A stretch of 64,000 bases of DNA from Caenorhabditis remanei (lineage: Eukaryota > Nematoda > Chromadorea > Rhabditida > Rhabditidae), in contig NC_071328.1 of assembly GCF_010183535.1 (NCBI RefSeq), positions 5,828,001 to 5,892,000 of the forward strand, read 5' to 3'. A model generated the notes under the pieces. The model was not told the origin of the DNA and ran no database searches. It worked only from the letters and a program-made list of their open reading frames with translations. Shown here in pieces: positions 1-64,000 of the stretch. Numbering within the stretch: the stretch's first letter is position 1; each line of letters starts with the position of its first letter. A program made the translations under genes and the position numbers.

Positions 1-194
1 CAAGATACACACTTCCAAATTTTCCCTTTCCGAGAGGTCTTCCAATTTCGAAGTCTTTGATGGATAATTTTCTGAAAATCAAGAAATAAGCTTTCTTGAA
101 TCGAAAACAATCACTATACTCACCCTCCCTTCATCGGATTGTTTTTCGATTTTTTCTCATCGTGATCGTGGATTACTTCTGGTTTATTTTCCAT
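1..194 (-). CDS. air-2: Aurora B kinase, 5' end only
   Basis: This is the N-terminus of a Ser/Thr kinase that runs off the left edge. Exon 1 is 194-124, starting MENKP. Exon 2 begins at 71 after a TTTTCAG acceptor and continues past base 1. The joined reading passes through [17 protein letters not shown] and then FGSVYL, which contains the glycine-rich ATP loop GxGxFGxV. The exons join in phase 2 without a stop. From family knowledge, Aurora B is the chromosomal passenger kinase acting in chromosome segregation and cytokinesis. The MENKP start and the loop sequence match C. elegans AIR-2 as I remember it. Only about 47 residues are visible, so no other catalytic motif can be checked. It is divergent from the GPN2 gene at 590. 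Confidence 0.9.
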
Positions 195-589
195 GCTTCT
201 TATCTACGGAATTTGTTCCTTTATATATTGGAAACGTTTTTTAGAAAAATTAATTAGAAATACTATAAAAATAGAGCGGAACGGGCGAAGATGAGGCCGA
301 GGCGTGAAAAAGGCGGCAAAATAAAATTTGAATTCGCTCCTTTGTCCGCAATGCGTCGTAAAGTCCGGTGTCAATGCGGACTTGGCATCGGGCCAAAATT
401 CATTTATTTTAATTTTATCAGGCTCGTTTTTTCAGTAACTGATATATTTAACTTAAAGCAAAATGAAGAAAAAGGAAAAAGTATTGAAAATTATAAATAT
501 TTGTATTTTATTTTAAGACAACCTGTATCTGCTCTCTACCAAAGTTTTTGAATCAAGTTTTTATAAACATGGGATGAATTTTCAGACAA
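195..589. other. Divergent intergenic region between air-2 and GPN2 genes
   Basis: No convincing gene is seen. The plus-strand frame at 291-551 has no splice or homology support. A TTTTCAG acceptor lies at 579-585, five bases before the GPN2 start, and is a likely trans-splice or 5' UTR splice site. Both promoters must lie in this stretch. Confidence 0.6.
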
Positions 590-1643
590 ATGTACGGAGT
601 CCTTGTTATCGGAGCTCCTGGAGCTGGTAAATCAACATTCTGCGCAGGTTTGACTGATATTTTCACACAAACCGGGCGGCCCTTTGTCACGATTAACCTA
701 GATCCGGCAAACGATACAATGGCGTATGCACCAGATGTGAATATCTCAGTGAGTTGTAAGGAAGCAGATTGGAAGATAAAATAAAAGCCTGAAATTTCAG
801 GAGTTGATCACTGTAACAGATGTAATGGATCGACTGGGTCTCGGGCCGAATGGAGCTCTGAAATACTGTATTGAGACACTCGGAACGAATAGCGATTGGC
901 TTCTTCAAGTAATTTTTGATGAGACCCTTACATTAAAAAAACTTATTTTTCTAGAAAATCGAAGCAAACCGCAAGAAATATATGATCATCGACTGTCCTG
1001 GTCAATTGGAACTTTATAAAAGTGAAGGAGAATTGTGGAAAGTGATCAGACATTTGGAGAAAGCTGGAGTTCGTCTATGCGCTCTCCATTTAGCTGATTC
1101 GTTGTATTGCAGTGATCCGTCAAAGTTTATTTCTGTCGCACTTTCAACATTAGGTAAGTTGCAAAATTCGGTTTTTTTCAGGATTGCTAATCATTACTTC
1201 AAATTGCACAAATAAATCAAAAGTACCAACGACGGTAACTTTCGAATTAGTCGTGCAACAGAAAAAATATCAAACATTCCATTCAAAAAGTATATTTTTC
1301 AGCAACAATGGTGACAATGGAAATGCCACAAGTGAATTGCCTATCGAAAGCAGATATTTTCTCACCCGAAGGTACCTACGATCTCGATTTCTTCTCATAT
1401 TTACCCGATGTCAATCGCCTTCTGGATCTTCTGAATGAAGTTCCCGGGTTGGAGAAATATCGAAAGTTGAATGAAGCAATTTGTGGAGTTATCACTGATT
1501 TCGATCTTGTTTCATTCGTTCCGCTGGCAGTTGAGAATAAGGAATCAATGATGAAAGTGATTCAAATGGTCGATACAGCGAATGGATTCTCTTTAACTGA
1601 ACAAGGAGATATTCGAGAACTGATTCTTAATTCGAAGTCGTGA
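590..1643 (+). CDS. GPN-loop GTPase 2 (GPN2) homologue
   Basis: Exons 590-748, 801-908, 955-1153 and 1303-1643 give 268 aa, the normal length of the family. The P-loop GAPGAGKS lies at residues 8-15, the diagnostic GPN loop LGPNG at 67-71, and the G3 motif DCPGQ at 102-106. The segments [14 protein letters not shown] and LVSFVPL are typical of GPN2 rather than GPN1 or GPN3. From family knowledge, GPN proteins are dimeric GTPases needed for assembly and nuclear import of RNA polymerase II. The start is fixed by a TTTTCAG acceptor immediately upstream. The gene converges on the giant gene, whose stop codon is only about 120 bases away. GPN2 is very likely; its exact C. elegans gene name is not asserted. 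Confidence 0.92.
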
Positions 1644-1764
1644 TTTTTCTTTTAATTTCGTTGTTACTTTGTTGTTATTATTGTTTGTATCCACCGGTTC
1701 GCAATTCATGTTCTCATTTTTTCAAATTAAACATTTATTATGAAGGAAAAGAAAGTAGGTAACA

Positions 1765-4700
1765 TTATTCTTCATCGGGAATCGCTTCTTCACTCTTTCC
1801 ACTTGACCTCAAATTCGAATCTTTGTGATATTTCTGCATCTCGCCGCCTCCTCTGGTGCTACCAACTGAAAAAAGAAGCAATTACATGAATTTAGAAGCG
1901 GATAGACTTACCTAAAGGTTCCGCCTTTCTCGATGATCTTGTCTTTCTGTTTGACCGTTTTTGCTCGTATTGGCTTTTGCGCTAAAATAAGAGAATTAGT
2001 TTTGAAAAAGAGGGATATGTCAATAATTCTATGACGTAAAGTAGAATTCGGCTTCTTTGCGCGATTAGTGTTTTGGATAACACGAATGTCTATGAAACAA
2101 AGGAAAAGGGTTCGACCCCCCCCCCCCCCCCCATCGAGTGAAAACTCACATGCTCCCTATCAACAGTCTCCGTCTCCGTTGTCCTTCTTCTCGGTTTCAG
2201 CAAGTTTCCCAGGTCCAAATTCGATTCTTCTGAAGAAAAAAAGGATTTTTCTTCAACTTTTCTCCGTCAACTCACCATCTCCAGTCTTCTCATCCACTAA
2301 TTTCCGATTTCCCTGTCCATCAAGAACATAAGTTCGTTTGACACGTGGCTTCACATCATACTCGTATCCATCGTCATCCTTTACATCATTTCTTTTGCCA
2401 TTGGATTCATCATCATCTTGAAACTCATCGGGAACCGATAGATGCCCTCCTTTAAAAAATCCTCGTTGACTAGAAACCAGTTTTGTTTTCTTACCAGGAG
2501 GTGGTTTCACGTGGCCATCCGATTTCATTGGAGGGGTTCGAGCATCGGCATCTCCTCCTTCGGTTCTGATCAATTGTCTTTTTCCATCCGGTCCGATTTT
2601 ATAGAATCTCTTCTTCTTCTTCTTCATATGGGTCATCTCTCCATCATTCAGTGGTTCCGGACTGAAAGTGTTCTTGTTCTGGCCAAGGAGTCCGTGACTC
2701 GCGGACATTCTAGGAGAGCTGTCTCCTTCCTCCTCTCGAATCAATTCTCTCTTTCCATTTGGACCAATCTTGTAGAATCTTCTTTTCTTTTTCTTCATCA
2801 CAGACTCTTCCATTCCGTTGTCAGGGTGATCATTCTCAGACTCATCTCCACCTCCTTCCGATCGAATCAGTTGCCGTTTTCCATTTGGTCCAATTTTGTA
2901 GAACCTCCTCTTCTTCTTCATATGGATCTCCTCTCCATCTTCGGGTTTGTCCATTCCAGCTTCAGAATCAGAATTCTTACGAGTCTTCTTCGCAACCTTT
3001 ACATGTTCTCCATCTGATCCAGTTGGTTGATCATCAGGTCCATCTCCATCTTCAGTTCTCACGAGTTCCCGTTTGCCATCAGGTCCAATTCTGTAGAATC
3101 TCTTCTTTTTCTTCATAACCTTCACATCTTCTCCAGAGTTGTCTCCAGATGGTTCGTCTGAAATAAAGCAGTTGGTTCATTTCTACTGCTCAAAATTAGA
3201 CTCACCTTCTCCCTCTGTTCTCACAAGCTCTCGTTTTCCATCAGGTCCAATCTTGTAGAATCTCTTCCTTTTCTTCATCTGAATCTCTTCACCAGATTGG
3301 TCATCGGGTTGGTCACTCTGAGGTTGGGAGCTCTTCCGAATCTTTTTTCCAACCTTCACATCTTCTCCATCAGCTTCAGTTGGTTCATTTTCAGAGTCAT
3401 CTCCACCTTCAGTTCTCACGAGTTCTCTCTTCCCGTCTGGTCCAATTCTGTAGAATCTTTTTCTCTTCTTCATAATCTTAACAGCTTCTCCTGATTCATC
3501 TTCAGTCGGTTGATCTGAAACAAAAACAAGGTTTTAGATTAAGTGACCCAATTGACTACAGTAAACTCACCACGGTGTGGTTTGGAGAATCCCATCTTGC
3601 CAGTCTTCACAACTTCTCCTTCACCTTCCGGGACATCTTCACCTTCCGTTCCGATCAATTGTCTCTTTCCATCAGGTCCAATCTTGTAGAATCTCTTCCT
3701 CTTCTTTACCTGAATCTCCTCTCCAGATTGGTCATCGGGCAGATCACTTTGTGGATTTGAGCTCTTCCGAATCTTTTTGGAAACTTTCACATCTTCTCCA
3801 GACTCGTCCTCGGGTAAATCGTGTGCTATCTTTCTCTTCGGTTCATCCTCTTCTTGATCAACAAGTTCTCTCTTTCCATCAGGTCCGACTCGATAAACCT
3901 TCTTCTTCCGAATCTTCACAACTTCTCCATCTTCATCAACAGCCGGTCCATCTCCCTCAGTTCGAATCAACTCCCGTTTTCCATCTGGCCCAACTCGATA
4001 GAACTTCTTTCGCTTCAACAGCTTTATTTCCTCATCTTCATCTGCATCTGCCCCCGGTTGATCAACAAGTTTTCGTTGTCCATTTGGTCCGATTCGGTAG
4101 ACTTTTTTCTTGGAGACCTTCACGATTTCCTGATCTTCATCATCATCTGGAATTTCTTCCTCATCTGGTCCTATCTTGTACATTTTTCTCTTCTTGAGAA
4201 GTTTGATCTCTTCACTCTCATCGTTACCATCATCAGGTTGCGATCCCTTCCGTCCAAACTTCACAACCTTCTTCTTGGTTACCACCACATTCTCCCCAGG
4301 TGCAGGCTTCTGATCCTTTCCAATTCTATACAACTTCTTAATGATAACATCTTCATCCAAACCACCTGGCTTCGAGCTTTTCCTTCCGATCTCCTCACTC
4401 TCTTCCTCATATTCTGGACGTCTTCTTCTTCTCCTTCCACCATCTTCTTCCTCTTCCAATGCCCTCGGTCTCTCCTCATCCTTTCTTCTCCGCCTTCTTC
4501 TCTCCACGTCATCTTCCTCAGATCCTCCGATTTTATAGTATTCCGAGTTCTTCTCACTTATCGATGGAGGTCTGGATCCCTTTCTCTCTGAGTCATGAGA
4601 ATGCGTGGTCCATCTGAATCCCTTCGGCGCCTTTCCTCTCACTGCCACTCTTCCTTCCACAAATTCCTCTTCCTCTTCACCCTCTCCTGGACGTCTTCTT

Positions 4701-7700
4701 CCTTCATCCACATTGTATTTCCTCTTCCGATTTCTCACAATAACCTTTCCATCATCCTCCACATTATCATCATCATCAAAGTTCTCCGTCTCCTCGTTTA
4801 CAATCTTCATCACCTTCAACTTCTTCACCACCGTCACCTCATGCTCCACGTCTTCTGGCGCCTCTTCTGGAATCTTCCGAATCAGAATCAATCTCTTCCG
4901 ATGACTTCTCAGTTTGACTCCCTTGAAATCATCTTCTTCACTTCCTTGAACCACTTTTCTTGTTACTTCTCGAATGTCCGGTTCCTCTCCAGAATCCGTG
5001 AACATCGGTCTCTTCCGTAACTTTCTCGGTCCCGCGTGTACTTTCACAAATCCTTCGAATTCGATGTATTCTTTGGGTTTATCCTCCTTCACGTCAACAT
5101 ATTCATCATCTTCATCATCAGGTCTCGTGTGTTTTCGAAGTGGACGACTCGACTTTTCAACCTTAACCATCGTGATGATCTCTGGATATTCTTCCTCATC
5201 ATAATAGTATTCTGGCTCAGCGGGAGTCGTTGTAGTCGTCGTTGTTGGCTTCAACTTCCGAACTTGACGAGGAATCATCACAGTCTTCCGGGTAATCTTG
5301 AAATCTGGTCCTCCAATCTCCTGAACAACCGCTTCTTCTTCAGGATATCCAGTTCCAAAGTGTTTTCGAATTCTGACTTCTCTCAACACAGCGTCTGGAT
5401 GCTTAGTGTTCTTCACCAACTTCACCACCTCTGTTGGCTCCTCCTCTTCAGGTTTCGCCTTCGTTCGGTAGGAATGTGGATGTTTCTTGGTCACAGAGAG
5501 CAGAACAACTTCCTCCTTTGGTCCAATTCTTTTCCGTGGTCTCCTCATAATCTCCTCGACGTCTTCTGAATCATCAGTCTCTGGTTCCGGCTGTGACGTC
5601 TTCATTATCATTTTCTTCACTTCAATGACTCCAGATTCATCATCTTCATCATCAGTTCCCTTCGGACGTCTTCTTCCTGGTACTTTATGAATCACTTTCT
5701 TGACGAGAATCACTCCTGCTTCTGATTCAGAATCATCATCTGGTCGTCCCTTGATCACCTTCTTTCTGATTCCAGTTGTAATTCTCACTCCGAAATTCTC
5801 ATTTCCTTCCAGATATCCTTCATCATCATCCGGTCGAAGATGCTCATGAATCTCAAACTTCTCAACAATAACTCGTTCTCCTCGAGGTGCTGGAGTAGTT
5901 GTAGTGACCGGATTGATAATGAGTTTCTTCTCCAATTTGATAGTTTTTGGAGCAGCGAGACATTCTTTAACCCATTTTTGGTACGCTTCATCATCCAAGT
6001 CATCTGTCTTCACATCAGAACATTTGAGAGATTGACGACGGGGTGGTGAAGGTGGAGTTGTGGCAGTTTCACGAGAACGACACCGTTTGATGTGCTCCTC
6101 GATCTGGAAAAATGCAGTTTGAGTTTCGAATTGAAATTGATTGAACTTTACTAACATTATTTTTCTATCTCTTTCATTAACATGCATACGGTTTCTCAAC
6201 CTTCTGTGTTAAATTTGAAGAGTTCTTGATCATACTGTCAAAAGAATTGTATTATAACGGCATGCCGTTATATTTCTCAACTTCAGAATTTCGATCAGTC
6301 ATTTCCCCCAACTAACCTCCGGATACGAAATCTTCGACAAATCGACATTGTGGCAATCGTACGAAGTTTTCCTCTCCACTTTTTTTTGAATTTCCGTTGG
6401 TTCTCTTCCCAAACACTTGACTTCATATTCAGCGTATTCTTCATCACTCATTCCATCCACATCTCGATTGTAGCATCCATCAGTTACAGGTTCATCAGTC
6501 TTATTGATCACCAGCTTTTTGATCAAAACGATTGATTTCGCAGGCGGCTGACATTCTCGTTGGTATTTGGCGTACTGAAAGAATGATATAGGTTGAATGT
6601 CTTATTAGGTAATCTTACTTCATCCTTGGAAAGATTCGTGGTATCAACAGTTCTGCAATCGAATCGGAAATGTGGATTACTCAAGCATTTCTTCTCAAAC
6701 TCTGCGTACTCCTCATCACTCATATTATCCACATCTTGATCGTAACAACTGAATTTCTCTTTTCCAGTTCGAATCTTCACTTTCTTTGTCAAAATGATAT
6801 TCTCTCCTGGACGGTATCGATCAGTGGTCACTTTCACTTTACAGTGTTTCTTGAAATCCTCGAGTTCCTCTTCACTCATCATACTCTCATCAACGATGGA
6901 GCAATCGATGCGTCGACGGATCTTAGATGGAGGAGTGGAAGCTTCTTGGGGTGGCGTGCTGAGGCATCGTTCCTTGTAGTCGGCGTACTGTAAGATAAAG
7001 GGTTACTGTAACCATAACGCGACTGCTACTGTCGAAAAGGAGATTCACAGACAGATCAGACCCCAACTTCAAGACCCTGTCTAAAGAGTGCCGACAAGCG
7101 GTAAAGAGAGACCATGAAAACTTCGCGAAGGATAGACTTCTAAATGCAGCAAACCAGAGAAAGAGTCTGAGAAAGGTCGCAAGAGACATCAATGAATATC
7201 AATCTTACATTCCATGTCTGTTATCAGGAGAGACAGGAGAAAAGCTCACTTCAAGAGAGAAAATGGAAATCGAAGTCAGACGCTTCTACTCAAACCTGTT
7301 TGCAACCAAACAGTCAAAAGCGACAACCATCATTCCTCAACAAACAAAAGCATTACCTCCATTCCTTCCAGAAGAAATCCAACACTCCCTGAACTCATTC
7401 CAAAACGGTAAAGCAGCGGGAGAAGACAAGCTATCAGCAGACTTCCTGAAAAGTTGTCACTCCTCCGTTCACAAACTTCTAGCGAACAAATTCTCACGGT
7501 ACCTTCAAGAAGGAAAAGTTCCAACAAAGTGGAAATCGTCAAAAACAACTCTAATATTCAAAAAAGGAGACAAAGAAAATCTAGAAAATTATCGTCCGAT
7601 CTGCCTGCTTCCTGTACTTTATAAAGTCTTCACGAAATGTATTCTGAATAGAATCCGGAAGTCACTGGAAGAAGCACAACCGGTCGAACAAGCAGGATTT

Positions 7701-10700
7701 AGAAGATCCTTCTCGACGATTGACCACATCCACTCAGTGCAAAGACTGCTGGAAGTCGGTCGAGAATACCAAATACCAATCACAATGGTATTTATCGACT
7801 TCAAAAAGGCATTCGACACGATCGAACCCACTGCTTTATGGGAAAGCCTGAAGACTCAAGGGATAGACTCTGGATACATAAAACTCCTAAAAGAGTGTTA
7901 CAACGATTGCTCCACCACAATCACACCTTTCTATAACCCAGTCAATATCCCCATTACCAGAGGTGTCAGACAAGGTGACCCCATTTCACCAAACCTTTTC
8001 TCTGCCTGTCTCGAATCGGCCTTCCGTCGAATGTCATGGCCACATATAAAAGAAGACAAAGATGACTACGACAACTCCCCTGGTATCAGAATTAACGGCA
8101 GAAACCTAACACACCTACGATTCGCCGACGATATCATTCTCATCTCGAAAACTCCACAAATAGCGGAAAAAATGCTACAAGAGCTGGTAAACAGTTGTGA
8201 AACAGTCGGTCTAGAAATAAACGCGAGTAAAACAAAAGTGCTGAGGAACAAATTTGCGTCAAGTCACCAAATACATATCAGAAAAAGCAACACCATGTCA
8301 GCAATTGAAGATGTTGAGGAATACGTATACTTGGGGAGACTGCTCAATACAAAAAACGATCTAGAGCCAGAAATTCACAGAAGACGACGATCGGCATGGG
8401 CTGCACTCAACAATATAAAAAACACAACAGATGCCCTGACGTGTCCGAAAATCCGAGCGCAACTTTTCGACTCCATTGTTCTCCCCGCACTGACATATGG
8501 ATCAGAAACATGGACTTTCACTAAAGCTCTATCCGAAAGAGTAAGAATAACACATGCTGCACTTGAACGTAAACTCGTCGGAATTACCCTCACGGAACAA
8601 CGAGAGAAAAACCTCCACCGAGAAGATATAAGGAAAATGTCCCAAGTGAAAGACCCTCTTGTCTTCATAACGAAACGAAAGTTAAGTTGGGCTGGCCACG
8701 TGATGAGAAGAAACGATAATCGGTGGACAACGTTACTTCAAGAATGGATACCCAGAAATGAGAAAAGGCCAGTAGGAAGACCACCAATGCGATGGGCCGA
8801 CTCCCTGAAGAAAGAAATCTCAGTGCGACAAGGAACTCAATTGATCGAACCTTGGAGCACAATCGCCAAAGATCGGAAAAAATGGATAGCTGTGATCCGC
8901 GCCCACACCAACTGAGCGAAGAACGGATCGACTAAGTAACTAAGTAAGTAAGTATAACAGGATTACTGTAGTTTGGTATCTCACCTCTTCAACACTAAGC
9001 TCTTCCACCTTCACATCATCACAATCATTCGAACTCTTGGTCGTTGTCTTCTTACACTTCTTCTTGTATTCCGCATATTCTTCTGAAGTCATTCTCTCCA
9101 CCTTCGCATTCTTACAATCATATTTTGTCCGTCTTCCACATTCCTTTTCGTATCTGATGTATTCTGAATCAGAGAGAGTGTCCACGTCAGCAGTCTCACA
9201 GTTGAATGGTTTCTTGCTGCATGCTCTTCGGAACTTTTTGAACTGAAAAACCTTTAACTCGTTTTATCTGAAGATCCAAGAAAGGGAGCTCAAAGTTTAC
9301 AATTGATAAAATATAGGAAATGAAATGTTCTATATTTTCTCAGTTGATCGTTTTTTGAAACGACTGCACACAAAGTAGATACAGACGTTCAAAGATGCAG
9401 TAAAAAGAGACGCAGGCAAGCAGTCACTCTTGCTTCTCTGCGTCTCTTTCATAGGTTTACTCACCTCTTCATCCGTCATTTTACTGACATCCGAGTTACA
9501 ATTGAATTGGAATGTCTTCCGTGGCTTTCCACATTTCTTCTTGTGTTCCGCGTACTCCTCATCACTCATATCGATCACATCTCTCTGACATTCGTCGTCT
9601 TCCTGGTTTCCAGTCGGAGGTCCATTGATTATCTTCACAGTTTTCGTCAATTCAACGTGTGGTTTTCCAGAACAATCCTTCTTGTATTGTCGATATTCCT
9701 CCTTCGTCATTCCATCCGTATTCCTATTCTGACATTCTTTGTTCGAAACAACTGTCTTTTTGACTGTAACACTTTCCGGACATCTTCGCACAAATGCAAG
9801 ATATTCCTTCTCGGAGAGATCTTCCGTGTCAACGTTGGCGCAGTTCTCATCTGAAGATTCGGGTTTTCGGCGTGGTTTGTTCTTCAGACATCTCTTTTTG
9901 TAGGCCGCGTACTGTTCAGAATTGAGCTCTTCCACCTGGATGTCGTTACAGTTATCCGATGGTTCCGAGGGTCCGTTTGGTTTCGGACGAGTCGGAGATC
10001 CACATTTTTTCTTGTAGGCGATGAACTGAATAGGATTAAATATAAATAAAGCTAAATTGATTTTCCAGATGAAATTATTCTATTTTTCATCAAATTCTAG
10101 TAAAATGTTCTCACCTCTTCCTTATCCAAATCCTCCACATTTGTATCCGAACAGTCAATTTCTCCTGGTCGAGCGGGTGGCACTCCTTCCATGTCACATT
10201 TCTTGTGGTATTCCTCTAACTCTTCTTCAGATAACTTCTCAACATCAACATCTTCACAATCTGGACTTGAATTCTTTCTTGTTGGTCGACAACGTCTTTT
10301 GTACTCTTCATACTCCTCATCACTCAACTTGGCGATCTTCACATTAGAGCAGTCATCAAGATTCTGTGGTTCCGAGCCTCCTGGTGGTCCGGATCCATCT
10401 CTTGGAGGCTTATTGATCACAACTATCTTCTTGATGGTCACGGAGTCATCTGGAGCGTGTTCACCGGATTCTGGAGATGGACGCTTTCCACATCTCTTCT
10501 TGATATCCTTGTACTCCTCGTCAGACAGATTATCGACGTCTACATCATCACAATCTGGTCTTGGAGTCTTCCTTTCTGGCTTCGACGGTCCACACTTCTT
10601 CTGATAATCCTCATATTCTGCATCTGATAGCTTGGAGACGTCAATTGAATTACAGTCATCTGAATCCTCCGACTTCACTACGACAGTCTTCTCGACGGTT

Positions 10701-13700
10701 ACAGATGGTTCCGATCCGGTATCAGGATTACCATTAATGACAACAGTCTTCTTGACAGTCACCGATTCTCCGTCAGGTGATTCTGGAGAATCTGGAGACT
10801 CAGGAGAATCAGGAGATTCAGGTTTCGGGGTCTTTCTCTCTGATCCACATCTCTTCTTATAAACCTTGTATTCGGAATCCGATAGGCTGGAGACGTCGAT
10901 TGAATCACAGTCATCTGAATCCTTTGGCTTGACAGGCTTCTTAACCGTTACAGAAGGCTCAGGATTGGTATCAGGATTTCCATTGATCACCACGGTCTTC
11001 TTGACGGTTACGGATTCTCCGTCAGGGGACTCGGGGGATTCCGGTGATTCTGGAGATTCAGGAGTTTTTCTGTCTGATCCACACCTCTTCTTATAAGCTT
11101 TGTATTCTGAATTCGAGAGGTTGGAGACATCAACGGAGTCACAGTCATCTGAATCCGGTCCTGGTCTTGATGGGTTCACAACAACTGTCTTCTCCACGGT
11201 CACATCTGGAGATCCTCTTCTCGGAGTCTCGGAGTCTCCACATTTCTTCTTATAAATCCGATATTCCTCTTCAGACAGTTCACTTGTGTCCTTCACACTA
11301 CAATCTGGAGTTCCTCGTTTCGGTTCGCAGTTCTTCTCGTAGTCGTCAAGTTCTTCAGATGACAATGTGCTCACGTCGATGTCCGAACAGTCTTCAGATC
11401 CGGAAGATCCATCAGGTTTCTTGATGACAATAGTCTTCTTGATGACGGGGGATTCTGAGGATTCTGGGGAATCTGGAGACTCATCTGGACTCAAGCATCG
11501 TTTCTTGTAGGCAAGATACTGTAAAATTATAAAAATATATCGACTGTTAGTGTTTTTTCTATTACCTCTTGTGAAGACAACTCCTCAACTTTGATATTCT
11601 TGCAACCCTTTCGACTCGGTTTTTCTGGGTAATCCGGTCCAGTTCCAGGATTTCTTCTTCCACAATTTCTCTTAAACTTCTCATACTCTTCATCCGATAA
11701 GTTGTCTACATCCACATCATCACAATCTGGGTTTGGAGACTTTCTTGTTCCACAGTCTCTCTTGTATTCCATGTACTCCTTATCACTCATTTTCTTCACA
11801 TCCACACTGGTGCAATTTTGAGAATTCGAGCCATTTGGTGGACTCATTCTTTCCTTGGATGGATCGTTTGAGCAAGACGCTTGCATCTTTTTGTATTCCT
11901 TACGGGACAGAGATTGCCAGTCGAGTTCATCGCAATACTTTTGAATGGAATCTGGAGTATGTCGGCAGCGTTCGGAGAAGGCGAGGAACTGAAAAGTAGT
12001 TTTATGGCCGAGACTATACACCATCATTATTCACTTCCTGAATACTCATTCCCTCCCAGTCCACCGAGTCACAATCAGTGTCTTCTGATTCTTCGGAAGT
12101 CGGACGTCTTCCACATTTCTTCACGTATTTCTTGTATTCCTCTTTACTCAATTCTTCCGATTTGATACCTTCGCAATCCTCATGCTCCTCTTCCACAGGA
12201 CAACGTTTCTTGTATTTGGTGAACTGAAAATTTTTACTTGAAGGCTTTTCTAATATCTGAAAACTAAGTCATACCTCCTGCTCGCTGAGCTCATCCACAT
12301 TCACATCATCACAGTCATCCTTTCCAATATTCGAGCATATCTTCTTATATTCCTTGTATTGTTCCAATGTCATTTTCTCCGTGTTTTCCTCTTTGCATTC
12401 CGGATTTTCCGATGGACGAAGACGTGGTTTGCATCTCAGTCGGTACTCATTATAGACTTTTCGAACGAGACGACGAGTTTTGAGCATTGAGCAAGCGTTG
12501 ATTGGTTCAAGACATTTTTCAGCGAAGGCTCCGTACTGGAAAGTGAGAAATTAAATCGTGTGTATAGCTTTTGTTCCCAAAAACAAACCATTCTTTCTCC
12601 CAGTTTCTCAATCGCAATATCCTTACAATCCTTCTCCAATTCACTGTCATCTCCTTCACATTTCTCCTCGTACATCTTCTGATGCTTCTTCGAAAGTGCT
12701 TCTTTCCTCTCAATTCCACAGAATAATCCACATTTTTCGACGTAATTCCGAAGTTTCTCATCACTCAGTTTGTCGACACGAACGTTGTCACAATTCTCTC
12801 CTTCGAACTTGGGTTTGCAACGTTTCTTGTAGGATTTGTACTGAAATTAGATGGTACAGTTGCTGTAGGTTACGGTAAAATTAGGGGTACTGTATCCTCT
12901 AAAGGACATCCCGGAATACTCTATCTTACAGTAACTACAAGATTATTGTAGTTTTGTGAAGGGGCTACTCCAGCTCACCTCCTCGTCACTCAAGTCATCT
13001 GGATTCACATCTTCACAGTCTGGTGAATCTCCTTCTTCTGGATTTTCTCCTGGAACACTTGAGCACCTTTTCTTGTAGGCGGAAAACTGAAATAATGCAT
13101 TCTGAATAGTTGTATGTGACTTCTGAAATCCAATACCTCCTCATCACTCAATTCATCAACGTTGACATCATCACAATCCGGCGAAGAAGAACTATCGAGA
13201 CACTCCCTCTTGTATTTCTTGTATTCACTTCTGGACATGTCATCTGGATTCTTGTCCTTACAGCTGGACGGTTTGCGAGGGCCAAGACAGTTTCGTTTGT
13301 ATTTCGAGTACTGAAATAATGTTTCGTAACGTAGCTTTTCTTCAAATTAAACCATTTTTACCTCCTTATCTGAAAGCGTGTCTGGGTCGATATCGTCACA
13401 ATCTTTCGACTTTATATTATTGGATAAGCAGTCCTTTTTATACTTTTGGTATTCTTTTGAACTCATTTCTTCAACCTTCGCATTTCTACAGTTCTCAGTG
13501 GAGTGGGGAGAATCGGAACAGTCTCGCTGGTATTTTTGGAACTGAAAAAGATAATATTAGAATCAGAAATGTTTTCCCTACTCACCTCTTCTGGACTCAG
13601 CTCTTCTGGTCGAATGGAATCACAATCCGATCGTCTTCCCTTCTTCTTCAAGCAATCAATCTTGTACTTTTCGTACTCTTCATCACTCATCTTGTCCACT

Positions 13701-16700
13701 TCAACAGTTGTGCAATCTGAAGTCTTCTTTACACAATTTCTCATGAACTTCTTGTATTCTTTCTTGCTCAAATCACTTGGTTTCACTGATTCACAATCAA
13801 GATCTTCCTTGAGACAATCCTTCAGATACTTCTCATACTCCTCGTCGCTCAACTCCTTCGGATTCTGGCTTTTACAGTCTTCCGTTTGTTTGATGCAGTC
13901 TTTTTGATACTTCTTAAGCTGCTGCTTGGTGAGTTTTCTGGGTTCCATGGATTGACAATCTTCAGATTCTTCAGAAAGACACTCTCTTTGATACCTGGCG
14001 AGCTGGAAATGGAAATGGGAGTTCGGTCGGAAAAATATGTACAGTACCGGCCAAAATTATATCATATTTTGTATTTTTCAGTTTTAAATGTCCAACTTTG
14101 AGAGTGTGTCATAGTAAAAAAATTTCTACCACAAAGTCAATTTTGTTTGGACTATACAGATAAATAGTAGAGCTCCATTTTTGTAGTTGACAACTTTTGG
14201 TACGGACACTGTCTAGCAAGTTACATATCGACAATGTAATTTCTCTCTCAAATCGACAAATTTCAGTGCAAAATAGTGCGGTTTTTAAGCTGTCCACTTA
14301 AAATGACCATAACTCTCTAGGAAGTGTCCGTACAGAAAAGTTGTCAATTACAAAAATATAGTTCTACTCTTGGTCTGTTTGATCCCATAAAAATTATTTT
14401 GTGGGTCAGTTAGTTTTACCATGACACACTCTCAAATTAGGGAGATCAACTGGAAAAGTAAAACATGATATCTTTTTGGCCGGCACTGTATGTAATGTGG
14501 ACCTGTTGACCTATTCAGCTACAAAACTATTTAGTGTTTTGATGTATCAAACAAGGGGTTCCCGAAGTGATAGACAGAAATCTGCTAGAGCCATCAGGCC
14601 GGTACCCAATAGGAATGTCTTGATGTCTAGATCTCCCTGGTTCGATTTATTTCCCTTCCGCTTACCTCATCTCCACTCAAATCCTCTGGATTGACATTCG
14701 AACAATCGAATTTCGTCTTCTTTTCCAGACATTTCTTCGCGTATTCCTCATACTTCTCCTCACTCATTTCCTCCAACTCGACGTCTTGACAATCTGGAGT
14801 TCCCTTTACACATTCTCTCTTGAATCTCTTCAATTGTTTCATGGAGAGCTTCTGAGGGTTTGAGATGTCGCAGTTGAAGTCATTTCCTCTGTTTTGTTTC
14901 GGACATTCACGTTGGTATTTGGAGTACTGAAAATATGGAAATAGGAAATGTGTTTTAACTCAGAATTTCTGATTCCATGGTCAAAATGAGAGACTTCCCA
15001 ATCCACTCACCTCCTCTTCACTCATCTCATCCACATTCTTCGAACAATCGAGTTCATCGAGACAATCTTTTCTAAACTTCTCATATTCCTCATCATTCAG
15101 GTTCTTCACTTCAATGTTTTTACAATTTGAATCCTTTTTCAAACACGCTTTTTCATATCTTTTGTACTGCTTTTCCGTCATTTCTCTTGGATCCGCAGTG
15201 GTACAATTGACTTCTTTCGAGAGGCAGTCGATCTCGTATTTCTTATACTGAAATGAGAGTAATTAGTATTTTGGAATAGAATAAGCAATGTGTTTACCTC
15301 TTCATCACTGAGATCCTTTGGATTAATATTCGCACATTCAGTCGCTGATTTCTCCTTTCCGCAGCGACGATTGTACGCGACGAGCTGAAATGTTTTTGAA
15401 ATGAGAATCTCATAGATCTTCTAGAAAAAAAATAAAGTTAAGGGTTTTCGAAGCATTCCAAAATCTGAAGCTACCGTCGTCTTCTATCTCTTTTTCGTAT
15501 TCAATGAAACTTAGATGCTTGACATCAGCTCATCGAGATCTTCCTAAAGAGTCTAATCACTACTAGATACGGTGGAAATTCCGTCCTGCCACGAAGTTAC
15601 AGTTGCTTTGGTAATGAGACCCGAAAGCTATCAAAGATTACAGAATTCGAAAGTTCCTAGAGAAAATCTAGTATGACCTACCTCTTTTCCACTCAAACTC
15701 TCAACATCCGTGTCCTTGCAGTCCCTATCAATATGTGGAGGAGAATCGGAATGACCACATTCTCGTTGATACATCTTGTACTGAAAATAGAACTTTGGTA
15801 CCGTAACCAACTACAGTAACCCTACCTCAGCTCCACTCAATTCATTTGGATGCATGCTCTCACAATCGATTGGTTCATCTTGACACTTTGACTTGTATGT
15901 CTCGTATTCCGATTTACTCATCGATTCGACATCAGCAGAGTCACAATCCTCATCGTCCTCTTCATCCAGAATACACTTCTTCTTGTACTTTTCGAATTGC
16001 TCGTCATCTAACTCTTCGATGTCCTTGACGTCACAAATACTCTTAGTCTTTCGGGTGATCGATCCGCACTTCTTTTTGAATTGGGAAAGCTGAAATTCGG
16101 GGGTTTAGAAAAGTTTTGTTTCCTGAATACTCACCTCTTTTTCGGTCATCTTCGTCTTGTCCACATCTTCACAGTTCTTAGAAGTGATGCATTTCTTTTG
16201 GAATTTGGAGAACTGAAACTCATTTTTTATGATTTCTGGTGGTGTCCCGTACTTTGTGAGCTATTTTTACTTTGAAAAATCGGGCAAAAACTCCCAACCT
16301 TATGGATATTAAAAATTTTACTAAAATCCATCGTAACTAGCTTGTTTTCAACTTTCACACTTTGAAAACTAGATAATCAAGTTCAACTCGTCAAGACCTT
16401 TCAAATGAATATAATCATGGCTAGGTTCCAAAGGCTGCCACTAGAGTACGGTAGGATCTGTGAGCGACGAGTTACTGTGCTTTCGCTGCGAGACCCGAGG
16501 TGCACCAAACCTAGTCATGACAATACTTTTCTGAATCGCAAAGACCCGCTGAATTCAAAAATGTTAACTAAAATGAGTTTGAAACAAAAGGAAGATATTA
16601 GAACTTATTAGAATAGCTCACCTCCGATTTGCTCATTTTCTTCGTTTCGACCTCTTTGCATTCCGGTCGATCATTGACAATCAATATCTTCTTCAACACA

Positions 16701-18200
16701 ATATTCTTCGGTTCCACATAACATTCCTTCACAAATAACTCGTATTCCTTCTCACTCATCTCCTTAATCTTCTTCTGAGACGCTCCACACCTTCCATTTT
16801 TGCGAATGAGATTCCGTGGTTCCCCAGGTTCTTCGATCGGATCCAAACACTGTTTCTTAAAAATCTCGAACTCCTCTTCACTCATTTTGCTTGTATTCTC
16901 TTCACACGGACACTCTTTCTCATATTTTTCTCTCTTTTTTTCATCCAAAATATCCGATGGATTCATTGAACAATTGGTCTCTCCAGTTGGTGGCAACACC
17001 GCAGTTCGATCAGTTGGAACGACTTCCGGTTGATTTCTTTCAGTTCGAATCAACTTATCAATCAATTCTTTCCTTTCCGTACTCACTGTAGTCTCACATT
17101 TCCCTTTCAGATCGACCAACTCTGCAATACTCAAACTCTCGAGATCTGCTGTGTCACAGTCGTCATCTGAATCCTCTGGACACCATGGAAGATCTTCTTC
17201 AATGGGCGGAGCTTCTTCATCGTCGAATTGGAAATCTGGCATGACGTTCTCATCCAAATGTTCTGCGACTGGCATTTCGAGCTCGTCGGCTCCTTTGAGA
17301 TGGGCGGGACGGAATCTGAAAGAGGAGTTGTTTTGGGATTGGGTTTGATTGGTCAAAAGGTTTGAGATTCATAATGGCAACTATTTGAAATTTCGCTTAC
17401 TTTGAACAAAAATTGAGAAAATCGGTCAACATGTTTTTATTAAATTAACTGTTTTCCAAAATTCACCAATACCTCAAGTTCTTCTAAAACTACCGTAATC
17501 TTTTTGATTTAGCAATGGAGCCGACATGAGACCTTTTAAGCGAGTATAACCCGAGAGTACGGTACTTCAGGTTACTGTAATCTTTCGTGGCGAGACCCAA
17601 AGGCCGCTAGATCTAGGATTTCTTTTCTACATAAAATTCTAAGCTGTGAATAAGGAATCCTCTGTTTCATGAGTCAGTCTAAACTCATAATCAAACCCCG
17701 ATAACTCACAATTTTGGTGTCGGTTGCTTACTCCTTCCATACGGATCGTTACTCTCTTCGAATCCAGGACCAATATTCAAATCTAGCAGCTGATTCGACT
17801 CCTTTCTCTGATATCTGACATTCGGTAGAGCTGTATCTCCAGAAATCACATTAACAGGCATATCCGATTGAATCATTCCTCGATTCTTCTGCATCTTCAA
17901 TGTCTGAGTTTCAGTTGAAATTGCATCTGTTTCATTCTTCGGACGAGGTCTACACTTTCCATTTTTCGTCGTTGTTGAGCGTGGAGAACGTGGAGGATTC
18001 GAGCCATTCGGAGTGTCCGGAATAGAGGGTTCGGGTGACTTGTCCTTGACGAATTCAACGAAAGTCGTCTTCGTCGACGTCTCTTGACTCGTATCAAACA
18101 GTTCACATTTCCACCGTAACTTGGCTCCAGTCAATGCGACAAGAGATATGAGGCCCAGAAGGGTCAAACTCTTGAAGCACATTTTGGAACAGGTAGACAA
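1765..18200 (-). CDS. Giant secreted modular protein with about 62 C-x19-C repeats and a Lys-rich repeat tail
   Basis: Hand-built 27-exon model, 5' to 3': 18200-17710, 17315-16622, 16212-16135, 16089-15826, 15780-15682, 15384-15298, 15247-15011, 14926-14666, 14002-13586, 13541-13362, 13310-13137, 13086-12979, 12840-12589, 12535-12275, 12223-12035, 11988-11566, 11518-10115, 10025-9465, 9242-8985, 6987-6619, 6574-6317, 6103-3571, 3514-3206, 3157-2276, 2229-2150, 1981-1912, 1865-1765. It totals 11,040 nt, or 3,679 aa. The N-terminus has a hydrophobic signal peptide (SLTLLGLISLVALTGA). About 62 modules follow: Cys, twelve residues ending in forms like LSDEE, then seven residues such as YKKYKKR and Cys. 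From exon 22 the modules give way to Asp/Glu/Lys/Arg-rich sequence and about 13 copies of a FYKIGPDGKREL-type motif. The C-terminal exons are short and basic. I recognise no named family. Secretion or an extracellular structural role is inferred from the signal peptide and paired cysteines only. A TTTTCAG acceptor lies at about 18216. Confidence 0.8.
2116..2132. repeat. Poly-C tract of 17 bases
   Basis: An uninterrupted run of 17 C lies in an intron of the giant gene (2149-1982), giving a G17 run on the transcribed sense strand. Such monotonic G tracts are known in C. elegans as fragile quadruplex-forming sites protected by the DOG-1 (FANCJ) helicase. Confidence 0.9.
2276..4330 (-). repeat. 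Coding repeats of the FYKIGPDGKREL type
   Basis: About 13 imperfect copies of a unit with the form (K/R)3-5-x-(F/V)Y(K/R)(I/V)GP(D/N)GKR(E/Q)L(V/I) are separated by 25-50 residue acidic linkers rich in D, E, G, S and P. They occupy the end of exon 22 and all of exons 23 and 24 of the giant gene. The most similar copies are in exons 23 and 24, which suggests recent local duplication. Confidence 0.85.
7011..8953 (+). mobile_element. 5'-truncated non-LTR retrotransposon (LINE, RTE-like)
   Basis: A LINE copy is inserted antisense in the 2 kb intron 8984-6988 of the giant gene. Only the reverse transcriptase part is present; no apurinic endonuclease domain is seen upstream, which is usual for copies truncated at the 5' end. 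The 3' end is short and closes in a TAAG/AAGT tandem tail at about 8931-8953, as in RTE-type elements. TTACTGTA occurs at 7003-7010 and at 8963-8970 and could be a target duplication, but this octamer is common in this DNA. The 5' boundary is therefore approximate. Confidence 0.85.
7263..8915 (+). CDS. LINE reverse transcriptase ORF (intact from truncation to stop)
   Basis: The frame is open from about 6999. The first ATG is at 7263, giving 550 aa, but translation in the complete element would start upstream in the missing part. Reverse transcriptase blocks are visible: RPICLLPVLYKVF, then FIDFKKAFDTI, then RGVRQGDPISP, then the catalytic FADDIILIS, followed by a C-terminal region containing YGSETW and WAGHVMRR that is typical of this group. 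There is no stop or frameshift, so the insertion is young or the copy is under little decay. It is unlikely to be expressed on its own because the 5' end and promoter are missing. Confidence 0.88.
   Translation: MEIEVRRFYSNLFATKQSKATTIIPQQTKALPPFLPEEIQHSLNSFQNGKAAGEDKLSADFLKSCHSSVHKLLANKFSRYLQEGKVPTKWKSSKTTLIFKKGDKENLENYRPICLLPVLYKVFTKCILNRIRKSLEEAQPVEQAGFRRSFSTIDHIHSVQRLLEVGREYQIPITMVFIDFKKAFDTIEPTALWESLKTQGIDSGYIKLLKECYNDCSTTITPFYNPVNIPITRGVRQGDPISPNLFSACLESAFRRMSWPHIKEDKDDYDNSPGIRINGRNLTHLRFADDIILISKTPQIAEKMLQELVNSCETVGLEINASKTKVLRNKFASSHQIHIRKSNTMSAIEDVEEYVYLGRLLNTKNDLEPEIHRRRRSAWAALNNIKNTTDALTCPKIRAQLFDSIVLPALTYGSETWTFTKALSERVRITHAALERKLVGITLTEQREKNLHREDIRKMSQVKDPLVFITKRKLSWAGHVMRRNDNRWTTLLQEWIPRNEKRPVGRPPMRWADSLKKEISVRQGTQLIEPWSTIAKDRKKWIAVIRAHTN
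9404..9449. repeat. Perfect 12-bp-stem hairpin in an intron
   Basis: AAAGAGACGCAG at 9404-9415 is the exact reverse complement of 9438-9449. The loop contains a second short CAAG/CTTG pair. It lies in an intron of the giant gene. A related GAGAGACGG/CTCTCTGCG arrangement occurs near 38350-38410, so it is probably part of a dispersed repeat rather than a small RNA gene. Confidence 0.6.
14042..14488. mobile_element. Tc1-type non-autonomous element (MITE), flanked by TA
   Basis: The left end TACAGTACCGGCCAAAA (14040) and the right end, whose reverse complement is TACAGTGCCGGCCAAAAA (ending 14490), form inverted repeats that continue imperfectly for about 80 bp, including a TTGAGAGTGTGTCAT block. 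The CAGTGC-GGCCAAAA start matches the Tc1 terminus as I remember it, and TA on both sides is the Tc1/mariner target. The 447 bp interior has no transposase frame. It sits in the intron of the giant gene between the exons at 14926-14666 and 14002-13586. Confidence 0.85.
16395..16530. repeat. Degenerate dispersed palindrome (GTTTCGTGGCGAGACC family)
   Basis: An intronic repeat containing ACGAGTTACTGTGCTTTCGCTGCGAGACCC-like sequence together with a flanking 'ATAATCATGG' box. Related copies occur at about 15525-15640, 17510-17610, 39331-39396, 39680-39745 and 49710-49775. The better copies have a left arm like CCACGAAACTACGGTA and a right arm like its reverse complement. It looks like a non-autonomous inverted-repeat element. 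Confidence 0.5.
17510..17610. repeat. Dispersed palindrome copy, intron 1 of the giant gene
   Basis: Contains GAGTATAAC, GTTACTGTAATCTTTCGTGG and GCGAGACCC, the right-arm signature of the same dispersed inverted-repeat family. The left arm is poorly preserved. Confidence 0.5.
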
Positions 18201-19884
18201 CTGGAGGAAGGTTGTCTGAAAAGGTGTAAGGATAGGGCAAGAGGTGGAAATAGAAAGCGAAGAAGTTCCAGAGACAATAAAAATCTACAAAATCTAAGGT
18301 GGAATGTGCATTAGAGCTCTTTGTCCGCGATCAGATGGAGGGGATCAACCTGGGTCGAGAACTAAATGAGATTGTGTAACTTTGTTTGGAATTTCGCTAA
18401 AAATTTGGTTTGACGCTGAAATTGGGTCCAGTTTCCTGGTCAAATTCTATAAAACCAGTCAAAAAATTCGAAAACTTGAAAATGTGTCGGCCCAGATTGA
18501 AGCTTCCAAGAGATAGCGCTCTTCAAAATGACGTGTTCTCTTTAACTTCTTTCAGAACTGACTAGTGAATTGGCTTATAGCAGAAAATGATCACAATTTT
18601 GAGAACGATACCACTGGATGTCTTTTATGGTAGACGGGTCCCGTCTTTTGAGGCAATGCTCATTGATTAGGTGGATCCAGTCAGTGGGAATCGAGCATTC
18701 AACTTGGAAATGGTTTAAATATGATCCGAATTGAGCAAGGAGATCGGTTATGTATCAAAATCAGCGCAGTTTCATGTTACCGTAGTCTTCTCACTGTCGG
18801 CGTCAGCGGAGGGTGAGTCCTCAACTTCGAGAACGTGGAACTTCGTTCAGAATAGCTCTAGAAAGAGAGTTTCGGTCTCCAAATGAACAGAATTTCAACG
18901 ACTATGAACGGATGTAAGGAAATAATTCGATCTCATCTGATAACTATATTAGACACTTTGCAGTAGTTGGCTAAAAAGTTTATTTTATTACCGAAACGCG
19001 GGTAATCTCAGGAGCTACCAGCTCATGCAAGCTTAACTATCAGAAATGTGCTCGAAAACAACAAAAAACTCTTTCTTATCAAGCTAGGACTCATCCGACT
19101 AAAAAGAACTATAAAAAAAGAGCAATCTCAAAACCCACAAGCCTATCAGATATGACACCAGTTGAAAAAGAAGAGCTCAACGAGAAACAAAGCTTCGAAA
19201 AGAAATCTTCGAAAGAAGGATCTAGAAAGAAAATCGTACAAAACCGAGAAATGACAAGACACCGGCTCTCTCCTCTCGCCTTTATTCTGAAACTGGGTGA
19301 CTGTCGGTTCTCATCACCGATTCTGGGAACCGTGGGCGCTGAAAGACGGGAAGCCGACACAAGATGAGAAAGTGAGCTGTGAATGGAAGGAGGTGATCAA
19401 AAATCTGGAAGAGAATGAAAAAGAAAACGAATGAATCATTAAAACTATCCGTTTATTATTAAAGAACACTGTAGATGAAGTGGGTGTATATAATATCAAA
19501 GTCAAGCAATAAAGAGAACATCAAATTGCTCAAATAAAACGAGAAAAAAAGTAACAAGAATACCCAAAAGTGGGGAGGAAGAGGAAGAAAAGTGAAACCC
19601 AACGGGGGAAAGCTTTCGGAAAGAATCAGAAGACGTTGAATGAATGTCCCGCACAAAAGTCAAGTAAAATGCTACTGTTGGAAAGGAGACTAGAAAATGG
19701 AAAATATAACCGGAAAGTATGGAAACAACTGTTTGAAAAAGGCTGAAAAGTTAACAATAAAGAAATTTTCGAAAAAAAAACAACAGGAAGAAAATACCCA
19801 GAAGAACATAAATGCACTGACCATCACAGATGAGTGATCAAGAAAAGGGGAAATATGGTACCTATTTACAAAAAAAAGGTTAGA
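18201..19884. other. Intergenic region upstream of the giant gene
   Basis: A 1.7 kb stretch lies between the giant gene start and the 3' end of the MROH1 gene. I see no exon with splice and coding support. A TTTTCAG acceptor on the minus strand at about 18216-18222 sits just before the giant gene start. The frame at 19152-19367 has no supporting evidence. TTTATTATTA at about 19450 could serve as an MROH1 polyadenylation signal on the minus strand, but it is distant from the stop. Confidence 0.5.
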
Positions 19885-22800
19885 TTAATGGAAATGGTGC
19901 AAGTTGGCAATTGCTCTTGTCGCTGAAATCCTCACATTGACATCTTCGGAATCTTTGAGAAGAGCAACGAGTCCAGTGAATACGAGTTCTCTGCTGATAG
20001 TTGCACGCAGTGGAGCACTGAGTCCATCTAGAAGGCATCCGGTAAGATGAGCAGCATTGCATCTGATACGAGCACTGGAGCTTTTGAAGTAATTGGAAGT
20101 GGCAAGGGCGTATTGATTGATTCGATCGGGGAATGAATTAGCCTGGAAATTAGAATTTTTAGTGTCAGCCGGGACCATTTCCAATATATTTTGTCTCTTT
20201 TTGTTTCAAATTACTTACCAAAATCGCTGCGAAATCCTTGATGAATGCGTTATAACTATTCGGTTGCTTTCCATCCTTCATATCCCTCTCAATACATATC
20301 GAAGCATTCGGTGACGTCAACAACTCATTCAATCGATAGATCGAAAGTGCACACTTCTGTCGAACATCTTCATAATCATCATTGAGATGAAGCAAGAGAG
20401 AAACGATATTTGTATGCAAATGACCTCGAAACTCTTCACTATTCTCTCCAACTCTCGCGCCGAGTTCTCCGAATAAACTAAATGCGGCAGCTCGAAGTGC
20501 GTATGAATCTTTCTCGAAACACGGTCGAATTTTGAGAAGAACCAGAGGAAGTATCGATTTGAGTTGATCATTATTAGTAAGCTGTACAAGTTTGTTCAGA
20601 GCTAGGATGGATTCAATAGCTACAGTATCCTTTCGATCTCCATGGTCATCTAATCCAGACATCGCCGCTTCTACAGCCATGTGAACGAAACGAGATATGA
20701 CATCAGATGATGAGCATTCTGATAACTCTCCAAGTCCTTTTACACAAAGTTTTCGAATTCGAAGGCTTGGGTCAGTCAGAGAATCCTCAAGACGTCGAAT
20801 ACATTTGACAAGGAGTTGTTCATTGAATTCTCCTGCTTCATTCGTACTTCTTCTTATCAAAGATGAAGCAACAATGACTGCAGCAAGACGCCTCGGCTCA
20901 CTCTCACTATTCGCATATTCTTCCATCGTTTTAGCCAACGGAGGAACCCAAGCGGGTCTCTGCTCCACTAAAGATCTTATCAGAACTCCAATTGCATGAA
21001 TGAATGCATCTTTATCAATACAATCACTCCATGCTCTCGCTTGGTTCATATCCTCAATGACCATATTTGAACGAGTACGATTCAGAAGATTCTTGATTGC
21101 AGAAACAGCCATTCCTGCTGGTTTCTCGGCACTTCGACGGAGATCTGGAGTAATGATCAATGGAGACTTCGTTCCATCCTTGTTCTCCTTTTGCATTACA
21201 GGGAATTGTGTGTCGGATACAGAACAAATGAAGTGGATGAGAAGAGTGAGGATCAGTGGAAGACGTTCCATCAGAGCGGATTCTGGTTCTCCATTCTTCA
21301 CAACTTCTGCAAGAACTGCCACGTAGGTGCATGGTTCCACGTTGACCACTTTTGCTGATACACCGCCTCCAGAATCCATCAATTCGAAGGGTTGATCGAG
21401 ACTTGCTCCAAGAAGTTCAGTGAGATGATCGAGAATTCCAGCAAATAGAAGTTTGTCTCGAGATAGGCATTCCCACGCGTCGGTGATGTTACTGAAATTT
21501 ATAAGCATTGGTTGGATACAAGTCTATCAGTAGGCCTGTCTATCCAGATGTCTCAACTTACATTGAATACGGAAGTGGTTGCTTGAAAAGAACATCGCAA
21601 ACTGCCTGTTGCTGATGAACTGCGAATGCAACGAGAGCAGCCAACACATCAGTATTCGTTTGCACACAATGATGAATATCTGCCAACTTCTCAACCATCT
21701 TCGTAACGAGAATCTCTGCTTCTGAATTCAGCGTGGATCCTCTTGCCATCACGGCGAAAGTCAACAATTGAGCAGCTGCCGAACTAACATGACTCTGTCG
21801 ATCAGTCAACATTTCGAATATTGCAGAGAGATATATCTGCATCTGAGACTGTGGAAGACGGTACTCTATAATTTGAGCTATCGCTTCAATAGCCAATTTC
21901 TCCTTCTGTCCGTCCAATTTCACATCTCCACTTGTCAGATATTTCTCAACGAAGTTCTGATAAGAGAACAGACTCTGATCAGCATCTCTTCCATGTCCTT
22001 TATGCATATAAGCTAATCTGAGTGCCCAATGAATAGCTGAAAGTGCTTGAAGACGAACGTGAGCCAAGAGATCAACAAGACGAGGAGCCAATCGTCCCAG
22101 AAGAGAACTGAGTGGCTCGAAATCTGTAGCATGTCCCAGTGATATGTCTTCAGCGCATTCATAGTAGACACGAAGTATCAAGACTGTCATGTCGACGGCT
22201 CGGATTCTCTCATGATCGGCTTGTTTTCCATAGTACGGCAGGAGGATCTGAAAGTTACATTTTGTTGGTGGTACGAGAGAAACAGAAATCTCACTTTCAA
22301 AAGGATCATAACAGTCTGCGTCGTTGGAGACATTCGAACGATTTGTTCCAGTGCCAATCCATATTGATGCATTGTTGCGTCCATTATAGTAGCTGATTCA
22401 TCGTCTTCCATCTGAAAAATTGAAGGTTATTCATTTAAATTGAGTAAATGTTGGCCCATAGAGAAATGTCGGGACTAGTAAGGCTCCGCCCATTTTTGCG
22501 CGAAACTCACAAACTTTCTTTTGGTTTTTAGTATTCAAAATAAACTAGGATTCTGAATACGGAACCAAGAATCTGATATTTCAAATAATGTGAGTCTGGA
22601 TATAAAACAATTCGAAACCTAAGATTTCGAAGTTTAAATTATTAGTTCAGAACACGAAGTCAAGAACTCAAACATTAAAATTCAAGCTAAAGACTTGTAG
22701 AATCTAAAGTGAAACTTGAGCTTCTGAATTTCAAACTTTTATCTAGTAATTTTTCAATCGATTTCTCCGAATAGGCGGAGCCTTTTCCCCACAATTCCCT

Positions 22801-25800
22801 CCGCATTCTCCCACACAAAAAGAAGGATTCCGAACAGAAAGCCATGTCAGTAGCAATAAAATAGATGTTGATGAAAAAGGAAACTGAGACTTTTAGCTCG
22901 TTTTAGTCGGATCAAAAAAACAATTTTCACTCGGTTACTCGTTGGTTAAATCCATCATTCAGCACCTTTCCAATTCCACGATGTCTCTGATGAATCGGCG
23001 TTCCATTTGGTCCTTCGGCAACTGATGATCCAGTTAAAGGAGGTGATGTGTGTTGATGTGCACCTCGTTCTGCTCCACTACTGAATGTTGAGAGGACCGA
23101 TGAGGAAGCGTAGTCGAAAATATCGAAAGCGAGCTGGAAAAATAGAAAAACCGAGTCCATGGGGTTAGATGAAGGTGAGAAGTGGATGAAAAAGTAGAAC
23201 AAAAAGGGTTTGGTGAGGGAACAAAAGGAATGAACATATATATTCAGGGAGAAAGAGAAACTTACAGTTTTCAGACCACTTTTCTCTCTTTGCATCGGAA
23301 GGATTTGACGGCTGAGAACATTACCAATATCTTCAATGTCTGTGGCGGAGAGTGGTGGTTCTAGTTGTCTGAAAATAGACACATTGGAAATCAGATCATA
23401 TACTTCATGATTCAGAACCGATTTTTAAGATTTTAAGAGATTGTTGGAATAAGAGATTAGAGATTGATTGGAATAAGAGATTAGAGATTTAGGATTCACT
23501 TTTCAATCTCAAAAGTGTTGAACTTACACCAACGCCGCCGTCGCTTTACATGTCAGCAATCTCAATGAACTCGTCAACCATTCCGGTGTCTCTCCATTCA
23601 AATAATCCTTCGCGTACGCCAATAACTCATTTCTCGCATCGAACTTCCATTCTCCTCCAATTCTCGAAGGATGTACTGCTGTTGCAATCAACCTCATCGT
23701 TTCCAGCATAGCTTCCCGAACCACAGTTTCCTGTTTCGAATTCGCAAAGTAGTTTCTCAAGAATACCATGATAGTGTTCTGAAGTCGTTGAGTCACAGTA
23801 TCAAGACTGCAAGCCATCACAACGTGTCCATAACAAAGCATAAGAGTTGCTCTTAAATTGATCATCTCAATATCCGGGTACTGTCGAATCGGCATAGTAT
23901 CCTTGATGAATCCGAAGATTCCACTGCTCTTTCTCGCGTGTTCCCACTTGCTCACATTCTCCAGTTCAATCAAAACCAGGTCCATATGAGACGATGAGAT
24001 CGCTCCAACTGCTCTCGCACAACCTTGCCTTTCGGTCAACACAGAATGAGACGCTGTCTTGAACATAAGCATCATATGATCAATTACAAATTGTTTCGCT
24101 GTGATCTTCGACAGAGCCACTCCAAGACATCTGAAGAGGAATGACTTCTCATCACTCAATTCCTTATACATATCCAATTGTTTTCCCATTGCTGCCGCTA
24201 AATCTTGTCTCCATTCACCTTCTGGAACCGCTGAGATACAAAGGGAAAGCCAGTCGAGGCAAGCTTCATGCCATCTTGCAATCTTGCGACCACGGAGTTC
24301 AGCAGGGGCGGAGTCAACGGAGGATACTGTAGTGGTTGAGAGCTCTGGAATTACAGATTTGAAGTTGTGGACGCGTTTTTTCCACTTACCATCAAGAAGG
24401 GGTTCCAACCGTTCACTCCATTTCGCTGCGGGACCTTCCATTGAATTATGAAACCATGGAGCGATCACTTGAATGAGACCACCAGCTTCTCGTGCTCTCC
24501 TCGTCAATAACCCATTCAATGGAGCATTACAAAAAGAAGTGAACAGACGGGCCAAAACTGCATGACGGCCGGCGACTTTTGCTGGAAGTTCTATAATAGT
24601 TCATGGCTCAACTTCTAAACTTACGATTATCGAAACCAGTATTATAATCCATTTTCCTGCCCGCATCAATTTCTCGATTCACCAAAGTTCTCAAACATTT
24701 ACAAAGATCGCCGACGACTGGTGTATATCTTTCACAGCAAATGAACTCCAGAAGATACGGCCAGAGAAGTCTCGTAGCACACACGCAGGTATTCGCAATT
24801 GTATAAAGAGCCTGTGCGCACTGAGTTCTCAACTGATTCACCCCGGCGACGTCGACTTCAATCTTCTTTGCTGCCGCTTCTTGTTCGGTTGGTCCAACGA
24901 GATTTCGAACGAGGAATGCGATGACGTAGTCTCCGCCTTCAGCATCCACGTAGGAGTGATCGGCAAGGGCGACGCAGAGTTGGACTATAGCACGTTTCAC
25001 CTGAGACTTGATGGTGATGAGATTGGTTTTTTAGAGGGAATGATAGAACGTAGAATAGAAGAAGATGGAAAAATAGTGATCTCTTAGATTATAATTAGAG
25101 AAAACGTACCCGAATACTCGTTGTATTTTCAGCAGCCAGCAATTTCTTCAATCCCATCGTTAAAAGTGATCGTTTATCTTCCATATGCTGTCCGGTTGCA
25201 TTCAGAAGATGTCTCAAAACGTTTATAGCACCCAACTTTTGTGAATCCGTAACACTTTGCATTTTGTGCAGCAGATAATATACAATTCTATCGGCAAATC
25301 TCGTGGCAGCCACATCGAAACATCGGAATGCTTCCGAGTGATTTTTAATTGCTTGAGTGCCAAGGGTTACTGTAGTGTCATCTGGGTCCAGGCATGCATT
25401 TGGGAAGAGGGCATTTAGAATATCTTCTAGATATGGTTCCAGTGGACAGGTCTCATCGACACAGGCTGCTTCAAGAAATCGACATATTCCTTGAGTGATC
25501 ATATGGGATTCATTGTAGGATTTACGGTAAAGGGGCAGCATGTTCGTCACTATCTTCTTCACATCTTCTACGAGTTTCGTTTGTTTTATCATGAGACATA
25601 GCTCTCCAACACATTCGGCTGCTTCTCCACGGGTCTGGAAATCTTGATTTTCAAAACCTGAAGCTGCAGAAAATTTTAAACGGGAGTTTTTCCTAATTTT
25701 CAGTTTTCCGTGCACATTTCTTGGAAAACTCTGGAAAATCATTCGAAAATTTATATTTCTGACAAACTATTAGCTTTTTCTTTTTACAGAATGTCCATTT

Positions 25801-28568
25801 GACAGTTTTGTTTTTTTTTTCTGATATGACTATTTTAAATTTCTGCTCACCTTCGGATCTTTACTATAAATCCAACCAAACACCACATCATAAACAGCTT
25901 CCGTTTGATCGGAATACGTCGCTCGATTCGATACTTCTTGACAGTGTCCATTAGCGGAATTCGGTCTCGAATGTTCTCCATTAAACTCTTCTGACGCCTC
26001 TTTCGGTCTCTCTGTTTCACATTCTCTGACTGCTTCACAAAATGAACAAATCGCTCGTGCCCACGCACATCTCAAAGGATCCGTTTTGACGTGTTGGAGA
26101 AGTGGGACAGTTCGAGACAAGATGTCAGTGAGGAATGGAACCAAACCGAATGCTGAAAATCATATGTATATTTTGGTGTTTAAGAGGCACTATCTGTAAG
26201 AGTGAGAATGTTTGTGTTGGGCCTTGGCACAGTTGCAAAAAGTTGTTTCAATCCGAATTCTTTTTAAAGCATATGTACCCCTATGGTAGTGATTTACAAA
26301 CAATAAGTCACCAGTCCCCTATGACGTCATCCTAGGAAAATATGACCAATAATTGACTTTTCACCCAAAAATTCATAAAAATTTCAATTTTCCAGATAAC
26401 TCTGCGAAACTTTCGGCACATGTTAGGAGTGTTCTTGACTACCACTACACAAATTTTCAGCCCTCTAGACACCCCAGAAACCGTTCAAGTAAATTCAATT
26501 TTTATGTTTTATCAACTTTTCTCAAAAAGTCCCTCTAGAAGCCATAAAATTTTAAATCGTATTCATATTCCCCGCGCAGTGTTCTATCAAATCCAATTGA
26601 AATCATCAAAAAGTGGGTGGACCATTTTGAGATATTTCGATTTTTTTTAAATCACATAAGGGTCCCCCCTTTTGAAAATTTTTTTTTGGTAAAAAATTTG
26701 AAAAAAAAATTTGTTACGAAAATGGTCAGAATATTGATAACACACGTGAAGTAAACCAATTCCGAGATTTTACATCTCAGAAATTGGTTTGAACAGATTT
26801 CGTCATTTTCTTCATCAAAATTTTTACCCATTTTTTGACGTTTTTATCAATTATTTTTACAGAAGCCATAAAATTTCAACTAACGCACTAAATTCCCGCA
26901 TTTTTTAGCATACGATCCAATTAAAATCATCAGAAAACAAGTGGACCATTTTGAGATATTTTCATTTACATTGAAAATCACATAAGGGTCCCCCCCATGG
27001 AAAGAAAATTTTATCGAAAAAATAAGTCGACATTATTTTTATGCAAAAACGTTTAAAATTTTTTTTACAATTGGTTTTCTAATTATCATTAATGCTCTGA
27101 ACGTTTTTGCATAAAAATAATGTCGACTTATTTTTTCGATAAAATTTTCTTCCCATGGGGGGGACTCTTATGTGATTTTCAAAATAAATGAAAATATCTC
27201 AAAATGGTCCACTTGTTTTCTGATGATTTTAATTGGATCGTATGCTAAAAAATGCGGGAATTTAGTGCGTTAGTTGAAATTTTATGGCTTCTGTACAAAT
27301 TATTGATGAAAACGTCAAAAAATGGGTAAAAATTTTGATGAAGAAAATGACGAAATCTGTTCAAACCAATTTCTGAGATGTAAAATCTCGGAATTGGTTT
27401 ACTTCACGTGTGTTATCAATATTCTGACCATTTTCGTAACAAATTTTTTTTTCAAATTTTTTACCAAAAAAAAATTTTCAAAAGGGGGGACCCTTATGTG
27501 ATTTAAAAAAAATCGAAATATCTCAAAATGGTCCACCCACTTTTTGATGATTTCAATTGGATTTGATAGAACACTGCGCGGGGAATATGAATACGATTTA
27601 AAATTTTATGGCTTCTAGAGGGATTTTTTGAGAAAAGTTGATAAAACATAAAAATTGAATTTACTTGAACGGTTTCTGGGGTGTCTAGATGGCTGAAAAT
27701 TTGTGTAGTGGTAGTCAAGAACACTCCTAACATGTACAGAAAGTTTCGCAGAGTTATCTGGAAAATTGAAATTTTTGTGAATTTTTGGATGAAAAGTCAA
27801 TTATTGGTCATATTTTCCTAGGATGACGTCATAGGGGACTGGTGACTTATTGTTTGTAAATCACTACCATAGGGGTACATATGCTTTAAAAAGAATTCGG
27901 ATTGAAACAACTTTTTGCAACTGTGCCAAGAGGAATCCTCATCTTACAGACAACGTCTCTTAAGATGAAATACTCACGATTATGATTCGCAATTGTTGCC
28001 ATCGTCAGCACTATGTATCGATGAGGACTCGTCGTTTGTCCAGGTGGAAATTTCTGGAGAATCGCATCGATGACGTGGCAAACAAATCGATGATTTTTAG
28101 CCAGAGTAACAAGAACTTCCATAGCTGACTCTGCCCACTCTACATCTGTATCTTTTGTCATATTCATTTCCTGGGTGGCCAGATTTATGATGAGCATGAC
28201 CAGTTGCTCATCGAGTTTTGGGAGAATTTCAGCATTATCCACACATATTGAAATGGATTGGAGAACAAAGGCACGTTTGAATGCTCCGAGCTGAAGAAAA
28301 TTTAAAATAGATTAGGAAATTTTTTGAAAAAAAAGTACCTTTGGATTCTGCAATAAATACTGATGGCACGCTGTAAGGAGAACATTTGGCTGATGTGCTC
28401 CAATCGTCTTCAATGATTCTGTCACTTCATTCTTGACACTTTCCTGATGTTGATATGTTATTGCCGTGTCGAGCAGACTCATTATCAGGTCTGAAAATAC
28501 AAAAGTTAAAATAATTCTAGAGAAAAAAATTTACCCAGTAAACTGGAAACCTGATTGTTTGCTGACAT
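19885..28568 (-). CDS. MROH1 (HEATR7A)-like HEAT-repeat protein
   Basis: Thirteen exons, 5' to 3': 28568-28535, 28490-28339, 28290-27978, 26152-25851, 25634-25110, 25000-24625, 24581-23528, 23368-23266, 23133-22939, 22411-22295, 22247-21562, 21491-20219, 20142-19885. They total 5,388 nt, or 1,795 aa, a little longer than the human protein. The start MSANNQVSSLLDLIMSLLD, the FGLVPFLTDIL segment, and helical pairs throughout such as LRIRKLCVKGLGEL and YEDVRQKCALSIY fit maestro HEAT-like repeat family member 1. There is no signal peptide or membrane segment, so it is probably a cytosolic scaffold; work in other animals links MROH1 to endolysosomes. Exon 9 can also be read through to a stop at 22927, giving a possible short form. 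Intron 3 contains a large foldback element. A TTTTTCAG acceptor lies just 5' of the start. Confidence 0.88.
26180..27963. mobile_element. 1.78 kb foldback element with nearly identical arms, TTAA at both ends
   Basis: Left arm 26223-27053 and right arm 27100-27930 are both 831 bases and nearly identical as inverted repeats. The loop is only 46 bases. Each arm starts CTTGGCACAGTTGC. Outside this, a more diverged inverted repeat continues to TTAA at 26180-26183 and 27960-27963 (TTAAGAG...CTGTAAG on both sides). No transposase frame is present; the mirror-image 76-aa frames in the two arms are a by-product of the symmetry. It fills the intron between MROH1 exons 3 and 4. The flanking TTAA is consistent with a piggyBac-type target, but the terminal bases are not the usual CCC. 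Confidence 0.85.
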
Positions 28569-29916
28569 TTTGTGATGATATTCTATCTACTTCACATAGA
28601 TGTTACTGAAAAAATTATTCATTGAAATTCAGGGAAGGATATTCAGATAAAGAGAAATAGAGATGAATGGAGTAATATAATATCGGAGGTTATAACATCA
28701 TGATTTGTAATACGAATTGGGCGCCGAATGGGCTTCAGACCAGTTTTCACGCGCGGATAGCCTAGCCATGACGAAGTCGATTTGACTTTTCTAGTGTTTT
28801 AATTGCGAATTGATGATAGTGTTAGGTTTGGCATGTATAATGTTCTTCAGGAGGAGCAACCAGCATTTATTAATTTTCGCCGAAACTGATAACAAAAGGC
28901 AGGTGATATCGGTAAAAATTGGATTCCTGCTACAGAGAAAAGCAGAAAAAATCGATTGTTTCGTGTCGTTTTCTATGTATTTTTATGGCTCGCCGCACGG
29001 AAACACAGCCGAAAAGCGAACAGAAAAAAGACATCAGCAGCAGCAATAAATATACCGCTGCCTTTCGCCTCTGTCCATTTTTGACGAATTAGAAAATTGG
29101 ACGGCGGACAGACAGGCAAAATAAATGGAATAGAGTGAAGCATGGAAATTTAGAAAGAGAGAGAAGAAAAAATAGTGCAAACAATTGTGCAAATAAACTG
29201 GTATATGATGTTGAAAAAGGGGAGGAAGCAGCTTGATTTGTTAAGGTTATTTGCAGGGAAAATGGGTTTTAAATATTTAGAATGGACTGGAAAAGACAAG
29301 GTACGGTATGTGGTGTTTCTAAAAAACTGAATTTCCGATGTGATTCTTCTTCGAGAACATCACTTCAATTCAAAAATGCGGTTTTCAAACAATATCGAAA
29401 GTTTAAATAGAATTTTTCAAAAAGTTTTTAAAATCTGGAAAGTTGTCCGAAAATGATAATTTATTAAAGGAGCATACCCAGAACGCTTCGTCGAGTCTCA
29501 TCGCGAACAACAAAGTACGGTAGTTATTAAAGAATGATGAAAATGAAATGGTGTCAGTTTGGCTTTTCTTCGATTTTCCTTTTCAAATAAAGCTCGTTCT
29601 TGGGTATTTCTTTCAAAATTTCAAGCTTTTGGGTAGTAAAGAACTGAAAAATACTAATCAACGTCATCGTTCAGTTTCGAAATTCTTCACGAGAACCAGG
29701 TTGCGAAACGAAAAAGAGCCAAAATTAGTCGAAAAAGTTCTCACGAAATAAACAAATTTATGCTCGTCTCTCACCCTTATCGATTAATTACTGGAGCAAT
29801 GCCGAGCACACGGCATTGAAAGTTCTCATTTTCATTTCAATATAAACTTTTTTCAGTGACTTTCTCTTCACTCGTTCAATTCACCGGCACGTGACTTAAA
29901 GTTTGCTGCTGTAACA
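28569..29916. other. Divergent promoter region between MROH1 and stam-1
   Basis: This 1.35 kb region holds no supported exon; the frame at 28810-29049 has no splice or homology evidence. A TTTCAG acceptor on the minus strand at about 28607 precedes the MROH1 start, and a TTTTTTCAG on the plus strand at about 29850 lies upstream of the stam-1 start. Core promoters of both genes should lie between these sites. Confidence 0.5.
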
Positions 29917-32496
29917 ATGAAGGTTTGTTTTTTCTTGTTTATGATATAACTCAGTTCTCATCAAGAAAAAACACAACAAAAAAGGAAGTTTCATACAGGA
30001 AGCATGTTTATTTTGAAAAAATATGAAATTGTTTATGTGCAACACGAGAAAAAAGAACATATGCGTCAGTTCTAATCTCCCTGGCGTCTCTTCTACGCTC
30101 TCTTCTCTCTCTTCTTTATGTTTTTCACCGTGGGTTGTTCACTGTGTAGACAAACCCGCTATCCTTCTATTGATTCCCTCTTTCGTAATATACATTATAT
30201 GCTTTAAACTAGAAGGAATTAACCAATTACGCTGAAATTGGTCTAGTTGTACCTTAAAAATCGATAGAAATTTTGTAAAAACAGAAAATTTCCGTTCTAT
30301 TGCAATCTTTGTTGATACTACGTGTTACAACTGTCCAATTTTCCATCACTATCATTTCAATGAATCGCTTCTATCCTCTAATATCACCAAGTTGATATTT
30401 TTTGCAGAAAGTCAAAAAAACGTTCCCGATGTCGACTTACGAAGATCTTCTCGCCAAAGTCACGGCACCAACTCTCACATCAGAAAACTGGGAAGGTATT
30501 CTCGGATTCTGTGATCTGGTGAGTTTTCTTTTTTCTTTTTCTTTTGAAGTTTCAAAATATATTTCCAGATTAACAACGATTATGAAGGCCAGAAAACCGG
30601 AATAAAAGCTCTTCGCAAGCGATTGAATAATCGTGATCCACATGTCGTTCTTCTCGCAATTTCAGTACTTGATTCATGCTGGGCCAATTGTGAGGAGAGA
30701 TTCAGAAAAGAAGTCTCATCGGCTCAATTTATTAATGAGCTCAAAGCTCTCTGCACTTCTGTAAGCTTTTTAAAATTAAGTTGGGAGATAATTTGAGAAT
30801 GCGCTAAAGGAAGAAAGAAAACCTTGCTGAGCAACCTCCTCCTCATCACTCTTCTCTTTATAATGTTATTTTTTGAAATATGTGACGTGTTTATTCACAT
30901 TTTTTTCGAAAATAACTTTCGAAAAAAATTTTCAAATTTTTTTTTCCACGTTCGAAAAAAAAATTTCGACCTAGGATTTCCCAAAAAAAAATTTCGACCT
31001 ACGGATCTCTGTAACTACAGACTAAAAAACATGTATGCCTTGCTCAAAAAGTCTGAGAAATCATTCAAAAGCAGTTAGAAACAGATTTATTCAATTTTTC
31101 CAGTTAAAAATTCTAAAATGATCAGTTCTCTCTGAAACGATAATCAAAAATAATATTTTTTTATTCTTTAAAAACGTATCAAACATTTTTCAGAGTCAAC
31201 GCCAAGTGGCTGAAAAGATGCGATTGACTCTTCTGAAATGGGTTCAAACCGAATGTAAAAATGAGCCGTCACTCTCATTGATCGTATCTCTTTACAAAAA
31301 CCTCGAAGCTGATGGTTACTCATTTGTTGTCGACGATCCAAAGGCAAAGACCAAAGTTATCCATGCGAAATACGCTAATGATCCAAACTACGTAAGTCTA
31401 GACAAAAAATTTTGATCTATCTTTGATCTACTTCTTCATCTTAACATATTCTAATTCCCTTAGCGATTTAAGGTCGGTTCTGCCGCGGAGGAAGAAGCTA
31501 TCGCGAAAGCCATTGCTGCTTCATTAGCTGACGCCGAGAAACAAGAGAAAGCGAAGAAATCGACGTCTTCCTCAATGTATCCATCTACAAAAGCAACTAG
31601 TCCACCAACTCAATCGAATTCCAATGCTCCAGAAAAGAAAGTTCGAGCTCTGTATGATTTTGAGGCTGCTGAAAACAATGAGCTCTCGTTTGTGGCTGGA
31701 GATGTTATTGTTGTGACCGATGAGAGGTTAGTCCCATTGTAGCTCAGTTTGATCTGAAAATCTTGTTCGATTTCAGCAATCCCCACTGGTGGACCGGACG
31801 TATTGGCACCCAGCAAGGTCTGTTCCCTTCCAGTTTCGTTACAAATCAGCTCGATGATTCGAAAGCTAAAGAGGCTGAAACTGCTCAAAAAGCACCCGAA
31901 GTGGTTGCATCTATCAATGAGGCAGTTCTTGTCCGCTGTCTTCAAGTACTCCATGAATGTGATCCAACCGGAGAACGACCGGATCCACAGGATTTAGCTC
32001 AATTGGAAGCTGCTTCTTATGCTCAAGGAAGTTTAATAGATGCTCATTTGGCAAGTATCGATCGACAGAGTAACTCTTTGGCTCAAATTGATATTGCAAT
32101 TCGGGATGTTTTGGCGTTGTATGACGATGCTGTCCAGAAGAGTGGAGGATACCAACCGAATATGTATCAACAGCCAATGCAACAGTATAATTATCAACAA
32201 CCGGTTAGTTTCATGTTTGGTGTCTAATGATTTGACAGCTGGATTTATGAAGATATCTACAAATTAACACTGGTTTTCAGCAAGCTCCCTACTATCAACA
32301 AGCCGCTCCTCCTGCTCAACAAGTCCAGCAACAACATCCATATCCTCAACACTATACTCCAACTCCTCAACAACAGCAACAACAGTATGCTTACCCTCCA
32401 AACGTGTCAACGGCCCCAGCTCCAGTTCCACAACAAGCTCAGCAACCCCAACAGCAACAACAATGGGCGCCGGCTCCTCCAACCCAACAATACTAA
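29917..32496 (+). CDS. stam-1: STAM, ESCRT-0 signal-transducing adaptor
   Basis: Exons 29917-29922, 30408-30518, 30569-30760, 31194-31391, 31464-31726, 31777-32203 and 32281-32496 total 470 aa. Exon 1 encodes only Met-Lys; an alternative start is MSTYED in exon 2. Domains in order are a VHS domain (about 10-150, with [17 protein letters not shown]), a ubiquitin-interacting motif [17 protein letters not shown] (about 178-194), an SH3 domain (about 229-283, with ALYDF, WW and a PSSFV end), a GAT-type helical region (about 300-395), and a Gln/Pro-rich tail. From family knowledge, STAM pairs with HRS on endosomes and sorts ubiquitinated receptors for degradation. Gene content agrees with C. elegans stam-1. 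It converges with the tyrosinase gene at 32740. Confidence 0.95.
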
Positions 32497-32739
32497 ACAA
32501 CATTTTGTGTATAACTCCTGTATGTACCCTTTGTCACCACTATTTGTCTCCTCTCGGTACACTGTGATCCATTTCATTCTATTCGCATCTAACTTATTTT
32601 CTACAATGCCTCCTCCCCCTTTTCTGTATAGGGCTCTTTCATTTTCTGCCATAACAAAGTAAGAGAAGAATGATTTATTATTAAGCTCAAATACAATGGC
32701 ACGAAATTATACACCGGAAAAGGTGGAAAAAATGAAAAA

Positions 32740-35700
32740 TTACAAAAGATCAGGATCGAAAGCTGGCATGGAAATGGATGCGTTGGCGGCACGAATGGAT
32801 CTTTTACCCCATCCTCCACCTCCCCATCCACCTCCTCCTCCACCCCATCCTCCGCCTCCATTACCCCATCTGGATCCACCCCATGGATCACCTCCTCCCC
32901 ATCCACCTCCTCCATTTCCACCCCATCCACTGTCACCACCTCCAAAGTCATCACGACCCCATCCTCCACGTGGTGGTTGACGAGACGGATTGTTCTGACG
33001 GACTTGAGCAACTGGAGCAACAGAGCCAGCTTGTGTTCCACACATTCTACGGAGTTCTGATTGAGTATAGCAACTGTTACAACTCGATCGACAGTTCTCA
33101 GCCATCCAAGGATTCTTCTGACACTCTCCGACACGAGCCCAGCCGGCACAGGAGCGGTGATAGTCGACGCAGGCTGGAATTCTTTTTTCGTATTGATTAC
33201 AAAAAATTGGACTCACATCCATAATTATAGTCCTCTGGGAAGCAATGACCACAAGAAACGCGACAATTACATGCCATATATCTCGCATTCTTTCTGCATT
33301 CACCCATCAATCCCCACACTGCACAACACACGTTCTCATTGAAACATCCATCAGAATTGTCACATTGTTGAGCTGGGGATACGGTAGTTGTGGTTACTGT
33401 ACCACCACTGCCACACTCTTGAGCACGAGAGCGACCGCATTTACTGCAAGACTTTCTGCAATTTTCAGTCATCCAGAGAGCGTTTTTCGTGCATTCTCCT
33501 GAGCGAGACCAGCTGGCACATTGGGTGTGACGGTCGGTGCAATCTGGAAGGAATTCGACTTTGAACGTTCATAAATCTGTCAGTTTTGATTGCATCGAAA
33601 AATGATCAACTGCGGACATGTAGAAAATGTAACACTCTTTATTTTGTTAGTTGACAACTTTTGTCTAGCTCTAAAAAAATCTGCCTCCACTTAGATTGTA
33701 TCAAAAAGTGATTAACTGATACAATTAAGATAATCTCATGGTTTACATTTTGCTAGTTGTTAAGTTTTGAGTTTCTTTTTGATCTTTTGAGATAACCCAC
33801 AACGTGGTAAGAGCTTCTCTCTCCGTTTCTACTTCGAACGCTCATATCTCTGTGATTTCTAGTTGTATCAAAAAGTGGTCAATAGATAAAATTTACAAAA
33901 AGTTATGTTCTATATTTTATCAGTTGATCATGTTTGTTTAGCTTTTGAAGTTTCTGAGATAAACGCGTTACTAATAACCAACTGTTCCAATTCGTGGTCC
34001 GCCGTGAGCGACTTACCATCAGCCAATCGGTATTTCGGCTTACAAACTCCACAACTAGCCTTGCACCATTCATTCATATAGGCCGTATTTCTAGAACATT
34101 CTCCCGACGCCGCCCACGAAGCACAACACTGATTTTCATTGAAACAAGACTCTTGAGATTGAACTGGATTTTGATTGGCTGGTGGAGGAGTTGTTGGTGG
34201 TGGAGTTGGTGGAGGAGCAGTTGAAGAGATCACACATACTCCGTTACGACAGACACCGGAGAAGCAGGGGTTCACACGGAAGTTACCGCATTGGGAGCCA
34301 GGACGGATACGGGAGACACAACGGGCGACTCCGGTGGATGTGTCGCAGAAGAGGAATCTGGAAATTGATGTTTTCAGGATTCAGAAGTTTCTTAGAGAGA
34401 GCGCCCAGACGACGAGACACTGTAGCCGTCTGCGCTCTAACTTCTTCGCGTTGTCACTGAGCTCACAGGCGAGCTAGAAAAGTCACATGTGCAGCTCTTT
34501 CAAATGAACTCAGGTTTTAAGTGTTCAATTTCAAATGACTACAGTAACCCATAACTCACTTGGATCCACAATCTCCGCCAGCCTGACAAGTTGGTCTTGG
34601 TGCATAACTGTAGAGGTTATCAGTGAATTTATTGGATAGGCCATCGATGTTTCTGAAAATTTTATTGCATAAATTCTGACAGTCAGTGTGATTAGGCTCC
34701 GCCCACAAATGCAATTTCGCCTGGTTTTCTATAGAGATCAGTTTTTGTATGAGTGAGATAGGAAATATAAAATTAGAATAAGTTCTAATCAGAACAGTCA
34801 TGACACGGTTTTAAAAACAGCGCCCCACCACAAAAACTACTGAAACTCTATATTTCGTAGTCTATTCCTTATAAAAGTAAATTTTTTGAAGCCAACTGAC
34901 CTCATCGGACTGAACGGTTGCATTGGTGAAGCTCCGAAATGTTGTGGAGAAGCACACAACTGATTATCCGGTGGGAATGCAATCTCTCTATCAGCTCTCG
35001 ACTGTCTCGCAAGTCTCCACATTTCCCAAACGAAATCAACGAAGGCGTGATGAAGGAAGAAGGAGGGATCGTTGGATGACGTGGCAGTATCAAACATATC
35101 TCCTCCGACAAAGATATGAACATTTCCATGAGTGTATTCAAGACAATTGAAGTCAGTTCGATATGGACATCCTTGTTGAGGAGCAGTGAATGAAAGCACT
35201 TGATCTATCTGGGTTTGTCTCATTACAAAATCAATATCTGCTTGAGAAAGAGGCGCTCCTTGTGCTCCGACTGCTCTCTGGATTTGAGGTCTTCCAGCGA
35301 GTGTTCTCCAATTAGTGAAGGGTCCGTTGTTGACGAGACCAGTACCTCCGACGAGATATTCACTGGAAAAAATCGGTGTAGATGGAAATACAGACACACA
35401 GATAGATACCTGAACATAATCGTATCAGCTGGGCGTGGAAGACCACTATCCAGAGTGGAATCCCAATATGGAAGATTGACAGTTGGGTCGACTTGACGGA
35501 GAGCAAACTCGACACGTTTTACGAATTCACGATGCCATGGAAGGAAAGCGGGACCTGAGTGAGCACCTCCGGCGGCTGACATTTGGGAATGGATTCGACC
35601 GATTCTCTCGTATTCTCCATTCTGGAAATCGGTAAGTTACGGCTAACTAGGGAAGGTCATGGACTCAGCTTGGAGTTATTTATATATCATTGGAAAGCTG

Positions 35701-37899
35701 AGAAAACGATGATTCCAAATATATATAAGACGGTCGAAATTTCAAAATTTCTTGCTCACGAACTTATTTTCTTGAAAATTGAGAAATTTTGTACTAGTAC
35801 ATATTTATTTTTTAGTTTTAGACTTCGTTCAAAAATGTGTGAAAAATCATGATGTAGAACAAATTTGCTTCACTTCGATCTGTTCACGTCATTTTCTGTT
35901 CTTTTTTCAAAGTTTATTCAAAAGTACAGAATCGGTATCAATACCGATTCTGTGAAATTCCTCCAGATTCGGTATGCATACCGATTCTGTACTCTGCATA
36001 AAAGGTCACGTGAAAAAAAGGATTTATCCAAGTTTATTCAAAAGTACAGAATCGGTATCGATACCGATTCTGTACTTCTGTACCAAACAACAATTCTGTA
36101 TAAAAGGTCACGTGAAATATTGAAAATCCTCGGTTTCGTATTGTCAAATTTTATTTATGATATTTTCGTTTACGTGGATTCAAATCTGATGTTCATCGAG
36201 TTGATAAACTGACAAAAATGACAATTTTCGATGGATAATCACCTAGATTTTGTTATTCGATTTTGAACAACTTCACATTTTCTTACTATAAAAGGAAACA
36301 CTTTAAAACCTTTTTTGCAATGTTCATTAACACAAACTTTTTTGTGTTGTTGAATAAGAAAATGTGAAGTTGATCAAAATCGAATAACAAAATCTAGGTG
36401 ATTACTGTTCACAAATGCACTAAAGTGTTTTTCCCGCCAAAATTTTTTTGAAAATCCTTGTCGAAACTTTATTTTTTTCACAGTATCCATCGAAAATTGT
36501 CATTTTTGTCAGTTTATCAACTCGATGAACATCAGATTTGAATCCACGTAAACGAAAATATCATAAATAAAATTTGACAATACGAAACCGAGGATTTTCA
36601 ATATTTCACGTGACCTTTTATACAGAATTGTTGTTTGGTACAGAAGTACAGAATCGGTATCGATACCGATTCTGTACTTTTGAATAAACTTGGATAAATC
36701 CTTTTTTTCACGTGACCTTTTATGCAGAGTACAGAATCGGTATGCATACCGAATCTGGAGGAATTTCACAGAATCGGTATTGATACCGATTCTGTACTTG
36801 TACTTTTGAACAAACTTTGAAAAAAGAACAGAAAATGACGTGAACAGATCAAAGTTGGAAAACTCTGTGCTTCACGTGCAACTTTTTCTAGCAATTGCCA
36901 GTTTATTGCATAATTGTTCAAATTCACGGAAATATTGTACTTTCAGTACAGATTATTTATAGAAATCTATTTTTTAATTCGCTAGCAAAAAATTTTAAAA
37001 TTTCAACCGTCTTATATATTCAGTTTTTTCCCTCGACATTCGAGAAAAACAAGGTCAAAGTTCTGACAAATGAGAAATCATTACCTTTCTGACATGCGAA
37101 AATTGTTTTTTTAAAAAGAGCTTAAAATTTTCGAGTATCAGAAAGGTGATAATTTGACATTTTTGAGAACTTTGACCCCTTTCTTCTCGACTAGTAGACC
37201 TCGAGGGTAAAAATTGAATATATATTTGGAATCTGCTCTCTCTCTCTCGGCTTCCCAATGATATAGGTAAAGTCCTGTAACTTCAAACTGACTCCATGAC
37301 CTTCCCAAGTAAGTTTATAAAATTCAATTGATTTGTGACATACTCGAATTCCCTAACTGTTCACTTTCCCATTCCAACCATTCCAACATTCAAAAACCAA
37401 CATTTTTAAGTGCTCTAAAAGCAGCATGAAGTCTGTTCCTCTCATCATCCGTTAGCATTCTATACTCTTTTCTAACAGATTTCTGAAGTGGTTGTCCATT
37501 TGGAAGTGTACATCCTCCATTTCCAGTTGCAGTTCCTCTGAGATAAGAGCACAGACACGGCAGATCCATGCACTGATAGATATTCGATGCAATCGGAGCG
37601 AACTCTGCAGCCATTCCCTTTGCGAGTCCTGGTGGTAGTGCTATCTTCTTCTTTTTCGATGCCTCCTGTAATCAAAGAGATCTTTGACCTTCTAATTCTA
37701 TCAGTTCTGTCCAAAATGCCCTTGACCGATGCCACTCTTATCACACAAAAAAAGAAGAACCAACCCTTGCGCCATCATCCCATTTATGAATTTGTCGACA
37801 GAGAATCTTTGCAGTTTCCGTCGGAGCACTTGCACATGGGTCCTGTGCATTTAGGAATAATGGGAATAGAAGGAGGAGGATACTGTAGAGATATTTCAT
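32740..37899 (-). CDS. tyr-4: Secreted tyrosinase with four ShKT domains
   Basis: Exons, 5' to 3': 37899-37765, 37665-37402, 35621-35410, 35362-34901, 34652-34560, 34357-34017, 33543-33217, 33173-32740; 755 aa. The start [19 protein letters not shown] is a signal peptide. Copper site A is formed by His144, His154 and His163 (the last in PWHREF), copper site B by His282, His286 and His309 (DPSFFLHH). This is a type-3 copper phenol oxidase fold with all six histidines. The C-terminal half has four six-cysteine ShKT modules of the form C-x-D/N-x..CCxxW..GEC..N..YM/WM..C..SC..C, then a Gly/Trp-rich tail and a GKRS dibasic site. A role in cuticle or eggshell cross-linking is inferred from family and secretion. 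The symbol rests on remembered synteny with stam-1 and is tentative. AATAAA (reverse complement) lies near 32670. Confidence 0.9.
33576..33966. repeat. Three diverged tandem copies of a ~130-base intronic repeat
   Basis: The segment TGTATCAAAAAGTGATCAACT-like recurs near 33590, 33705 and 33865, each followed about 50 bases later by an AGTTGACAAC or AGTTGATCA motif. It fills most of the tyrosinase intron 34016-33544. Similar motifs occur near 9300-9360 and 38270, so it is a dispersed family. Confidence 0.55.
36042..36077. repeat. Perfect 36-bp palindrome, one of a reiterated set
   Basis: The half-site AAGTACAGAATCGGTATC is followed directly by its reverse complement with no spacer. Variants of the same unit occur at 35926-35953 (one central mismatch) and 35965-35990, and mirrored copies lie at about 36645-36680, 36728-36755 and 36765-36795 in the other arm. 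Confidence 0.9.
37032..37206. repeat. Small foldback nested in the right arm of the tyrosinase-intron element
   Basis: CCCTCGA at 37032 pairs with TCGAGGG near 37206, and the interior pairs ACAAGGTCAAAGTTCT with AGAACTTTGACC and TACCTTTCTGA with TCAGAAAGGT. The other arm of the host element lacks this segment, so it is a later insertion of about 175 bases. Confidence 0.65.
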
Positions 37900-39330
37900 G
37901 GTTGTTTGAGGCCGGGTGACCTGAAAAAAGATAGATCAGAAGATTAATTCGGTTTGGGGGACACATTCGGGTAAAAACAGAACAAAATTGTTTACTTGGA
38001 TATATTCTTTGACATGGAATGGGTACAACAAGAAGACGTGCAAAACAATAAAGAGGTTGGAACACTGTGAAGTTTAGGAGGTGGGTACGGTGTTATCCAA
38101 AAATGAAAAACTTTCGTGGTTTGTGTCAAGCAAACCTTGATTTTTGTTTTTGTAGTTGAAAAGATAATGATAGAATTTCATGGTTATGAGACATGCGCCT
38201 CTAGAAACAGCAAGCTTTTTTTGAATTCTACTTTCTTTGACAGTGCATTTCTCGAAAACCAGATGAGCAATCAAAAAGTTGTCAACTACGAAAATGAAGA
38301 TCCAGATGTTTACTACAACATATTATCGTATTTATCGTATTTTTAGAAATTGATGAGAGACGGAGAGAAACTAGAGTGTATGATCTCTCTGCGTCCTCTC
38401 CGTTTCTATTTTTTAAGAGATTGAGTTCAAATGTGTTTATCTGGAGAACAAGAAGAGATATCACAAACTATGAAAATGAAGAACGAGGGTGTTTCTATAA
38501 TTGATGGGAGAAAATCGCTTCTGTAAGAGCTCGAGGGGCGGAGAGAGCTTGGCTTCCCTAGTTTTCAAAATTTTTATCACAAAACCGTCCGAAGAAATAA
38601 AAAACTGTCAAAAGCAAAAATGGAGATGTCGATTTGTTCTATAACATATCAAAATTTTGCGAAAATCTGAAAAATCGCGAAATCGTGGCACAGTCAAAAT
38701 AGTATGAAAAAGTCTCCAAATTGAAAAACCAAATCAAACCCGTAAAATAACAGAACAAAAAACCACTGTCTCTCTTCTAATTCGGCTAGTTCGATTCGAT
38801 GAAAACTGATAAAGAGTAATGAAGAAGAAGAAGACAGGACGTCTTCTTCTTCTTCTAATTTCTCTCGGTCAAACATTTTTTGTAACAGTTTTGTCTCTTT
38901 ACTCCCTCCTCCCCTACTTCTTTCTTTTGGTTATTTTTCTGTGAAATTCGCTGATCTCTTTCCTTCTTTTTCTTCTTTTTTCTTGATAATGGACACACGT
39001 TGATGATGTCATTAAAATGACTAAATTGACAATGAATTAGACGAGGAAGTCAATTGGACGGAGGGAAGGTTGACAATGAGTGTTCACCTATATGAGATTC
39101 TGAAAACAAACAGTCTGAAAGTTTGAAATCATACAGAGAGTCATTGAAAAGGATTAGTCATCCGTACGGAAACCGATGAAAGTTTGGACTTGAAGAACTG
39201 GCGCGCCTGCAGCGCATTGGTATTTCAGATTCGTAAATAGGGGTTCGTCTTCATTGAATCTTATAATTCTGAAACAGACTCATCGAGATCTTCCAATTGA
39301 GTATAATCACGGTAAGGTTTGGTGTATGTT

Positions 39331-39396
39331 GGGTTTCACCACGAAATTACGGTGTGCGCCTTTAAACTTTGCTACTGCAATTTCGTGGCGAGATCT
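39331..39396. repeat. Dispersed CCACGAAATTAC palindrome
   Basis: The left arm GGGTTTCACCACGAAATTAC pairs with the right arm GCAATTTCGTGGCGAGAT across a short spacer with GCGCCTTTAAA. It belongs to the same family as the copies at 39680, 49710 and in the giant gene introns. Confidence 0.6.
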
Positions 39397-39679
39397 ATCA
39401 ATCCTGTAATACTGGAAGAGATACTCACTCTGAAAAATGACACAAGCCAGAAAACTCGGAAACGATAAATTTCTAGATGGTGCCTTTTTAACTAAAAAAT
39501 TAATTATATCAGAGAAAGAATAAATGTTATAGTAACGGTTTCAAGCCGATTTTCCCAAATTCCTGCAAAATGAGAAAGTTGCCCTCACATGGTGCATCGA
39601 CACTTCAAACGTGCATAACTCACTGTAAATCGATTTACAGAGTTCAAATTTTGCCAGATGTCCACGAAAACTAAAGTTA

Positions 39680-39745
39680 GGTCTTGCCACGAAACTACGG
39701 TATGAACTCTATGCCTCATATACTGTAGTTTTCGTGATGAGACTC
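39680..39745. repeat. Dispersed CCACGAAACTACGGTA palindrome
   Basis: GTCTTGCCACGAAACTACGG pairs with ACTGTAGTTTTCGTGATGAGAC, with a spacer of about 25 bases. Confidence 0.6.
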
Positions 39746-40210
39746 AATTTTCCCCACAGCAGGTCAAACTCGATTTTATCAATCAGGTTTCTCGCCTGAA
39801 TTCAATATTTCCACTTTCCAATAAAACCCAAGATTCAAATTCTCGGGAAAAACCCCATTTATTCTTCCAATTGATTCTGAGTCACCGTCCATTTCCTGTC
39901 CACTCTTTTGCCATCTTCATGATCTTTCGTTTCGTTTCGTTTCCAATACGAATATTTTGATCGTTTTAAAAAATCAACGTCGCGGAACACACACACATTT
40001 TCTTGTTGTTGTTCACTGATTTCTCTCTCTCTCTTTCCCACACCTTTTCTCTCCTTTTTTCAAGAGTTTTCTTTCTGTGTAATCTTTGGATTAAATTCTG
40101 TCCATTCCACCTGCCCTCTCAATATCTTTTGGGCGTGTTTGCGTGGAAAACGGAACGAGTCAAAAACAGCCGAAAAAGTCAGTTTTCCCCTTATCCGTCT
40201 ATCGGGAAAC

Positions 40211-40609
40211 ATGCCCGTCTCTCGTGCTGGTGAGTTTCATTTTTTTCAGTTTTTCAATTTATTTAAAACCGTTTTAAAAATTACAAAAATTGCTTTTGGA
40301 AATTCGAACCCATGCAAATACACGTGGTTGAAAACTCCACCGGGTCTGAGAATTCAACCACATTGAGAAAATTTTTAAAATAAGAAAAATCTTCTTCCGA
40401 TCACAACTCCGAGGTGCCCATATTTTCCAGATGCAACATGCTTGAACCGTAATACGAAACAACGTCGTCTCGAACCATTGGTCACCCTTGACTCTAGGGA
40501 TTACGGTAGTTGGCGTAATGCTTCCAGCCCATCAGCTTCTCCGAGTACCTCCAACAAAAGTCCACCGGTATTTCAGGCTGAAAAGAAGAGAGTGCATTGG
40601 CGGAAATGA
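40211..40609 (+). CDS. Small 65-aa protein with a C-terminal RVxW motif
   Basis: Exon 1 is 40211-40229 (MPVSRA plus one base); exon 2 starts at 40431 after TATTTTCCAG and ends with TGA at 40607. The two join in phase 1 to 65 aa with no stop. AATAAA follows at 40668-40673. The protein is hydrophilic and Ser/Pro-rich in the middle (SSPSASPSTSNKSPPV) and ends KKRVHWRK. KRVHW fits the (K/R)-x0-1-(V/I)-x-(F/W) docking motif of PP1 regulators. No family is recognised, and function as a phosphatase-1 partner is only an inference from the motif. Neighbouring genes give no clue. Confidence 0.7.
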
Positions 40610-40843
40610 AGACTTTTCTCTGTATATATTCTGTAAATATTTGCTTCGAAATTCATTCACTTATACGAATAAACATTCACTTTTTGACCCTTTGCGTTTT
40701 GAGGGAAAAGGAGGCGCTTATGAATATTCAAATTCGTTTGTGACAAGACAAGGAGGGCGGTGAATGCGAATGAGTGACATTTCCAAATCTAGCAAAGTAG
40801 ATGGAAGGATGAACTGAAGAAACAAAAATGAGCAAAAAAGTTT

Positions 40844-40916
40844 CGACCACGGCTGGATTCGAACCTACAATCTTCTGCTCCGTAGGCAGACGCGTTATCC
40901 ATTGCGCTGCGCGGCC
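40844..40916 (-). tRNA. tRNA-Arg (ACG), probably a degenerate copy
   Basis: A 73-base cloverleaf reads 5'-GGCCGCG...CGTGGTC-G-3' on the minus strand. The anticodon loop CTACGGA is closed by TCTGC/GCAGA, giving anticodon ACG. A T-run follows. Compared with the clean copy at 45284, position 8 is C instead of the nearly invariant U, and the T stem has an A-A mismatch, so it may be a pseudogene. Confidence 0.75.
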
Positions 40917-41196
40917 ACGTTTCGAATCAGATTCCCAGAACAAATATGGATTCTTTCATCAAGTTACTGTTTTTTGAGAAAAGAAATACAAACATACTGA
41001 AAACGTGAAATCCTCTTGACTTTCGTAAGTTACGAGGTTTCGTACATAAAAACGTGACTCTGCCTGAATTCAGGAGGCCACGTGGGGTCATTTTATCATT
41101 TTCCATCAGAGCCCCAGTTTCAGTCTGAACTTGAAATCAGTCTTATTTTTCTTTGCGATTAAACCGCGAGAGTTATAATTCGTCGCTTCCACAACC

Positions 41197-42028
41197 ATGG
41201 TTAGTTTTTTTCTCTCTGAAACGATAATTTTAAAACATTTTTAGAGCTTTGATGAAATTGACAAGACCTTCGGAACCAAGAACCGCGATCAAGGTTTTGA
41301 GTTGCTCAAAGCGGTAAGTTTTCAGACTTGGAACGCCTCAGGTCTGACAAATTTCTAGATTAAACTGAGATTTTTAGCGCATCGCAAAAGGAGATCGTTC
41401 GGTTGAGGTTCTCTGGAGAATGGCTCAAATGATGCATGAACGATCGGCCTGTATGCCGAAGGCTCAGAGAAAAGCTGCCATCGACGATGGACTGAAATTC
41501 GCGGAGGAGGCCGTTCAGAAAGACCCGAGTCACTTCAAATCATTGAAATGGAATGCAGTTTTGACTGGACAAGCCACGGAGTACATGGCAACCAAAGAGA
41601 AATTGGAGTGCAGTAAGAAATTCAAGGAACTTTTGGATAAGGCTCTCGCTAAGGAGCCAAAAGACACTGCACTTCTTCACTTACGTGGTCGTTACAAGTA
41701 CTCGGTCGCTTCGTTGACTTGGCTTGAGAAGAAATTGGCTTCCACTTTCTACCAACAGCCACCATCTCATTCTTATGAAGAGGCGAATGAGGACTTCTTG
41801 GCTGCGTATAAAGTGAATCCGAAGTGGATGGAGAATCTATTCTACATCGGAAAATGCTACGTGGCAGTCAAGGATAAGGTCTTAAGGGAAGATGTCGTGC
41901 TCTTGAATCTCTTTTTCTTTCAGGCCAACGCCAAAAAATATCTCGGTGAGCTCATCGACATCGAACCGTATTCTGATGCCGAGCAGGAATTCCTTGACGA
42001 CGCCAAAGCGATGCTCAACAAGTTGTAG
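41197..42028 (+). CDS. RMD/FAM82-family protein (regulator of microtubule dynamics)
   Basis: Exons 41197-41199, 41245-41313, 41378-41878 and 41924-42028 give 225 aa. Exon 1 consists of the ATG alone, followed by GTTAGT. The sequence has tetratricopeptide-like helices: VLWRMAQMMHERSA, then LKFAEEAVQKDPSHF, then ALLHLRGRYKYSVA and NLFYIGKCYVAVKD. From family knowledge, RMD proteins associate with microtubules and spindle poles in C. elegans, and the vertebrate relatives (RMDN/PTPIP51) also tether membranes. No membrane segment is seen here. AATAAA lies at 42106-42111, about 80 bases after the stop. The particular rmd paralogue is not assigned. Confidence 0.88.
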
Positions 42029-42487
42029 ATCTTTAAGGACTCTCTCTCGTCATCAATCCATATCAACGTTCGATTCCTATTAATTTTTGTATTGTGAGAA
42101 GGAATAATAAAGTTTTGAAAGAGATTTCTTTCTTTTTTCTTCCCATCTCAAATAGAATTTCATAAAAGCATTTTCTCCTCTAAGTAGCCATCAATCAAGT
42201 GTCAAGAAACCGAAAACAAGCCGAAAATTATAAAATTTCAACAAGTGATCTCCCGAGGGGGGATTCGGCTTCTCTCTTTTCTTCATCCTAAATGAAAACC
42301 AAGGCGCTATATAATGCTTTCCGAAATATCAATCATCCCTCTCGGCGCCAGCTCAGCTCCCTGCCTGCCTACCGTAGTCGCTTATGAACCGAGCCGCGCG
42401 TCCGGGTATCTCCCATGAGGGTTCTCATACGATAAGGAGCAGGGCTCCACCCAGAATACGCAACATATTCGTTCATTCGATTCGATC
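42029..42487. other. Intergenic region upstream of ceh-12
   Basis: The first ~110 bases hold the 3' UTR and polyadenylation signal of the RMD gene. The rest is the probable promoter of ceh-12. No exon is seen in 42150-42487. Confidence 0.5.
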
Positions 42488-44502
<2,015 letters not shown>

Positions 44503-44908
44503 TTATAATTTATTATGTTCTTTTGCGAATATCTATACTTTCACTAATAAATTTTCCCTCCGATTTTCACTTCCGTGTACGCAAGAAACCTGCCAAATGA
44601 TTGCGCATTCAGAATGATATCCATTTGGGAGGAGGGATAAAAAAGGGAGAAAAAACCGAATATCTTTTCTTTTTTTGTTGCTTCTGTCTTCCACCCACAG
44701 CTTCTCTTATCACAGAAAAACACGTTACCTGTGGCGTCTCTGAATCTGAGAAAACTAGCTTTTCAAGGGTATTTATGTTCAATTTTAGATTCATTACATA
44801 CTCCCCGCCCGCCTTCTCATTATACTGTCACTCACGATTTGATCTATCTCACCATTTATACCGTTTATATAGACTTCTGTCAAAACTTTTATTGTATTTT
44901 CAGTAATT
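44503..44908. other. Intergenic region between ceh-12 and the collagen gene
   Basis: Contains the ceh-12 polyadenylation signal at 44546-44551 and the presumed collagen promoter. A TTTTCAG acceptor at 44897-44903 lies five bases before the collagen ATG, the usual position for a trans-splice site. Confidence 0.6.
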
Positions 44909-46065
44909 ATGTCAACCACAAGTTCTGTACTTCTCTTCATCACTTCCGTTTGCGGTGTCACAATTCTCTCCAGTCTTTTCATAGCTGGATCTTTGTACTT
45001 TGATGCTCAAGAGTTCCTGGAAACTTCTCTAGATGAAATTGAATCTTTCAAGGTATTTAGTTCTCCACTTCTTCAAAACGAAATCAGATTTTTAGCACTA
45101 CTCTGATGTCGCATGGAAAGATATGGTCTCCTCGAACACATTCGACAGAAAGAAGAGAGAAGACGATAAACCATGTGGATGCGCCTGTGCCAACGGACCA
45201 AATAATTGCCCACCAGGAGAGGCTGGACCACCCGGAGCACCAGGACTTCCAGGTTAGACAACAGAAAAAAGCAAAAACCGTTTCGACCACGGCAGGATTC
45301 GAACCTACAATCTTCTGCTCCGTAGGCAGACGCGTTATCCATTGCGCCACGCGGCCACGATTTGATCTAGATTCTCAAGCCCTATAGAAATTTGCGCCCA
45401 CCGCCTCTTGGAATTTCGCAACATGTGTATGCGAGCAGGTTATTAGTGTAATTTCTCGAGTGTTGGCAGCTCTTGAGTATCTTGGAGGCAGTAGACGAAG
45501 ATTTATTTATATTTGATTTACAGGAGCCGATGGAGAAGCTGGAAACCCAGGAAAAGACGGAAACGCCGGATCTTCTTTGATCTTCGAAGACGAGAAACTT
45601 CCATGCATCAAGTGCCCAGCCGGAGAGCCAGGACCAGCTGGACCAGATGGAGCTCCAGGTGCTCCAGGACCAGATGGACAACCAGGAGCTCCAGGAGCCG
45701 CTGGAAATCCAGGAGCGGCTGGAGAAACCGGACCAGAAGGTGAACCAGGAGATGCTGGAGCAGCAGGAGAGGCCGGACCTCCAGGAGCACCAGGAAAGAA
45801 TGGACAACGTGGATCAGGAGCACCTGGACCAGCTGGACCAGAAGGACCTGTTGGAGAACCAGGAAAAGATGGACAGCCAGGAGCAAACGGAGAAGTTGGA
45901 GCAGATGGAAGTGAAGGAATTCAAGGAGCTCCAGGAAAGGATGGAGAAAAAGGAAGTGATGGAGTGGCTGGAGGAGATGGAACACCAGGAGCCCCTGGAC
46001 CAGATGCCGCTTATTGTTCGTGTCCAGAGAGAACTAAGCTTGTGTTCGCCAGTGAATCTCCATAG
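44909..46065 (+). CDS. col-54: Cuticle collagen
   Basis: Exons 44909-45052, 45096-45252 and 45524-46065 give 280 aa. The N-terminal hydrophobic segment (VCGVTILSSLFIAGSLYF) is the usual collagen signal anchor. RKKR at about residue 65 is the subtilisin-like cleavage site that releases nematode cuticle collagens. Short Cys clusters (CGCACANGPNNC, CIKC and a terminal CSC) flank Gly-X-Y blocks, the main one beginning GEPGPAGPDGAPGAPG. From family knowledge it trimerises and is secreted from hypodermis into the cuticle. Intron 2 holds an intact tRNA-Arg gene on the opposite strand. The symbol is from remembered position next to ceh-12 and is tentative. Confidence 0.92.
45284..45356 (-). tRNA. tRNA-Arg (ACG)
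   Basis: A 73-base cloverleaf with acceptor GGCCGCG/CGTGGTC, U8 present, anticodon loop CTACGGA (anticodon ACG) and T loop TTCGAAT on a stem with one G-U pair. A TTTTTT-type terminator follows on the minus strand. It lies inside collagen intron 2, antisense to the host gene. Confidence 0.92.
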
Positions 46066-46280
46066 ATTAAAAGAAATCATTAATTTATATTTTTATTCAA
46101 CAATTGTTATTGTTTTTAATGAATATTTATATCTAAAGGAAAACTCCATTTATTGGGGTTTTAATGCAAAAAATACATGACCTGCTGATAAGATAAGCAT
46201 GACAGGCATCGCTGATACCATAGTGATTGTTCCACCGTCGAAGTCATTATCCAATGCGGCAATCGAGATGTTGGAACAGA

Positions 46281-47613
46281 TTAGAAAGAATCGGAGGAAG
46301 TGGAGAACACAGATCTGGAAAACAATTCTGATTTCTGAATATTCAGGGGCTTTACCCAATATTTCCAATGATAAGGAATCCGATATCTGAAATCTTCATC
46401 CAACTCCTCTTTGACTACATTAAACCTTCCAAATTGAATCACAAATAAGATGAGAATCACGATAATGATGATGATAATATTGGCGAAACAGAAGAGAATT
46501 GGTGTGAATTCGTTGCTGTCTAGAAAAAAACTCCATGAGACCGTTACTGTCAATCCGAGGATCTGAAACATTGAATTATGGAGTAGGGGATTAGATTTGA
46601 GAGTTTCTGCTGCTTCAAAAATAAATTATTTTTAACTATCAGGCCTAATTTAGGCGCTTTTACTCTGAAATTTCAAAAAAAATTGAAAAATTTTGTCTGA
46701 AAATAGGTACCCATTTTTGAATGCTGGCCGACCCGGATTTTGACAATTGTGGTCACAGGAATCGAACCAGAGATGTCAGATTGGTGGACAGCCATCCTAA
46801 CTTTCACACCAAAAAAGCACGCTGTGAGCAATCTCAGATGTCATAAACCCGTCGAACATTACCTTCACCCTTTTCAAGTTCCTCAACTTTTTTGCAAACT
46901 CACCAATTCCACGAAAAGAAAAAACAGTGTATACATTGGTTTATCGAACAAATGTTCTCCTTTTTGAAGCATGACTTGCTTCTGTTCAGTAAGGAACGGA
47001 GTACCCTCTCCAACTTTATCAACCACATATTCATTTGGATCTTCAACTACATTTCCAGCGGCTTCGTCCTTATATGGTGTATTTTCCCATTGTGTCACAT
47101 CCATTCCTTCCTGAAAAATGAAAAAAAGACAATGATTGGATTCGGATCTCAATCTCACATTTATGAGTTCTCCTGGAAGACTCTGAAGTGACGATGGCGG
47201 AGGACTGAGCCCACTTTTCTTCGGTTTTCTCGGTGAGGATTGACTTTTTTGTCTCTGTGGACTCGAATCTTTTTTCCCTGATTCTTTCGTATCCTCTGAT
47301 TTTGTTCTATCCGAAGTTCTTCTTCCATCTCTACTTTTTTCATTTTTCGATCTCTTTTTACCAGTTGAGGATGATTTCGTACGTTTTTCTTCCTCTCTGT
47401 CGCTTTTTTTCTTTTCAGATGCTGCAACGATTTTATGTCCCGGAATATGGCAAAAGTTGTAATTTCTCCAAGGTTATAAGAACTTTTGTCTCAATTTGAA
47501 AATATGCACGTGAGGTGTAACTGGTTTCTCTTTTGCCTCTGGAGTGGGTACTCGGGGGTTCGATCTCTGGTGGAGCACAAGTTTTTCTGTTTTTTTAAGT
47601 CTCACTTACTCAT
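46281..47613 (-). CDS. Unknown 251-aa protein with two membrane segments
   Basis: Exons, 5' to 3': 47613-47610 (ATG plus one base), 47421-47159, 47110-46904, 46562-46281. The sum is 756 nt with all phases agreeing. The first ~90 residues are Lys/Ser/Arg/Pro-rich and probably disordered (TSEKKKSDREEEKRTKSSS). An acidic middle part (residues about 90-145) follows. Two hydrophobic segments, about 149-170 (FFLFVELILGLTVTVSW) and 177-200 (with a run of isoleucines), are linked by a short loop and followed by a hydrophilic tail of about 50 residues. There is no signal peptide. No family is recognised. The tiny first exon is the least certain part. Introns 1 and 3 each contain a tRNA-like sequence. 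Confidence 0.68.
46738..46815 (-). other. tRNA-like sequence in an intron of the two-segment membrane protein gene
   Basis: On the minus strand GTGTGAAAGTTAGGATGGCT resembles an A box and TCTGGTTCGATTCC a full B box at normal spacing. The acceptor and anticodon stems are poor. Confidence 0.45.
47500..47577 (+). other. tRNA-like sequence in intron 1 of the same gene
   Basis: GGGGTTCGATCTCTGG is a clear B box, and GTGTAACTGGTTTC about 35 bases earlier is a weak A box. GTGC at the left and GCAC at the right can pair. It is not a standard tRNA. Confidence 0.4.
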
Positions 47614-47890
47614 TATTCCGAGTTGAATTAGTGAATTGTTTCTAGTAATCGAATTGAAATGATATTATTTTCTTCAAATTTCTGAATCATGTTTAGTTTT
47701 ACGCTTTTCTTCGTCCACGTGGAAAATGTGGCACTCAACTTCATCCCGAGAAATAAAGGAAATCAGAATTGACACGATTCATTTGGGAACGAAAAGAAAG
47801 CAACGAGTGTAAAAAAAAATCATCATCAAATGAAAGAAAAGAGATCAAATTATGAGATAATGGAAGTAGATCACCGGATTCAGTAGATGA

Positions 47891-48471
47891 CTAATAACAT
47901 GTGATTGGATTGAAAAAACAACGATTCCTCTCAATGATTTCAACTCGTCGTTTCAGAAGATCAAGTCCACGTTTTGCTCTGAAAATGAACAATTACAGTA
48001 ATCCAGAAGTTCTTTGAATCCTATCTGAATGACTATTTTATTTTCTTCCTTTTTATTTTACTGCAATTTTTTATTGCAATAAAGTCTACTGTAGTTTGCT
48101 TATCAATTTCCTTATTTTCTTACCTGCTATCTGAATTATCAATTTCATTTACGGTCTCTTGTGGTGCGAAATAACCTCTGGAAACGCTTTCCTGATTGAT
48201 ATCATCGTAGGAACGAAGAAACTGAAAAGCAAAAAATTAATTAAAAGTAAGTGGGCTGAGCCGGGGATCGATCCCGGGACCTCTCGCACCCTAAGCGAGA
48301 ATCATACCACTAGACCACTCAGCCACGCTCGCCGAGCAGTTTTCAGGGCGGTCAAGAAAAGTTCCCTTTTCAGGGGAGAGCGTTACTCACCAGACTCCGG
48401 AGAGGAATTGCAGTGGAGAAGCTGGAGAGAAGGACGCAGAGAAGAACGAACAAGGCAAAACTTCTTGACAT
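47891..48471 (-). CDS. Allatostatin-C-like neuropeptide precursor
   Basis: Exons 48471-48391, 48221-48124 and 47978-47891 give 88 aa with matching phases. The start is a signal peptide (MSRSFALFVLLCVLLSSFS, then TAIP). A spacer is followed by dibasic sites KR and KRR, then the end RNRCFFNPITCY and stop. Two cysteines six residues apart enclosing FFNPIT match arthropod allatostatin-C, which ends CYFNPISCF in Drosophila and has a disulfide ring. From family knowledge such peptides act through somatostatin/AstC-type receptors. There is no Gly amidation signal, as in AstC, which has a free C-terminus. The likely mature peptide runs from after KRR. Intron 1 contains a tRNA-Pro gene on the same strand. 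I do not know a published name for it. Confidence 0.85.
48253..48324 (-). tRNA. tRNA-Pro (AGG) in intron 1 of the neuropeptide gene
   Basis: A 72-base cloverleaf with acceptor GGCTGAG/CTCAGCC, D arm GGTCTAGTGGTATGATT, and anticodon loop TTAGGGT closed by CTCGC/GCGAG (anticodon AGG). The T arm reads CCGGGATCGATCCCCGG: position 54 is A where U is almost universal, so the B box is weakened and function is less certain. Confidence 0.85.
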
Positions 48472-48804
48472 TTTGATATTAGGAAAACGAGGGGGTTTCT
48501 GCAAAAATAATAGGTTTAGAATGGAAAATAATGAGGAACATTATAAGGAAAAAGGAAGAAAAAGAGCAAAGATTTGAGGAAAGTAGTGGGAATATAAAAT
48601 CTTCTGGTTCTGATTAGTTCTCTAGATGTACTAGTAGAGTCTTTCTGAAGATACAAATCAAATACTAATCTCTAGAATTCCCGAATTTCTAAACTCAGAA
48701 GCCACAACAAGAATGCTATATTTGGGTTTACTATTTTTGAAAGCCGACGAATAGGGTGACAAGCTCAGGTTTATGACCTACTTGAACAGCAGGATCTACA
48801 GTGA

Positions 48805-48875
48805 TTTGGTTGGCGTAGGTGGTTACCCTTTTGGTATCCGCGCAGAAGGTAAGGGGTACGAACCTGCTATCGTTT
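48805..48875 (+). other. tRNA-like sequence, intergenic
   Basis: TTGGCGTAGGTGGTTACCC is A-box-like and GGGGTACGAACCTG is a B box with one change from GGTTCGAACC. No good stems were found. Confidence 0.4.
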
Positions 48876-49202
48876 CATTCTTTTTTCTACAACTAAACTT
48901 AGAATGAAATAGGAAAGAAACACAAATCATCAAGACCTCTTACATAAAAGAATTGATAAAAGATGTTTCATCATTTTTTGCAAACCTAACTATAAGTCGA
49001 CAGAAAACTTTCTGACCAGATCTGATTCAAAAAAAGGAGTGTCCATTTGTGTTTTTTTCCATTCAGAAAATAATACTTTATAGTCCAAATTTGTAGGCGC
49101 ATCGGACAAGACTCCGCCCACTTCAGAAGTAGTGGAGCTCTCTCCAGAAAGTGGGCGGGGCCTAAAAAGTATATCATTTTAGATCCCTTTCCAAATCCCC
49201 TT

Positions 49203-49218
49203 CCCCCCCCCCCCCCCC
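49203..49218. repeat. Poly-C tract of 16 bases
   Basis: Second long C homopolymer of the window, intergenic, directly preceded by CCCCTT. It can form a G-quadruplex on the minus strand. Confidence 0.9.
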
Positions 49219-49709
49219 TACGCTTAACGGAAATTTGAACCGATTTTTTGGAATAAAGGTCGTATTGAAAGCAAAGCACACAATTAGTTTAGTTTCGGGA
49301 TGAAAATGGAAAAACGTGGGGAGAAGATGAAGAATATTCTCACGTTCTCGGATGAAATTACATTTGAAAAAAGATTTTGGAATGAAGAAAGAAGAGGATC
49401 CAAGAAGAAGAAGAAGCCATTAGTGAAAAAGAAGAACGAGAAGGGAATAAAAATAAAACGATTCAGATGATGAAGGACGACGGGGGTGTCATCTTATGTG
49501 ACGTCTTCTGGGAGGAGAGGAAATAACCGTGCGCTTCGTCATTTGACAATTGACATTTCGGTTTTAGCAGAGTGGATTTCGGGGAGCACAGATTTGACAA
49601 ATCGTAGGAAACATGTGCCAAATTTAGAAGGAAAATGTTCAAGACTCGATAATGTCTGTTTTTTCCTGATTCAGAGACCGTTCGAATGCGTGTAATCATG
49701 TCGAGAGTG

Positions 49710-49775
49710 GGTCTCGGCACGGAAACTACGGTATCCACCTTTAAACTGGGCTACTGTCGGCTCGTGGCCAGATCC
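49710..49775. repeat. Dispersed palindrome copy
   Basis: GGTCTCGGCACGGAAACTAC and GGCTCGTGGCCAGATCCC form the arms around ACCTTTAAACTGGG. Same family as the repeats at 39331 and 39680. Confidence 0.55.
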
Positions 49776-50644
49776 CGTGGTCGCAAAGCCAAGGGATGAT
49801 TATACTCGTTTGAAAGCTCATGGCGAGCTGGTTTTGAAAATTAAACTTTAATCGAGAAAACTGCGAAACGGCTGATGATATAATTCAGACACGGGTGCAC
49901 CGAATTTCTTATTAAACTGACGTACAAAGTCTAAATTCATCCAGTGGGTTACTGTATCTCTTAAAATCAAAATATTTAAAGAAAATCTAGAAAAATTCCA
50001 GCAAAAACAAGTGAAAACCAACACGGCACAAAACAGAACAAGTGGGCAGAAGACCCAAAGAGGTACAGTAAGAAATGTTTACCGTTATTTTAAGAAAATT
50101 AATTATTTGATTCATTTTCTGCAATTATAGTAAATCAAAAATTGTCTTTGTTCTCCGCCTACTGTCGAATGAAAAATGATTACGAATAGCAGAAACGTGT
50201 TATCAGTTTTCTATTAAAATGTTAAAATTGAGGAGTGAGGAACACGTGTACCTTGTTACCTCCGGAATCTCTTGTCAGAAAACATCAGAAACCTTAAAAA
50301 TTCTGAGAAAAAAGTTAGAAGGCGTGGGCTGGAAATCGAAAAAAAATTCAACGAAAATTACAGAATTCGATTTCGAAAATAAAAACATGAGTATCAAGTT
50401 TCAGAAGACTAATTGACAGGATGTGTCTAGAGACACAAAAAAACGGTTTGTTCTAGAATAAATAAACAAAGGGAAACCACATCATTCGAATTCCTTGAAT
50501 TCAGAATTTCTCGAACAGTATGACGATACTCGTGGCGAAATGATGATGACCTCCGTTTATTATCTAAAAGTGTAAAGTGTTGAGTCAGAAGACGCCTATC
50601 ATCATTTATCACTCCCACAAGGTTAAAAAAGAAATCAAAAATAC

Positions 50645-50715
50645 ATTCCCACCCAGTCAAAATTGAACTCTTGACCCTTTGAATGGCGGCGGCGTGTACA
50701 ACCGGCTGCGCCACG
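50645..50715 (-). other. tRNA-like sequence, intergenic
   Basis: On the minus strand TGGCGCAGCCGG is a perfect A-box match and GAGTTCAATTTTGAC a weaker B box. The putative anticodon stem does not close, so this is not called as a tRNA. Confidence 0.4.
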
Positions 50716-51092
50716 TAGGCGAAGGATCTATTTATGAACAATGCGGTGATAAAAGAAAAAGCTTTAGGGACCGAAGGAGAGTTTAAAAGTCCGAATTCAC
50801 AAAAAGCTTTTCAGACGAACATTCTCACGAAAATCTATTTTGTTTTCTGTTTTCGGAAAAGAATGTCAAATTTCCAAAATTCTTGATAAATTAAGAAAGA
50901 ACGGGCGGTTCTAATCAATCCTCGTTCCACTAAAAGCATGATTTCCCAACAGAAAAAGTAACAATATGTCTACGCTGTACACTACAAATCACTATAGTTC
51001 AGTCGAAAGAAAAGAATGATTTCACTTTCAGGTTTCCACATCATCTATATACTTTTTCGCATTCTTCTTCTATACCTATAATCATTTTTCAG

Positions 51093-51258
51093 AATAAGAA
51101 ACGAATTCTTTGATGAGATGACAAGTGCAAATTGCTCTATGTACCCTTCCAGAGAGCATCCAAGTGTTTTGGCGGCTCTCAAATTTGCTAATTCTACAGC
51201 CTTTCGAAACCCATCCGTTTTAGGAGATTGGTGTCAACAAATTGTCTATTGCCTTTGA
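51093..51258 (+). CDS. Possible terminal exon of an unrecognised gene
   Basis: After the acceptor ATTTTTCAG the frame IRNEFFDEMTSANC continues open for 54 codons to TGA at 51256, with balanced amino-acid composition (ends DWCQQIVYCL). A GTTTCC donor-like site precedes a short intron at 51033, and the upstream frame can be joined for about 25 codons, but no start codon was found. It may be a real exon, a decayed gene or chance. Confidence 0.35.
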
Positions 51259-51433
51259 CACCAAAGAGCGTACATATGTTGAGAGGACATTTAGTTGAGT
51301 TGTGTATTTTATCACATATAAAGAAAAGGATAAGAAGGACATAGAAGTTGAAAATAAATTAAGTAATAATAAATAAAGCCATGGGAATGTAATAACAAGT
51401 ATTATACACAGTTTCGATGAATCAATGAACCAG

Positions 51434-54400
51434 TTATTTCTTTGTTCTTTTTCCAAATCCTCGGGCTGGTGGGTCTTCTGGAGTACCGGCGGCAGTTGAA
51501 GCAAGGGATGGTGCAGGTGTTGGTGGAGGAGTCATATTAGCACGGTCAATATCCAAATCATATCGTAACGACGAGGCGAAGATCATATTCCAAACAGGCC
51601 AGGCGACACAAGTCATCAAGAATAAATGCCACGATCCGTTGGCAGCGTCGGTTTGAATCATTGTTTGAAGCATGAATACGGGAACACCAATTACTGTTTG
51701 ATAGGCTTTGTCAGGGATGATGACAGTGATGAATGCCGGAAGAGAGTAGGCGACCACTGTAAGCACGACCATCGGACTGAGGATTGCCAACATTCCCGAG
51801 CGGAATATGCTACGTTCTCTGAAAAAATATATGAATTGTACTATTATTGTATGGATTTAGTATATTGTAGTGGTCACTACTTCTCCTACAGTCGTATTAG
51901 TAGTAGTAGCAGTTGTATGTGGCAGGTTTGTATCAGTAAGCCAGGTGTTGATACAACTACAAAATCTAGAAAAATTTCATCTACTTAATTTTTTTCGTGT
52001 AAGTTTGGAGAGAAAGAAGGGATTTCTTGGCAAACTTTTTGAACACAATAGATAACTACAGTAATCTAAAAGTTCGAACAACGTTTAAAAACGCTAAAGA
52101 CGCGTCAGAAATCTAGAAAAATAGTTTCATTTCGTCTTAACTACAGTATCCGAAATCGCGTCTAAGGCGCGCCAGATGAACTAGATCAAGAAGAAAAAGG
52201 GATCTGGTCTACTGTTTTTTGTATTCGTGAAATCTAGTACATCACGTCAATTTTGTATGTCTCATTGACTACAATTTATCAGACATCATGTCTCTTCATG
52301 TCATAATAAAATTTAAATTTCAGTTCATGCTCACTACAACCCGAAGAGTTTTTCAACTCATTTGCCTCACCTCTGATACGATTCATACGTCATCAGGAAT
52401 ACAACTGGAACGACGACAGCTGATGTGAAGATTCCGAGACCCACGTTAGTGAGGGCGAGGGCGACAATGGCGAGAGTTGTCTCGACGAGGCAGAAGATTC
52501 GCATTGTTGGAACACATGGTACGGGGACTCTGAAAAAATGAAATTTTCGGTAGAGCGAGCTTGCTATCCAACAACTCACTTGTAAAAAGCGTAGAGTCCA
52601 AAGGGAACGACAGAAAACAAGAGGAACGAATGCATGAGATCGAATAGTGGCGAGAAAGCTCCATCGCATCCTTCTTTTCCAATAAATGGGTACTGAGTCC
52701 ATTGAAATACGTATCGAGTTCCAACATGCTTATAGGTCCACGTGGTGAATAGATAGAGCATATAACCGATGAAATGAATGAATGGATAGGTGAGCGGGAA
52801 GTGGAATACTTGACATTTCTTCCATTCGAAGTAGACGAGGAAGACGAGTGGACTGATGAGAATACCGATTGGTATGACGAATAGTGCAATCGATATGAAG
52901 TGCATGTCGTCGGAGAGCACGTACCTGGAATTGAATATTGCTTTAAAAGTCAGAAAGATTGGAAGCGAAGAAGGGGTAAAATCATAAAGAACAAGGTTAT
53001 TGTTTATGGAAACACACTCAAAAATTGACTGGCGCCATTTCGAAATTAGAAAAAAGTAGATCAAATTAGAAAAAATAGATCAAACTTACATAAAATAACT
53101 CTGATGGAGTCTCTCCAGAACGTTATTTAGCATACGAGAGACTTCCTCAATAAACTGTCCCGCTTGTCGTTCACTATAATCGTGACTTAATCCGACGGTT
53201 AAACCCTGAAAAAAGGAGAAATGAGGAAGGATTGTGGTAGGGAGTTTTAGGTGATTGATGGAGGTGATTAGGAAGCTAAAAAGTACTTTTTGCACTAGGC
53301 GAACTATTAGTGAAAAGTGAGTAGGTGTCCGAGTTTTCTAGTGGAGTCTATGATGAGGATTCTATTTCTGATTTCAAAGTCAGCTGAATACTGATAAATA
53401 CAGAATTCTGACTTCTTCACAGATCAATAACCACAGAAAAAGAGGGGCGGAATTGTCAAAAACTAGGGCATTTCGATGAGTCATGACTTGGTTTCTGGCA
53501 GGATCCATGAAATGAATGCAATTATTTTGTCTATTAAATTTGCATATTTACAGGAAATATACAATACTTTCAGCCTAGTGATGATAGCTAAAATATCAAA
53601 ATTCATACGTTTAGCTTTGATGCCTGATTGTGACACCGGATCAGATGTTCCTGGTCTTCATGATATGCTATCAAAATGAATCTCAGAAAAGCGAATCCGC
53701 CACCAATCATTTCTTCAGGAGGCACAACGAAGCTTCATTACAAAAGACTCCAGATATTATTTTTCAGCTCAAAGAATCGAGGATGTTTTAACGATTTGGA
53801 AAACATATCAACCTAGATTTCCATAGATATCTCAAGACAATTTCAAGCAATTAAGTTTCTCTCATGAATCTCAGTCAGTTAACTCCCACTCAAAAAGATT
53901 GTTCCAGAATCTAGGGTCATAAGATTAATTTCAGATTTCAAAATAGTTTCAATGAGATCACTGAACCCTAAGCAATCTTAATATAAATAGAAGAGATTGC
54001 TCTATGTAAACATTGGAATATTAAAATTGAGACTTGCTCTCTCGTCTCCTTTCTCCTGAAATAGTACATTAAGAGTGTCTAAGTAAAAGGAGCCGGAATA
54101 GTAAAGAAAGCACTGAAGAAAAAAAGATGAGGGACGGCGCCTTCGGTTTTACGACAGAACGACCACTTCCCATATATGAGATTCGGTCGTGTTTCACCTA
54201 ATCCCACCCGACATTTTCCTCTGTCCAAAAACGTCGACGGAGAGCCGAAACGACACTACTCAGGTTTTCTGTCGGCAATTTTATAGACACTTATTGCCTT
54301 TTTAGTGGGTTTGGAAGTGCCAGGCACGATTATTGCGTATTTTAATCAAAAATGGGTTTAGGCGGTACCTGGACACCATATTTTCCCATTACACTATGAA

Positions 54401-56002
54401 TTCCTTCGATTGAAACGAAGGCTTGTGTGAAGAGAGCTTTGAGAGGCACGTCGTATGGAGAGTAGTCTTTGTAGGGGCTCTGAAAAAGAAAGGAAATTGG
54501 GAAAATGCTGGAACGGAAATGCTGGAAAAGGAAAGTAAACAAATGATAGATTAGGTATCTTCTGATTAGAAAAATATATCTATTGCTGAAATTTTCTGAA
54601 AAGTTCAAATATTTTTTTTGAATTGCAGTGAAAATTCGACTTCTTGACTTTTTGACCATGCATTTAAAACGTTGGAAAAAAAAATGGTAAATTCAATATT
54701 TTTTCGGTTAAAATAAAAATTGCTATTTCAATAGTTATGATTATTTTTGTGAAAATGAGCATTTTTCCATCAAAAAAACGGGGAAATCGAGTGTGTTGAA
54801 AATTCCGAATTCTGAGCTTTGTTGAAATTGTAACTCGAATTTTCCACCAAAAAAATTCGCAATTTTTGTGGAAGCCTGATCAATTGGAATTTAAAAGTTT
54901 TTTCTAAAAAATAGTTTTCGATTTATTTAAACTGAAAATCCAGGAGATAAACATAGAATTTGAAAGCTTGGTTAATTTTTTGTTAATTTTTTTCCCAAAT
55001 TTGCCTACTTTCATTCTCAAATTTTCTCAAAATTCTTACCGCATGCCTATGCATCAATCCATAAATGGCCACTTTCGAATGATGTTTTGAATCAGCAATC
55101 TTCACAATTCCATTAAAAACATCCAAATTTACTTGTTGTCCATTCAACCCGTTCGTTTGAATATTAATAATATGTTGTCCTTTTATAGACATTCCAGACA
55201 GATCATAGACAACTCCAGCTATTAAAGCACCAGTTTGTGATTGAATTTCATCAGCAATCACTGTCCCATTCGACTGTTTCGATGTCAACGCCTCGATCTT
55301 TTGATATTTGAAAAGGAAAGCGTCTAGAGCAAATGCAGCCTGATCGATCGACTCTTTTTTATCTCCTCCATCCACAAAAACTATTACAAAATCTCTCGCC
55401 CAGTAGACTTGTTCTTTCGCGTAATCAATAAATGCCAACATTCGAGAAATCATTCGTCGCGCACTTTCAGATCTTCCCAACTGAACAACAATCAGTTGTG
55501 CTTCTGCTCCATCATTTCTGTGTCCTCTGATGAATCCATACACATTTTCTCCTCTTTTCGGATATCCTGCTATTGTAGATTTCCATTTTTGAGTGAAACA
55601 TTGGAGACCGAACTCCGAAAATACATCAAGAATGAATTTTTGTTGTTTTTTTGTTCTGAAAATATGGAAATATACACTTTTAAAACTAGGTTTGAACGTA
55701 CTTCGGTAAATCTGTTAACCTCCTGTACAGCTGAATAGCGACTCCACTTTTATCAAATTTCGGTGTAACAAGTCCTGGCATTAATGAATGTTCGGATATT
55801 CTGAAGTTCTGGGAGTACTTCAGTTAAGTTTGAGAAGATATTCAAACCTTGTAACTTCCATATTAACCGGATCAAATAAATATTGTGATGAAAAGTAGGC
55901 TCCAAGATATGCAATAATCAATATGAATTTTCGAAACCGTATAATCCGATCCAGAATTTTCGGGCGTGCTAATCCACCATCTTTTGCTATTTCTAGTGCC
56001 AT
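51434..56002 (-). CDS. hpo-3: GPI transamidase subunit GPAA1 homologue
   Basis: Exons, 5' to 3': 56002-55848, 55800-55702, 55655-55040, 54479-54369, 53205-53090, 52924-52580, 52529-52371, 51818-51434; 661 aa, against about 620 in human. An N-terminal membrane segment (FILIIAYLGAYFSS) is followed by a large luminal domain with a peptidase-like fold (GYPKRGENVYGFIRGHRND, then RDFVIVFVDGG). The signature NNVLERLHQSYF aligns with the human LNHLLERLHQSFF region, and several membrane segments make up the C-terminal third. From family knowledge GPAA1 joins preassembled GPI anchors to proteins in the ER. The C-terminus is a short basic tail (GFGKRTKK). Intron 4 is long (1.16 kb) and otherwise empty. 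The symbol is from memory of C. elegans F33D11.9. Confidence 0.92.
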
Positions 56003-56518
56003 TTTCTGAAATTTACTGATTGAAATGTGGAAAAACAGATCGAAATCAGACTACAAAAGCCCGTAAATCTACACAAACGACACACGCTGCGAATTGGTCT
56101 TCCGGTTTCGTCACGACTACAGTAAGTGCCCACGTTTTATTAAATAAGAAAATGAGCAGCAGTGATTTGTTTTTTTTGCCTTGTAAGAAATAAAGCTGAA
56201 TATTTGATGTGAACATAATAAAATTTTCATAAAAACCGCTTTTGTTCAGAAAACATTTTTATTTTTGATGCTATGCAATAGAAATTTGATTTGGAGCAAT
56301 TATTTAGGACTCATGAGATACAAAGAAAAGGGGGGAAATTAGGAGGAAATATATAGTATAAGTAGAAAGTAAGCAGATAAAAAAGGCTGAATATAAATCT
56401 CGATAATATGATAACAACAAACCACAAAGAGTTGATAACCCGTCATAAAATGTTTTGATTGGACATTCTATTAAATTACACATTCTTTTTGAAAATAAAA
56501 TAAACTGATAAAAAGAAA
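56003..56518. other. Intergenic region between GPAA1 and dhhc-3 genes
   Basis: A copy of a dispersed repeat occupies about 56045-56125 (GCCCGTAAATCTACACAAAC to GTCACGACTACAGTA). Part of it reappears inverted at 59404-59480. No exon is seen. Confidence 0.5.
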
Positions 56519-57980
56519 TCAAACAGAATACTCGAAAGTGGGTCTCGAAACGAATGGATTCGCGAGAGGGTTAAACCATCGTATACCAAACGGTCCGCCG
56601 AATACAAGCTGCAAATTTTTCCACGAATTGTTTCGTTGTCGTTCTTCGTCGTCCAACATCGCATTTCGACTGAAAATTTCAGCTTTTATGTATAGTTTTA
56701 TTAATTTCAGATAAATAATTACCTTCTCATCGACTCAATCGTCGTCTCGTCATTGCAAATCGATGAAATTTGAGTTCCAAACATGACTGCAGTGAAAATC
56801 GCAAAAAGAATAGACTCAAAGAGCAAGAAAATGAGTAGAAGCGTTGTTCCTGGAGGTGTTAGGGAGGAACATTTCTGCCACTCGGCACCGACACACAGCA
56901 CAAATTGCCATATTCCCCAATAAAGAGCGTGCATTGAGAGGAGTGCAATGTACATCTGAAAATGGATGAGGTTATAGTAAAAAATATAATTGAAAGTTTT
57001 GAAATTGAAAAAAGATCCAGCTTTTTTCTAAACTAAAATTTTAAAAAAAAGATTCTGAGTTCTCGATTTAAGATTTTTTTTTGTTAACATCTGATTTTAA
57101 AGTATAAGTGGCGTTAGCCCTTTTTTCAATCAATCATAATTATTCAAGGATCAGGATTCTGGATTATAGATTTTCATTTACATTTCAAGAATCAGGAAAG
57201 TCAGGTTCGATATTCTTGATTCAAAAGCTAATTTTCAGATTTTAATTTGCAGAAGTCCACATATAGAGTTTAGAATTCAGAACTCTAAATCAGGGTTCCT
57301 ATAATCCAGGATTTCAGATTAAGTATATTAAATTTGAAATTTATAACTTCTGATTTCTGATTCGGGATTTACAGTTTTGGATTGCGAATCTCATGTTTTA
57401 AAATCTTATTGCGGGTTTGATACTCAGAATTTTCACAATTGAAAAACAAAAACTTACGGTAAATAACACGAAAAACTTCTGATTCCCCTCTCCAACACAG
57501 TTGTTAACCCAAGGACAATGATGATCCATCCTTCGTATACATCGTTCACAAACTGAACAATGATGTGCTCGATCGGGTTTGATACTCGAACATTTTTGAC
57601 ATTTATAGATTGCAGTATGTCCATTTAACAACTGCATCCGTTCAACTGTCTCCTCCGTACAGTCTCCTTTCGCCACTGCTCCTGGATCAGTCATCATGGT
57701 CTGAAGATTTTTTGTTGATAAATTTTTTGCATAAACTGAAGAAAAAACTTACCTTCAAATGACTAATAACCGCCAGTACACTGAACGTTTCGAATATCAA
57801 AAAGTTAAAGACTGTATGAATTGGATATGTTTCCCATGAGTATAACATAACCATAAACACACAAACTTGTCCGTATGCTATCAGAAACCATGTTACGACT
57901 GCACACATGATTCCACATGGATCTCGGACACACCATGATCGACCACAACAATTCGTTTTCGTTCTAATGAACACTGACAT
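56519..57980 (-). CDS. dhhc-3: DHHC palmitoyltransferase (ZDHHC3/7 type)
   Basis: Exons, 5' to 3': 57980-57753, 57700-57458, 56955-56723, 56669-56519; 284 aa. Four membrane segments are visible ([35 protein letters not shown], one around [21 protein letters not shown], and [19 protein letters not shown]). The Cys-rich domain runs [19 protein letters not shown] to the catalytic [12 protein letters not shown] with Cys138. Conserved TTxE is seen as DETTIES near residue 250, and [12 protein letters not shown] follows. From family knowledge, it transfers palmitate to cysteines of Golgi-resident and peripheral membrane proteins. A short TTTCAG acceptor lies 5' of the start. Confidence 0.93.
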
Positions 57981-60104
57981 TTTATTCTGAAATGAAAAGA
58001 AGGATTTGAGGGAACTTGGACGATGTTTCTTACATTATTGGAGTCAACTCGCTAACTCATCGATCAAGATATCGTCGGTCTTCCATCAGGCTTTTGTCCC
58101 TTCGAACACTGAAAATTATAAATATTTTAGTTTGAAAACTTAGTAATGACATAAAAAAATATTTAGTTCGATCAATATATATTTTTTGAATGAAGGTATA
58201 CATACTCTATGTATCTTTTTGAATTCCAGAATAAGACATAGATAACAAAAAAGACTAACAAAGAGAATTGGGTCACATGTGTCGTTGCCTAGCAATAAGT
58301 CTCATTCTACAAGAACAATAGGGTTTTTGTTTTCAAGGAAAAAGACAGAAAAATAGCGTATGTGAGTAGGAAGGAGAAAAATTAACAAAACTAATTAAAT
58401 GGTAGTACTGAACCTCTTTTTTGAGTCTTTAGAAAGATAGAAAAGAAATTATTCAAGGATTACAATAAACTTTTGAAATTCACTTAAAATGAACAGATAG
58501 ACAGTCTAATCCTTGTACATTTAATTAAAGAAAGATACATTCTAAAAGCAGAGAGCCATTCAATCTTCCACTAAGCTCAGAAACCAACAAAGAAAATCCA
58601 AACAACCATTTGAATGGACACGAAGAGACGAGAGCATGTTCGATACAAATGACTCATAAATATTCAGCCGACATCGAGATATTCGAGGAAACGGGCAGAG
58701 TGAGACACGAAAGAGACGAAAAGATTATAGAAAGTGTTCTTTTTTTCCTCTTCTCTTAGAAATCGCAGTCATTAAAAATTGCTAAAAAGAAGAAGAAAAA
58801 ATGAGCAATCCGGAAATTGGAAACCAAGCATGCGCAGCGCGGAAATATCAATCTTTTGGAGCAAAAAAACCGACATGCTGCTTTTTCATCGATGTCGACG
58901 CCTTCCCCTTCTTCGTTTTATTTTTGAGGAAAGGCTGGTCAGTGTAGTTGAACGAGAAGTGGACTGCTGCACGCGGGTGGCTCTCTTTTTCTCTCTGGTA
59001 CTCTTTCGGAGTGTCTGCGTATCTACAGATTAGCGCACTATAACCTATTCTCTTGTTCCTCGGTTATCGCAAGAAGAAATGAACCGAGGAGCGTTCCCTG
59101 TTTGGTATTCAATAGAATTATGCACAAAAATCGCCCGAGAATAACTAATTTTGATCAAGAATGATTAAAAAGAAGAAAATTAGGCCGACGAGCTTCATGG
59201 AATAGATAATTATTTTATTGAAATAATTGCTAATCATGAATTTTTTAAATGTGATAAAAGGAATCTCCCGCTTTTCGGGGAATTCCGATTTTTAACTTAT
59301 TAAGTGCCAACTCAATTTTTAGTTAAAGGTTTGTCTTTACTTTCTAGCAGATTAAATGGCAAAAAATTATAAAAACTGCTGAAATTCCACGAGAAATCTG
59401 ATAAATCAACACTGTAGTCGTGACAAAACCGGCGAATAATTCGAAGCGTGCGCCTTTTGTGTCGATTTACGAGTTTTTGTAATTATTTTTCACACTGTCT
59501 CACTTCAGTTTTCGTGACACGCCAGCTTGCCGTCCAAGCTTTTCCGATCGAAAACGCAAAAAAATGTTGAGAAAGCTGCACATATTAACAAACAACATTT
59601 GAAGAGCCCGTAAACTGAAACAAAATGACGCATGCTACAAAAATTATAGTGTTGCTTTTAATTCACACGAACAAGAGTTCAATATGAAGAAACTTTAGGT
59701 AATTAAAAGTTAGTATTTCTTATCGGTGCAGAAAAAGACACTTACACTTAATTTTGCCACGTGCCGAGAGGCGAACTTTTCTGAAATTGAACTGTTGCAA
59801 CACGTCACGTTTATATTGTGAAAAGCCACGTTGTTAATATTTATTTCGGTACCAAACGGGGAAGTTCTCGACAATTTCAGCACAATAAAAAGTAACAATT
59901 TGGGTTCACAAGTTTATTAAAGTTTAAAATATCAAGGTTTTTCACAAAAATCTCTGGATAATTTTAAATTACATGGAGAGAGATCTTTGCACTAACGATA
60001 GTTATTCAAAAAACGACAATTATGGATCAGTTTTCGATTTGATGGGTGAATAAGCAACAAGAAAAAATAAATAAATTATTTCGTTCACTCCAGCCAACAA
60101 GAAA
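57981..60104. other. Intergenic region, 2.1 kb
   Basis: No exon is supported. It holds the dhhc-3 promoter (next to 57980) and, at the other end, the 3' UTR of the eIF4A3 gene with AATAAA-like signals on the minus strand. About 59404-59480 and 59600-59640 contain pieces of the dispersed repeat also found at 56045. The frame at 58779-59033 looks spurious. Confidence 0.5.
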
Positions 60105-61476
60105 TTAGATGATATCAGCGATGTTCATCGGCATTTCATCGATTTGTGTTGAGTAGTACTGTTCAATGTCTCGGAGGATTCTGACGTCGTCTTGCTTAAC
60201 GAAGTTGATGGCAACTCCCTTACGTCCGAAACGTCCTGAACGACCGATACGGTGAATGTAGAGCTCACGGTTGTTGGGCAAGTCGTAGTTGATGACCTGA
60301 ATTTTTATTATTATCGATGGCTTTCAATGACTGCGTTGCTCACCAATGAAACCTGTGGAACATCCAAACCACGAGCCCAAACATCAGTTGAAATGAGTAC
60401 TCTCGTAGTTCCGGCTCTGAATTCTTTCATCACTTCATCACGATCCTTCTGCTCCATATCTCCATGCATTGATGATACAGTGAAGTTGGCCTCCTTCATC
60501 TTGTCAGTCAACCAGTCGACCTTTCTACGTGTATTACAGAAGAGCACAGCTTGAGTGATTGTGAGAGTATCATAAAGATCGATAAGAGTATCGAACTTCC
60601 ATTCCTCTCGATCAACAGCCACAAAGAATTGCTTGATTCCTTCGAGTGTCAACTCATCACGTTTTACAAGAATTCTGATGGGATCCGTCATGAATTTACT
60701 GGTCATCTCCAAAATCTCATGAGGAAGTGTGGCGGAGAGAAGAACAACTTGTGCTCCAGGTGGAAGATAACGATAGATATCGTATAGTTGTTCTTTGAAT
60801 CCCTTGTTTAACATTTCATCGGCTTCATCCAATACAAGCAGTTTGATGGCACGAGTACGGAGATTACGACGGCGAATCATATCAAACACACGTCCCGGGG
60901 TTCCAGAGACAACGTGTTGTCCATAATCGAGTTTTCTGATGTCTTCACCGAGATTCGTTCCTCCGATACAAGCATGACACTGGACGTTCATATAGTCTCC
61001 GAGAGCAAGGACAACCTTAAATATATCGAAATTTGATATATTCTCAAAAATGTATTAAAAGTTAGAGAAATTCAAGTTTTAGAGCTCAAAAAAAAGTTTT
61101 TCACATCTTTTTTCGCATTCTGTGTACTCACTTTTTGAATTTGAACAGCCAGTTCTCTCGTTGGAGACAGAATAAGAGCTTGAGTCTCTCGAACTTGTGT
61201 ATCCAATGATTGAAGTACTGAAATCGAAAATGTCGCAGTCTTTCCTGTACCAGATTGTGCTTGAGCGATCACATCCCGAGCCTTGAGAATTGCAGGAATC
61301 GCTCTTTGTTGAATTGCTGATGGTTTTTCGAATCCATAAGCATAAATTCCACGTAGAAGGTCCTCTCGGAGCCCCATTTTATCAAATGTTGGGATTACAT
61401 TGACTTCCTCAGAAGACTCGAATTCCACAGATGCCATCTCATCCTTCTCTTTTTTTGGTCCACTTCCACCAGCCAT
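60105..61476 (-). CDS. eIF4A3-type DEAD-box RNA helicase (exon junction complex)
   Basis: Exons 61476-61132, 61015-60344 and 60296-60105 give 402 aa. Helicase motifs in order: Q motif region [13 protein letters not shown], motif I AQSGTGKT, Ia PTRELA, GG, Ib TPGR, II DEAD, III SAT, then the C-terminal lobe with [14 protein letters not shown] and [19 protein letters not shown] and [15 protein letters not shown] match eIF4A3 closely. The VWARGLD form is typical of eIF4A3 rather than eIF4A1/2. From family knowledge it clamps onto spliced mRNA in the exon junction complex. Start MAGGSGPKK is chosen because an acceptor lies just upstream; an upstream in-frame ATG at 61575 is therefore excluded. 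The acceptor of exon 2 is TTTAAG, not CAG. Confidence 0.95.
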
Positions 61477-62137
61477 CGTTGCGATTCTGAGATTTTGTAA
61501 TGCAAAGCTTTTTTTCCCGTCTACAATTTGACTGCTGAGATAAATTTTTCCGAGGATTTTACGGCAAGAAGCCAAACAAAAATATTAAATTTCTGAAAAC
61601 TTTATTGTACCATATACAATTCATAGTGCTCTTATTCAGACGACGTTGATGGTTCAGGAAGTGAAGTCGGAATGAATTGGATGCGAATAGTGGTCATTGG
61701 GATCTATCAATAATGTTACACATACAATAGATGACGATGGAAAATGGGGGAGAAAATAAATAGTAATTGATAATTGGCGAAACGATGAGAAGGGAACGGT
61801 AGGTTCCACATAAAGAAAAATCTACCGGGTAATAGGAAACAGGAAGACTCACTAGAAGAATCTAATTGAGTCATAAAAGTTAATAAAAGGAAAAGAAACG
61901 AAAAAGAAGTGAAGGAAGTTTGAGAGAAAATATCGAAAATGAACAGCGCGCTGCGATCAAATACAGAAAATGTTAGGGATTGTCATTTCGAAAAGGGGGG
62001 CATAGAGTAGAAGGATTCAAGGGAATGAAAGAGGTTTAAGTTTTTTAGAAATTCACGGATGAAGAGGAAACGGAAAACAAAAGTTGTGTAGTGGCAGCGA
62101 GAAGCGACAGAAAAGAAGAGAATACTATTATAGTGAT
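61477..62137. other. Intergenic region between vpr-1 and eIF4A3 genes
   Basis: Both genes are on the minus strand, 660 bases apart, wider than the usual spacing inside a nematode operon. A TCTCAG acceptor sits just before the eIF4A3 start. No exon is seen. Confidence 0.5.
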
Positions 62138-63184
62138 TTAGAAAAGATGACCGAGAATGAGTCCGATGAGCAATGTGGCAATCGCAATCAGAACTACTTG
62201 CAGAGATGGGTATGTTCCCTCGACAACAGCACCATCCGCTTGATTTTGTTGCAGCTTACGGTTCTTCTGAAATAATTGACGATAAAGTTTATTTTATTTT
62301 TCTGATTGCCGGCCAAACGATTATCTGGCAAGACTAGTCTGTGCGTGGGTATATTTTATTCAAAATGGAGACAAACGCAGCTCTGACATACGCGAACCTA
62401 CACCTTGCGTGTTTGATGATCGGCGATGATATTTATGTCGCGAGCAATTTTTTAAAGCAAAAGTCGGAAGACTTCTTGATACTCATTTTTGTCAGAAAAC
62501 AATCACATCATCCTTACCTTGAGCATGACCTCAATCTCTTGCTCCAATCCGTTAACTTTCTTCTGCAACTCGTCCTTCTCATCAATCGTCGATTTCAACG
62601 ACTTGCGAAGCGACGCGACAGTTCCGTCTTGTTGGGAAGTATTAGCAGAGTAAGAACTTCCGAGCTCTCTGAAAAAACTATCCTTGCGTGTTGGAAGACC
62701 ATCCAGATAATAGAAAAACTTACTGCGCTTGTCCAGAAGAGAATGTTTCTTCGCTTCCATTGGCGATGAATGTCTTGCTATCGTCTCCAGATGCTGGATT
62801 CTTTTTGTCGACAAAAGTGACCATCAGCTTGCTGTAGGTAAGCTCTGATGGATCGACAACCTTCCAAATCGATTCCAAATCTTGAAGATCTTCAGCAGGA
62901 GCAACACACGATTGAACCATGAACTTGTGACGTCCAGCATCTGATGGGATTCCTTCAAGTGGTTGCAGCATCACTGTTATTTGCTTCGAGTCTCCTTGTT
63001 TAAGGAGTCCAGAGTTCGGACGGACACAATACTGTTTCGGAGCCGTCGTTTTCACTTTGAAGCATACTGGATTCGATGACGTGTTTTTGAGTGTCATGTG
63101 GGCGGTAACAACATCCGTGAATGGACCAGTGAACGTAAGTTCACGGTTTGGAGTCACTTGCAGAAGACTGTGCTTGTCGGACAT
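62138..63184 (-). CDS. vpr-1: VAP protein (VAMP-associated, MSP domain)
   Basis: Exons 63184-62724, 62668-62518 and 62266-62138 give 246 aa, as in C. elegans VPR-1. The MSP domain covers residues 1-125 with the hallmark TSSNPVCFKVKTTAP and the FFAT-binding lysines. A coiled coil follows (about 170-203, KSTIDEKDELQKKVNGLEQ) and a C-terminal membrane anchor LQVVLIAIATLLIGLILG. From family knowledge VAP anchors ER contact sites, and its secreted MSP domain acts as an extracellular signal on Eph/Robo receptors. The start MSDKHSLLQV is chosen because the acceptor GATTACAG falls between it and the upstream in-frame ATG. A tail-anchored protein, so no signal peptide is expected or seen. Confidence 0.95.
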
Positions 63185-64000
63185 TTCTCTTTCTGTAATC
63201 AATAGTATATTACGCGAAAAAATGTAGGCAAAGTTGACAATCGGGCGTTATCAGAGAAGAGGTTTTTGCAATACTTAGTGTCGAAGAAAGGCAAAATTGT
63301 TGTCATTGAATGTTTGCTCTGATCAAAAATGTGAAGAAATAGCTGACTTCGAGAGAATGTAACGGTGCCACGGAATTTCGACTACTCTAAATACATTTTA
63401 GAATAGCTAGAAACAAACACAGAGCATATATGATGTAACAATTCGATAGTCAGTGAAACACTTCCAGTGTTGTCAACTTGTTACTAAAATTGTCTATAAT
63501 AAAAACAGATTGGAACACGTGTCAAAACTGGCTGACCTGGCAGTTCATTGAATGATAAAAGAATGAGAGGAGTGGAGAAAACAACAGAGGAATCAACAAA
63601 AAATATTGAAAACGAAAATATAAACTGTGGTGTTTCGCTTGAATTGTTTACAAAATCGATTCTGAATAAATTCTAATTCTGAAAAAAGAAAAGAAAACAC
63701 AACTGCAACGATGTCAGATGATGGCTATGGGGCTATCGCTGAGACAACGTCGACGACGATGGGTGAGACGTGGAGAGCGCACGTTTTTGAGAACCATGTA
63801 GTCTATGGGACAGAGGCGCAGACATTGGAAGATGTCTGCGTTTCTAATATAAAGGTGATCACTTCGATGCTTACTCCCGTCACACTGAATTGAGTGTGCG
63901 ATGTTGGTGGTGTGAGTGTGGGAGAGGAAAAAAGAGAGAGGGAGGTCGGGGTGAGTGTGAGCGAAAATGGCTGAGAGAGAAGGGCACACATGTATACGTC
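63185..64000. other. Upstream region of vpr-1, running off the right edge
   Basis: Probably the divergent promoter of vpr-1 and of a gene beyond the edge. The only candidate coding start is at 63711. The last 120 bases are purine-rich (GTGTGAGTGTGGGAGAGG). Confidence 0.4.
63711..63893 (+). CDS. Possible short ORF or first exon, unrecognised
   Basis: A 60-aa frame starts MSDDGYGAIAETTSTTMG. Splice donors GTGAGA (after TTMG) and GTGATC (after SNIK) inside it could end a first exon, in which case the gene continues past the window. No family is recognised and no acceptor precedes it. Confidence 0.25.
   Translation: MSDDGYGAIAETTSTTMGETWRAHVFENHVVYGTEAQTLEDVCVSNIKVITSMLTPVTLN

Follow-up and report, generated by a model that had tools for sequence, protein, structure and literature searches.

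A giant Caenorhabditis remanei gene model with 62 two-cysteine modules and a cysteine-free tail, candidate for a structural protein of the extracellular matrix

Along the minus strand of the 64,000-nucleotide stretch of Caenorhabditis remanei DNA analysed here (the window), paired cysteine codons recur at a nearly constant distance over many exons, which raises the questions of whether they belong to one gene, what unit they form and what such a protein may do. The gene was modelled by dynamic-programming splicing with GT-AG introns only and training on its own long frames, and the end of exon 1 was placed by hand at 17710, the sole open-frame choice among four ends tried. This gave a single minus-strand model from the ATG at 18182 to 1765 (stop codon 1765-1767) with 27 exons and 3,673 amino acids. 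An earlier note on this DNA had proposed one protein of 3,679 residues, of which the single giant gene stands while the length does not; its "over 20 exons" agrees with the module-bearing exons, 2 to 22 of the 27. It mentioned neither the cysteine-free residues 2401-3673 nor a reverse-transcriptase ORF inside an intron, both described below. The model is preceded on the same strand by a short 5' leader (18183-18215), read from the sequence, after a TTTTCAG acceptor ending at 18216, which is possibly a trans-splice acceptor or that of an intron in the 5' UTR. The ATG opens a hydrophobic segment (residues 1-20; 18123-18182, minus strand) that resembles a signal peptide by hydropathy, as the earlier note had held. 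The highest 19-residue hydropathy value of the protein begins at residues 1-2, the best beyond residue 60 reaches 0.6, and the same scan over the whole protein found no other strongly hydrophobic segment past the N-terminus.

Protein searches returned three fragments from other contigs. The query with exon 17 gave a single protein, P0001 (36 percent over 72 percent), and that with exon 9 had no match. Two proteins matched the large exon of the tail: P0002 (62 percent over 98 percent) and P0003 (54 percent over 95 percent). P0001 and P0003, whose contigs have the same length of 33,622, probably belong to one gene, and P0001/P0003 and P0002 presumably represent two nematode species. At their ends P0001 and P0003 read past splice positions of our model, and P0002 starts just before one, ahead of residue 2350. 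These fragments show conserved coding sequence for both modules and tail. Absence of further matches from these collections is no evidence for narrow spread. The own genome (130,466,896 bases in 186 contigs) was searched in six frames with three exon proteins, and among the matches listed, which are best candidates and give lower bounds, 22 of 23, 17 of 17 and 5 of 5 lay inside this gene. The sole listed match elsewhere, C3:4232957 (E 0.1, 32 percent), is doubtful and was not counted as a paralogue. With no convincing second copy among the best candidates for these three queries, the giant gene is apparently single-copy.

The case for a single mRNA consists of the reading frame, the splice sites and the fragments from other contigs. 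It seems improbable that two or more genes were wrongly joined in the model, such as one gene for the cysteine modules and another for the tail, although P0001 and P0003 are entered as separate proteins, as expected from single-exon callers. Against such a fusion, a single exon (6103-3571) runs in one reading frame from the last part of module 61 through module 62 into the conserved core of the tail, and module 62 is likewise fused to the conserved core in P0002.

What, then, is the repeated unit? From residue 211 onward, all 124 cysteines form 62 consecutive pairs, which define 62 modules in residues 211-2397 (5960-17158, minus strand; cysteine pairing with shuffle control); cysteines 26, 77 and 203 fall outside them and have no partner assigned. 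The spacing is x19 in 57 modules, x18 in four and x21 in one, so that the earlier description of about 62 near-regular modules holds, with exact x19 spacing in 57 only. Pairing within modules is favoured for the disulfides because all 124 cysteines pair in this way while the inter-module linkers differ widely in length (1 to 64 residues; median 10). Most modules enclose L/M-S-x-x-E-Y-x-x-Y between their two cysteines. The first position of this core is L, M or I in 62/62 and the second S, T, D or N in 60/62, the Tyr is present in 40/62 and a second Tyr three residues on in 42/62, and six modules are atypical under the full core pattern. The LSDEEY-like centre noticed earlier corresponds to S/T/D/N-x-x-E/Q/D, found in 55/62. 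A plain C-x19-C regular expression also counts 62, but five of its matches are 19-residue linkers between modules, and the agreement of the two totals is thus partly accidental. In 2,000 shuffles of residues 203-2400, C-x19-C occurred 2.3 times on average and at most 8 times, compared with the 62 regex counts, and a stricter core pattern, with 46 occurrences in the protein, was never found.

Counted by its helices, exon 9 (13586-14002, minus strand), the source of both structure queries below, has five modules, of which four are complete and have 6-residue linkers. Exon 17 (10115-11518, minus strand), which finds P0001, has nine by helix count, separated by long Pro/Ser/Glu linkers with strand-like V-x-V-K-K motifs of a kind found both in inter-module linkers and in the tail. 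Two near-identical SVTVKKTVVINGNPDT blocks lie in the exon 17 linkers between modules 42 and 44; together with the identity of 17/21 residues between modules 42 and 43, this block pair suggests a recent internal duplication. The longest good alignment with P0001 covers residues 1687-1872 (47 percent). Six modules of P0001, taken in order, have their best matches in window modules 20, 8, 37, 27, 46 and 47, a scrambling which implies that modules turn over or are too short for one-to-one pairing. Module order appears to be kept only partly between the two.

AlphaFold2 models of adjacent modules gave a single short helix per module, in line with the helical unit proposed in the earlier note. The two-module model (pLDDT 82.3, pTM 0.56) has helices at 13-23 and 40-50, the first of which starts immediately past the conserved Ser12, and in the four-module model (pLDDT 73.2, pTM 0.46) the main helix recurs in every module. 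The pLDDT values are moderate and the pTM values low. Each query gave five models, among which one was poor for the module pair (60.2) and two were poor for the four-module stretch (58.5 and 53.6). The underlying alignments, of 14 and 8 rows, came nearly all from the same gene, and two of the 8 rows were pieces of the query; the 14 rows represent 14 of 15 in-exon pairs obtained, with further in-exon pairs and a pair split by an intron left out. The module is thus predicted to consist of a short loop and one helix whose first turn begins directly behind the conserved Ser. We read the core as a capping box with a hydrophobic staple, in which the Ser and the Glu three residues later would form the box and the Leu/Met...Tyr pair the staple. 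A putative disulfide between both cysteines of one module would tie the loop to the end of the helix.

The same residues invite two other readings. The conserved Ser could be a phosphorylation site in S-x-E, the preference of the secretory kinase FAMK-1, which would make the array a regulated acidic polymer of a secreted phosphoprotein. S-x-E occurs at the cap in 22/62 modules, and C. elegans FAMK-1 is described as having a Fam20C-like SxE preference and roles in fertility and embryogenesis (PMC7948968). This reading is unlikely, as helix capping already accounts for the Ser, and only 22 of the 47 cap serines have Glu at +2, where Glu makes up 13.1 percent of the surrounding region. The acidic residues ahead of the helix could instead hold ions like those of an EF-hand or a thrombospondin type 3 repeat, in a metal- or calcium-binding polymer such as the earlier note had suggested. 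Several modules have C-D-D-V-D-V-D or similar, among the 62 regex matches (five of them linkers) D or E occupies column 7 in 36 cases and column 5 in 32, and residues 203-2400 carry a net charge of -103 (K+R-D-E). On the other hand, no acidic position ahead of the helix is ever fixed, the top single residue being D at column 5 in 25/62 regex matches, and P, K, N or T stands at these positions in many modules. Moreover, neither EF-hand nor thrombospondin type 3 (TSP_3) nor another calcium-binding repeat was matched in six exon pieces at Pfam E up to 10. Metal binding has no support in these modules and exon pieces and is improbable, and we prefer the capped helix as the account of the core.

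The introns of the array give a hint as to how it grew. All 20 intra-module introns of the model share phase 0 and one position, exactly eight residues ahead of the closing Cys, with GAG on the exon side at 17 of them. Since all module introns sit at one codon, growth by repeated phase-0 exon duplication would explain the array best; repeated intron gain at GAG sites is possible as an alternative. Under exon duplication, the fixed intron site would be a clean example of a protein growing exon by exon. One 1,997-base intron between two module exons (6988-8984) contains, on the plus strand, a reverse-transcriptase ORF (6999-8915, 638 aa; RVT_1, E 4.2e-35) followed downstream by short tandem TAAG-like repeats, and this ORF is suggestive of a non-LTR element truncated at its 5' end.

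The module matched no catalogued family in the searches made. Pfam, run with six pieces of the 27 exons at E up to 10, gave no credible family for it, nor anything credible in P0001-P0003, and every NCBIfam match of five exon pieces fell under its cut-off. In the exon pieces scanned, Pfam and NCBIfam pointed to neither an enzyme nor a known binding domain that we hold credible. SPG4 did exceed its Pfam cut-off (31.6 versus 25) in a Ser-Pro-Glu linker, where we took it as low complexity with no individually significant stretch; DUF7083, PadR and ZNF380_CC, among the remaining Pfam matches, were under cut-off. PDB sequence searches covered one exon and one module-pair profile. The exon returned a spore germination protein, 4o8w (E 0.0025, query 48-135), as its single match, taken as composition-driven, and the module-pair profile reached a best E of 1.1. 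Foldseek found 0 matches in the PDB at E up to 10 for the two- and four-module models, which is weak evidence because the unit is so small. A BFVD search with the two-module model reached a best E of only 5.0, and no relative was found in the viral contigs searched. No paper on this protein turned up in the literature searched, as far as titles show. The earlier note, which knew of no named domain with this spacing, is thus borne out for the exon pieces searched in Pfam, NCBIfam and PDB and with Foldseek.

In spirit, the nearest known domain is the cysteine-cradle domain (PF23626) of SPIA-1 and DPY-6, described as C-x22-C-x7-P-x3-C-x9-C with four helices and one copy near the C-terminus (PMC11925461). 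The cradle proteins are nematode-specific, predicted to be secreted and largely of low complexity, with a small helical unit held by disulfides; our protein is probably like them in these respects, its disulfide being putative. It differs from the cradle's four cysteines, four helices and single copy in having two cysteines, one main helix and 62 copies of the unit. The module spacings of x19, x18 and x21 depart from that of the cradle, and PF23626 was not matched in the six exon pieces of 27 exons at Pfam E up to 10.

The remainder of the protein is of another kind. Residues 2401-3673 (1,273 residues) lack cysteine altogether, and K, E, R, D and G are abundant in them. The best conserved stretch of the whole protein, by eye, is a core at about residues 2385-2870 (approximately 4541-6000, minus strand; fragment alignments), whose start holds the end of module 62 and whose rest is cysteine-free. 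Further on, a pattern search found the motif [FV]Y[KR][IV]G(P)-D/N-G-K-R repeated in an array across exons 22-24 (approximately 2560-4330, minus strand), with 12 copies by a loose and 10 by a strict pattern in the window and about 10 and 8 in P0003. To us these FYRIGPDGKRELV-like repeats look like beta hairpins around a D/N-G turn, and we rank this above their being copies of amidated peptides, which is less likely. In addition, a Gly-rich run at residues 1003-1041 of P0003 scored 25.8 against the Pfam Collagen cut-off of 27.2, and the aligned window exon is without the run.

Neuropeptide precursors have a repeated short motif, dibasic sites and a C-terminal Gly. The tail resembles them in its repeated short motif, dibasic sites and Gly-Lys-Arg, and could in principle be a multi-copy precursor of amidated peptides (e.g. 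FYRIGPD-amide) with the cysteine modules as the propart of a prepropeptide. A dibasic site before the copy and Gly with two basic residues after it are found in 9/10 strict-pattern copies of the window and 8/8 of P0003, and P0002 retains Gly and two basic residues in 4/10. Both processing sites, however, are kept in only 3/10 strict-pattern copies of P0002, and these copies still read as hairpins, partly by construction, as the pattern itself requires the aromatic residue and D/N-G. Moreover, of the 12 window copies under the loose pattern, three (at residues 2941, 2991 and 3018) have no G-K-R, nor have two further copies in P0003 (482 and 759). In the window and P0003, E-L-V-R-T-E after the K-R, past the would-be cleavage site, appears by eye no less conserved than the putative peptide itself. 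FYKIGP, FYRIGP and RIGPD had no match in the literature text searched, and the one match of KIGPD, as far as that text goes, was a paper on liver metabolism. The giant cysteine array also sets the protein apart from neuropeptide precursors. We consider a peptide precursor distinctly unlikely and retain the hairpins.

With modest confidence, we favour a giant structural protein of the extracellular matrix, made of helical beads and a strand-rich tail, a role suggested by the architecture alone. The N-terminal two thirds would behave in the secretory space like some 60 small beads on a flexible string, enlarged by duplication of phase-0 exons, and the strands and hairpins of the tail, possibly with the module tyrosines, may serve assembly or cross-linking. 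Secretion, disulfides, tissue and function of the giant protein are what we infer from its sequence. Matrix proteins in which a signal peptide is followed by a long array of repeats include the fibrillin-related FBN-1 and epicuticlins, and DPY-6 is described as mucin-like (PMC11925461). Our protein shares with these three a long repeat array behind its N-terminus, here signal-like, but lacks their Pfam domains in the scanned pieces and has a Cys pair with one capped helix as its unit. Giant repetitive secreted proteins are a known kind, and it is the module and its proposed mode of growth that are new: a very small repeat for holding an extracellular fold. More tentatively, and with less confidence than in the matrix role, we suggest that the module may be a new minimal extracellular fold of about 21 residues, with one disulfide and one capped helix, so far uncatalogued, and that its 62-copy array in a nematode may be a cross-linkable matrix filament grown by duplication of a single phase-0 exon.

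The giant gene adjoins a GPN/ATP_bind_1 GTPase gene on the left and a HEAT-repeat gene on the right. The left-hand GTPase, of GPN type, agrees with B0207.6 of C. elegans, a gene of chromosome I given as "unknown GTPase" (PMC3820814), so that cosmid B0207 may also carry the C. elegans counterpart of the giant gene. This counterpart is possibly B0207.5, for which no paper was found by gene name. Some 15 kb away from the giant gene, ORFs on the minus strand (32743-35424) have two ShK domains along with a tyrosinase domain and are, by position, a possible tyrosine-modifying neighbour. An ORF on the plus strand at 45517-46065 has, by eye, collagen-like Gly-Pro repeats.
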